In this document: positions 1 to 40,567 of the stretch, one piece after another
How the letters are laid out: the number at the start of each line of letters is the position of its first letter
Position numbering within the stretch: the first letter of the stretch is position 1
Assembly (NCBI GenBank): GCA_003221035.1
Contig: QHUB01000054.1
Location: 1 to 40,567 of the forward strand
Source of the DNA: Gemmatimonadota bacterium
Lineage (GTDB): Bacteria > Gemmatimonadota > Gemmatimonadetes > Gemmatimonadales > GWC2-71-9
Length of the DNA: 40,567 bases
Reading direction: 5' to 3'
Program-made: the position numbers and the translations under genes
The notes under the pieces: model-generated
Told to the model about the DNA's origin: nothing
The model's input: only the letters and a program-made list of their open reading frames with translations
Databases searched by the model: none

Positions 1-49
1 GTTCGCGATCGTCAAACCCGTCAAGCGACTGATGGGCGGAGTGCGCTAG
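1..49 (+). CDS. C-terminal end of an upstream POT-family transporter (partial)
   Basis: Reading from base 2, the frame gives FAIVKPVKRLMGGVR and a TAG stop at 47-49, immediately followed by the ATG of the next gene. The last residues (RLMGGVR) are the same as the end of the complete POT transporter downstream, which finishes PWLRRLMGGVR. The DNA of the last codons is also nearly identical. I infer that a paralogous peptide transporter lies just outside the window and that the two arose by tandem duplication. Only 15 codons are visible, so the family assignment rests on this C-terminal match alone. Confidence 0.55.
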   Translation, partial: FAIVKPVKRLMGGVR

Positions 50-1396
50 ATGGCACAGCCGGTCGCGCAGCAGCGCGACACCGCGGGGTGGTTTGGGCAT
101 CCCCGCGGCCTCTCGACGCTGTTTTTCACCGAGATGTGGGAGCGCTTCAGCTTCTACGGCCTCAAAGCGCTCCTCATCCTGTTCATGACGGCGAATGCCG
201 CGCAGGGTGGATTAGGGTTCAGCGCGGAAAAAGGCGGCGCGATCCTCGGCTGGTACGGCTTCGGCGTGTACGCCACCGCCATCTTTGGCGGCTTAGCCGC
301 GGACAAAGTCCTGGGACAGTATCGCAGCGTGCTGCTGGGCGGAATCATCATCGCTCTGGGCCACTTCAGCATGGCCGTCCCGACCATGGCGACCTTCTAT
401 CTCGGTCTCTGCCTCATCATCGCCGGCACGGGACTCCTGAAGCCGAACGCGAGCACGATGGTCGGTTCGCTGTACGACGCCGCCGACGCGCGGCGCGACG
501 CAGGGTTCTCCATCTTCTACGTCGGCATCAACGTCGGCGCGTTCGTGGCCCCCCTGGTCGTCGGGACGCTCGGCCAGGAGGTCAACTGGCATGCCGGCTT
601 CGCCTGCGCCGGCGTCGGCATGATCATCGGACTCATCCAGTACGTTGCCGGCAAGCCGCGCCTCATGCCTGCGCTCGAGCGCCTCGGCCAAACCGAAAAC
701 CGCGCCTCGGCATCCGACGAGCGGTGGTGGGAGTTCTGGCGCTGGGTTCGCACGCGCGAGGAGTGGGGGCGCGTCACGGCGCTCGCGCTGCTGTTCATCT
801 TCTCGTCGATCTTCTGGGGCGCGTTTGAGCAGGCCGCCTCGAGCTTGAACCTCTTTGCCGACCGTCTGACCGACAACCGGCTGTTCGGGTTCGAATTCCC
901 CTCGACCTGGTATCAGTCGCTGAACTCGATGTACATGATCTTCGGCCTCGCGCCGTTCATCGGCTGGATCTGGGTCCGCCTGGGCGACCGGCAGCCCTCG
1001 AGTCCCGTGAAATTCGCCCTGGGACTTTTTTTTGTCGGGCTCGGTTTCGCGTTCATCGTCCCCGCGGCAAAGGTCGCGCAGACCGGTGTGAAGGTCAGTC
1101 CCTGGTGGCTGATCGGTTTGTACTTCCTGCACACGATCGGCGAGCTGTGTCTCAGCCCGGTCGGCTTGTCGATCGTCACGAAACTCGCGCCCGCCCGCAT
1201 CGTGGGCTTCATGATGGGATGGTGGTTTCTGTCGATTGCGGTCGGGAACAAGCTGGCCGGCATGGCGGGGGGACTCTTTGAGACGTTGCCGCTGCCACGG
1301 CTTTTTGGGGCGGTGGCCGCGGTGACCTTCGTGGCAGCGCTCGTCCTTTTGGCGATCACTCCATGGCTACGGCGACTGATGGGCGGGGTGCGATAG
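50..1396 (+). CDS. POT/PTR2-family proton-dependent peptide transporter
   Basis: 448-residue integral membrane protein of the major facilitator superfamily, POT (PTR2) branch, which imports di- and tripeptides with protons. The first helix carries the family ExxER motif (E28, E31, R32 in TEMWERFSFYG). An MFS motif-A-like loop, GGLAADKVLGQYR, follows helix 2, the PTR2 signature FYVGINVGAF lies near residue 160, and FEQAASSLNLFADR is a further family block. About twelve hydrophobic segments fit the family. The ATG at 50 follows directly after the TAG of the upstream paralogue, with GGAG at 37-40 as a ribosome site, so the two are probably co-transcribed. The gene converges on oppF with one base between the stops and no terminator visible. 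Peptide import here would complement the Opp ABC system encoded opposite. Confidence 0.93.
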   Translation: MAQPVAQQRDTAGWFGHPRGLSTLFFTEMWERFSFYGLKALLILFMTANAAQGGLGFSAEKGGAILGWYGFGVYATAIFGGLAADKVLGQYRSVLLGGIIIALGHFSMAVPTMATFYLGLCLIIAGTGLLKPNASTMVGSLYDAADARRDAGFSIFYVGINVGAFVAPLVVGTLGQEVNWHAGFACAGVGMIIGLIQYVAGKPRLMPALERLGQTENRASASDERWWEFWRWVRTREEWGRVTALALLFIFSSIFWGAFEQAASSLNLFADRLTDNRLFGFEFPSTWYQSLNSMYMIFGLAPFIGWIWVRLGDRQPSSPVKFALGLFFVGLGFAFIVPAAKVAQTGVKVSPWWLIGLYFLHTIGELCLSPVGLSIVTKLAPARIVGFMMGWWFLSIAVGNKLAGMAGGLFETLPLPRLFGAVAAVTFVAALVLLAITPWLRRLMGGVR

Positions 1397-1397
1397 A

Positions 1398-2378
1398 CTA
1401 CCGCCCGTCCATTGGTCGCTCGGCGTAATGGCAGGCGGCCAGATGCCCCGGCGTGATCTCTCGCAAAGGCGGAATCTCAGTTCGGCACCGTTCACTCTTG
1501 AGCGGATGGGGGCACCGCGGATGAAACGGACATCCCGACGGCGGCCGGGCCGGTGATGGCATGTCGCCCGCGAGCACAATGCGCTGCTTGCGCGCGCGAG
1601 GATTGGGTTCGGGAACCGCCGACAACAGCGCGGTCGTGTAGGGATGGCGAGGCAGCGCATAGATCTCGGCCGCCGGCGCGCGCTCCACGATCTTGCCGAG
1701 ATACATGACGGCGACGTCGTCGGCGATGTGGCGGACGACGGCGAGGTCGTGCGCGATGAACAGATACGTCAAGCGCCGTTTGGTCTGGAGATCGGCGAGC
1801 AGATTCAACACCTGCGCCTGCACGGAGACGTCGAGCGCGCTCACCGGCTCGTCGCACACGATGAATTGGGGCTCGACCGAGAGCGCGCGCGCGATCCCCA
1901 CGCGCTGGCGCTGCCCCCCCGACAGCTCGTGCGGGTAGCGCTTCGCGAACGCGGCGTCGAGACCGACCTCATCGAGGAGGGCGGAGACCGCGCCCTTGAG
2001 TCCGTGGATCTCGAGCGGCTCGCGCAGCGTCTCTTCCACCGTCATCCGCGGATTGAGCGAGCTGTACGGATCCTGGAACACGATCTGCATCCGCCGGCGC
2101 AGCGCGCGTAGCGGACCCGATGCAAGGCTGAACACGTCGCTGCCATCGAACAGCATTTTCCCCGAGGTCGGCTCCTGCAGCCGCAGCATCGTCCGGCCAA
2201 TCGTCGTCTTGCCGGAGCCGGATTCCCCAACGAGGCCCAGCGTCTTGCCGGCCGGGATGCTGAATGACACACCGTCCACGGCCCGCACCGGGGACGGCGC
2301 CGGGCCGAGGCCGAGCCAGCGCCGCTCGCCGGCATAGTGCTTCACCAGGTCGCGCACCGCGACGAGTGGAGGCGTCAT
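1398..2378 (-). CDS. oppF: Oligopeptide/dipeptide ABC transporter ATP-binding protein (OppF-type)
   Basis: 326-residue ABC ATPase, the second nucleotide-binding subunit of a peptide importer. It has Walker [10 protein letters not shown], signature [15 protein letters not shown], Walker [13 protein letters not shown], and the C-terminal oligo_HPY tail with its cysteines ([16 protein letters not shown]). A longer reading frame exists upstream, but the start was set at the ATG at 2378 because it overlaps the oppD stop as ATGA and begins with the normal N-terminus [15 protein letters not shown]. It is the last gene of the opp block and of the long minus-strand unit that starts at tdk. OppF works on the cytoplasmic face as a heterodimer with OppD. 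Confidence 0.93.
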
Positions 2379-3385
2379 CTCTTTGGTACGCGCCTCTCGG
2401 GTTCGCTCACGAGCCAACAGCGCGCAGTGTGACCGGGGGTCCCGGTCTCGAGCAGAGGCGGCTCCTGGGCGACGCATTTGTCCCACGCATGAGGACAGCG
2501 CGGATGGAAGCGACATCCGGTGGGCCAGGCCGTTGCCGCCGGTACCTGGCCGGGAATCGCATGGAGTCGGCTGCGCGGCGCATCGATCCGGGGCACCGCC
2601 GCCAGCAACCCTTCCGTATACGGGTGCGTGGTCCGCTCGAACAGCGCGTCGGTCGGTGCCGTCTCCACCACACGTCCCGCGTACATCACGACGACGCGAT
2701 CGGCGTGGCCCGCCACGACGCCGAGGTCGTGCGTAATCAGCAGCACCGCCATCCCCAGCTCCTGTTGCAGCTGATCGAGCAGCTCGAGAATTTGTGCCTG
2801 GATCGTCACATCCAGCGCGGTGGTCGGTTCGTCCGCAATCAGGACCTTGGGATGGCAGACCAGCGCCATGGCGATCATGACGCGCTGCCGCATACCGCCC
2901 GACAACTGGTGCGGATAATGGTCCACGCGCTCGTCCGGATCAGGAATGCCCACGAGCCGCAGCATCTCGATTGCGCGGGCCCGCGCGGCGCCGCGCGAGA
3001 GGTGCTGATGGATGATGGCGGCCTCGGCGATCTGATCTCCGACCGTGAAGACCGGATTCAGCGAAGTCATCGGCTCCTGGAAGATCATCGCGATCTGATT
3101 GCCGCGGACCTCACGAAGCTCCTGGAGCGGCAAGGCCAGCAGGTTGCGGCCGTCGAACTCGATCAGGCTGCCGGGAAGGATGTGGCCCGGTGGCTCGGGG
3201 ATGAGTCGCAGGATCGACAACGAGGTGACGGTCTTGCCGCATCCCGATTCGCCGACGATGCCGAGCGTTTCACCGGGATAGAGGTCGAACGAGACGTCGT
3301 CCACGGCGCGGGCCGTGCCTTTCCCGTGCTCGGTGACGAAGTAGGTCTTGAGGTCGCGGACGCGCAGCAGGACCGGGTTCGTCAT
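2375..3385 (-). CDS. oppD: Oligopeptide/dipeptide ABC transporter ATP-binding protein (OppD-type)
   Basis: 336-residue ABC ATPase, partner of OppF in powering peptide import. Walker A is [11 protein letters not shown], the signature [15 protein letters not shown], Walker [13 protein letters not shown], and the C-terminal oligo_HPY tail reads [14 protein letters not shown]. The ATG at 3385 is chosen because it overlaps the oppC stop (ATGA) and gives the standard start [16 protein letters not shown]. The open frame upstream would add 36 arginine-rich residues with no family counterpart. The 4-base overlaps on both sides imply translational coupling and fixed stoichiometry with OppC and OppF. 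Confidence 0.93.
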
Positions 3386-4317
3386 GCAGGCTCTCGCTCG
3401 TGGGGATCGAGCGCCTCCTGTACGCCGTCGGCGACGGCGTTCAGGGACATCACGACCAGGGCAATCGCCAATCCCGGCACGATCGTAGACCACGGCGCGC
3501 TGTAAATGCTCGGTGCGTTATCGGCGATCATGTTGCCCCAGGTCGGGTCCGGTGGTTTGATGCCGATGCCGAGGAACGACAGGGACGCTTCGAGCAGCAG
3601 CACGTTCCCGACGCTCAGGGCCGCGGAGACGATGATCGGCGCCGCCGCGTTCGGCAGAACGTGGCGAAAGATAATCCGTCCGCTCTGGGCGCCGAGTGCG
3701 CGCGCCGCGACGACGAAATCCTGCTGGCGCAGCGCCAGCACTTCCGACCGGACCAGCCGGCTGGTGCCGAACCACGACGTCAATCCGATCACGATGACGA
3801 GAGCCGCGAACGGCAGTCCGTCCCACAGCGCCACGGCCATCAACAGGATAAAAATGCGTGGCAGCGCCAGCCCTACATCCACGCCGCGCATCAGGACGGC
3901 ATCGACCCAGCGCTGGTAGTAGCCCGCGATCGCTCCGACCAGAGTGCCGAGTGAGACCGCCATCAGCGCGCCCAGCGCGCCGATCCCCAGCGACACGCGC
4001 GCGCCGTACACGGCGCGACTCCAGACGTCGCGGCTCAGCACGTCGGTGCCGAGCAGAAACGTCCACGAGGGGGCCTGGTTTTTGAGTTGAATGATGTCGA
4101 GTTGGCGGTTGGGATCGAATGGGGCGATGAGCGGCGCCGCGACCGCCACGATCACCAGAAACGTCAGGATGCCGAGTCCCCACGCGGTCGTTCGATGGCG
4201 GAAGAAGCGACGCCAGCGCTCGCCGCGCTGACGCAACCCCCGCTGGCGCAGCGCCCGCACGAATTCCGCCGCCAGCACGAGGGCGACACCGAGCGCGAAC
4301 CAGGTCCCGAGCGTCAT
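3382..4317 (-). CDS. oppC: Peptide ABC transporter permease (OppC-type) with an extra N-terminal helix
   Basis: 311-residue inner-membrane permease of the DppC/OppC family. The typical start of the family (a basic stretch, a long hydrophobic helix, then APFDPN) appears only from about residue 40. It is preceded by an additional hydrophobic segment, [15 protein letters not shown] (residues 5-19), and an Arg-rich linker. The EAA loop that docks on the ATPases is [19 protein letters not shown]. The ATG overlaps the oppB stop as ATGA, which supports this longer start. If the first segment spans the membrane, the protein has one helix more than the usual six; it could alternatively be a start-site artefact. 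Confidence 0.9.
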
Positions 4318-5315
4318 GCGGTGACGATGTCGAGATCTTCGGCGGCGCGGACGCGCAGTCGGGGATCGGCGACGCCCAGGAGCAGATCCGCGACGAGATT
4401 GCCGGCCACGACGATCGTGCTGGCGATCAGCGCGGTCGCGGTGACGAGGGGGTAGTCGCGCGTCAGAATGGCCTCGAAGCCGAGCCGCCCCATGCCGGGC
4501 CAGGCGAAGATCGTCTCGATCAGGACGGCGCCCGTCAGCAGGAACGGCAACGCCAGGCCAAACCGCGTTATGAAGGAAAGCAGCGCGTTCCGAAGCTGAT
4601 GGTGCAGGACGACGCGCCGCTCGGGTACGCCTTTAGCGCGGGCGGTGCGGATATAGTCCTGGCTCGCAACCGCGAGCATCGCCGCGCGCTGAAACCGCGC
4701 AGTCCCCGCAGCCCCCACCAACCCCAGCGTCGTCGCCGGCAGCACCAGGTGCCAGAGCCGATCGGCAACGCAGAACGCCGAATCGATCACCGGGCAAAGC
4801 ACCGGATCACTGGGGCCGCCGACCGGAAACCACGCCAGCTTCTCGCCGAATACGAGCAGGAGCAGCAAGGCCAGCCAGAACGTGGGCAGCGAATAGACGA
4901 ACAACGTGACATTGCCGAGGATCACGTCGGGAAGGCGATTTGCACGCCTGGCCTGGTAGATCCCCAGCGCGAGCCCCAGCAGAAAGTCGAGCACGAGCGC
5001 GACCCCGGCCAGCTGCAGCGTGAACGGAAGCGTGTCGTCGATCGCGTCCCGAACCGGACGTCGCAGCGAAAACGAGTAGCCCAGATTGCCGTGCGCCAGC
5101 GCCACGAGATACAGACCGTATTGCTCGAGAATCGGGCGGTCGAACCCCATCTGGCGATTCACCTGCTCGCAGATCGTGGGATCGACAATCTCATCCCGAC
5201 CGCCGCACGGCCTCCCCGGCGCGAGGTGAATGAGAATGAAGACGAAGGTGACCACGGCGACGATGATGGCGATGGACGCGACAAGGCGTCGCAGGAGCCA
5301 CGCCGCCACCGTCAC
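4314..5315 (-). CDS. oppB: Peptide ABC transporter permease (OppB-type)
   Basis: 333-residue inner-membrane permease, the OppB/DppB half of the peptide channel. It begins with the family pattern LLRRLVASIAIIVAVVTFVF followed by a helix and the periplasmic region containing MGFDRP. The EAA loop is RTARAKGVPERRVVLHHQLRNAL, and the C-terminus has LIETIFAWPGMGRLGFEAI. The start is a GTG that abuts the TAA of oppA with no gap. A Cys-rich insert near residues 37-50 (PCGGRDEIVDPTICEQ) and a second Cys pair near residue 170 (PVLCPVIDSAFCVADR) could form periplasmic disulfides. That is inference. Confidence 0.92.
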   Translation of the reverse strand: MTVAAWLLRRLVASIAIIVAVVTFVFILIHLAPGRPCGGRDEIVDPTICEQVNRQMGFDRPILEQYGLYLVALAHGNLGYSFSLRRPVRDAIDDTLPFTLQLAGVALVLDFLLGLALGIYQARRANRLPDVILGNVTLFVYSLPTFWLALLLLLVFGEKLAWFPVGGPSDPVLCPVIDSAFCVADRLWHLVLPATTLGLVGAAGTARFQRAAMLAVASQDYIRTARAKGVPERRVVLHHQLRNALLSFITRFGLALPFLLTGAVLIETIFAWPGMGRLGFEAILTRDYPLVTATALIASTIVVAGNLVADLLLGVADPRLRVRAAEDLDIVTA

Positions 5316-6977
5316 TTAACGCTCCACGCGATCTCGATCGATCAGCCGGTCGGGGGGAATGCGCCAGGTGCGCAGCACGGCCGCCCACGAGTCCGGGCGC
5401 AGCTGCACGTTATCGACCCGCTTGTGCACCGCGGCGACGTTGTCGAGGGCGTACAGGAAGATGGCCGGGGCATCGGCGTTGAGCGTTTCCATAGCGGCCC
5501 GCCAGAGCGGCTTGGCCTTGTCACGGCTGGCGGCCGTGACGGCGAGGTCCACCACACGCTCGAATTCGGGGCTGTAATAGCGGCCGAAATTCGACCCGCC
5601 AAAGCCGGCGCGAGTCCACGTCTGCGCGATCCCGGAGCTGGGCGAGGGATCGTTGCTCCGGGACAGAATCGCCGCGTCGAACTTCCCGGTCGCCACGCGC
5701 TGATTCACGACACTCGGCTCCAGTTCGTCGATCTCGATGCGCACGCCCACGGCGCGGAATTGCTCCTGCAGCAGCCGCGCGTACTGGCGGCGCAGCACGC
5801 TCGACGTCGGCACGAGGATATGGAAAGAGAGCGGCTGGCCGTTCTTGTCCCGCACGCCGTCGCCGTCGTGGTCGCGCCAGCCGAGTGCGTTGAGGCGCCG
5901 GTCGGCCTGCGCGGTGTCGTAGGGGAGCTGGCGGATATCAGGGTCCCAGATCCACAGCAGCGCCGACATGGGGCCGGGCGGGACTTTCGCCAGACCATCG
6001 AGCGCGCTCTTCAGGAGACTCGCCCGATCCACCGCCATACTGAGCGCGCGGCGCAGCTCGCGGTCCGCGAACAGCGGATGCGCCTTTGTCGTGTCCTCCT
6101 GGGAGCGCTCGTTGAACGTCAGGTAGGTGTAGACGTTCCCGCGGTAGGTATACACAGACAGCTGCGGTGTCGCCCGCGCGCGCTCGACGTTTTCCGGCGT
6201 CACCAGCTGCTCGCGGATATCGGCCTGGTCGGCGATCACCTGCTGGACCGCCACCTGCAGGTTGGGCGTGAATCGCCAGATCAGGCGCCGCACGCCGGGG
6301 CGGCCGAGGAAGAAGGTGGAGTCGGCGACCAGCTCGATCGCCTGGGCGGGTTGCCAGGACACGAACTTGTACGGTCCCGAGCCGATGGGCTTACGGCCGA
6401 AGGCCGCGGTCCGCCACTGATCGCGCGGCACCGGGCGCAGCAAATGCGCCGGCAGAATGCGCATGTGATACACCGCATCGTAGAACATCTCGGGATAGCG
6501 CTCGCGGAACCGGAACACCGCGCTGAGCGAATCGCGCTGGGTCACGCTCGCAATCCGGCGGAGCTTGGGCCGGAACGGCGAGCCCACGGCCGAGTCGGTG
6601 TACGCATTAAACGTGAATTCGACATCCGCGGCCGTGACCGGAGCGCCGTCGTGCCAGCGCGCGCGCGGATCCAGATGAAAGACGAGCGTCAGCGGCCCGT
6701 CCCATTCCCATTTTTGTGCGAGCAGCGGCTGGAAATCTTCGTCGCCGAGGGTGTTCTCCGACATGCCGACGTCGGCAAGCTTCAGGAACAGCTGCTCGTT
6801 GATGTCGTTCGCGACGATGTCTTCGCTCGACGGCGGCAGCAGCGTCCCCGGCTCGGCGACGGCGGCATTGATCAGCGTGCCGCAGTTTGCGCCCGTGCAC
6901 CCGCCGCGGCGCTCGCATCCAATGATGGTGATGACGCCAATGACGACGAAGGAAGGAAGGGAAGGGCGTAGGAGCAT
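5316..6977 (-). CDS. oppA: Peptide ABC transporter substrate-binding lipoprotein (OppA/DppA-type)
   Basis: 553-residue solute-binding protein of family 5 that delivers peptides to OppBC. The ATG at 6977 was chosen because it opens a clean lipoprotein signal, MLLRPSLPSFVVIGVITIIG, with lipobox cysteine C21. An ATG 12 codons upstream would overlap the preceding gene. Family 5 features include FHLDPRARWHDGAPVTAADVEF, the block GSGPYKFVSWQPAQ and a C-terminal region with NADAPAIFLYALD. The mature N-terminus is unusually rich in Cys (CERRGGCTGANC). The stop abuts the oppB GTG. The substrate is probably oligopeptides, judging from the full oppABCDF set, but the nickel/peptide/opine family is broad. 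Confidence 0.88.
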   Translation of the reverse strand: MLLRPSLPSFVVIGVITIIGCERRGGCTGANCGTLINAAVAEPGTLLPPSSEDIVANDINEQLFLKLADVGMSENTLGDEDFQPLLAQKWEWDGPLTLVFHLDPRARWHDGAPVTAADVEFTFNAYTDSAVGSPFRPKLRRIASVTQRDSLSAVFRFRERYPEMFYDAVYHMRILPAHLLRPVPRDQWRTAAFGRKPIGSGPYKFVSWQPAQAIELVADSTFFLGRPGVRRLIWRFTPNLQVAVQQVIADQADIREQLVTPENVERARATPQLSVYTYRGNVYTYLTFNERSQEDTTKAHPLFADRELRRALSMAVDRASLLKSALDGLAKVPPGPMSALLWIWDPDIRQLPYDTAQADRRLNALGWRDHDGDGVRDKNGQPLSFHILVPTSSVLRRQYARLLQEQFRAVGVRIEIDELEPSVVNQRVATGKFDAAILSRSNDPSPSSGIAQTWTRAGFGGSNFGRYYSPEFERVVDLAVTAASRDKAKPLWRAAMETLNADAPAIFLYALDNVAAVHKRVDNVQLRPDSWAAVLRTWRIPPDRLIDRDRVER

Positions 6978-6990
6978 GGCGCTTAAGATT

Positions 6991-7560
6991 TCACTCTTCG
7001 TCCCACTTTTCAATGATGGCGGCCGTCACCTCCTCGAACGAGACGGGTCGGCCCAGCAGCGCGCCATCCAGCAGGATCGAGCCGTGCTGCAGAAACGCGT
7101 CCCTGCGACGGACCTGCGCGGAGCCGACGACTTTACGGCCCCGAACGATGATCTCTCCTCCGACCGGCGCGGCAAAGCAGGACGTCGGACCGTCGGACGG
7201 TCTGACGGTCGGACGGTACGGCGCCAGACTCGTGGGGATGCCGAGCGACCGTAACGCGGCGGCGAGCCTCTCGTGAATTTGGCGATACGCATCCCGCAAC
7301 GATCCGAACACGGCGATAGGCGCGGCGACCGCATAGGTGACTTCGTGCTCGTGCCAGACGGCTTTCCCGCCGGTCGGGCGTCGTACCCACGGAATGCCCG
7401 GCGTCACGGCGATGGGTTGATTCCGGCCAACCGAGAGGGTCGGCGGATCCCACCGGTACAGTCGCAGGAAAGCGCCGCCGGATTCGCTGGCGCGATCCAG
7501 CAGCGCTGCATCGGCCGCCATGTTTTCCGATCCGGATCGTCCGACTGGTTCGACGAGCAA
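6991..7560 (-). CDS. Lipoate-protein ligase / octanoyltransferase-like protein (BPL/LplA/LipM fold)
   Basis: Catalyses transfer or attachment of lipoyl/octanoyl groups, most likely onto GcvH encoded four genes upstream. Visible family motifs are NMAADAALLDRA, LSVGRNQP, VRRPTGGKAVWHEHEVTYAV (RPTGG with its His) and the lysine loop RKVVGSAQVRRRDAFLQHGSILLD. The start is uncertain. The frame runs up to an ATG at 7683 but would overlap gcvP by 68 bases and be read through a short interspersed repeat (peptide ACPERSEG). I use the TTG at 7560; ATG 7521 is the other option. A second repeat at 7183-7217 is translated in frame as a Pro/Arg/Thr-rich insert between APY and CFAAP, in what is a variable loop of the family. 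LplA, LipM and LipL types cannot be separated safely here. Confidence 0.78.
   Translation of the reverse strand: MLVEPVGRSGSENMAADAALLDRASESGGAFLRLYRWDPPTLSVGRNQPIAVTPGIPWVRRPTGGKAVWHEHEVTYAVAAPIAVFGSLRDAYRQIHERLAAALRSLGIPTSLAPYRPTVRPSDGPTSCFAAPVGGEIIVRGRKVVGSAQVRRRDAFLQHGSILLDGALLGRPVSFEEVTAAIIEKWDEE
7183..7217. repeat. Short interspersed GGTCGGACGGT-type repeat inside the lipoate ligase gene
   Basis: Alternating CGTCGGAC and GGTCTGACGGTCGGACGGT units, read on the minus strand as repeated CCGTCCGACCGTC. It lies wholly inside the lipoate ligase-like gene and is translated as part of RPTVRPSDGPTS without breaking the frame. The region around 7536-7620, at the start of the same gene, holds related fragments (GTCCGAC, GGTCAGAC). 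Confidence 0.6.
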
Positions 7561-7580
7561 CGACCAGTCCGGCAGTCCGA

Positions 7581-7604
7581 CCCCTTCGCTTCGCTCAGGG
7601 CAGG
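7581..7604. repeat. Short interspersed CCTTCGCTTCGCTCAGGGCAGG-type repeat at the gcvP/lplA junction
   Basis: A 24-base element with CCCT and AGGG ends around an internal TTCGCTTCGCTC. From memory, elements of this type (TTCG..TTCGCTCAGGGCAGG) are scattered through many environmental bacterial genomes and give spurious peptides such as ACPERSEG when translated. Here it sits between the gcvP stop and the region where the lipoate ligase should start, which makes that start hard to place. Confidence 0.6.
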
Positions 7605-7615
7605 CTGTCCGGCGG

Positions 7616-10486
7616 TCAGACTGTGGCGTACGCCTCGACCGGTGGACAGGTACAGACCAGGTTACGGTCCCCGAACGCCGCATCGATTCGGCTCACGGGC
7701 GGCCAGACCTTGTGCTCGCGGGTCGCCGCGGTCGGGAAGCCGGCGCGCTCACGGGCGTACGGCCGGTCCCAGGTGTCGACGAGCAAGTCGGCCAGCGGAT
7801 GCGGGGCGTTCTTCAGCAGGTTGTTGTCGCGATCGGCCTCGCCGTTCTCGATCTCCCGGATCTCGCCGCGAATCGCGATCAAGGCATCGATGAAGCGGTC
7901 GAGCTCCACTTTCGGCTCGCTCTCGGTCGGCTCGACCATCAGCGTGCCCGCGACGGGGAAGGACACCGTCGGCGGATGGAAGCCATAATCGATCAGCCGC
8001 TTGGCGATGTCCTCGACATCCACGCCGGCGCTCGCCTTGAACGGACGCGTGTCGATGATGCACTCGTGCGCGACCAGGCCGTGCTGGCCGGCGTAGAGCA
8101 ATTCGTACCCGCCATCCTGCAGCCGCTTGGCGATGTAGTTCGCGCTCAAAATGGCGACTTTAGTCGCCAGCGTCAGCCCGTTGTGTCCCATCATCGCGAT
8201 GTAGGCCCATGAAATCGGCAGGATGGACGGGCTGCCCCACGGACCGGACGAGACGGTGCCGGAGCTCTCGGCGAGCGGGATGCCGACATCCACGACGGGA
8301 TGCGTCGGCAGATGCGCCACGAGGTGCTCTGCGACGCCGATCGGCCCCATGCCGGGACCGCCGCCGCCGTGAGGAATGCAGAACGTCTTGTGCAGGTTGA
8401 GATGGCAGACATCCGCGCCGATGTCGCCGGGGCGGCACAGGCCAACCTGCGCATTCATGTTGGCGCCGTCCATGTACACCTGGCCGCCGTGCTCATGCAC
8501 GATCCTGCAGATCTTCTTGATGGACGCCTCGAACACGCCATGCGTTGACGGATACGTGACCATCAACGCGCCGAGCGTGTCGCCATACTCCTGCGCTTTC
8601 GCTTCGAGGTCGGCGACGTCGATGTTGCCCTGCGCGTCCGTCTTCACGACGACGACCCGCATGCCGGCCATCACCGCGCTCGCGGGATTGGTCCCGTGCG
8701 CGGACTGGGGAATCAGGCACGTGGCTCGATGGGATTCGCCGCGGTGCTGGTGATAGGCGCGGATGACCAGCAGGCCCGCGAACTCTCCCTGCGAGCCCGC
8801 GTTCGGTTGCAACGACACTCTCGCAAATCCCGTGATCTCGGCCAGCCACTCCTCGAGCTGACGGAAGAGCGTGGCGTACCCTTGCGCCTGCGCGCGCGGC
8901 GCGAACGGATGCAGGCGGTTAAAGCCGCGCCAGGTGATCGGAATCATCTCGGTCGTGGCGTTGAGCTTCATGGTGCACGAACCGAGCGGAATCATTGCCG
9001 CCGTGAGCGAGAGATCGCGGTCCTCGAGTTTCTTGAGGTAGCGCAGCATCTCCGTTTCGGAGTGGTGCGTATTGAAGACCGGATGCAGGCAGAAGGGCGT
9101 CGTCCGGGACAACGCCTCGGGAATCGAAGAGCTCGCGAGAGGCGTCGCGCGTGGCGCGTCGCGGCCGATTGGACCCGCAAAAACGGCGACCAAGTCGTTC
9201 ACGTCTGAATCGGTGACGGTTTCGTCCAGTGCGATCCCGATCCGTGTCTGCGACAACGTGCGCAGATTGATCTGCCTGATCCGAGCGGCATCGATGATCC
9301 GCGGCAGGACATCCTGCGGTACCTCGACGGCGATCGTGTCGAAGAAGTGACGGTTCACGAGCGCGTAGCCGAGTTTCTCGAGCGCCGCCGCGAGCCCCGC
9401 CGTGTACGCATGGACTCGGCGGGCGATCCGACGCAGCCCTTCCGGGCCGTGGTACACGGCATACATCGACGCGGTGACGGCGAGCAACACCTGCGCCGTG
9501 CACACGTTGCTCGTCGCCTTTTCGCGGCGGATGTGTTGCTCGCGGGTCTGCAGCGCCATGCGCAGGCCGAGGCGGCCGGCACGGTCTTTGGAGACGCCGA
9601 TGATGCGTCCGGGCAGGTGGCGCTTGTAGTCGTCACGGGTCGCAAAAAAGGCGGCGTGGGGGCCGCCGTACCCGAGAGGCACGCCAAAGCGCTGCGAATT
9701 GCCGACGGCGATGTCGGCTCCCCATTCGCCGGGCGGGGTGAGCAGCGTGAGCGCCAGGAGATCGGTGGCGACCGTGACCAGGGCGCCGGCGGCATGAGCG
9801 GCTTCACACAGCCCGCGGAAATCGCGGAGCGCGCCGTCGCTCGCCGGATACTGCACCAGCGCGCCGATCGTACTGCCCTCGAACCGAAAACTCTCGGGAT
9901 CGGCGACGACGACCTCGACGCCGCGCGCGGCGGCGCGGGTGCGTACGACGGCGATCGTCTGGGGATGGCAGCTCGCGTCCACGAGATATGTGAGCTTGCC
10001 CTCGTGCTTCGTCACCGCTTCGGTGAGATGCATCGCCTCGGCGGCGGCCGTCCCCTCGTCCAAAAGCGAGGCGTTCGCGACTTCAAGGCCCGTCAGGTCC
10101 GACACCATCGTCTGAAAGTTGAGCAGCGCCTCGAGCCGTCCTTGCGCGATCTCGGCCTGGTAGGGCGTGTAGGCGGTGTACCAACCGGGATTCTCCAGGA
10201 CGTTCCGCTGGATCACCGTGGGCGTGACGCAGTCGTAATAGCCCGTGCCGAGGTAGGAGCGGAACACCTGATTCTGGGCCGCGAGCTGGCGCAGGTCCTC
10301 GAGCGCTTCCTGTTCGGTCTTCGCGTCCGGAGTTTTGAGCGGCCCGCGCAGCCGAATGTCCGCGGGGACGACGTCATCGATGAAGGCGTCCAGCGAGTCG
10401 TAGCCGAGGGCGCCCAACATGGCGGCCTGATCCTCGGCTGATGGTCCGATGTGCCGGTCCTGAAAGAGATCGCGTTCGATATCCAT
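7616..10486 (-). CDS. gcvP: Glycine dehydrogenase (decarboxylating), P-protein, single-chain
   Basis: 956-residue P-protein of the glycine cleavage system. It decarboxylates glycine through PLP and passes the aminomethyl group to the lipoyl arm of GcvH. The length is that of the fused, homodimeric E. coli-type enzyme rather than the two-subunit GcvPA/GcvPB form. The PLP lysine is K700 in [18 protein letters not shown]. The glycine-rich block and [18 protein letters not shown] near residue 570 are typical. The N-terminus [19 protein letters not shown] is canonical. The ATG directly follows the TAA of the UPF0173 gene. GcvH is two genes upstream; gcvT and lpd are absent from the window and must lie elsewhere if the system is complete. 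Confidence 0.97.
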
Positions 10487-11173
10487 TTACGGAAGCGTGA
10501 AGGATTCCCCGGGCTGCAAAATTGTTACGGCGGACGTGTTGCCAACCCCGCGTCGAAACTCCTCCGGGTCGGCCTTGATCACGTCCCACGTGTTGTAGTG
10601 CATGGGAATAACGTTTTTGGGTTTCACGAACTCGACGGCGCGAATGGCGTCCGCCACACCCATCGTGAAGTTGTCACCGATTGGCACCAGCATGAGGTCG
10701 ACCTGGGGGGGGCCCGCCAGCAGCTGCATCTCGACCGTCAATCCGGTATCGCCGGTGTGGTAGACGGTCTTGCCGCCGATCGTGACGACGATGCCGGCGG
10801 GATTGGTCGTGTACTTCCCGGTCGTATCGCCTTCGACGCGCCCGCCGTGAAATGCCGGTACGAGCTTCACGCGTCCGAAGGGGAATTGGTGCGACCCGCC
10901 GATGTGCATCGCATGACTCGTCGCGCCCTGGTCGCTGCAAAACTGCGCCAGCTCGAACGTCGCGACCACTGTCGCCTTGTGCCGCTGTGAGAGCGCCACG
11001 GCATCGCCTAGGTGATCGCCATGGCCGTGAGAAAGAAGAATGGCGTCGAGCTTGGGGAGTTTGTCCGGGCCGATATCGGCCGCGGGATTGCCGGTGAGAA
11101 ACGGATCGATGATGACGCGCTTTCCCTCCCGCTCCAGGAGAAAGCAGGCGTGTCCGTGGAATGTCGCTTTCAC
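10487..11173 (-). CDS. UPF0173-type metal-dependent hydrolase (metallo-beta-lactamase fold)
   Basis: 228-residue MBL-fold protein matching the UPF0173 family (YtkL-like). The start MKATFHGHACFLLE, the metal site SHGHGDHLGD (HxHxDH), the further His of FHGG, the Asp of YHTGDTGL and the C-terminal MHYNTW are all visible. Two metal ions should bind; the natural substrate of the family is not established. The GTG start overlaps the gcvH stop as GTGA and the stop abuts gcvP, so it is embedded between two genes of the glycine cleavage system. This placement suggests a link to one-carbon, lipoyl or glycine metabolism, but that is inference only. Confidence 0.9.
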   Translation of the reverse strand: MKATFHGHACFLLEREGKRVIIDPFLTGNPAADIGPDKLPKLDAILLSHGHGDHLGDAVALSQRHKATVVATFELAQFCSDQGATSHAMHIGGSHQFPFGRVKLVPAFHGGRVEGDTTGKYTTNPAGIVVTIGGKTVYHTGDTGLTVEMQLLAGPPQVDLMLVPIGDNFTMGVADAIRAVEFVKPKNVIPMHYNTWDVIKADPEEFRRGVGNTSAVTILQPGESFTLP

Positions 11174-11559
11174 TCTCCTACATGCTTCGCGTACCCGTCG
11201 GCGCGGAGCAGTTCCTCCAATTCTTTGGCATCCTTGACCTTCACCTTGACCATCCAGCCCTGGCCGTAGGGATCGCGATTCACCAGCGCGGGATCCTGCT
11301 CCAGCGCCTTATTGAACTCGAGAATCGTGCCGGCGACCGGTGCGTACAGTTCGGAAACGGCCTTGACCGCTTCGATCGTGCCGAACACGTCGCGTTGCTT
11401 GAAGGACGCCGACGCTTTCGGCAGCTCGACGAACACGACGTCCCCCAGCTCGCCCTGGGCGTAATCGGTGATACCCACTTCCACCACTTGGGGGTCATCG
11501 CTCTCGCGCACCCACTCGTGGTCCTTTGTATATCGGAGCTCTGTCGGGATGCTGGACAT
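11170..11559 (-). CDS. gcvH: Glycine cleavage system H protein
   Basis: 129-residue lipoyl carrier that shuttles the aminomethyl group from GcvP to GcvT and is reoxidised by Lpd. The N-terminus LRYTKDHEWVR and GITDYAQGELGDVVFVELP are typical, and the lipoylated lysine is K66 in FGTIEAVKAVSELYAPVAG. The C-terminus WMVKVKVKD also fits. Length is normal for the family. It starts with ATG at 11559, 12 bases after the coaE stop. The lipoate ligase-like gene downstream in the same unit is the likely modifying enzyme. Confidence 0.97.
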   Translation of the reverse strand: MSSIPTELRYTKDHEWVRESDDPQVVEVGITDYAQGELGDVVFVELPKASASFKQRDVFGTIEAVKAVSELYAPVAGTILEFNKALEQDPALVNRDPYGQGWMVKVKVKDAKELEELLRADGYAKHVGE

Positions 11560-11571
11560 GTGGACCAGACC

Positions 11572-12555
11572 TTACAACAGGTCCCCGCGGGGCGCCAGCC
11601 CTGCGCCATCTTCTTCGCTGAGTGCGATGCGGTCATGACCCCAGGGCCGCAGGTCCAGGCGGACCGCAATGGGGTCGGGATCGGGAGACAGATGATAGAG
11701 CCGGCACGGGCGGGGCGGGACCGCGCTGTCCCACGCGGTCCGGGCGCCCGCGGCGGCCGCCGTCGTCGCGACAATCGAGAGCGGCTTCACAGTCTGCAGG
11801 ACCTTGGGCAGTCCCCTCACGGTCGTCTGCGCGACTCGGATTCCGCCGTCGGTGTAGCGCCGCTCGATTGCCTGTAGCACGGGTGCAGCAGCGTCCTTGG
11901 CATCCAAAGCACATAGCAGCAGCGTCTGCCCCGGCGCCTCGTGCCTCACGCCCGCTCGCGCCGCCAGTTTCCGCAGATCCGCAAAGACCTCCCGTGCCCG
12001 TTGCTCGAGATCGGACACGGTCCCCGCATTCTCGATCACATACCGGCTCAACGAGCGCTTGCGCTCGGCCGGCATTTGCGCCGAGATCATGCGGTCGGCG
12101 TCCTCATTGGAGAGTCCGCGCAAGGCGCGCAGCCGCGTGCGGCGCAGCGCGACTGGGGCGTCGATCAGTACGACCGCATCGAATTGCGCAGGGTCGAGCA
12201 CCTCGAACAGCAACGGAATGTCATTGACGACGATGGCGTCTCCGCGCTCGGCGGCGACGCGTCGCAGCTCGAGCCGGCGCTGTTGGACGGCGGGGTGCAC
12301 GATGGCGTTGAGGTCCGCGAGGGCCGCATCGTCACCGATGACCTTGGCACGCAAAGCGGCGCGATCGAGATCACCCTGGCGCAGCACATCGGCGCCAAAG
12401 CGTCGAGCGATCGCGGCGACCACGGCGCTCCCCGGGGCTTGGGCTTCCCGTGCCAGGACATCGGCGTCGATGACCGTCGCGCCCCATTTTTTGAAGAGCT
12501 CAACGACCGTCGACTTCCCCGCTGCGATGTTGCCCGTCAGCCCGACGTTGAGCAT
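11572..12555 (-). CDS. coaE: Dephospho-CoA kinase with a long C-terminal extension
   Basis: The first ~200 residues are dephospho-CoA kinase, the last step of CoA synthesis: P-loop GLTGNIAAGKST (G8, K14, S15), DADVLAREA, the block GDAIVVNDIPLLFE and the lid region ALRGLSNEDADRMISAQMP. Ordinary CoaE ends near residue 200-210. This protein continues for about 120 residues with no stop, from APGQTLLLCALDAKD through CRLYHLSPDPDP to DLRPWGHDRIAL. The tail has alternating hydrophobic strands that look like part of a folded domain, but I do not recognise it with confidence. The ATG directly follows the tdk TAA. The extension could be a lineage-specific domain or the result of loss of the original stop. 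Confidence 0.9.
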   Translation of the reverse strand: MLNVGLTGNIAAGKSTVVELFKKWGATVIDADVLAREAQAPGSAVVAAIARRFGADVLRQGDLDRAALRAKVIGDDAALADLNAIVHPAVQQRRLELRRVAAERGDAIVVNDIPLLFEVLDPAQFDAVVLIDAPVALRRTRLRALRGLSNEDADRMISAQMPAERKRSLSRYVIENAGTVSDLEQRAREVFADLRKLAARAGVRHEAPGQTLLLCALDAKDAAAPVLQAIERRYTDGGIRVAQTTVRGLPKVLQTVKPLSIVATTAAAAGARTAWDSAVPPRPCRLYHLSPDPDPIAVRLDLRPWGHDRIALSEEDGAGLAPRGDLL

Positions 12556-13164
12556 TTACAAGAGCGCCGTCTGGTCTGCGTCCTGCCTGGGAACGCGATG
12601 GCAATGCCGGCAGCGTGCTTCATATGTCTCGCGGCCGCCCACCATGATGATCGGACTATCCCACAGCGCAGGCTTGCCATTCACGAGCCGCTGATTTCGC
12701 GTGGCCGGTCCGCCGCACACGACGCAGATCGCCTGGAACTTGTCGACGACCTCGGCGATGCACATGAGGGTGGGCATAGGACCGAACGGAAGACCCCGGA
12801 AATCGACGTCGGTCCCGGCCAGAATCACGCGGACCCCCGTGTCGGCGAGCCGGTTGGCGATGTCTACGATGCCGTCGTCCAGGAACTGCGCTTCGTCCAC
12901 GGCGACGACTTCGGTGTTGTCGCGAAGCCGGCGGGATATCTCGTCGGCGGAATCAACTGGCTCGGCTTCGACAGTGACGCCGTCGTGTGAGGAGACCGAG
13001 AAGAGGCCGGCATAGCGGGCATCTAGGTGGGATTTAAAGACTTGCACTTGCTTGCGGGCGATGATTGCCCGTCGCACCCGTCGGATCAGCTCTTCGGATT
13101 TGCCGCTGAACATCACGCCGGCGATGACTTCAATCCATCCGGGGCGTCCCGCTTGCTGGAACAT
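12556..13164 (-). CDS. tdk: Thymidine kinase
   Basis: 202-residue type II thymidine kinase, salvaging thymidine to dTMP. The P-loop [11 protein letters not shown] is at residues 16-26, the Walker B-like [12 protein letters not shown] near residue 95, and the lasso/thymidine-binding region carries two zinc Cys pairs, [13 protein letters not shown] and CRHCHRVP. Length is normal. ATG at 13164 is preceded by GTGAGG as a ribosome site. This is the first gene of the long minus-strand unit reaching oppF, and it diverges from the HU gene across 209 bases. Confidence 0.95.
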
Positions 13165-13233
13165 GGGGCCTCACGTTAAACCGTCACCGAGCCGGGGGGC
13201 AGGGGGGCAACGGCACCGGAGCAACCACAACCA

Positions 13234-13261
13234 CGACATATCCATATGTTTGGATATGTCG
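13234..13261. promoter_or_regulatory. Perfect 11-bp inverted repeat in the tdk/HU divergent region (candidate operator)
   Basis: CGACATATCCA at 13234-13244 is repeated exactly in inverse as TGGATATGTCG at 13251-13261, separated by TATGTT. The element is AT-rich in a very GC-rich intergenic region. It lies 35 bases upstream of the candidate HU -35 box and 69 bases from the tdk start. It has no T-run after it, so a protein-binding site is more likely than a terminator. Confidence 0.55.
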
Positions 13262-13296
13262 GGCCCGGGGGGGTGGGTCGAGAAAGTCCAGCAAAC

Positions 13297-13325
13297 TTGC
13301 GGTTTTTTGAGGGATACCCCATAAT
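13297..13325 (+). promoter_or_regulatory. Candidate sigma-70 promoter of the HU gene
   Basis: TTGCGG at 13297-13302, a 17-base spacer, then CATAAT at 13320-13325. The predicted transcript would begin near 13332 and leave a leader of about 40 bases before the GTG at 13374. The boxes are close to consensus with ideal spacing; not tested experimentally. Confidence 0.5.
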
Positions 13326-13373
13326 AATGCAGCATCCATGCGGGTTTCCGCGCCCCCCATCAAGGAGATCGCA

Positions 13374-13664
13374 GTGAATAAGGCAGAACTCACCTCAGCT
13401 CTGGCCATGCGCACCAAGATGTCGAAGGCTGATGCCACCCGTACCATCGACGCGTTGTTCGACGACAAAGGCATCATCGCGGTCGAGCTGAAGAAAGGCT
13501 CGAAGGTGCAGATCACGGGTTTCGGCAATTTCGAGGCGCGCAAGCGCGCCGCGCGGATGGGGCGTAACCCGAAGACCGGCGGCGTGATTCAGATCAAGGC
13601 GTCGATCGCTCCCGCGTTCCGCGCCGGCAAGCAGCTGAAGATGGCGGTGAACAACAAGAAGTAG
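13374..13664 (+). CDS. HU-family DNA-binding protein
   Basis: 96-residue histone-like protein that bends and compacts DNA. The frame is open from 13338, but the start is set at the GTG at 13374. It gives the family N-terminus MNKAELTSALA and has AAGGAG at 13362-13367, six bases upstream. KGSKVQITGFGNFEARKRAAR and the DNA-binding arm GRNPKTGGVIQIKAS with its conserved Pro are clear. The gene stands alone between a candidate promoter and a strong terminator, as expected for an abundant nucleoid protein. HU and IHF cannot be told apart by eye, though the GRNPKTG arm favours HU. Confidence 0.93.
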   Translation: MNKAELTSALAMRTKMSKADATRTIDALFDDKGIIAVELKKGSKVQITGFGNFEARKRAARMGRNPKTGGVIQIKASIAPAFRAGKQLKMAVNNKK

Positions 13665-13672
13665 CTGAAATG

Positions 13673-13712
13673 AAAAGCGGGCCGTCCACTTACGGACGGC
13701 CCGCTTTTTTTT
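13673..13712. terminator. Bidirectional rho-independent terminator
   Basis: A 15-bp perfect stem, AAAAGCGGGCCGTCC and its inverse, around a loop ACTTAC, followed by eight T on the plus strand. The A-run on the other side gives T residues for minus-strand transcripts too. It ends HU transcription and the convergent BIG2 lipoprotein gene, whose stop is at 13718. Confidence 0.9.
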
Positions 13713-13717
13713 AGCGG

Positions 13718-15100
13718 TTAGACAGGTTGTTGTTTCCCACAACCGCTGGTCACTCTTTGAATGACGCCGCCATCCGAATTGGGACGCTTCATCCCGCCGC
13801 GCGATACCGGCTGCTGAGCGATCGTCGCACCGCCTGTGCAGACGGGATACTTGAACGTCGAGGGATAACCGGGTGCCCCGGGCTGTTGCGGCGTCAAGCC
13901 GGACTCGCGAGGCGTCACGGTCACGGTGATGGTGTAACTGCCGTCCGGCGCGTTCAGCGGAAAATCGCCGGACTGAAAATTGGTGACCCGGTGCGGCAGA
14001 ACGTTGTTGCTGTACGAGATGTCCCACTGATACGTGACGGGAGGCGTGCCCTGCACCGAAGTCGTGGGCGTGAGGTAGTACGTGCCTGCCGACGTGATCG
14101 GCGTCGGTGCCCCGCTCAAGCTCGTCACGTAGTAACCGGATATTTGGTTTGTTAAAACCGTGACACTGGTGCTGCCCGGAACACCGTCGGCGGTCGCGGT
14201 GATCTGTGCCTGGCCCTGATAATTTGCCGTGACAAGACCCGAGCTCGACACTTGCGCGACGAATGAGTCACTGGTCTTCCAGGCGATGGTCTTCCCCGTA
14301 AATGGATTGCCGTTCGCATCGCGTGGCGTCGCGGTGAGCTGGAGGGTCTTTCCCTTATCCACGCTCTGATCCTTCGGCGTGACGTCCACGGATGCAATGC
14401 CCAGGACATTGATCAGGAGCGTGGCGGTTTTTCCGTAGACCTTCGCCGTGATCGTCGCGCTGCCGATCCTGTGCTGCGTCGCCCACTCCTGGCCGGCGTC
14501 CAGCGAAAGCGAGATAACGGTTGGATCGCTGCTGTTCCATACCGCCATCGTCGTCAGGTCCTTTCCCATGTCGAACTGATCTACCGCCCAGGCCTGAAGC
14601 TGCACGGACGATTGATTGTTCTGCATCGACGAAGGTCCGTAGATGCTGAGCGTCTGCACGGGGCTACCGACGTCGATGGACCACGGCGACTTGTCGGCTG
14701 GAACGCCGTCGGCGAAGACGTTGAACTTGCCGAAGCCGTCGAACTTGCCGCACACCAACACGGCCTGGCTCGAGGGTCGGAACACCTCGGTCGGCGCGTA
14801 GGTACCGGCATTGTCGAATCGGAGCGGCTGCGAGGCTGTCCACCAGTCAACTTCCTGATTCGGAAGATAGACCTCGGGAGTCGAGCGATCGTAGACCTTC
14901 GCGTGAAACGACAGGCATGCATTCGTCGCGACCGCGTTGCCGGGTGCCGCGTCGGCAGTCAGAACGACTCGACCAACAACGGACGATGTGCTCGACACGG
15001 TAGCCTCTGGGCCGGTGGCCTGCCGCACTGTCGAATGGTCACAGGAAACCGTGAGAGTCGCGACAACAACGATCGTCAACTGAGCCGTGCGCGCGATCAT
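13718..15100 (-). CDS. Ig-like (BIG2) domain lipoprotein A
   Basis: 460-residue predicted surface or periplasmic lipoprotein: signal MIARTAQLTIVVVATLTVSC with lipidated C20. The middle contains a bacterial Ig-like BIG2 fold around residues 234-315 (SVDVTPKDQSVDKGKTLQL to STSVTVL) and a less clear Ig-like lobe before it. The C-terminal module (SGYYVTSLSGAPTPITSAGTYYL, YPVCTGG, final GCGK) is shared with the next upstream gene, so the two are paralogues. Its two conserved Cys (CTGG and GCGK) may form a disulfide. The start overlaps the preceding gene's stop as ATGA. The base composition looks lower in GC than the neighbouring enzymes. Function unknown; such domains usually mediate adhesion or structural roles at the cell surface. 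Confidence 0.8.
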   Translation of the reverse strand: MIARTAQLTIVVVATLTVSCDHSTVRQATGPEATVSSTSSVVGRVVLTADAAPGNAVATNACLSFHAKVYDRSTPEVYLPNQEVDWWTASQPLRFDNAGTYAPTEVFRPSSQAVLVCGKFDGFGKFNVFADGVPADKSPWSIDVGSPVQTLSIYGPSSMQNNQSSVQLQAWAVDQFDMGKDLTTMAVWNSSDPTVISLSLDAGQEWATQHRIGSATITAKVYGKTATLLINVLGIASVDVTPKDQSVDKGKTLQLTATPRDANGNPFTGKTIAWKTSDSFVAQVSSSGLVTANYQGQAQITATADGVPGSTSVTVLTNQISGYYVTSLSGAPTPITSAGTYYLTPTTSVQGTPPVTYQWDISYSNNVLPHRVTNFQSGDFPLNAPDGSYTITVTVTPRESGLTPQQPGAPGYPSTFKYPVCTGGATIAQQPVSRGGMKRPNSDGGVIQRVTSGCGKQQPV

Positions 15101-16410
15101 ACCGGCTCCTTTCCGCAGCCGAAGATCACTTTTTGAATGACGCTGCCATTCTTACTCCCGCGCGTCGTCAGTCTTCCGTCGAGCCGAGAGGCCGCCATCG
15201 CCGACGCGCCGCCCGTGCAGACGGGATACCGGAACGTTGTCGGATAGCCGGTGCCGTAGTACTGCTGGGGCGTCACCGTCACGGTGATCGTGTAATTGCC
15301 GGCGGGTACGCGCATGGCGTACGAGCCCTCTTTGAAGTTCACGACCTGGTCGGGCAAGATGCCGTTGCTGTAGGAAACCTCCCATTTGTACTTGTAGGGG
15401 CCCTGCATCGGACTCACCGTGGTGGTCGTTGCCGTGAGGTAGTAGGTGGCGGGCGAGGTGATCGGCGTGGACGCACCACTCAGACCCGTGACGTAATAGC
15501 CCGAGACCTGACCGCCCGTGACGTTGACCGTCGTGCTTCCGGAAATACCCTCGATCGTTGCCGTGATCGTCGTCGTGCCGTAATGGACGCCGGTCACCAG
15601 GCCGGTCGACGCGTTCACGGTCGCAATGGACGGGTCTGCGGATGACCAACTCGCGGGTTTGGCCGTCGTTTGATAGCCGTCAGCGTACTTTCCTACCGCG
15701 GACAGCTGTAGCGTCTTTGTCTCGCTGACGCTCCCGCCTTGTGGTGACACCGCGACCGAGCTGACGCCGAGCACTGTCACCGTTCCCGATCCCGATTTGG
15801 TGTAGACCGTCCCGGTCAGCGTGAATGTCCCCTTGGCGTGGGGCACCACGGCGCCATTCGCGTCGATCGAAGCCACCGCAGGCGCGCTGCTCGCCCACGT
15901 AGCCTTCGAGGTGCGATCGCCCGATTTGCCGTAGGGGTCCGTCACCCAGGCGGTGTAATCGGTATGCGGCGGATCAATGTCGTGGATCGAGGCGGGGCCA
16001 TTGATGCTCACCGCGGCCGCCGCGTTTCCCACATCGACGTAGAACGTGGTTGGATAGACCGTGAATTCGGCGAACCCGTCGCCGGTGGCGCAGATGTTGA
16101 CGGCATCACCGGAGCGATGGGTTGTCGTTGACTTGGTCGGCGAGAGCTGATCGAAACTCACAAGCTGGGCGGGATACGTCGGGGTCGACCAGTCGAGCTG
16201 CGCTTCGGTTTCCCAGACGGGCGGGAAACCACCGCTCATCGCTTTCGCGTAATAGCCGCCGCAGGAGTTCTTTGCCAACCAGTCGCCTTTTCCAGACACC
16301 GGCTCAATTCTCACGGTGTTGTACATCGCGTCGAAAATCGGCTGGGTGGTTCGCTCGGGAGCGGAGTTACACGCCGCAACGCAGAGAAGAAGCAGGACGC
16401 GCAGTTTCAA
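15097..16410 (-). CDS. Ig-like (BIG2) domain lipoprotein B
   Basis: 437-residue paralogue of the next gene. The signal MKLRVLLLLCVAAC has its lipidated Cys at position 14. Two successive BIG2-like folds follow (around AVSINGPASIHDID and SVAVSPQGGSVSETKTLQL). The C-terminal module is SGYYVTGLSGASTPITSPATYYL, YKWEVSYSNGILPDQVVNF, then YPVCTGG and a terminal GCGKEPV. The start is a TTG at 16410, four bases after AAGGAG. That ribosome site is enclosed in a perfect hairpin (separate entry), so translation of both lipoproteins may be regulated. Together with lipoprotein A it forms a translationally coupled pair. No function is assigned. Confidence 0.8.
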   Translation of the reverse strand: MKLRVLLLLCVAACNSAPERTTQPIFDAMYNTVRIEPVSGKGDWLAKNSCGGYYAKAMSGGFPPVWETEAQLDWSTPTYPAQLVSFDQLSPTKSTTTHRSGDAVNICATGDGFAEFTVYPTTFYVDVGNAAAAVSINGPASIHDIDPPHTDYTAWVTDPYGKSGDRTSKATWASSAPAVASIDANGAVVPHAKGTFTLTGTVYTKSGSGTVTVLGVSSVAVSPQGGSVSETKTLQLSAVGKYADGYQTTAKPASWSSADPSIATVNASTGLVTGVHYGTTTITATIEGISGSTTVNVTGGQVSGYYVTGLSGASTPITSPATYYLTATTTTVSPMQGPYKYKWEVSYSNGILPDQVVNFKEGSYAMRVPAGNYTITVTVTPQQYYGTGYPTTFRYPVCTGGASAMAASRLDGRLTTRGSKNGSVIQKVIFGCGKEPV

Positions 16411-16413
16411 ACG

Positions 16414-16441
16414 ATCTCCTTGAGGAGGTGTTCAAGGAGAT
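16414..16441 (-). promoter_or_regulatory. Hairpin enclosing the Shine-Dalgarno of the BIG2 lipoprotein pair
   Basis: On the minus-strand RNA, AUCUCCUUGA is followed by an eight-base loop ACACCUCC and then UCAAGGAGAU, a perfect 10-bp stem. The 3' arm contains the AAGGAG ribosome site of the TTG start at 16410. The 5' arm (CUCCUU) is an anti-Shine-Dalgarno. Folding would block initiation unless opened by a ligand, a protein, heat or ribosomes. No U-run follows, so it is not an intrinsic terminator. Confidence 0.6.
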
Positions 16442-16538
16442 TCTCCAGCGTCCGTCGCGCGGGACAAGCGAAAGCGAGCCTGACATCACAATCGCCGCGC
16501 CTAAAGTCACAACGGCGATCCAAACGTCATAAATAATC

Positions 16539-17738
16539 TCAGCCGCGATCAGGCCGTGCCGAAACCCTTCGTCCGCGAATTGATACGCCCGAGAGTCGCT
16601 GCACGGCCTGATTCATGACGGGCGCCGCAACATCGACGAGTGAGAAGGTCTCACGCACGTCGATCTTTCCGATCTGACCCTTCTGCAGTCCGGCTTCCTT
16701 GATCAGCGCACCGACGAGATCCTTGGCGCTCGCGCGATCTTTCGTTCCTACCGTCACAAACAATCGCGCCCAACTCGGCTGTGTCTCAGCAGGTTGTTCG
16801 CCGACGACGGATGGTAGACGGCTGATCGCGAGCAGCGCGCCCGCCACCATCGCCGGCGCGTGTTCCTCGAACAGCGGCGCGAGCACGGCGAGCTCCGCGT
16901 CGACGTCGCCCTGACGCAGCCGAGCGGCGATTTGGGTGCGCAATTGGGCGTTGCGATCCTGCGCGCGGTCCGCGGGCGAGGGCAGCGGCAGGGGCGTCAA
17001 CGTCGCGATCGAGCGCAGGTAGGATAGCTGGGTCGTCCGGACGAGCATGGTGGGTTGCCCCACAGCGGCGAGCTGTCGCAGCTCGTCGCGGGTCGGAACC
17101 ACGGCGGCAACCACGGCATCGGGAGTCTCCGCCGGCGCTGCGATCGCTCCGCCTGACCACACATACGGCCGCACCGAGCGCAGGGCATCGAGCACGTCGC
17201 GCACCCGTTTGCGGCCTGCGCTGACGATCGCGTAGCGCGCCGACGTCACGGGCCCGAGCGGTCGTCCGACATCGTCCAGCGGCAGATCGCCGACGATTTC
17301 GGGACGGCGCGCGTGACGTTCGAAAAAAGCATCCAGCGACGTGGGATTCCAGCTCAGAATGATGCGCCGGGCCTGCGGCGCTTCGGCGAGAAGCGAATCG
17401 AGCTCGGCGGCGAAGCTCTCGGGCCACGCGAGCACGATCGTTTCCATTGTTTCGAGCTTGAGCACGGAGTGCGCGACGAGCGCGGCGAGATCGGCCGGAG
17501 CGCCGGCGAGGACGCCGACGCGCCCTTCCTTCAAGAGCGACGCCGTGCGGCCGAGGCCGGTGACGGCATGCACGCGACGCTCGGGTGCCGCGGCTTCAGC
17601 CCACGAGATCGCCTGCTCATCATCCGCACAGACGATGACAGTGTTGCCCTCGATGAGCTCCCACACCTGCTCGGCCCGCTCGACAGCCGGCGGGAGGACC
17701 AGCACGACATGCCGCTTCACACGCGCCTCGATTGTCAA
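16539..17738 (-). CDS. Degenerate DEAD-box helicase-like protein with C-terminal DbpA RNA-binding domain
   Basis: 399 residues. The last 75 (from RLFVTVGTKDRASAKDLVGAL to SIRGRRVSARP) are a clear DbpA/CsdA-type RRM, the domain that targets DEAD-box helicases to structured rRNA; its IGKIDVRETFSLVDV core is intact. The preceding ~320 residues follow the order of a two-RecA DEAD-box core but lack its catalytic motifs. No P-loop GKT is present, the DEAD position reads LAWPES, the SAT position reads SWN, and no HRxGRxGR is seen. It is therefore probably an ATP-independent RNA-binding protein derived from a helicase. The frame starts with TTG at 17738; a GTG at 17720 (MKRHVVLVLPP) is an equally good start. 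The two BIG2 lipoproteins follow 128 bases downstream on the same strand. Confidence 0.8.
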   Translation of the reverse strand: MTIEARVKRHVVLVLPPAVERAEQVWELIEGNTVIVCADDEQAISWAEAAAPERRVHAVTGLGRTASLLKEGRVGVLAGAPADLAALVAHSVLKLETMETIVLAWPESFAAELDSLLAEAPQARRIILSWNPTSLDAFFERHARRPEIVGDLPLDDVGRPLGPVTSARYAIVSAGRKRVRDVLDALRSVRPYVWSGGAIAAPAETPDAVVAAVVPTRDELRQLAAVGQPTMLVRTTQLSYLRSIATLTPLPLPSPADRAQDRNAQLRTQIAARLRQGDVDAELAVLAPLFEEHAPAMVAGALLAISRLPSVVGEQPAETQPSWARLFVTVGTKDRASAKDLVGALIKEAGLQKGQIGKIDVRETFSLVDVAAPVMNQAVQRLSGVSIRGRRVSARPDRG

Positions 17739-17757
17739 AGGGTGCTAGTTTTCGCGC

Positions 17758-18876
17758 GTGAAAGTTAACGGCCTCTGGCTGCTACTTCTATCGGGACTTC
17801 CACTCACCGCACAAACCCGCCCCAGGGCCCGTGACATCGGCATCATCGTCGGCACCATTCCGACGGGACCGCTGAACACAATCACCGATGTGCCCGGCGT
17901 GCGGGTCGGCCACACGACAATCGCGCGCGGTGATTCTATCAACACCGGCATCACCGCGATCCTGCCGCCCGGCGGGAATCCGTTCCGCGAGAAGGTCCCC
18001 GCGGCCATCGTCGTGGGCAACGGCTTCGGCAAACTCGCCGGCTCGACGCAGGTGAACGAGCTCGGCGAGCTGGAGTCCCCCATCGTGCTCACGTGTACGC
18101 TGTGCGTGCCGCGCGCGGCCGACGCGGTGCTGACGTGGCTTCTCTCGCTCCCGGGGAACGAGGACGTGCGCTCGGCGAATCCCGTCGTCGGCGAGACGAA
18201 CGACGGCTTCCTGAGCAACATTCGCGCGCGTCCGATTACGGAAGCGGACGTGCTGAGCGCGATTCGCGGCGCGACGGATGGACCGGTGGCCGAGGGAGCG
18301 GTAGGCGCGGGGCGGGGCACCGTGGCGTTCGGCTGGAAGGGCGGGATCGGGACGTCGAGCCGTAAACTCTCTCAGGATCTAGGCGGTTGGACGGTTGGTG
18401 TTCTCGTCCAGACCAATTTCGGCGGCGATCTCATGATCGCGGGTGTCCCCGTCGGGCGGGAATTGCGGGAAACAGGAATGGGGACACGCGGATCCGGTGA
18501 CGGCTCCATCATCATGGTCGTCGCGACCGACGCTCCGCTCGATCATCTGCGTCTCACCCGTGTCGCGAATCGGGCGTTGTCTGGACTTGCACGGACCGGC
18601 AGCTCGATGAGCAACGGCAGCGGCGATTATGTCATAGCATTTTCGACCGCCCGACCGCCGCAGTCGCAGTTTGACCGCCCGACCGACTCGATTGCGGTCG
18701 TTCGCAACGATTGGATGTCCGGATTGTTCCAGGCGACGATCGACGCTACCGAGGAAGCGATCTACAATTCCTTGTTGCGAGCCGAGACGGTTCGGGGCTA
18801 TCGTGGCGTTGTGCGTGCCCTGCCGACCGACTCCGTCGTCATGATCCTCAAGCGTCATGGAGCCATCCCGCGATGA
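17758..18876 (+). CDS. P1-family peptidase (DmpA/aminopeptidase S58-like), secreted
   Basis: 372-residue Ntn-hydrolase-like peptidase of the DmpA (MEROPS S58) family, which self-cleaves to expose a nucleophile and acts on N-terminal amino acids or beta-peptides. The signal MKVNGLWLLLLSGLPLTAQT suggests export. Family blocks: NTITDVPGVRVGHTT, GNGFGKLAGSTQVNELGELESP, GAGRGTVAFGWKGGIGTSSR, and the autocleavage site GDGSIIMVVATDAPL, where S250 is the expected nucleophile. It starts with GTG at 17758. A TGC-TAGTTT extended -10 at 17743-17751 ends only six bases upstream, so the mRNA may be leaderless. The stop overlaps the aminotransferase start (ATGA). Confidence 0.9.
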   Translation: MKVNGLWLLLLSGLPLTAQTRPRARDIGIIVGTIPTGPLNTITDVPGVRVGHTTIARGDSINTGITAILPPGGNPFREKVPAAIVVGNGFGKLAGSTQVNELGELESPIVLTCTLCVPRAADAVLTWLLSLPGNEDVRSANPVVGETNDGFLSNIRARPITEADVLSAIRGATDGPVAEGAVGAGRGTVAFGWKGGIGTSSRKLSQDLGGWTVGVLVQTNFGGDLMIAGVPVGRELRETGMGTRGSGDGSIIMVVATDAPLDHLRLTRVANRALSGLARTGSSMSNGSGDYVIAFSTARPPQSQFDRPTDSIAVVRNDWMSGLFQATIDATEEAIYNSLLRAETVRGYRGVVRALPTDSVVMILKRHGAIPR

Positions 18877-20060
18877 TCGACGGTCTCTCCGCCAATCTCC
18901 AGCACCTCGAGACGTCGGCCACGATCGCGATTTCCGCGGAGGCACGGCGCCGCAAGGCGGCAGGGGAGGACGTGATCGACCTGGGCGCGGGTGAGCCCGA
19001 CTTTCCGACGCCGGCGCTTCCCGCCGAAGCGGGAATTCGCGCGATCAAAGACGGGAAGACGCATTACTCCGCGAACGAGGGAATTCTGGAGCTGCGTGCG
19101 GCCGCCGCGACGCATCTGTCGCTGCTTTCGGGCGGCCGGCCCGTAAACGCCGACCACATCGTCGTCTCGAACGGCTCGAAGCAATCGCTGTTCAACGCCT
19201 GCTTCACCCTGTTCGGCCCCGGCGACGTCGTCGCGATCCCTGCGCCGGCGTGGGTGTCCTATCCGCAGATCGTGCATCTCGCGCGCGCCCGCCCCGTGAT
19301 GATCGCGGGCGATCCCGAATGGAGTCTCAAGGCGAGCGTGAAGGACCTCGAGCGCATGTTGCCGGGCGCCGCGGGATTGATTCTCTGCTCGCCGTGCAAC
19401 CCCACGGGCGCCGTGTACACGCACGCCGAGATTCGCGCCATCGCGCAGTGGGCGAAGGAACGGAAGGTCTGGGTGATTGCCGACGAGATCTATCGGCGCA
19501 TTCACTACGGCACCGGGCCGGCGCCCTCGTTCCTGGATCTGCCGGACGATCTGCTGGAGCGCGTCGTGCTGATCAGCGGCGTCAGCAAGACGTACGCGAT
19601 GACGGGATGGCGGATCGGCTTCGCGCTCGCGCCCGCGAAGATCGCAAAGGCGATGTCGGCGTTGCAGTCGCACACCACCACCGGCGCGAATCATCCGGCG
19701 CAGTTCGCCGCCGCGGCGGCCCTCGGCGACGAGCGCGTGGAGCAGGATGTCACTCGCATGGTCGGAGAGTTCCGCAGGCGCCGCGACCTGGTGGTCTCAC
19801 GCTTCCGGCAAGACCTTCCGGGCGTCGAGTTCGTCGACCCGCTCGGCGCATTCTACTTCTTCTTTCGAGTGGATTCGTTCGGCAAGATCACAGGGACGGA
19901 CTTCTGCACGCGGCTGATCACCCAGACAGGCGTCGCGCTGGTTCCAGGCGTGGCGTTTGGAGACGACCGCTGGGTTCGACTGTCCTACGCCGCGGCCACC
20001 GACGCGATCCGCCGCGCCCTGGATCGCATCGTGAGCTTTGCGAGGAAGCTCGGCGACTAA
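18873..20060 (+). CDS. Pyridoxal phosphate-dependent class I/II aminotransferase (aspartate aminotransferase-like)
   Basis: 395-residue fold-type I aminotransferase of the AspB branch, transferring amino groups between amino acids (aspartate, or prephenate in some members) and 2-oxo acids. Visible: VIDLGAGEPDFPTPALP, the N-terminal YSANEGILELRAAAA, CNPTGAVY with the PLP-binding Asn, DEIYRRIHY with Asp and Tyr, the Schiff-base K239 in SGVSKTYAMTGWRIGF, and the C-terminal WVRLSYAA with the carboxylate-binding Arg. The ATG overlaps the peptidase stop as ATGA; the longer frame upstream has no family similarity. A peptidase followed by an aminotransferase suggests amino-acid catabolism. Exact substrate cannot be assigned. 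Confidence 0.92.
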   Translation: MIDGLSANLQHLETSATIAISAEARRRKAAGEDVIDLGAGEPDFPTPALPAEAGIRAIKDGKTHYSANEGILELRAAAATHLSLLSGGRPVNADHIVVSNGSKQSLFNACFTLFGPGDVVAIPAPAWVSYPQIVHLARARPVMIAGDPEWSLKASVKDLERMLPGAAGLILCSPCNPTGAVYTHAEIRAIAQWAKERKVWVIADEIYRRIHYGTGPAPSFLDLPDDLLERVVLISGVSKTYAMTGWRIGFALAPAKIAKAMSALQSHTTTGANHPAQFAAAAALGDERVEQDVTRMVGEFRRRRDLVVSRFRQDLPGVEFVDPLGAFYFFFRVDSFGKITGTDFCTRLITQTGVALVPGVAFGDDRWVRLSYAAATDAIRRALDRIVSFARKLGD

Positions 20061-21301
20061 AGCTTCGCCACCCGGTGCGACAGGACCTCGACGCCCGCCG
20101 GAGTCACCATGCAATCGTCTTCGATCCGCACGCCGAACTTCCCGAGCTGATAGATCCCCGGTTCGTCGGTAAAGACAATCCCCGGCTCGAGCACCATCGC
20201 GTTGCCTTCGACCATGTACGGCGGCTCGTGCCCATCCATGCCCATCCCGTGGCCGAGGCGATGGGTGAAGAACTGTCCGTACCCGGCGTCGGTGATGACC
20301 TTCCGCGCCGCGCGGTCGACCTGCTGGCATTGCGTGACGCCCGGCTTCGCGTTTTCAATCGCCGCGGTCTGCGCGTCGTGCACCGTGTTGAAGACCTTCT
20401 TGAATTCATCCGACGGCGCGTCGCCGAACCAGATCGTGCGGGTGATATCGGACGTGTAGCCCTCGACGCGCGAGCCGGCGTCGATCAGCACCACCGTTTC
20501 CTTCGTCAGCCGGCCCGCCGACGGCCCGCCGTGCGGCAGCGCGCTGGATTGTCCGAACTGGACGAGCCCACCACCCGGCGAGTTGCGGCTCGCCATCTCG
20601 CGCGACAACAAGGCCGATACGTCGCGCTCGGTCATGCCCACCACGAGCTGCGCGAACGTCGCCGCAATCGAGGCTTCCGTGGCCGCGATCGCGGCGCGGA
20701 TCAGGGCGATCTCCTCGGGACTCTTGATGATGCGCAGCCGCTCGGTGACGGCGGTGCCGTCGCGCGGGATCCAGCCCCGTACCTTGGTCGTGAGGCGCAC
20801 GTAGCTCTGATAGGAGGTCGTCGGTTCGACGGCCACTTCGCCCTCGCGACCACGTGGCTTCAGCTCCTGGGCGGCCTTGGCGACGAGCACCCAGGGATCT
20901 TCCTGCTCTTCCCACCCGCGCGCGTCCGTGATCGTGGTGTTGCGCTTGATGCGCTCGACTTCGAACGACGGGCACACGATCACCGGAGCGCCGGTCACGG
21001 GAATCATCAGCAGAATCAGCCGCTCGCTCCGCCCCGGATTGTAGCTCGTGAAGTACTGGAAATTCGTGCTCGGCTCGACGACCAGCAGATCGAGCTGGCG
21101 AGTCTTCAGCTCTTCTTGGGCTCGTTGGATCCGTTGAGCGAAAACCTGGGGGCTCAGGGTGGGATTCTGTGAATGCGCAATGCGGAATGCGGAATGCGAA
21201 ATGGGCTGGGCGAGTCCATTTCGCATTTCGACTTCCCCGTTTCGCATTGTGGTCCCCACCGCAACCGCTCCCGCCACCGTCAAGAACTCGCGTCGTTCCA
21301 T
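20057..21301 (-). CDS. Exported M24-family Xaa-Pro dipeptidase/aminopeptidase
   Basis: 414-residue pita-bread metallopeptidase (M24B) removing residues next to proline. The five metal ligands are visible: two Asp in LIDAGSRVEGYTSDITRT, His in HRLGHGMGMDGHEPP, Glu in FTDEPGIYQ and Glu in VRIEDDCMV. The N-terminal creatinase-like lobe is also present (NFQYFTSYNPGRSERLI). The start MERREFLTVAGAVAVG is a twin-arginine-type signal, suggesting Tat export of the folded enzyme. Between signal and catalytic part, residues 17-45 are encoded by an AATGCG-type repeat (peptides MRNG, HSAFRIAHS) and probably form an unstructured linker. The stop TAG overlaps the convergent aminotransferase TAA within CTAA. 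Confidence 0.92.
   Translation of the reverse strand: MERREFLTVAGAVAVGTTMRNGEVEMRNGLAQPISHSAFRIAHSQNPTLSPQVFAQRIQRAQEELKTRQLDLLVVEPSTNFQYFTSYNPGRSERLILLMIPVTGAPVIVCPSFEVERIKRNTTITDARGWEEQEDPWVLVAKAAQELKPRGREGEVAVEPTTSYQSYVRLTTKVRGWIPRDGTAVTERLRIIKSPEEIALIRAAIAATEASIAATFAQLVVGMTERDVSALLSREMASRNSPGGGLVQFGQSSALPHGGPSAGRLTKETVVLIDAGSRVEGYTSDITRTIWFGDAPSDEFKKVFNTVHDAQTAAIENAKPGVTQCQQVDRAARKVITDAGYGQFFTHRLGHGMGMDGHEPPYMVEGNAMVLEPGIVFTDEPGIYQLGKFGVRIEDDCMVTPAGVEVLSHRVAKL
21170..21249. repeat. AATGCG-type short repeat cluster in the M24 peptidase signal region
   Basis: Tandem near-copies of GGAATGC/GCGCAATGC at 21173-21202, then inverse copies CATTTCGCATTT. A perfect 12-bp inverted repeat joins AATGCGAAATGG (21193-21204) to CCATTTCGCATT (21216-21227) around an 11-base loop. 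The element is wholly within the M24 peptidase gene, near its 5' end, and keeps the frame open. Confidence 0.7.
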
Positions 21302-21309
21302 AGTGCGGC

Positions 21310-21316
21310 TATATTA
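21310..21316. promoter_or_regulatory. Shared -10-like element between divergent M24 peptidase and DUF2283-like genes
   Basis: TATATTA is the only AT-rich spot in the 51-base gap between the two starts. On the plus strand TATATT (21310-21315) would serve the gene at 21353 with a ~30-base leader containing GAGGAAGG. On the minus strand TAATAT (21316-21311) ends nine bases before the M24 ATG, giving an almost leaderless transcript. No convincing -35 box was seen for either direction. Confidence 0.35.
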
Positions 21317-21352
21317 CGCGAGCTTCTCTCACCGAGGAAGGCGCAGAACCCC

Positions 21353-21868
21353 ATGCATTTCGAAGCACGCATCGAACCGCTCGGCGGCAAGCTTCCCAAG
21401 GTCACGTACCGCTGGGATCCCGAGACCGACATCCTGACCGTCGCCTGCAAGGGCGTGCCGAAAGGAAACGGGATGGACGGCACCGTGGATCTCGAAGGCG
21501 GGGACGGCTCGTTTGTCGTGATCGACGTCGCGGGCGGCGCGCTGCGCGGCATTGACGTCGTCACGTGGCCGGAAGATGTGCGTACCCTCGCGTCGCTCGC
21601 GGCACCCGAAGCATCGAAAGAAGGGCAAGTGACGTTCCCCAATCGACGCTCGCAGCCCGACGTCGCCGCGGTGGAGCTCGACACCTCGCTCACGGTGGAC
21701 AAAAACCAGGCGGAATCGGTGTTTCACATCTGCGTTGGTCGCAAGCGCGCCGCGACGGTCGTGCGCGTGGCGGATCACATGCTCGTGGAAATCGACAAGC
21801 AGCACCGCATCGCGGGACTGTGGCTGCTGGACGTCCCGCCGTTCCCCAACGTCGAAGCCACGGCGTAG
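21353..21868 (+). CDS. Small protein with two DUF2283-like lobes
   Basis: 171-residue cytoplasmic hypothetical protein, no signal or membrane helix. The start at ATG 21353 (MHFEARIEPLGGKLPK) is preceded by GAGGAAGG, and the open frame upstream is only the repeat region. It has an internal duplication. Lobe 1 (YRWDPETDILTV to GGALRGIDVV) and lobe 2 (ELDTSLTVDKNQ to DKQHRIAGLWLLDV) both follow the strand pattern of DUF2283-like domains, in which an aspartate-rich strand is followed by D-x-x-x-x-x-G-hydrophobic. The stop TAG overlaps the GTG of the methyltransferase (TAGTG). It heads the operon leading to nurA-herA-sbcDC. Function unknown. Confidence 0.75.
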   Translation: MHFEARIEPLGGKLPKVTYRWDPETDILTVACKGVPKGNGMDGTVDLEGGDGSFVVIDVAGGALRGIDVVTWPEDVRTLASLAAPEASKEGQVTFPNRRSQPDVAAVELDTSLTVDKNQAESVFHICVGRKRAATVVRVADHMLVEIDKQHRIAGLWLLDVPPFPNVEATA

Positions 21869-22506
21869 TGGACGAGCGATTCGAGCGCTACGTCACCGAG
21901 CTGTTCGCCGCTGAAGACCCGATTCTCTCCAAAATCCGCGCTCGTCACGCCGCCGAGCAGCTTCCCGCGATCAACATCTCCCCGGAGGAGGGGAAGCTGT
22001 TGTTCGTGCTCCTGCACGCGATCCAGGCGAAGCGGGTGCTGGAGATCGGCGCGCTCGGCGGCTACAGCGGCGTCTGGCTGGGTCGCGCGCTGCCCGCGGG
22101 CGGGGAGCTGATCACGATCGAGAAAGATCCCAAGCACGCGCGCGTCACGCGCGAAGCGTTCGACATGGCGAAGCTGCACGGCCGAGTGCGTCTGATCGAA
22201 GGTGCGGCGCTCGACGTCCTCCCCACGCTCGTGCCCGGCTTCGATGCCGTCTTCATCGACGCCGACAAGGAGCCGCTGCCCAAATACTTCGTTTGGGCGA
22301 TGCAGCTGCTCAGAGTGGGCGGGCTGCTCCTGTGCGACAATGCGTTCTTCCACGGCGCGGCCATCGATCCAGGCGACACGTCGGGCAACGCGGTCGGCGT
22401 CCGCAAGTTCAACGAGCTCGCCGCCAAAGACCCGCGGCTTGCCGCGACGATCGTTCCCGTGCGCGATGGACTGGTGGTCGGCGTCAAACTGAGAGACACC
22501 GCATGA
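21868..22506 (+). CDS. SAM-dependent O-methyltransferase (Methyltransf_3 / CCoAOMT-like)
   Basis: 212-residue class I methyltransferase. SAM-binding motif I is VLEIGALGGYSGVWLGRALP, acidic motif II ITIEKDP, then FDAVFIDADKEPLPKYF (metal/catalytic Asp region) and LLRVGGLLLCDNAFFHG, the pattern of cation-dependent catechol or caffeoyl-CoA O-methyltransferases. GTG at 21868 overlaps the upstream TAG, and its stop TGA overlaps the nurA ATG. Members usually methylate a small phenolic. Why it is coupled to DNA end-processing genes is unclear and may be chance operon packing. Confidence 0.9.
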   Translation: MDERFERYVTELFAAEDPILSKIRARHAAEQLPAINISPEEGKLLFVLLHAIQAKRVLEIGALGGYSGVWLGRALPAGGELITIEKDPKHARVTREAFDMAKLHGRVRLIEGAALDVLPTLVPGFDAVFIDADKEPLPKYFVWAMQLLRVGGLLLCDNAFFHGAAIDPGDTSGNAVGVRKFNELAAKDPRLAATIVPVRDGLVVGVKLRDTA

Positions 22507-23474
22507 CCTGGTGGCAGGCGCTCATCCACGCGGGCGCCGTCGCGGCCACCGGAGGCCGGCGTGACGATGTAGAACAGACCGAGCAGGGGACTGCCGAGCT
22601 GGTCGAAGACGCGGAGCTGCAGGCGCATCCGATTCCCGAACCCCGAATCCCGAGCGCCGCTTCCTTCCTCAACGGCATCGAGCGGTGGAGCGTCGTCGCC
22701 TATGACGGCGTCGTGCAGATCGTGAATGCACATGTCGCGGCCGCGGTGTGCCGCCGAGATCGGCAAGGTGTTCTTCACACGACGGGCGAGTTGCATCGCA
22801 GCTTTGCGCTCGCGCCACTCAAGCGCATGAGCGCGGCAATGCGTCAGAAACTCGAGCAGTCCTGCGCCGATATCGAGCCCGTCGAGGGCGATCTGGTCGA
22901 GCAGCCGGCGCGCTATTTGGAGATGATCGAGTCTACGGTGCGAAAGATTCGCGCCCATCACGAACGTGAGCTCGCGGAGGAAGCCATCCGCGATTTGGGC
23001 GAGGAGGAGTGGCTGGTGCTCGACGGCCGCCTCTCGCGCTCCCCCGCCATCGCGAAACACCCACGGATCCTCGGCGCAATAAAAAGCCACGGCGCGCAGT
23101 TTTTGGAAGGACGAGGACTTGAACGCGCGTTGACGCTGCCGGCCGGTCATAGGACGAGCGTGTTCCTCGTCCGGGGCGGGCACACGCGCACGGAGGTGTA
23201 CTCCTGGTATCTCCGGCTCTGGCCCTGGGAAGGCAACGATCTGCTGTACGGGTTACTACGCATCGAAGCGCGCGCCGATCCGGAGACCGTCCGGCAAGCC
23301 GCGGCATTGAGCGGGTGGTTGTGGGCCGAGCGCGCGCCGCTCGCCACGCCGGCCACACGCTGGGACCGGCTGTTGTATCCTTTACACCACGTGGAAGCAT
23401 ACCTGAACGCCCGCGCTCCCCGAGATCTGCCGTCGCGCCGCGCGTCCTCCCGCCTACCGAGACTCGCGTCGTGA
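22503..23474 (+). CDS. nurA: NurA-domain nuclease
   Basis: 323-residue protein with the NurA layout. An N-terminal strand with a D-G pair (D68 in VVAYDGVVQ) is followed by a helical middle region. A second conserved block LVLDGRL (D174) and HPRILGAIKSHGAQFL come next, then the aromatic strand SWYLRLWPWEG, LLRIEA and the C-terminal YPLHHVEAYLNARAP. NurA is a 5'-3' exonuclease/endonuclease that acts in a ring complex with the HerA translocase to resect DNA ends. The gene immediately downstream, joined by a GTGA overlap, is a HerA-type ATPase, which strongly supports the call. The start is the ATG at 22503 overlapping the methyltransferase stop; the frame is open further upstream. A CCCGAATCCCGA-type repeat at 22631-22652 is translated as part of IPEPRIPS. 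Confidence 0.8.
   Translation: MTWWQALIHAGAVAATGGRRDDVEQTEQGTAELVEDAELQAHPIPEPRIPSAASFLNGIERWSVVAYDGVVQIVNAHVAAAVCRRDRQGVLHTTGELHRSFALAPLKRMSAAMRQKLEQSCADIEPVEGDLVEQPARYLEMIESTVRKIRAHHERELAEEAIRDLGEEEWLVLDGRLSRSPAIAKHPRILGAIKSHGAQFLEGRGLERALTLPAGHRTSVFLVRGGHTRTEVYSWYLRLWPWEGNDLLYGLLRIEARADPETVRQAAALSGWLWAERAPLATPATRWDRLLYPLHHVEAYLNARAPRDLPSRRASSRLPRLAS
22631..22652. repeat. CCCGAATCCCGA-type short repeat within nurA
   Basis: GATTCCCGAACCCCGAATCC followed by CG: two and a half copies of a CCCGAAYC unit, translated in frame as part of IPEPRIPS near residues 44-50, before the first conserved NurA block. It may be a remnant of an interspersed repeat, or simply chance Pro-rich coding; the copy number is low. 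Confidence 0.4.
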
Positions 23475-25414
23475 ACGCGCCTGCCATCGGTCGCGTTGTC
23501 GCGACTGAGCTCAAGCCCTCGACACCCCACGAATTCCATTTCTGGACCGCAACCGAGACGTCGATCGGGATCGGGGCGATTGTGAAGGTGGTCGGGACGC
23601 CCCTACATGACCGAATCGTCTACGGTGTCGTGACCGAGGGGTTCGCGTACTCTGATCTCGCAACGCCGCTGCACGACGTCGTCGGGGCCGAGGGTGATCC
23701 GACCAGCGCGGAGGCGCCGACGGCCCGTCAGCAGATCCGCTACTGGACGGCCGCCGTCCTGCGGCAGACGCCAGAAGAGCCGCTGCAGCCCGTCCCGCTC
23801 GGTCAGGTCTACGTGGCCGGCGACGCGGATGTCGCGCAGGCGCTGCGCATGGACGCTTTTCTTTATTCAGCGACGCCAACCGCGATCCCCGTCGGCCTGT
23901 ACACGTCGGGCGGACGAGAGGCGCCCGTCTATCTCGACGCCGACTTCCTGCTCGGCCCCGAAGCGGCGCACCTCAACATCTCGGGCGTCTCAGGGTTAGC
24001 GACGAAGACGAGCGCCGTCGAGTTCCTGCTCGCGTCCATCTTCGCGCACTTTCCCGCGCACAAGGGCCGCATCGCGGCCGTGTGCTTCAACGTCAAGGGT
24101 TCGGATCTCTGCTTTCTCGATCAGGCGGGCGATCTGAATGATGAGGATCGCCACCGCTACGACGCGCTCCAGGTGCCGGCGCAGCCGTTCAAGCGCGTGC
24201 AGTTCTACGCGCCGTACAAGTCGGACGGCGTCAATCTCAACACGCTGCGCACGCATCCCGATCTCGTCGGCGACGTCGAGCCGCTGACGTGGGGACTGCA
24301 GGAAGTCGTCGATTTCGCGGAAGTGTTGCTCAATCGTGACGACATCGACGCCAAGGCGGACGCGTTTATCGATTTCTTGAGAGACAGAGTCCTCGGCAGA
24401 ACGTTCGATGACGGCTTCGGCACTACGCATCGCGTCACGACATTCGCCGATCTCGACCGGCTGTTCCGGTCGATCTTCGACGGGCTCGAGATCACGGCCG
24501 GCGGGCGCAGCGACACCTGGCGGACCCATCACATCGCGACGATGCGCAAAGTCCGCAACCGGCTCCTGAATATCTCCACGCGTTGCAAAGGCCTCGTCAC
24601 CGACGACGGGCCGTCGAGCGATCTGCCGTGGAAGGAATTCGCGGACCGGACGGTCTACGTAATCGACATCGCGAACGTCGACCCGCTCGGGCAGGACCTC
24701 GTGTTCGCGCGCGTCGTGTCGAAGCTGCGCGAGCAGCTCGAACGCCGTGAGCTCGGCGTGGACGCCGTTGTCGTGTTCGTGGACGAGCTCAACAAGTACG
24801 CTCCCGGCGACGGCCCCGATACTTACGTCAAGAAAATGCTGCTCGATATATCCGAGCGCGGGCGGTATTTGGGACTCGTGCTGTTCGGCGCGGAGCAGTT
24901 CCGGTCGCAGGTACACCGGCGCGTCGTCGGGAACGCGGGAACGCAACTCTTCGGCCGCATGGACATGGACGAACTCGCGACGCCGGGGTATCAGGTCCTC
25001 AGCCCTGCCACCAAAAGCAAGCTGGCGACGTTGCCGATCGGGGAGTTGATGGTTCGGCACCCGCATTTCACGCAGCCGATCTTCGTGCGCTTTCCCAGGC
25101 CGCCCGTGCTGAGAGGGCGGGATGGGGTCGGGCGCTTCCCGCCTGCGGAGGACGTGCCGTTCGACGATGCGGTCGTGCGGCAACTGGTACGGCTGGACCG
25201 GCGCGTGCGGCCCAACCAGGTCAAGGACCTCATTGCGGATCGCGAGCAGGACGACGTGCGTCGAGCGCTCGCCGCGGTCCGGCGCACACGCCCCGACGAC
25301 GCGTTCGCCTATTTCCGGAAAGTGCTCGGCGGCCGCGTGGAGCCCGATGCCGCGCTGCGGCGCGAGCACGAAGTGGTGCCGCCGCTCAATCCGATCTCCG
25401 ACGAGCCGTACTGA
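23471..25414 (+). CDS. herA: HerA-like ATPase (DUF87 / FtsK-HerA superfamily)
   Basis: 647-residue hexameric DNA translocase expected to drive NurA. The N-terminal part (GRVVATEL to YGVVTEGFAY) is a HAS-barrel-like beta domain. The P-loop region GVSGLATKTS (G172-S181) has the GxxG..xKT layout but a Thr, not Gly, before K179. Walker B is VVVFVDELNKYAP (D438, E439), and AGTQLFGRMDMDELA supplies the distal motor region. The C-terminus DVRRALAAVRRTRPDDAF is charged. GTG at 23471 overlaps the nurA stop (GTGA), and its stop overlaps the sbcD start (TGATG). Sequence alone supports HerA/DUF87 ATPase; partnership with NurA is inferred from adjacency and known biology. Confidence 0.85.
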   Translation: MNAPAIGRVVATELKPSTPHEFHFWTATETSIGIGAIVKVVGTPLHDRIVYGVVTEGFAYSDLATPLHDVVGAEGDPTSAEAPTARQQIRYWTAAVLRQTPEEPLQPVPLGQVYVAGDADVAQALRMDAFLYSATPTAIPVGLYTSGGREAPVYLDADFLLGPEAAHLNISGVSGLATKTSAVEFLLASIFAHFPAHKGRIAAVCFNVKGSDLCFLDQAGDLNDEDRHRYDALQVPAQPFKRVQFYAPYKSDGVNLNTLRTHPDLVGDVEPLTWGLQEVVDFAEVLLNRDDIDAKADAFIDFLRDRVLGRTFDDGFGTTHRVTTFADLDRLFRSIFDGLEITAGGRSDTWRTHHIATMRKVRNRLLNISTRCKGLVTDDGPSSDLPWKEFADRTVYVIDIANVDPLGQDLVFARVVSKLREQLERRELGVDAVVVFVDELNKYAPGDGPDTYVKKMLLDISERGRYLGLVLFGAEQFRSQVHRRVVGNAGTQLFGRMDMDELATPGYQVLSPATKSKLATLPIGELMVRHPHFTQPIFVRFPRPPVLRGRDGVGRFPPAEDVPFDDAVVRQLVRLDRRVRPNQVKDLIADREQDDVRRALAAVRRTRPDDAFAYFRKVLGGRVEPDAALRREHEVVPPLNPISDEPY

Positions 25415-26619
25415 TGAAGCTCGCCCACCTCGCCGACCTGCACCTGGGCTTCCGCCAGTTCGACCGGCAGACGTCGAGGGGGATCAACCAGCGCGAGTGG
25501 GACATCGCCGAAGTGTTCAAGCGCGCGGTGGACGACATGTTGGAGCAGAAGCCCGATCTGATCGTCATCGCGGGCGACATCTTCCACTCTGTTCGCCCCA
25601 CCAACGCCGCGATTCTGTTCTTCTTCCGCGAGCTGCACCGGCTGCGCACGGGATTACCGCAATCGCCCGTGGTAGCGATTGCGGGCGAGCACGACACGCC
25701 GCGCTCGACCGAGACCGGCACGATCCTGCGGCTCTACGAAGCGCTCGGCGTCGAGATCGCGATCGAAGAAGCGCGCCGCATCGTGTTGCCGACGCTCGAC
25801 TGCGCGGTGCTGACCGTGCCGCAACAGGCGCTGGCGAGGGCCGATCGTCCCGCGCTGCGGCCGGAGGCCGGCGGACCGACGATCAATGTTCTGGTCACGC
25901 ACGGCGTCTATGGCGGCCTCGGTGAAGAACGCGGCACCGTGGAATACGGCGGCGCCGCGCTGTCGCGCGAATTGCTCGCGCCCGAGAAGTGGGACTACAT
26001 CGCGCTCGGCCACTACCACACGGCGCAGTCGATCGCCGCGAATGCCTGGTACTCGGGCAGCCTCGAGTACCTGCCGCCGAATCCGTGGGGCCAGCTACAG
26101 GATGAAGCCGCGCAGCGCGCGGCCGGAAAGAGCAAGAAGGAGAGGAACGGGAAGGGCTACCTGCTCGTCGAGCTTCCAGGCGCGCGCGTCACGTTCCGGC
26201 CGATCGCGCCGGCGCGCCGGCACATCGACCTGCCGCCGATTCAGGCGGCGGGGTTGAACGCCAAGGAGCTCGACGCGCAAATCGCCGAGCGCGTCGCGGC
26301 CGCCAAGATCGACGATCAGATCGTGCGGCTGCTGGCGTGGGACGTGGACCGTGCCACGTCGCGCGACCTCGATCACGCGGCGATCCGCGCGTACAAGGCC
26401 CGCGCGCTGAACTTCCAGCTCGACCTGCGCCGGCCCGAAGCGCAGCGAGCGACCAGCAACGCCGGATCGAGTGGCACGCGTCGCCAGACTCTGACCGAGA
26501 CGGTGCGCGATTTCCTCGGCCGCCGGCCGCTCGACGCCGAGTTGAACCGCGAGACATTCGTGAAGCTGGGCGTGGAGTACCTCGAGAGCGCCGCGAGTGC
26601 GGAGAGCGGAACCGCGTGA
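25414..26619 (+). CDS. sbcD: Mre11/SbcD-family DNA repair phosphodiesterase
   Basis: 401-residue calcineurin-like nuclease, the Mre11 homologue that processes DNA ends with Rad50/SbcC. Metal motifs in order: HLADLHLG (D8, H10), AGDIFHS (D55, H58), AGEHDTPR (91-97), VTHGVYGG (H163) and ALGHYHTAQ (H200, H202). The third motif is normally GNHD; here Glu92 replaces the metal-binding Asn. The remaining ligands are intact, so the protein may be active with altered metal geometry. A C-terminal ~120-residue segment should carry the capping and Rad50-binding regions. It starts one base into the herA stop (TGATG) and ends overlapping the sbcC GTG (GTGA). Confidence 0.92.
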   Translation: MKLAHLADLHLGFRQFDRQTSRGINQREWDIAEVFKRAVDDMLEQKPDLIVIAGDIFHSVRPTNAAILFFFRELHRLRTGLPQSPVVAIAGEHDTPRSTETGTILRLYEALGVEIAIEEARRIVLPTLDCAVLTVPQQALARADRPALRPEAGGPTINVLVTHGVYGGLGEERGTVEYGGAALSRELLAPEKWDYIALGHYHTAQSIAANAWYSGSLEYLPPNPWGQLQDEAAQRAAGKSKKERNGKGYLLVELPGARVTFRPIAPARRHIDLPPIQAAGLNAKELDAQIAERVAAAKIDDQIVRLLAWDVDRATSRDLDHAAIRAYKARALNFQLDLRRPEAQRATSNAGSSGTRRQTLTETVRDFLGRRPLDAELNRETFVKLGVEYLESAASAESGTA

Positions 26620-29045
26620 AGCTGCAACGCCTGCGGCTCGTCAACTTCCGCCAGCATGCCGACACCGAGATCGTGTTCGGCGACGGCATCACCGGCATCA
26701 TCGGACCAAACGGCTCCGGCAAGACCTCGCTGCTCGAAGCGATCGCCTGGGCGGTGTACGGCAATCCCGCCGCGCGCGGCGACAAGGACTCGATCCGCAA
26801 CCTGCGGGCCAAGGCGCGCACATCGGTGCGCGTCGAGCTCGAGTTTTCCCTCGGCAACCATTCCTTCCGGGTGGAGCGCGGTCTCAACAACGCCGAGCTG
26901 TACCAGGACGGCGTGGTGGTCGCCAACTCGCTCAAGGAGGTCACGGGGCGGCTGCAGCGCGTGTTGGGCATGACGCACGCCGAGTTCTTCAACACCTACT
27001 TCACCGGTCAGAAAGAGCTGGCCGTCCTCGCGGATGCCTCCCGTCCCGAGCGCGCGGCGTTTCTGTCGCGCGTGCTGCGCCACGAGCAGCTCACCGTCGC
27101 GCAAGAGAAGATCCGCGAGCGCCGCAACGGGCTCGACCACGAGGTCGAAGGACTCGAAACGGGCCTGCCGCCGCAGTCGGAGATTGAAAAGGAGCGCAAG
27201 GCGGCCGAGGCGCGCCTCGCCGAGGCGCGCAAGGCCGCGGCCTTGGCGGCCTCGGCGCGGGCCAAGGCGCAGGAGCTGCTCGCGGAGGAAGAGCCGCGCT
27301 GGCAGCAGATGGTCGAGCGGCGCGATCGCACGCTGTCGCTGCATGGCGATCTGCGGGTGGCGGAGGCGGCGGTAGTGTCCGCTCGCCAGGAGTTTCAGCG
27401 CCTCGACAAAGAGCTCGCGGCCGCGCTCGGCGCGCGCGAAGAGCTGCGCGGCCTGGAAGCGACGGTTGCGCCCATCTCCAGACTGAAGGCCGAGCTGGCC
27501 GAGCTCGACCGGTTGCATCGGGAAGACGCCGCGCGGCGTGAGGAGCAGGCGAAGCTGACCGAGCTCACGCGCAACCTGCACGTGCTCGATCGCCGCATAG
27601 CGGAGCTCGCCGACGCCGAGGGCGGGCTCGCGCGCGCCAGCAAGGAAACGCGCGCGCTGGCGGCGAAGCTCGAAGCGGCGGAGAAGCAGGTCGAAGAGCA
27701 GCAAGCTGTTTGGGTGCGCGAGAAGGAGTACGCGGGCACCAAGCGCGCCGAGCTGCTCAAGCAGTACGATGAAGTGAAGGATCACCGCGACAAGATCGAG
27801 CGCCTGGGTCCCGAAGGAGAGTGTCCGACCTGCCGCCGGCCGCTCGGCGACGAGCATGCGACGGTGATCGGCGTGCTCGACCGGCAGCTGCTGGCGATCG
27901 TGGACGACGGCACATATTTCCGGCAGCGGCTCGAGCAGCTCGCGCAGCCTCCCCCGGCCGTCACCCAGGCGGAGACGGCGCGCGATGTGCTGCGCGAGGA
28001 GGCGCGGCAGGCGAGCGATCGCGAAGTCACGCTGCGCGAGCAATCCCGGGAGTCGGCCCGCATCCAGAAAGAGCGCGCCGGCCTCGCGAGACGCACCGAA
28101 GAGATCGAGCGACGCGTCGCGGCGCGGGATGCCGGGTACAATGCCGAGCGGCACAACGAAGTCCGTACCGATCTGGCTCGGCTCGAGCCCGTCGCCCTGC
28201 AGGCGGCGGCGCTGGCGGGGCGCGCCGATCGCGCGGAGGCGCTGGTGAGCGAGGCGGAAATCGCCGAGAAGACGCTGTCGGCGCGGGAGGAGCATGTCCG
28301 GCAGCTCGCCGACGCGGTGAAGGCGCAGGGCTTTTCCGAGCCCAAGTTCCAGGCGGCGCACGAGCGTCACGACCGCGCCGCGCACACATTACGAGCGGCT
28401 GAGCTGGCCGTCGCGGAGACGCGCGGTGAGCTGGTCGCGGCTGAAACGGCCGTCCGTGAGGCGCAGCGCCGGGCCACCGAGCGCGCCGCGCGCGAGCGCA
28501 CGATCGCCGAGCGGAAGATCGAGTACCGGCTGCACAACGAGTTGGATCGCGCCTTCTCGGATTTGCGCGCCGACCTGAACGCGCAGATGCGGCCGGAGAT
28601 CAGCGCCCTGGCGTCGGGCTTCCTCTCCGATCTCACGGATGGGCGCTACGATGAGGTAGATCTGGACGAAGACTACCGCGTGGTCGTGCTCGACGAAGGA
28701 GTGCCGAAACCGGTGATCTCGGGCGGGGAAGAGGACATTGCGAATCTCGTGTTGCGGCTCGCGATCTCACAGATGATCGCCGAGCGCGCCGGCCAGCCGC
28801 TGTCGCTGCTCGTGCTCGACGAGATCTTCGGCTCGCTCGACGAATCGCGCCGCGGCCACGTGCTCGCGCTGCTGCGCCGGCTCGGGGACCGCTTCCCGCA
28901 GGTCATTCTCATCACCCACATCGAGCAGGTGCGCGACGGGCTCGACCGCGTGATCCGCGTCGCTTACGATGCGACGAGCGGCTCGAGCGTCACGCGCGAC
29001 GACACGGCTACCCTGGGAGCGCCCGATGCGAGCGTGGCTGCCTGA
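26616..29045 (+). CDS. sbcC: Rad50/SbcC-family ATPase with zinc hook
   Basis: 809-residue SMC-like ATPase that clamps DNA ends with SbcD/Mre11. The N-terminal head has LRLVNFRQHADTEI and P-loop GPNGSGKTS (K36). A Q-loop region (YFTGQKELAVL) follows, then long Ala/Glu/Arg-rich coiled coil to the zinc hook CPTC (C403, C406) at the exact midpoint, then the returning coil. The signature is SGGEEDIANLVLRLA (S702) and Walker B is LLVLDEIFGSLDESRRG (D735, E736). At ~810 residues it is nearer to archaeal Rad50 than to the longer E. coli SbcC. The GTG start overlaps the sbcD stop; a longer open frame upstream overlaps sbcD and is not used. Confidence 0.95.
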   Translation: MKLQRLRLVNFRQHADTEIVFGDGITGIIGPNGSGKTSLLEAIAWAVYGNPAARGDKDSIRNLRAKARTSVRVELEFSLGNHSFRVERGLNNAELYQDGVVVANSLKEVTGRLQRVLGMTHAEFFNTYFTGQKELAVLADASRPERAAFLSRVLRHEQLTVAQEKIRERRNGLDHEVEGLETGLPPQSEIEKERKAAEARLAEARKAAALAASARAKAQELLAEEEPRWQQMVERRDRTLSLHGDLRVAEAAVVSARQEFQRLDKELAAALGAREELRGLEATVAPISRLKAELAELDRLHREDAARREEQAKLTELTRNLHVLDRRIAELADAEGGLARASKETRALAAKLEAAEKQVEEQQAVWVREKEYAGTKRAELLKQYDEVKDHRDKIERLGPEGECPTCRRPLGDEHATVIGVLDRQLLAIVDDGTYFRQRLEQLAQPPPAVTQAETARDVLREEARQASDREVTLREQSRESARIQKERAGLARRTEEIERRVAARDAGYNAERHNEVRTDLARLEPVALQAAALAGRADRAEALVSEAEIAEKTLSAREEHVRQLADAVKAQGFSEPKFQAAHERHDRAAHTLRAAELAVAETRGELVAAETAVREAQRRATERAARERTIAERKIEYRLHNELDRAFSDLRADLNAQMRPEISALASGFLSDLTDGRYDEVDLDEDYRVVVLDEGVPKPVISGGEEDIANLVLRLAISQMIAERAGQPLSLLVLDEIFGSLDESRRGHVLALLRRLGDRFPQVILITHIEQVRDGLDRVIRVAYDATSGSSVTRDDTATLGAPDASVAA

Positions 29046-29994
29046 AGCGCGCGTCACCGGCCCGGAGCCGGCGGTCGAGCGCGACATCGACGCGCTGAAT
29101 CGCGTGTTCGCCGAGGCATTCACGGACCGGTATCGTCGCGACGGGTTGATCGGCGTGCGCGTGCCGCAGCTCAATCCGCTGGTCTGGCGCTACGCGCTGC
29201 TCGACGCCGGTGCTGGCGCGATGGTGTGGCGCGACGAGCATGGCGACATCGCCGCGTTCAACGTCGCGCACCAGGCGGGGAGCGAAGGCTGGATGGGGCC
29301 GCTCGCGGTGCGTCCCGACCGCCAGGGCACCGGGATCGGCAAGACGATCGTGCGCACCGCGGCGGACTGGCTGATCGACCGCGGCGTCACGACGCTCGGT
29401 CTCGAGACGATGCCGCGCACGCCGGAAAACATCGGCTTCTATGCGCGGCTGGGGTTCAGCCCCGGCTTCCTGACCGTGACGCTCACCAACGAGATCGCGA
29501 CGCGCGGGCATCCCGCGCCGGCGCTGCTGTCGCGCCGCAATGGCGACGACAAGGAAGCGGCGATGACGGCCGCGCGGCGCCTGCTGAGCGCGCTCGTCTC
29601 CGGCATCGACTTCTCGCGCGAGATCATGCTCACGGCCGAGCTCGGCCTGGGCGACACGTCGCTCGTGGACGGCCAGGACGGGCTGGAGGCGATCGCGGTG
29701 TGGCACTCGGCGCCGCTCGCCGACAGCCGCACGCGCGACGAAGTGCGCGTGCTGAAGCTCGCCGCGGTCAGCGATGCCGCGTTCGACGCCGCGATCAGCG
29801 CGGTCGAGGCGGCGGCGGCGAAAGCGGGGATCCGCCGGATCGCGGTGCGGTGCCAGAGCCGCTACGCCGATGCCTTCCGGCGGCTGATCGCGCGCGGCTA
29901 TCGCGTGCGCTGGACCGATTTGCGGATGACGTACGAAGGCTATCCGGAGCGGCAGGCCGCGCCGGGTGTGCTGTTTTCGAATTGGGAGATCTAG
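29026..29994 (+). CDS. GNAT-family N-acetyltransferase, two-lobed
   Basis: 323 residues. The N-terminal half is a GNAT domain with the acetyl-CoA loop VRPDRQGTGIGKTIVRTAADWL (motif A, R/Q-x-x-G-x-G/A pattern) and the motif B region TPENIGFYARLGF. The C-terminal half (EVRVLKLAAVSDAAFD to RLIARGYRVRWTDLRMTYEGYP) resembles a second, less conserved GNAT lobe. The ATG at 29026 lies inside the last 20 bases of sbcC, with GGGAGC upstream, so it is translationally linked to it. The substrate is unknown; GNATs modify amines on small molecules, proteins or peptides. It ends the plus-strand operon and converges on the small membrane-protein ORF 12 bases away. Confidence 0.85.
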   Translation: MRAWLPEARVTGPEPAVERDIDALNRVFAEAFTDRYRRDGLIGVRVPQLNPLVWRYALLDAGAGAMVWRDEHGDIAAFNVAHQAGSEGWMGPLAVRPDRQGTGIGKTIVRTAADWLIDRGVTTLGLETMPRTPENIGFYARLGFSPGFLTVTLTNEIATRGHPAPALLSRRNGDDKEAAMTAARRLLSALVSGIDFSREIMLTAELGLGDTSLVDGQDGLEAIAVWHSAPLADSRTRDEVRVLKLAAVSDAAFDAAISAVEAAAAKAGIRRIAVRCQSRYADAFRRLIARGYRVRWTDLRMTYEGYPERQAAPGVLFSNWEI

Positions 29995-30006
29995 GGCACG
30001 TCCGCG

Positions 30007-30162
30007 TCACGACACGAAGCGCGGTGCCCCGACCAGAATACGGCGCGCAAACAGGATGATCGCGGCGCCATACAGGAGATTGATGGCGCCGCTCGGCACC
30101 TGGGCCACAAACAGCAGCAGAAACCAGGCGACCAGCAGGACCGTCGCGGTGAGCAATGTCAC
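30007..30162 (-). CDS. Small two-helix membrane protein, unknown
   Basis: 51 residues from the GTG at 30162 (MTLLTATVLLVAWFLLLFVAQV, then INLLYGAAIILFARRILVG). Two hydrophobic stretches, each long enough to span the membrane, are separated by a short turn, with a basic C-terminus. The frame can be read from a TTG at 30240, but a good -35/-10 promoter (30224-30197) lies inside that extension, so the GTG is preferred. The frame stays open through the hydrophobic coding region, which supports coding. No family recognised. Confidence 0.55.
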   Translation of the reverse strand: MTLLTATVLLVAWFLLLFVAQVPSGAINLLYGAAIILFARRILVGAPRFVS

Positions 30163-30196
30163 GTTCAGGGCGATTGCCTTTTGGGGGACAAAGCCT

Positions 30197-30224
30197 ATTC
30201 TAGTACCCAGGAGCGGGGAGTCAA
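30197..30224 (-). promoter_or_regulatory. Candidate sigma-70 promoter for the small membrane protein
   Basis: On the minus strand TTGACT (30224-30219), a 16-base spacer and TAGAAT (30202-30197) are close to consensus. The predicted start of transcription is near 30190, about 28 bases before the GTG at 30162. The -10 sequence is the same as in the promoter of the phosphoribosyltransferase gene. Confidence 0.5.
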
Positions 30225-30340
30225 ATCTTTGAGCCAACAAGCTCGATCGTGGACCCGGATACTGCGGCCCATGTCATGCCCCCTCGATTGGGGAAGACAG
30301 AATTCGTGGTGAGGGACCCGTCATTACTTTCGGGCTTCAA
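30221..30340 (-). CDS. Possible 39-residue peptide
   Basis: TTG at 30340 lies four bases after a perfect AGGAGG (30350-30345) and opens a 39-codon frame ending in TGA at 30221. The product begins MKPESNDGSLTTNSVF and contains PNRGGMTWAAVSGSTIELV. This faintly recalls the N-terminus of AtpZ-type F0F1-ATPase accessory proteins, but it stops before any helix pair. It could be a true small protein, a truncated remnant or chance. It sits between the exchanger gene and the small membrane protein, on the same strand. Confidence 0.3.
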   Translation of the reverse strand: MKPESNDGSLTTNSVFPNRGGMTWAAVSGSTIELVGSKI

Positions 30341-30382
30341 AAATCCTCCTCGTTCCTGTCGTACCGGTCGGCCGGCCTTGCG

Positions 30383-31585
30383 TCATGCAGCGCCGGCCGA
30401 TCGTTTCTTTACGACCGACTGCCAGAAATACTTCGGCGCGAGCAGCGCCTGCCCGCGGACCACGAATCCAATCAGCAGGATCACGATCCATAACGCGTAG
30501 GCCGTCGCGACCTCTTCGCGCAGATGCGGCGCCAGGAACTGCACCAGCCAGAGCACGAACAGCGCCGTGGCGTCGAACCAGTCGAACTCCATGTTCGCGA
30601 GCAGTACCATTCCCAGCGCCGTCTGCAGCAGCGTCAGGATGATCTCGAGGCGCTGCGCCGAGTCGAACGGAAAATCGGCCCACGTGCCGGTGTGACGGTA
30701 ATGCGAGTAGCCATAGACGAGCGGAATCATCGCGGCGAGCACGGTCCATTGATTGATGTTGCTCGAGACCATGTTCATCAGCGCCATGGGCGCATGCGTC
30801 ACGCGACGGGCCCACAGGAACGCCGAGACCTTTTCCGGAAACTCGGACAGGAACGGCGCGACCCACTGCACGAATACGAACTGGCTGACGCCGAAGGTCG
30901 CTGCCACCGCCAGCATCGATTCGAGGAACGGATGCGCGGTGACGTAGAGCAGCAGGCCCCCCGCCGCGAACAGCCCGCCGATCGCGGCCTTCTGCCGCCA
31001 GCCGCGCTGCCGGTACGCCCACTGCGAGATCCTCGGCGCATCAGCCAGCTCCTCCGCATCGTGCGGCGGATTGCGGAGCAGCGCCACGAGATAGGCGACA
31101 TACAGAAGCAGCAGAACGACCGCGTCGATCCAGCTCATCGTCTGCTTCCACACGATCACGATAAAGTAGAGCAGCGGCGGGATGAGACCGATGACTTCGA
31201 CCGCGTGCTCGGGCTGGAGCTTGATGTACAGCGGCCTGCCGTTGCCGCGTCGCCGCGACGACACCGCGAAGACGAAGTAGATCATCGGCCAGCCGAGCCC
31301 GAGCAGCAGGCGGATCGCGCCGGTGAGATTCGCGATGGCGAGATGCGAGCGCGCCGGTATCCCGCCCGCCTCCCACGCGATGACCGCCTCGACGGCGAAT
31401 TCGGGAAGCGTCTGCACCCACGCGAGGATGGCGAGCGCGAGGCCCTGAGAGATGAGGAACTGCGCGGCTTCCGCGCCCCAGGCCACCAGAAAGGCCGAGA
31501 GCAGCATGCCGGGGAAGGTCCACAGCGCCGACAGCGCGGTGCCTCCCGCCGGCAGCGTCGAGCCGAGTAGCTTTAGGAATCGCAC
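30383..31585 (-). CDS. Sodium/calcium exchanger-family membrane protein
   Basis: About 400 residues with roughly ten to eleven hydrophobic helices and two related halves, as in the Ca2+/cation antiporter superfamily. The alpha-repeat motifs are degenerate but visible. Repeat 1 has [19 protein letters not shown] with the ion-binding Glu, and [15 protein letters not shown]. Repeat 2 has [18 protein letters not shown] with Glu, followed by [12 protein letters not shown]. The frame reaches a TTG at 31633, but that overlaps divergent folE; the GTG at 31585 ([11 protein letters not shown]) is preferred. No strong ribosome site is seen. The ion specificity cannot be deduced. Confidence 0.75.
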
Positions 31586-31618
31586 GGGAGTCCGGGGGTC
31601 ACGGGGGTCCAAGATACC

Positions 31619-32257
31619 ATGGCACGAGATCAAATAAAGTCAGCGAGCCTGCACAGCTTCCACGAGTCGCACACAGAGCCGACGGAAGTCCGCATTCCGT
31701 TTCAGCAGCTCGTCCACGAGATGCTGGAACAGCTCGGCGAGGACCCGAAGCGCGAAGGTCTCGTGCAGACGCCCGCGCGCGTGGAAGCCTCGTTGAAATG
31801 GCTGACGCGCGGCTATGGCATGCACGTCGACGAAGTGATCGGCGACGCGCTCTTCGAAGAAAAGCACGAGAGCATGATCTGCGTCCGCGACATCGAGATT
31901 TACTCGATGTGCGAGCATCACATGCTGCCGTTCTTCGGGCGCGCGCACGTCGCCTATCTCCCCAACGGCCGGATCGTCGGCCTGTCCAAGATCCCGCGCG
32001 TGGTCGAGGTCTTCGCCCGGCGGCTGCAGGTGCAGGAGCGGCTGACCGACCAGGTCGCCGAAGCGCTGTGCGCGGTGCTGAAGCCGCTGGGCGTCGGCGT
32101 CGTGATCGAGGCCTATCACCTCTGCATGATGATGCGCGGCGTGGAGAAGCAGAACTCGAAGACGGTCACCAGCGCGCTGCGCGGTGCGTTCCGCGACGAC
32201 GGCAAGACGCGCGATGAGTTCCTGAGGCTCGTCCACGGCGGCACGTTCCACCTGTGA
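31619..32257 (+). CDS. folE: GTP cyclohydrolase I
   Basis: 212-residue enzyme converting GTP to 7,8-dihydroneopterin triphosphate, the first step of folate and tetrahydrobiopterin synthesis. Zinc ligands C98, H101 and C169 are in [19 protein letters not shown] and [26 protein letters not shown] and [20 protein letters not shown] are typical. The length is normal for the family. ATG at 31619. It heads a plus-strand unit; the next gene, an SDR reductase, starts inside its stop (GTGA). That pairing suggests the reductase may act on a pterin, though this is not shown by sequence. Confidence 0.96.
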
Positions 32258-32952
32258 AAATCGCGCTCGTGACGGGCGCATCGCGGGGAATCGGGCTGGC
32301 GGTCGCGGACGCACTCCACGCCGCCGGGCTCCATGTCATACGACTTGCGCGCAGCCTGCGCGACACCTCGGCCGAGCGTCGCATGGACATTTCCTGTGAC
32401 GTCACCGATCCCGCGAGTATCGATCGCGCCATCTCGCGAATCGATAAGCAGCTCGGCGTGCCCGACGTGCTGGTCAATAACGCCGGCATCTTCTTCATCA
32501 AATCGCTTGCCGAAACCAGCCTGGCCGATTTCAGCGCCACGCTGACCACCAACTTGCAATCCGCGTTTGTATTCGCACATGCGATCGTGCCCAAGATGGC
32601 CGCACGCGGCCGCGGGCACCTCGTGACGATCGGCTCCATCTCCGACTACATCGGCTTCTCCGGATCGACCGCATATGCGGCGAGCAAGTTTGGCCTGCGC
32701 GGGATGCACGAGGTGATCCGCCAGGAAACGGCGAAGAGTGGCGTGCGCACGACGCTCGTGTCGCCAGGGCCCGTCGACACCGATATCTGGAATGCGGTCG
32801 ATCCCGATTCCAAGCCCGGATTCACCAAGCGCAAGGACATGATGCGGGCCGAGGACGTGGCCGCCGCGGTGGTCTACGCGGTCACACAACCCGAGCGCGT
32901 TGCGGTGACGGAGATACGTCTGCTACCTGCCATCTATACGCCGAGAGGCTGA
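32254..32952 (+). CDS. Short-chain dehydrogenase/reductase
   Basis: 232-residue classical SDR. NAD(P)-binding [10 protein letters not shown] at residues 7-16, the Arg-rich segment RLARSLRD after strand 2 suggests NADPH preference, then the NNAG motif (LVNNAGIFF), catalytic Ser in [10 protein letters not shown] and YAASK (Tyr, Lys). The GTG start overlaps the folE stop (GTGA), hence translational coupling. A pteridine or sepiapterin-type reductase is possible from context, but the general family is broad and includes 3-oxoacyl reductases. Confidence 0.9.
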
Positions 32953-32954
32953 TC

Positions 32955-32981
32955 GTGCGTGGTGCGTCGTGCGTCGTAGCA
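32955..32981. repeat. GTGCGTCGT-type short repeat at the M23 peptidase start
   Basis: GTGCGTGGTGCGTCGTGCGT and the following CGTC make three near-copies of GTGCGTCGT. It is the inverse of the GCACGACGC copies at 34013-34042 and 34565-34596. The M23 gene start codon and the first signal-peptide residues are encoded by it. Confidence 0.65.
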
Positions 32982-34562
32982 TCGCTGTGTTGCTTCGCTC
33001 CGCTCGCTGGGCAGACGATTGCGCCGCTGCCGGACTCATCCGGGTGGGGCGTGCATGTGCTCGCGAGGGTACCCGCGCCCGACGGCTCGGCCTGGGTCGG
33101 GACGTACGGGCAGGGGATCTTCGTGTTGAGAAAGGGAGAAGGGAGATGGGAGCAGGTTCGCTCATCGAACGACACAGCCGCACACGCGATTTCGTGGGAC
33201 TTCGTCCATGCGTTCGGATTCGGGCCGCGCGGCGAGATCTGGTACGGCACAGTCGGCAATGGTTGGGGATTGTCGCTCGACGGCGGCAAGACGTGGAAGA
33301 ATTGGGAGTTCGCCCAGCTGGGCCCCGAGTGGCAGTACGTCGCGCCCGGCGGAATCGTCACGCGCGGGGACACGACATACATCGCGACGGCAGATGGAAT
33401 AAAACTGACGTGGGATGATGGGCAGACCTGGCGCGTGATAACGGATTCGATCGGCGCAACGACCACCCGCGACTCGCTGTGGGGCAAGATCGACCATCAA
33501 TATGTCTTCAGAATCGTGCTCGATGGCCAGCACATTTGGATCGGTACTCCTCGAGGTTTGACGCGGTCGGCAGACGGCGGAAGAACGTGGGCGGATGCGC
33601 AGTCGGTCGGCTTATGCGCGCGCGTCGACTGCCCACCGGCGCGCTCAGATTGGATCATCCATAACGGCGAGGTGCTTTCATCCCTCGAGCTCAGAGGCGA
33701 CTGCGCGTTTATTGATCCGCCGCCTCAGATTTCGGTTTTGGATCGTGACGGCCAATGCCTGCCCGCAGCTCCACGCGCCGGATCTCCTAAAGTGCCTCAG
33801 CACAACTGGTTCAAGCGCCCCATCGCGCTCACCGACCAGCCCTACATCGATCAGACCTACCGCTTCGGCTCGACCATGGGCGGCAACTTCCAGGCGCACC
33901 AGGGCGTGGAGTTCAACAACGCCGACGGCACGCCCGTGCATGCGATCGGCGATGGGGTGGTGGTGCATTCGGGGCCGGCGGAGCGCGGCGCGCTCACTGT
34001 TGCGATCAAGCATGACGCACGACTCACGACGCACGACGCACGGCTTTTCGTGTTCTCAGTCTATTACCACAACTCGAAACTGGTAGCGCAGGTAGGGCAG
34101 CGAGTGAAAGCCGGCGACGTCATCGCGCTCGTCGGCAACACGGGCCGAGCCACCAACGATCATTTGCACCTCGAGGTGCATGCCTCGCCGTTCGATTCGA
34201 CACGCTTGATCGTCGATCCTGACGTCCGTTATCCGCCGTACAACACGAACCCCGAGCTCTGGATCGAGCCGCTGCCCGGTACCGGCATGATCGCCGGCCA
34301 GGTGTGGGACTCCGCGGGGAATCCGGTACAACAAGCCAGGATCTACGGCCTCGTGAAGCCCGAGCCGCGCGAAACGCCGTTCTCGTATATCGAGACCTAC
34401 GGCCCGAAAAACCACTCCGATCCCGTGTACCACGAGCACTTCGGGATCTCGGACGTGCCACCGGGGACGTATGTTCTTGGTGTCGAGATCGGCGGGAAGC
34501 GGGTGTTTCGGCAAGTGAAGGTTGAGGCCGGGAAGCTCACATGGGTCGAGTTCCGTCCATGA
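32955..34562 (+). CDS. Secreted Asp-box / M23 (LytM) peptidase with carboxypeptidase-regulatory-like C-terminus
   Basis: 535 residues. Signal-like start RGASCVVASLCCFAPLAG from a GTG. Residues ~25-250 form a propeller-like region with Asp boxes SLDGGKTW, TWDDGQTW and SADGGRTW. Residues ~290-430 are an M23 peptidase domain: HQGVEFNNADGTPVHAIGDG, VKAGDVIALVGNTG and HLHLEVH. The first zinc motif has Glu where LytM proteins usually have Asp (HxxxD), while HLH is intact. The C-terminal ~100 residues (GMIAGQVWDSAGNPVQQARIYG on) are a CarboxypepD-regulatory-like Ig fold. Two repeat types are translated inside: GCACGACGC at 34013-34042 (HDARLTTHDAR) in the LytM domain, and GGGAGA at 33129-33156. The start codon itself lies in a copy of the former. 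Confidence 0.85.
   Translation: MRGASCVVASLCCFAPLAGQTIAPLPDSSGWGVHVLARVPAPDGSAWVGTYGQGIFVLRKGEGRWEQVRSSNDTAAHAISWDFVHAFGFGPRGEIWYGTVGNGWGLSLDGGKTWKNWEFAQLGPEWQYVAPGGIVTRGDTTYIATADGIKLTWDDGQTWRVITDSIGATTTRDSLWGKIDHQYVFRIVLDGQHIWIGTPRGLTRSADGGRTWADAQSVGLCARVDCPPARSDWIIHNGEVLSSLELRGDCAFIDPPPQISVLDRDGQCLPAAPRAGSPKVPQHNWFKRPIALTDQPYIDQTYRFGSTMGGNFQAHQGVEFNNADGTPVHAIGDGVVVHSGPAERGALTVAIKHDARLTTHDARLFVFSVYYHNSKLVAQVGQRVKAGDVIALVGNTGRATNDHLHLEVHASPFDSTRLIVDPDVRYPPYNTNPELWIEPLPGTGMIAGQVWDSAGNPVQQARIYGLVKPEPRETPFSYIETYGPKNHSDPVYHEHFGISDVPPGTYVLGVEIGGKRVFRQVKVEAGKLTWVEFRP
34013..34042. repeat. GCACGACGC-type repeat inside the M23 peptidase gene
   Basis: Three to four near-copies of ACGCACGAC/ACTCACGAC, translated in frame as HDARLTTHDAR between two strands of the LytM domain (LTVAIK and FVFSVYYHN). 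The catalytic HLHLEVH lies about 35 residues downstream and is intact. Confidence 0.7.
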
Positions 34563-34564
34563 GT

Positions 34565-34596
34565 CCGACGCACGACGCACGACGCACGACGCACGG
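34565..34596. repeat. GCACGACGC-type repeat between the M23 peptidase and Trm112-like genes
   Basis: Four successive CGACGCA units just after the M23 stop, filling nearly all of the 40-base gap before the ATG at 34603. Together with the copies at 32955 and 34013 it brackets and enters the M23 gene. Confidence 0.75.
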
Positions 34597-34602
34597 CTTC
34601 TA

Positions 34603-35235
34603 ATGCATATCGAGCTGACGGAAATGCTGCGCTGCCCGGAGTCTCACCGCGAGGAGATGCTCGTGCTGTCCACCGGCGAGGTCCGTGACCGCATGGTGCG
34701 CTCGGGACTCATCGGCTGTCCCGTGTGCCACAAGGAGTATCCGATCTCGCGCGGCATCGTGAATTTCCGGCGCAGCAAAGAGCGCGTTTCGAACGAGTCG
34801 TCTTCCGGTCCACGCCCCGCCTATCAGCCTCCGTCACCGCTGCCGCTCGCCGATGCCGACCGGCTGCAGGCGCTGCTCGAGCTCTCCGGACCGGGCGGCT
34901 ATGTGGTGCTGGTGGGAGCCGCGGCGCGACAGGCGCAGCGGCTCAGCGCGCTGATGGATGGCATTCACTTCGTGGGCATCAACCCGCCGCCCGACCTGGA
35001 AGAACAGCCCGCGCTCTCCCTCGTGTATGCGACGGAGAAGATTCCGCTGCGCTCGGCCGTCGCGCGCGGCGTCGTCGTGGGCGCCGATCTCACGACGTCA
35101 CCGTGGCTCGTGGAAGCGCATCGCGTGCTCCTCCGCGGGCGGCGCTTTGTGGTCGTGAACGAAGATCCCGAGCTGCCGATCGGGCTCGAGAAACTGGCGG
35201 CCGAGAACGGGCTGTGGGTGGGAGCGAAGCGCTAA
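34603..35235 (+). CDS. Trm112-like zinc-ribbon protein with a degenerate methyltransferase-like domain
   Basis: 210 residues. The N-terminus MHIELTEMLRCPESHREEM, then GCPVCHKEYPISRGIVNF, is a Trm112/YcaR-type zinc ribbon, except that the first CxxC knuckle reads CPESH. The remaining ~120 residues follow a Rossmann pattern like the C-terminal part of small SAM methyltransferases (GGYVVLVGAAAR, IPLRSAVARGVVVGAD, EAHRVLLRGRRFVVV). The usual GxGxG motif is lacking, so catalysis is doubtful. The ATG at 34603 begins right after a repeat, and the longer open frame is only repeat translation. The TAA overlaps the convergent acyl-CoA synthetase stop within CTAA. Confidence 0.7.
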   Translation: MHIELTEMLRCPESHREEMLVLSTGEVRDRMVRSGLIGCPVCHKEYPISRGIVNFRRSKERVSNESSSGPRPAYQPPSPLPLADADRLQALLELSGPGGYVVLVGAAARQAQRLSALMDGIHFVGINPPPDLEEQPALSLVYATEKIPLRSAVARGVVVGADLTTSPWLVEAHRVLLRGRRFVVVNEDPELPIGLEKLAAENGLWVGAKR

Positions 35236-37055
35236 GACTCGATCGCGGCGGCCATCGCGTCACTGGCCGAGTACGCCGCGTCGATCTGATCCTTGTAATG
35301 CTGCTCCACCACGCGGCGCTTTATTTTCAGCGTCGGCGTCAGCTCGCCTGATTCGATCGTGAAATCCTTTTCGATCAGCACGACCTTCTTCGGCGTCTCG
35401 AACTTCGCGAGCTGCGGCAGCATGCTCATCACCTCGCGCTCGATCTTCGCCCGCACATCCGCCAGCTGAATCAGCTCGGCGCGCGTGCCGTACGCCAGGC
35501 TTCGCTCGTGCGCCCACCGCTCGAGGTTCTCGAAGTTCGGGACGATGAGGATGACGGGGAATTTGCGGCGATCGCCGTAGAGCATGGCGTTGGCGACGAA
35601 CTTGTTGCGCTTGACCGCCATTTCGATCGGCTGCGGCGCGATGTATTTGCCGCCCGCGGTCTTGAGCAGCTCCTTCTTGCGATCGGTGATCTTCAGATAC
35701 CCATCGGAGTCCAGCTCGCCGATATCACCCGTATGCAGCCAGCCGTCGGCGTCCACCGTTTCCCTGGTCGCGTCGGGCAGCTTGTAATAGCCCTGCATGA
35801 TGTTCGGCCCGCGCGCCAGAATCTCGCCGTCCGAGGCGATCTTCAGCTCGACGCCGGGAATCGCCCTCCCCACGGTGCCGAGTTTGATGCGGTCCAGCGG
35901 ATTGAAGGTGAGGACGGGCGACGATTCGGTCAGCCCGTAGCCCTCGATGACCGGAAGCCCGGCGCTGTAAAAGAACTTGGCGATATCGGCCGAGAGCGGC
36001 GCGGCACCCGAGACAAAGAAGCGGATCCGGCCGCCGGTGCGCGCCCGCAGCTTGGCGAACACGAGACGGTCCGCGATCTTCTTCTTGAGGGCGAGCCCGG
36101 CCGGAATCGACATCCCGGCGAGCGACATGCTGGCCCACTGCTCCCCGGCGCGCTTGGCCCAGAAAAAGATGGTGCGCTTGATCGCGCTCCCCGACAACGC
36201 GTTCTCGAGCACCCGCGCGTACACCTTTTCGTACAGCCGCGGCACGGACAGCACCACCGTCGGCTTCACCTCGCCCAGGTTCGCCGCGACCGTATCGAAT
36301 GACTCGGCGTAATTGATGATGACTCCCGCCTGAAACAGCGTGTAGTCCACCATCCGCTCGTAGCTGTGCGAGAGCGGCAGCATCGACAGGCATTCGTCGC
36401 CACTGCCGATCGGAATCATCTGCAGGCACGCCTGGACGTTGGACCAGATGTTGTAGTGCGACAGCATCACGCCCTTGGGGTCGCCGGTCGTTCCCGACGT
36501 ATAGATCAGCGTCGCGAGATCTTCGGGCCCGACGCTCAGCGCTTCCGCGCGCCAATTCGGATGCTGCGCCGCCACCGCCCGGCCCTTGGCCTCGACGGCT
36601 GTCAGCGAGAGCGCGCCGGGCCGCTGCGCCGCGGCGCCGCCGTCGAACACAATGACGTGCTTCAGACCCGGCAACTGTCCCTTCACCTGGAGCACCTTAT
36701 CCACCTGGGCCTGCGTCGACACGAACGCGGCGACAGACTCCGAGTCGCGGAGGATGTACTCGGTCTGCTGCGGGGTCAGCGTCGGGTAAATCGGGACGTC
36801 GGTCGCGCGGGCACAGAGGCAGGCATAGTCGGTGAGCGCCCATTCGGGGCGATTCTCCGAAATGATCGCGACTTTGTCGCCGGGCTGAATGCCCAGCTCC
36901 CGGAGGCCGAGTGAGATCGCCTGCACGCGGTCGAGCGTTTCGCGGTGGGTAATGGAGACCCAGGCGCCACCTACTTTGGACCGGAATGCGGCCGCAAGAC
37001 CGGCATGGCGGTCCACCGTAGTGAAAAACAGCTGCGTGAGCGTGCCTCGGTTCAT
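35232..37055 (-). CDS. Long-chain fatty acid-CoA ligase (AMP-forming)
   Basis: 607-residue ANL-superfamily enzyme activating fatty acids to acyl-CoA through acyl-AMP. P-loop-like LIYTSGTTGDPKGVMLSH at 183-200, the A5 block VIEGYGLTESSPVLTFNP, GWLHTGDIGELDSDGYLKI with the ribose-binding Asp, ITDRKKELLKTAGGKYIAPQ with the hinge and linker, and the catalytic-Lys region near the C-terminus (ESGELTPTLKIKRR). This matches the FadD15/AMP-dependent synthetase subgroup of about 600 residues. The ATG overlaps the upstream lipoprotein stop (ATGA). Confidence 0.95.
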   Translation of the reverse strand: MNRGTLTQLFFTTVDRHAGLAAAFRSKVGGAWVSITHRETLDRVQAISLGLRELGIQPGDKVAIISENRPEWALTDYACLCARATDVPIYPTLTPQQTEYILRDSESVAAFVSTQAQVDKVLQVKGQLPGLKHVIVFDGGAAAQRPGALSLTAVEAKGRAVAAQHPNWRAEALSVGPEDLATLIYTSGTTGDPKGVMLSHYNIWSNVQACLQMIPIGSGDECLSMLPLSHSYERMVDYTLFQAGVIINYAESFDTVAANLGEVKPTVVLSVPRLYEKVYARVLENALSGSAIKRTIFFWAKRAGEQWASMSLAGMSIPAGLALKKKIADRLVFAKLRARTGGRIRFFVSGAAPLSADIAKFFYSAGLPVIEGYGLTESSPVLTFNPLDRIKLGTVGRAIPGVELKIASDGEILARGPNIMQGYYKLPDATRETVDADGWLHTGDIGELDSDGYLKITDRKKELLKTAGGKYIAPQPIEMAVKRNKFVANAMLYGDRRKFPVILIVPNFENLERWAHERSLAYGTRAELIQLADVRAKIEREVMSMLPQLAKFETPKKVVLIEKDFTIESGELTPTLKIKRRVVEQHYKDQIDAAYSASDAMAAAIES

Positions 37056-37738
37056 GGCTTGATCTCCACGACGAACGTCACGGGACTGCCGGGCAGCGCG
37101 TCGCCGTGAAGTTTCACCATTCTCGCCGTTATGACAACGGAGTCGGGCAGAGCACCGGGATGCAGCCGCACCTGAACACTCGCGGTGCCGTCGCCGAAGG
37201 TCGCCACGGTATCCCTGGGCAGTAATGTGACCGGTGCGGCGCTGTCCGGGTAGGTCGTCGGCAAGAAGATCACTCGGCGACTCGACGCGCTGCCCCCCGT
37301 TGCGAAGGTCTTGATCTTCAGCGGATCGGAAAGCGAGTCCGTGGTCGAATCAGTCGGTGTGAAGTCGAGCGTCTGCCGCGTGCTGTCAGCGTAGGTCATC
37401 GAGTCGAGACGCGGAATCACCGAGACGTTCTGCGGGTTCGAGTAGAGGTTGCCGGTACGCGCCTGGAGCCGCCCGATCCCGACCGAGGCTCCAAAAGAAA
37501 CTCCCGTCGCGCTGTCCACCACCCGCAGGGTCGTGTCGAACGAGGTCCAGAAGAGGGAATCCGGTAACGACGCGCCGACGCCGTTCAGCACCTGACCGCT
37601 TGGCCGGAACGTGTCGGTGACCTCGACGCGCGCCGAATCGGGGAGGATGACTTCGATGGCGACCGGCAGGTTCGGATTCGTGTTGACTTTGCAGGCGCAC
37701 ACAGCGGCAAGCACGAGAAACGCATACGTCCGGCTCAG
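37052..37738 (-). CDS. Ig-like lipoprotein, probable CTG start
   Basis: About 228 residues from the CTG at 37738. The lipoprotein signal SRTYAFLVLAAVCAC leads to a mature N-terminus KVNTNPNLP. The body is beta-rich with a pattern like BIG2 or other Ig-like folds (VEVTDTFRPSGQVLNGVGASLPD, NVSVIP), and its last third (TASVQVRLHPGALPDSVVITARM) looks like a second sandwich. The TPR gene stop overlaps the CTG as CTGA, mirroring the ATGA couplings elsewhere, and GAGG precedes it. An ATG exists at 37831 but lies within the TPR gene and gives an Arg-rich sequence before the signal. A GTG inside the signal would leave it too short. Function unknown. Confidence 0.7.
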   Translation of the reverse strand: MSRTYAFLVLAAVCACKVNTNPNLPVAIEVILPDSARVEVTDTFRPSGQVLNGVGASLPDSLFWTSFDTTLRVVDSATGVSFGASVGIGRLQARTGNLYSNPQNVSVIPRLDSMTYADSTRQTLDFTPTDSTTDSLSDPLKIKTFATGGSASSRRVIFLPTTYPDSAAPVTLLPRDTVATFGDGTASVQVRLHPGALPDSVVITARMVKLHGDALPGSPVTFVVEIKP

Positions 37739-38214
37739 GGGTTGCCCGTCCTCTCCTCGGCGGCCCGCGCGGCGGGAGGAGCCCCTCCCGCGCGAAGATC
37801 CTGCAGCGCCTGCGTGGCGTGCTCGATCCACTTCTGCGCGTCGGGGCCGCGCGGCGGATGCGCGAGGAAGGTCTTCAAGTGCTGCGCCGCGCCGTCGGGA
37901 TCGCCGCGCTGCAACAGCAGAAACGCGAGGCCGTAGTGCGCGCCCGCGAGCGAGCCGTCGAGCTCGAGCGCGCGGCGATAGTGCCGGATCGCTTCGTCGA
38001 ACCGGCGCGTCTTGGTGAACGCGATCGCCATGTTCTGGAGAATGCGCGCGTCATTGGGATGATCGCGCAGCGCCAGCCGGTAGGACGTGAGCGCCGCGTC
38101 ATAGTCCCCCTGCCGTTCCAGGGCTAACGCCTCGTTCAGGTAATCGAGACGTTGGGGCTTGAGATCGTCGCCTTCCGACGAGCCTCCCCCGAACAAGCGG
38201 CGCCAGAAACCCAT
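37735..38214 (-). CDS. Tetratricopeptide repeat protein
   Basis: 159 residues, cytoplasmic or membrane-attached (start MGFWRRLFGGG is short and basic-aromatic). Three TPR units from about residue 25: LNEALALERQGDYDAALTSY, NMAIAFTKTRRFDEAIRHYRRAL and HYGLAFLLLQRGDPDGAAQHL, each with the typical small/large residue spacing. They form a protein-binding scaffold. The C-terminal tail is Ala/Pro/Glu-rich. The first gene of a three-gene unit (TPR, lipoprotein, acyl-CoA ligase); partner unknown. Confidence 0.88.
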   Translation of the reverse strand: MGFWRRLFGGGSSEGDDLKPQRLDYLNEALALERQGDYDAALTSYRLALRDHPNDARILQNMAIAFTKTRRFDEAIRHYRRALELDGSLAGAHYGLAFLLLQRGDPDGAAQHLKTFLAHPPRGPDAQKWIEHATQALQDLRAGGAPPAARAAEERTGNP

Positions 38215-38228
38215 GGGGCGAAAATAGC

Positions 38229-38258
38229 TTGCGGCTGTTCACGCTGGCAATGTAGAAT
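38229..38258 (+). promoter_or_regulatory. Candidate promoter giving a leaderless phosphoribosyltransferase mRNA
   Basis: TTGCGG (38229-38234), an 18-base spacer and TAGAAT (38253-38258) lie just before the ATG at 38267. With a normal -10 to start distance of about seven bases, transcription would begin at or next to the A of the start codon. There is no Shine-Dalgarno in the eight intervening bases. Leaderless messages are known in several bacterial phyla. Confidence 0.5.
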
Positions 38259-38266
38259 CCCGAACC

Positions 38267-38776
38267 ATGGCTACCACCCGCTCCCGTCCCGCCACGAAGA
38301 AACCCCAGGGGGTGCTGCAGGTCGACTGGCCCTTCTTTGGGGAGCTTTGCCGCGTGCTCGCCCTGAAGGTCTTCCGTGACTACGACCCCGATGTGGTGAT
38401 CGGCATCGCCAGGGCCGGCGTGATCCCGGGAGCCGTGGTCGCCAGCATTCTGCAGCGCGACTTTGCGTCGATCGCCATCACGCGCGAGGGGTCGGTCATC
38501 GCCGGACCGACGCGGCTCGTCACGGGAAAACGTGTCTTGCTCGTGGACGAGACCTGCGAATCGGGAAACACGATGAAATTGGCGCTGGCCGCCGTACGCG
38601 AGCAGAAGCCCGCGGCGGTGAGGACGGCGGTGTCGTTCAAGACCGGCCCGTACAAACCGGACTTTTACGCGCTCGAAAACGAGAACTTCATCATCCTGCC
38701 GTGGGACCTCGAAGTCATCGTCAACGGCGAAATCGTCGTCCGGCCCGATTACCGGGCCAAACTGAAAGAGACTTAG
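38267..38776 (+). CDS. Phosphoribosyltransferase (type I PRTase fold)
   Basis: 169 residues. The PRPP motif is VLLVDETCESGNTMKLAL, with two acidic residues (D, E) and the S/T-x-x-GNT pattern of the type I fold. An upstream glycine-rich loop VVIGIARAGVIPGAVVA is present, and VSFKTGPYKPDFYALEN and LPWDLEVIVNG follow, similar to xanthine/hypoxanthine-type or PyrR-like enzymes and to DUF-type 'phosphoribosyltransferase domain' proteins. The substrate base cannot be assigned. The TAG is followed directly by the TTG of tldD. Confidence 0.85.
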   Translation: MATTRSRPATKKPQGVLQVDWPFFGELCRVLALKVFRDYDPDVVIGIARAGVIPGAVVASILQRDFASIAITREGSVIAGPTRLVTGKRVLLVDETCESGNTMKLALAAVREQKPAAVRTAVSFKTGPYKPDFYALENENFIILPWDLEVIVNGEIVVRPDYRAKLKET

Positions 38777-40156
38777 TTGAAAGATCGCCTCGCGAAGGCC
38801 TTGAAGCAGTCCCGCGCGGATTACACCGAGATTCGGGTCGAACGCACCTGGAGCTCTGCCGTCGCTTTCCGGGGGCGGCGTCTGGAGACCGCCACGGTGA
38901 GCGAAGATCAGGGCGGCTTCGTGCGCGCGCTCAATAAGGGCTACGGGTGGGGCATCACCTCGTTCACGTCACTCGCCGAGCTGCCGCGGATGGTGGCGCG
39001 CGCGAACGAGCTGTCACGCGCGGTGAAGCTCGACGAGCCGATCCGGCTGGCGGACGTGGCGCCGCAGACGGCGGACGCGATCCTCGAGCTGGACGGCGAT
39101 GTCCGGGGCGTGTCGCTCGCGGAGAAGAAACAGCTCCTGGATCGCTACAACAGCGCGATGCTCGGCGTGTCGGACAAGATCGTGGACACGCAGGCCAGCT
39201 ATCGCGATGAGGTGTCCGAAGTCTGGTTCGTCAACTCCGAAGGCACGTCGCTCTACCAGCTGCGCCCCGAAGTCGTGCTGTCGGGTACGGCGATTGGGCG
39301 CCGCGACGGGACGATCGAGAAGGGGCTCGAATCGATCGGATTGCGCAAAGGCTGGAACAGCGTCCAGAGCTTCGACAAGCAGTTCGCCGTCGTGGCGCAG
39401 CGGGCCGTCGATCTGCTCGACGCCCCGCGCGTGCGCGGCGGCGCGTATCCCGTGATTCTCGACAACGAGCTCGCCGGCGTGTTCATCCACGAAGCGTTCG
39501 GCCATCTGTCCGAGGCCGACTTCGTGTACGAGAACCCGCAGGCGCGCGAGATGATGACGCTGGGCCGCCGCTTCGGCAAACCGGTCTTGAACGTGGGCGA
39601 CAACGGCGCCGCGTCGGGACTGCGCGGCACGCTCCCGTACGACGACGAAGGCACGCCGACCCAGGACACCCCGCTCATCAGGGAAGGCATCCTCGTCGGC
39701 CGCCTGCACTCGCGCGAGACGGCCGCGACGCTCGGCGAGCGGCCCACCGGCAACGCGCGCGCGATCTCGTTCCGCCATATGCCGATCGTGCGGATGACCA
39801 ATACCTATATCGCGCCAGGGAAAAAGGGTGTCGGCTTCAACGACCTCATCGGCGACATCAAGCTCGGCGTCTATGCGTGCGGGGCGTTCGGCGGCCAGAC
39901 GATGCTCGAGAACTTCTCGTTCACGGCCGCCTACGGGCATATGATCCGCGACGGCAAGGTCGCCGAGCTGGTGAAGGACGTCGTGCTCGCGGGAAACCTG
40001 TTCCAGACGCTCGACCGGATCGAGCACATCGCGGGCGACTTCACCTGGAACCAGATGGGGGGCGGTTGCGGCAAGGGCGGCCAGTTCCCGCTTCCGGTGA
40101 CGGAAGGGGCGCCCCACGTGCGCATCGAAGAAGCGCTGATCGGCGGCGACGTATGA
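38777..40156 (+). CDS. tldD: TldD metalloprotease
   Basis: 459-residue subunit of the TldD/TldE heterodimer, which trims leader peptides of modified peptides such as microcins and degrades unfolded peptides. The HExxxH zinc site is H238-E239-A-F-G-H243 in VFIHEAFGHLSEADF; the third ligand is a Cys in GGGCGKGGQFPLP near residue 430. NGAASGLRGTLPYDDEGTP and RMTNTYIAPG are family blocks. The TTG start directly follows the PRTase TAG, and the stop overlaps the tldE ATG (ATGA). No RiPP precursor or modification genes were seen in the window, so the natural substrate is unknown. Confidence 0.95.
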   Translation: MKDRLAKALKQSRADYTEIRVERTWSSAVAFRGRRLETATVSEDQGGFVRALNKGYGWGITSFTSLAELPRMVARANELSRAVKLDEPIRLADVAPQTADAILELDGDVRGVSLAEKKQLLDRYNSAMLGVSDKIVDTQASYRDEVSEVWFVNSEGTSLYQLRPEVVLSGTAIGRRDGTIEKGLESIGLRKGWNSVQSFDKQFAVVAQRAVDLLDAPRVRGGAYPVILDNELAGVFIHEAFGHLSEADFVYENPQAREMMTLGRRFGKPVLNVGDNGAASGLRGTLPYDDEGTPTQDTPLIREGILVGRLHSRETAATLGERPTGNARAISFRHMPIVRMTNTYIAPGKKGVGFNDLIGDIKLGVYACGAFGGQTMLENFSFTAAYGHMIRDGKVAELVKDVVLAGNLFQTLDRIEHIAGDFTWNQMGGGCGKGGQFPLPVTEGAPHVRIEEALIGGDV

Positions 40157-40567
40157 ACTCCCTCGATCGTCTGCTCGACGCCGCGCGCGGGAAGGTGGAT
40201 GGCGCGGATGCGCTGTGGCGCCGCGAGGAGCAGACCGCCGTCGGATTCGAGGCCGGCCGGCTCAAGGCCGCCGGCGTGTCGGAAGAAGCAGGGCTCAACC
40301 TGCGCGTCCTGGCCAAGGGGCGCATGGGCGTGGCGGGCACTACTGCAGCGACACCCGACGTGCAGGAGCTGGTGCAGAGAGCAAGCTCGTCGGCAGCACT
40401 GGGCGAGAGCGTCGATCTGGCCTTCCCAACCCCAAGATCCCAGCTCCCGACTCCTATCCCCACGTTTTTTGACCGAACCGCGAATGCATCGCTGGACGAT
40501 CTGATTCGCATGGGGCGCATGCTGGTCGAGCGGCTGACTCGACCCGACTGCCAGGTGAACATCGCCG
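40153..40567 (+). CDS. tldE: TldE/PmbA metalloprotease partner, partial (cut by window end)
   Basis: 138 codons from an ATG overlapping the tldD stop; the frame is open to the last base. Typical PmbA/TldE start: MNSLDRLLDAARGKVDGADA, then GFEAGRLKAAGVSEEAGLNLRV. TldE lacks the zinc motif of TldD but is needed for activity. Between GESVDLAF and FFDRTANASLDDL a CCCAAC/CTCCCGAC-type repeat is translated in frame (PTPRSQLPTPIPT). Assignment rests on adjacency to tldD and the N-terminal pattern. Confidence 0.85.
   Translation, partial: MNSLDRLLDAARGKVDGADALWRREEQTAVGFEAGRLKAAGVSEEAGLNLRVLAKGRMGVAGTTAATPDVQELVQRASSSAALGESVDLAFPTPRSQLPTPIPTFFDRTANASLDDLIRMGRMLVERLTRPDCQVNIA
40424..40461. repeat. 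TCCCAAC/CTCCCGACTCC-type repeat inside tldE
   Basis: A pyrimidine-rich stretch with near-copies of CCCAACCCCAAG, TCCCAGCTCCCGAC and TCCTATCCCC. It is translated as a Pro/Thr/Ser-rich segment (PTPRSQLPTPIPT), like the in-frame inserts in lplA and the M23 peptidase. Confidence 0.5.

Follow-up and report, generated by a model that had tools for sequence, protein, structure and literature searches.

Work on bacterial NurA-HerA has centred mostly on Deinococcus and Thermus, whose mutants behave oddly. The NurA-HerA proteins of Deinococcus radiodurans (PDB 7f6d, 7wrw) were studied as a pair, without Mre11-Rad50 in the operon. In archaea such as Sulfolobus and Pyrococcus, the four functions are co-encoded in a herA-mre11-rad50-nurA operon, which probably serves in the trimming of broken DNA ends. 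One bacterial case with four genes has been published before, nurA-hepA-sbcD-sbcC in Oceanithermus profundus, and was described as a single recruitment (PMC5448004). SbcCD, whose subunits SbcD and SbcC are the homologues of Mre11 and Rad50, is usually encoded without NurA-HerA. Finally, RecBCD and AddAB are unrelated to these proteins, but have the same inferred job of processing double-strand ends for RecA.

Here we analysed a window of 40,567 nucleotides, the whole stretch of DNA under study, from a Gemmatimonadota bacterium. As in the archaeal operon, the four functions are co-encoded in this window and, as in Oceanithermus, SbcD and SbcC genes lie downstream of a bacterial HerA gene. In contrast to the single recruitment described for Oceanithermus, the set was found in several phyla, and the nuclease sites were altered in one genus.

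Gene order and distribution of the set

Four overlapping genes are located on the forward strand of the window: nurA (22503..23474, 323 aa), herA (23471..25414, 647 aa, GTG start), the mre11/sbcD phosphoesterase gene (25414..26619, 401 aa) and rad50/sbcC (26616..29045, 809 aa, GTG start). They are flanked on the same strand by genes for a class I O-methyltransferase (OMT, 21868..22506; Methyltransf_3 4e-41, Pfam) and a GNAT acetyltransferase (29026..29994; Acetyltransf_1 1.8e-13, Pfam). Junctions were read directly: OMT and nurA overlap through ATGA (22503-22506), nurA and herA through GTGA, herA and mre11 through TGATG, and mre11 and rad50 through GTGA, while the GNAT ATG at 29026 lies 20 bases inside the 3' end of rad50. 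Reading frames and junctions thus agree with the four overlapping genes of the original prediction. For a genome of this size, chance would place three further single-copy genes on one strand within 7.5 kb with a probability of about 1e-8, and the four-gene linkage was found again in other phyla. The nurA-herA-mre11-rad50 operon is a real, conserved set.

In Gemmatimonadota, the four genes followed by the GNAT gene were found in the same order across families f1 and f2, and HerA was present in 100 of the 112 genomes sampled from these families. The neighbourhoods of relatives displayed linked, syntenic genes, not scattered ones. The set also occurs in Actinomycetota, Cyanobacteriota, Chloroflexota and Deinococcota, with two gene orders overall, the second one, herA-mre11-rad50-nurA, being found in other phyla, where 39 of the 49 loci with full flanks had all four genes. 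The set is common, and not exceptional, among bacteria. In Thermus and Meiothermus, the nurA/herA loci are unlinked to Mre11-Rad50. Apparent orders R-H-M-N (two loci) and H-R-M-N (L071) were rejected as artefacts, produced by the way the nearest hit was chosen or by the ORF start.

Fifteen relatives lack both nurA and herA, and mre11-rad50 is retained in at least 14 of them. Among the relatives mre11-rad50-GNAT is constant, and nurA and herA are gained or lost as a pair.

Identity and active sites of the four proteins

Searched as a single sequence, NurA had no Pfam match, returned nothing useful from NCBIfam and gave only noise with phmmer. A profile built from 30 orthologs matched D. radiodurans NurA (DrNurA, 7f6d_H, E 1.2e-20) and TmNurA (1zup, E 3.2e-9), and 6 of the 30 orthologs matched PF09376. 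The AlphaFold model (pLDDT 88) gave Z scores of 20.1 with DrNurA, 18.9 with TmNurA and 15.4 with SsoNurA (VIA), and its top ten structural matches were NurA or TdpAB chains only. Family profile and fold agree, though the protein alone is without Pfam match, and the predicted product of 22503-23474 is a bacterial-type NurA homologue of the RNase H-like nuclease family, with D. radiodurans NurA as its best match.

The catalytic block of NurA reads FLDG in relatives and FLNG in the window protein. The substituted residue, Asn57 (codon AAC, 22671..22673, forward strand), aligns with catalytic Asp53 of DrNurA, which is D73 of the 7f6d chain minus a 20-residue tag; the equivalence of K221 and K201 confirms this offset. 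In DrNurA, the D53A mutation abolished nuclease activity (PMC9960219). The catalytic positions E154, D174, K194 and H196 are intact in the window protein. The two DG blocks noticed originally exist as literal strings, YDG at 67-69 and LDG at 173-175; YDG, however, is distinct from the catalytic block. In the window's genus (n=9), residue 57 is N in six members, A in two and D in one. It is D in 31/31 other Gemmatimonadota rows and in 67/68 external rows, the remaining row being a gap, and the change corresponds to one event on the tree. One of the Ala57 members also carries K194N. A deletion of the K194 region in the NurA of genome G194 was rejected, since the assembly has consecutive N letters where the gap appears. 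As the catalytic Asp is replaced in the window, the protein is presented as a NurA homologue, and not as an active nuclease.

Single-protein Pfam and NCBIfam scans of HerA yielded nothing useful. With phmmer, HerA matched D. radiodurans HerA (DrHerA, 7f6d_B, E 3.5e-44), with which it shares the unusual Walker A form GxSGxATKTS, present as the variant GVSGLATKT. The ATPase residues are intact (Walker A K179/T180, D212, Walker B D438/E439; K175/T176, D220 and D487/E488 are the reference residues in DrHerA). In the alignment, the DrHerA pore arginines R495 and R552 are replaced by G446 and T504. Profile and ATPase motifs identify the protein as a bacterial HerA, with a predicted role as hexameric DNA translocase.

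The set had been described as archaeal-type. However, HerA and NurA are closest to Deinococcus and other bacteria: the bacterial HerA profile gave no more than a weak match to archaeal HerA (T. kodakarensis, E 2e-4), and archaeal NurA structures reached lower Z scores, of 15.4 and 13.1. Judged from these comparisons, the proteins are of bacterial type and were not imported from archaea.

Mre11 was identified through Metallophos (1.7e-13, Pfam) and through matches to Mre11 and SbcD in the PDB. Its motif III reads GEHD instead of GNHD, leaving the set of metal ligands incomplete, unlike in SbcCD; Glu92 (codon 25687..25689, forward strand) occupies the place of an Asn found in nearly all relatives. 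The other eight positions checked are intact. The protein is an Mre11/SbcD homologue of uncertain nuclease activity. In the surrounding 27-row clade, Asn92 gives way to E, D, T, Q or H, and on the tree the state of residues 92/200 changed at least 7 times; no such change was found in 68 external clusters. Glu92 occurs in the same 8/9 genus members as N or A at position 57 of NurA. This joint loss is new, and the altered nuclease sites had been missed in the original prediction.

Rad50 is a zinc-hook SMC-like ATPase (SMC_N 2.4e-21, AAA_23 and SbcC_Walker_B, Pfam), with intact Walker A, CPTC zinc hook, SGGE signature and Walker B. The operon genes are still under purifying selection in the altered genus. 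Indeed, dN/dS of nurA was not higher there (0.12-0.25) than in neighbours with intact D57 (0.17-0.31).

This undiminished selection on nurA would be expected of an ordinary, fully active resection machine, in which NurA and Mre11 still cut and Asn57 and Glu92 are tolerated or compensated by neighbouring residues. The other NurA catalytic positions and the eight Mre11 positions remain, and the sites are intact in most of the phylum. We nevertheless consider this unlikely, as the Ala mutant at the position equivalent to residue 57 is dead in DrNurA (PMC9960219), two genus members have Ala57, one of them together with K194N, and the variety of residues replacing Asn92 in Mre11 does not resemble a single tolerated conservative swap. 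Asn or Glu might still allow weak or altered metal binding.

Relation to RecBCD/AddAB and to phage defence

Statements on the whole genome come from targeted searches. In these, RecBCD/AddAB were not detected in the window's genome: there was no PDDEXK_1 protein, and RecB matches were at UvrD level only. Among relatives, RecBCD or AddAB was found in 10/12 HerA-negative genomes versus 26/100 HerA-positive ones (Fisher p 1.7e-4), a phylogenetically clustered comparison in which the HerA-negative genomes belong to 6 genera, 4 of them with RecBCD/AddAB. RecB, RecC, RecD, AddA and AddB were confirmed in example relatives, where weak PDDEXK_1 matches in long frames proved to be RecB beside RecC and RecD (NCBIfam). 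Since neither system was detected in this genome, the suggestion that the operon perhaps replaces AddAB/RecBCD fits. A large bacterial group with four linked genes, in which RecBCD/AddAB are usually missing, makes the role of bacterial NurA-HerA directly testable.

The operon had also been proposed to serve in phage defence. In such an anti-phage or anti-plasmid system, HerA-NurA would degrade the ends of invading DNA and Mre11-Rad50 would sense them. Plasmids of cyanobacteria, Chloroflexota and Streptomyces carry four-gene copies, and two of these copies have TIR/HEPN or Wadjet-like and ImmA/IrrE genes nearby; moreover, TdpAB chains are also among the matches of the NurA model, and an antiviral role was suggested for T. 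kodakarensis HerA-NurA (PMC12977600). Within Gemmatimonadota, however, this proposal found no support. Unlike mobile defence loci, the operon keeps its synteny and is found almost throughout f1/f2, and absence of nurA-herA correlates with repair genes. PADLOC had no match for NurA or HerA, and Rad50 matched only SMC-like ATPase models from several systems. A defence function is very improbable here.

Proposed role of the operon and its neighbours

We favour, with a probability of roughly 0.6, a machine for DNA end processing that took the place of RecBCD/AddAB in this lineage, and whose own cutting is probably crippled in the window's genus, where it would act as motor for another nuclease. 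Mre11-Rad50 would bind and tether the broken end, and the HerA hexamer would use ATP to drive the duplex through the NurA dimer. Normally one strand would be cut, leaving a 3' tail for RecA, and the operon would fill the role held elsewhere by RecBCD or AddAB. The NurA catalytic Asp and an Mre11 ligand are replaced in the window's genus, while the ATPase sites are kept and the proteins selected, which suggests an end-binding, translocating or unwinding engine that itself cuts little or not at all. Cutting would then be handed to a separate nuclease, for example RecJ, which is present in the genome and which HerA stimulates in D. radiodurans (PMC4663267). We infer this biochemical role, the loss of nuclease activity and the hand-over to RecJ as the most likely course. 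More tentatively, and at slightly less than even odds, one genus may have kept a four-protein resection machine under purifying selection after both nucleases lost a metal-site residue, as a pseudo-nuclease motor-and-tether served by an outside nuclease. These natural nuclease-site variants offer a ready test of whether selection keeps motor and tether, and not cutting.

The Deinococcus and Thermus nurA/herA mutants, whose damage resistance is modest or improved (PMC9960219), suggest that bacterial NurA-HerA may restrain resection instead of performing it. As proposed for D. radiodurans, the complex could be a negative regulator of recombination, which occupies ends and limits RecJ/RecQ-type processing, the loss of cutting completing this role. 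Deletion of nurA or herA in D. radiodurans increased resistance to MMC and UV, and DrNurA blocks the stimulation of RecJ by HerA (PMC9960219, PMC4663267); retention of the ATPase parts with loss of nuclease ligands would also suit a regulator. We regard it as improbable, because nurA-herA absence goes with RecBCD/AddAB presence, suggesting a substitute and not a brake, and because the Thermus/Meiothermus loci, unlinked to Mre11-Rad50, may guide poorly. End resection by HerA-NurA was doubted in a T. kodakarensis study (PMC12977600).

Two features of the window's genome run against the favoured role. Its RecJ was searched for the C-terminal domain through which DrRecJ binds HerA, and is without it; the two pore arginines that matter in DrHerA (R495, R552) are not kept in its HerA.

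The flanking GNAT and OMT genes had been thought possible accessories. The GNAT gene lies directly downstream of rad50 in both HerA-positive and HerA-negative relatives and in families f1-f3 consistently accompanies mre11-rad50; it goes with this pair and not with nurA-herA. The OMT gene adjoins nurA in few other genera and is mostly a genus-level neighbour.

Operon layout and identity of the proteins

The genes nurA (22503-23474), herA (23471-25414), mre11 (25414-26619) and rad50 (26616-29045) were read from the sequence, and their coordinates and successive GTGA, TGATG and GTGA overlaps agreed with the original prediction. In the window, an O-methyltransferase gene overlaps the start of nurA and a GNAT gene overlaps the stop of rad50. 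The window is one entire contig of a 3.36 Mb draft genome (98.7% complete). Upstream of the operon, an AATGCGG heptamer run (21172-21203; 3 overlapping matches, 0.05 expected) lies inside the start of an M24 peptidase ORF, and 21353-21868 encodes a protein of 171 aa that belongs to no Pfam family.

Mre11 and Rad50 gave clear Pfam matches. HerA had no useful match in Pfam; it matched D. radiodurans HerA (7f6d) with an E-value of 3.5e-44, and it shares with that protein an unusual form of the Walker A motif, which reads GVSGLATKT in the window. The single NurA sequence matched nothing in Pfam, NCBIfam or by phmmer. A profile of 30 NurA orthologs matched the NurA proteins of D. radiodurans (E 1.2e-20) and T. 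maritima (3.2e-9), and Pfam NurA was matched by 6 of the 30 members. Thus the 22503-23474 protein does match NurA, as had been claimed, but a family profile is needed to see it. The best structural match of its AlphaFold model (mean pLDDT 88) was D. radiodurans NurA (Z 20.1), followed by T. maritima, S. solfataricus, the TdpAB complex and P. furiosus.

The description of the operon as archaeal-type holds for the gene set and not for the proteins. Indeed, the bacterial HerA profile matched D. radiodurans HerA at 2.8e-179, other HerA or ATP-binding protein chains at 5e-11 or worse and T. kodakarensis HerA at 2e-4. In a HerA tree of 99 rows, from which archaeal rows were absent, the window family formed a long branch amid bacterial rows. 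Where D. radiodurans HerA has its important pore arginines R495 and R552, the window protein has G446 and T504, which suggests a different grip on DNA.

Distribution and relation to RecBCD/AddAB

Of 200 genomes sampled from the phylum Gemmatimonadota, 131 encode HerA of the window kind. The nurA-herA-mre11-rad50-GNAT order is conserved over large distances in two Gemmatimonadota families (f1 and f2), while in a third (f5) HerA is more Deinococcus-like and the order is often herA-mre11-rad50-nurA. A whole-collection scan detected at least 565 relatives outside the phylum, and 39 of 49 such loci with full flanks carried the four genes on one strand. The order was nurA-herA-mre11-rad50 in Cyanobacteriota, Chloroflexota and Deinococcota, and herA-mre11-rad50-nurA in Actinomycetota; the set also occurred in individual draft genomes bearing a Pseudomonadota or Bacteroidota label, and on plasmids of cyanobacteria, Chloroflexota and Streptomyces. 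Thermus and Meiothermus loci had nurA-herA only, and in family f9 the genes are partly dispersed. Linkage is conserved rather than random, and the predicted system is real and widespread in bacteria. The published bacterial precedent, Oceanithermus profundus, was read as local recruitment (PMC5448004). Given the spread across phyla, an old association or repeated re-association is more likely. No paper describing this wider distribution was found in the mostly open-access literature searched; the operon is a known kind of system whose bacterial spread is wide but little described.

Several variants were observed. Many relatives carry, between herA and mre11, a secreted-protein-like ORF that is absent from the window (about 275-325 aa and without Pfam match at loci L040:9623-10576 and L034:6565-7545). 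Three f5-type loci (L055, L109, L119) have a second rad50/sbcC-like gene directly 5' of herA. Marinitoga camini virus 1 (L075) and the fecal phage contig MT836743.1 (L076) carry nurA-herA pairs without mre11-rad50.

A defence system is the least likely explanation in this phylum. Outside Gemmatimonadota, a role in defence or in plasmid biology is hinted at by four-gene copies on a Streptomyces plasmid (L074, NZ_CP134205.1) and a Chlorohelix plasmid (L072, NZ_CP128402.1), which lie near Wadjet-like (TIGR02680, TIGR02678, DUF2397), ImmA/IrrE, TIR and HEPN genes.

Genome-wide searches detected no NurA in any of 15 HerA-less relatives, which retained mre11-rad50 and, where the contig reaches, GNAT (Mre11 was not detected in one, G195). 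Thus nurA-herA acts like a single module that is gained or lost beside a core of mre11-rad50-GNAT. NurA was not detected in a few HerA-positive genomes (G012, G018, G029), so HerA can persist without it. Loci of several f1 genomes (L064, L066, L067, L050) also encode HerA-Mre11-Rad50 without detectable NurA; a protein resembling the 171-aa product lies directly 5' of herA in two of them (L064 7066-7575, L067 6766-7350).

Targeted searches of the window genome found no PDDEXK_1 nuclease, and RecB matches at UvrD level only. Genomes were classified for RecBCD and AddAB by profile score and frame length, and examples of RecB, RecC, RecD, AddA and AddB were confirmed. In f1 and f2, RecBCD or AddAB was present in 10/12 HerA-negative versus 26/100 HerA-positive genomes (Fisher p 1.7e-4); by genus, it was present in 4/6 HerA-negative genera versus a mean of 0.25 in HerA-positive ones. 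These phylogenetically clustered data support a probable functional exchange, in line with the suggested replacement of AddAB/RecBCD. The exchange is not universal, since AddAB-like proteins occur together with HerA in f5 genomes and three genomes of family f3 lack both.

Altered nuclease sites and possible mechanism

The most interesting feature, overlooked in the original prediction, is the alteration of the active sites of both nucleases. The window NurA block FLNG is FLDG in relatives. In the profile alignment, the catalytic aspartate of this block, at position 57, corresponds to residue 73 of the tagged D. radiodurans chain, i.e. D53; the 20-residue offset also places K201 on the conserved KSH lysine, which confirms it. 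In D. radiodurans NurA, D53A abolished nuclease activity with no significant effect on ATPase activity of the complex (PMC9960219). Across nine genomes of the window genus, NurA residue 57 is Asn six times, Ala twice and Asp once. Asp occupies this position in all 31 other aligned Gemmatimonadota rows and in 67 of the 68 external ones, the remaining row having a gap. In one genome of the genus (G200), K194 is also changed to N.

The eight genomes changed at NurA 57 also have Glu in place of Mre11 Asn92 (GNHD), which the D57 genome keeps. This residue aligns with Asn84 of P. furiosus Mre11, which binds manganese. The 27-row clade around the genus has N, E, D, T, Q or H at Mre11 position 92 and H, G or D at position 200, in the GHYH motif, with at least seven changes between intact and altered states on a 49-row HerA tree; none of the 68 external clusters showed changes at either position.

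HerA and Rad50 ATPase motifs were unchanged wherever readable. Within the genus all four genes remain constrained, with dN/dS of 0.12-0.25 for nurA, 0.03-0.06 for herA, 0.06-0.13 for mre11 and 0.07-0.13 for rad50 (dS near saturation in some pairs). A rival explanation is a normal, active nuclease machine; relaxation of nurA does not exceed that of neighbouring genera with intact D57 (0.17-0.31).

Mre11-Rad50 would tether DNA ends and HerA would pump DNA into NurA; in the window genus the machine's own cutting would be mostly gone and another nuclease would supply it. The window genome encodes RecJ, and in D. radiodurans HerA stimulates RecJ while NurA opposes this stimulation (PMC4663267). The contact domain for HerA was not found in the window RecJ, so that RecJ is only a candidate partner. 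A brake on recombination is another rival to such a machine. The genome also encodes Ku, and end joining is thus another possible fate of the ends.

A CCGATTCCCGAACCCCGAATCCC repeat-like stretch (22629-22651) lies within nurA, immediately 5' of the FLNG codons. The same linker contains longer GGGTTGGGGATTGGGG-like stretches in a sister genome (L263, about 8330-8190), a pattern that looks like the spread of a small repeat into coding sequence.
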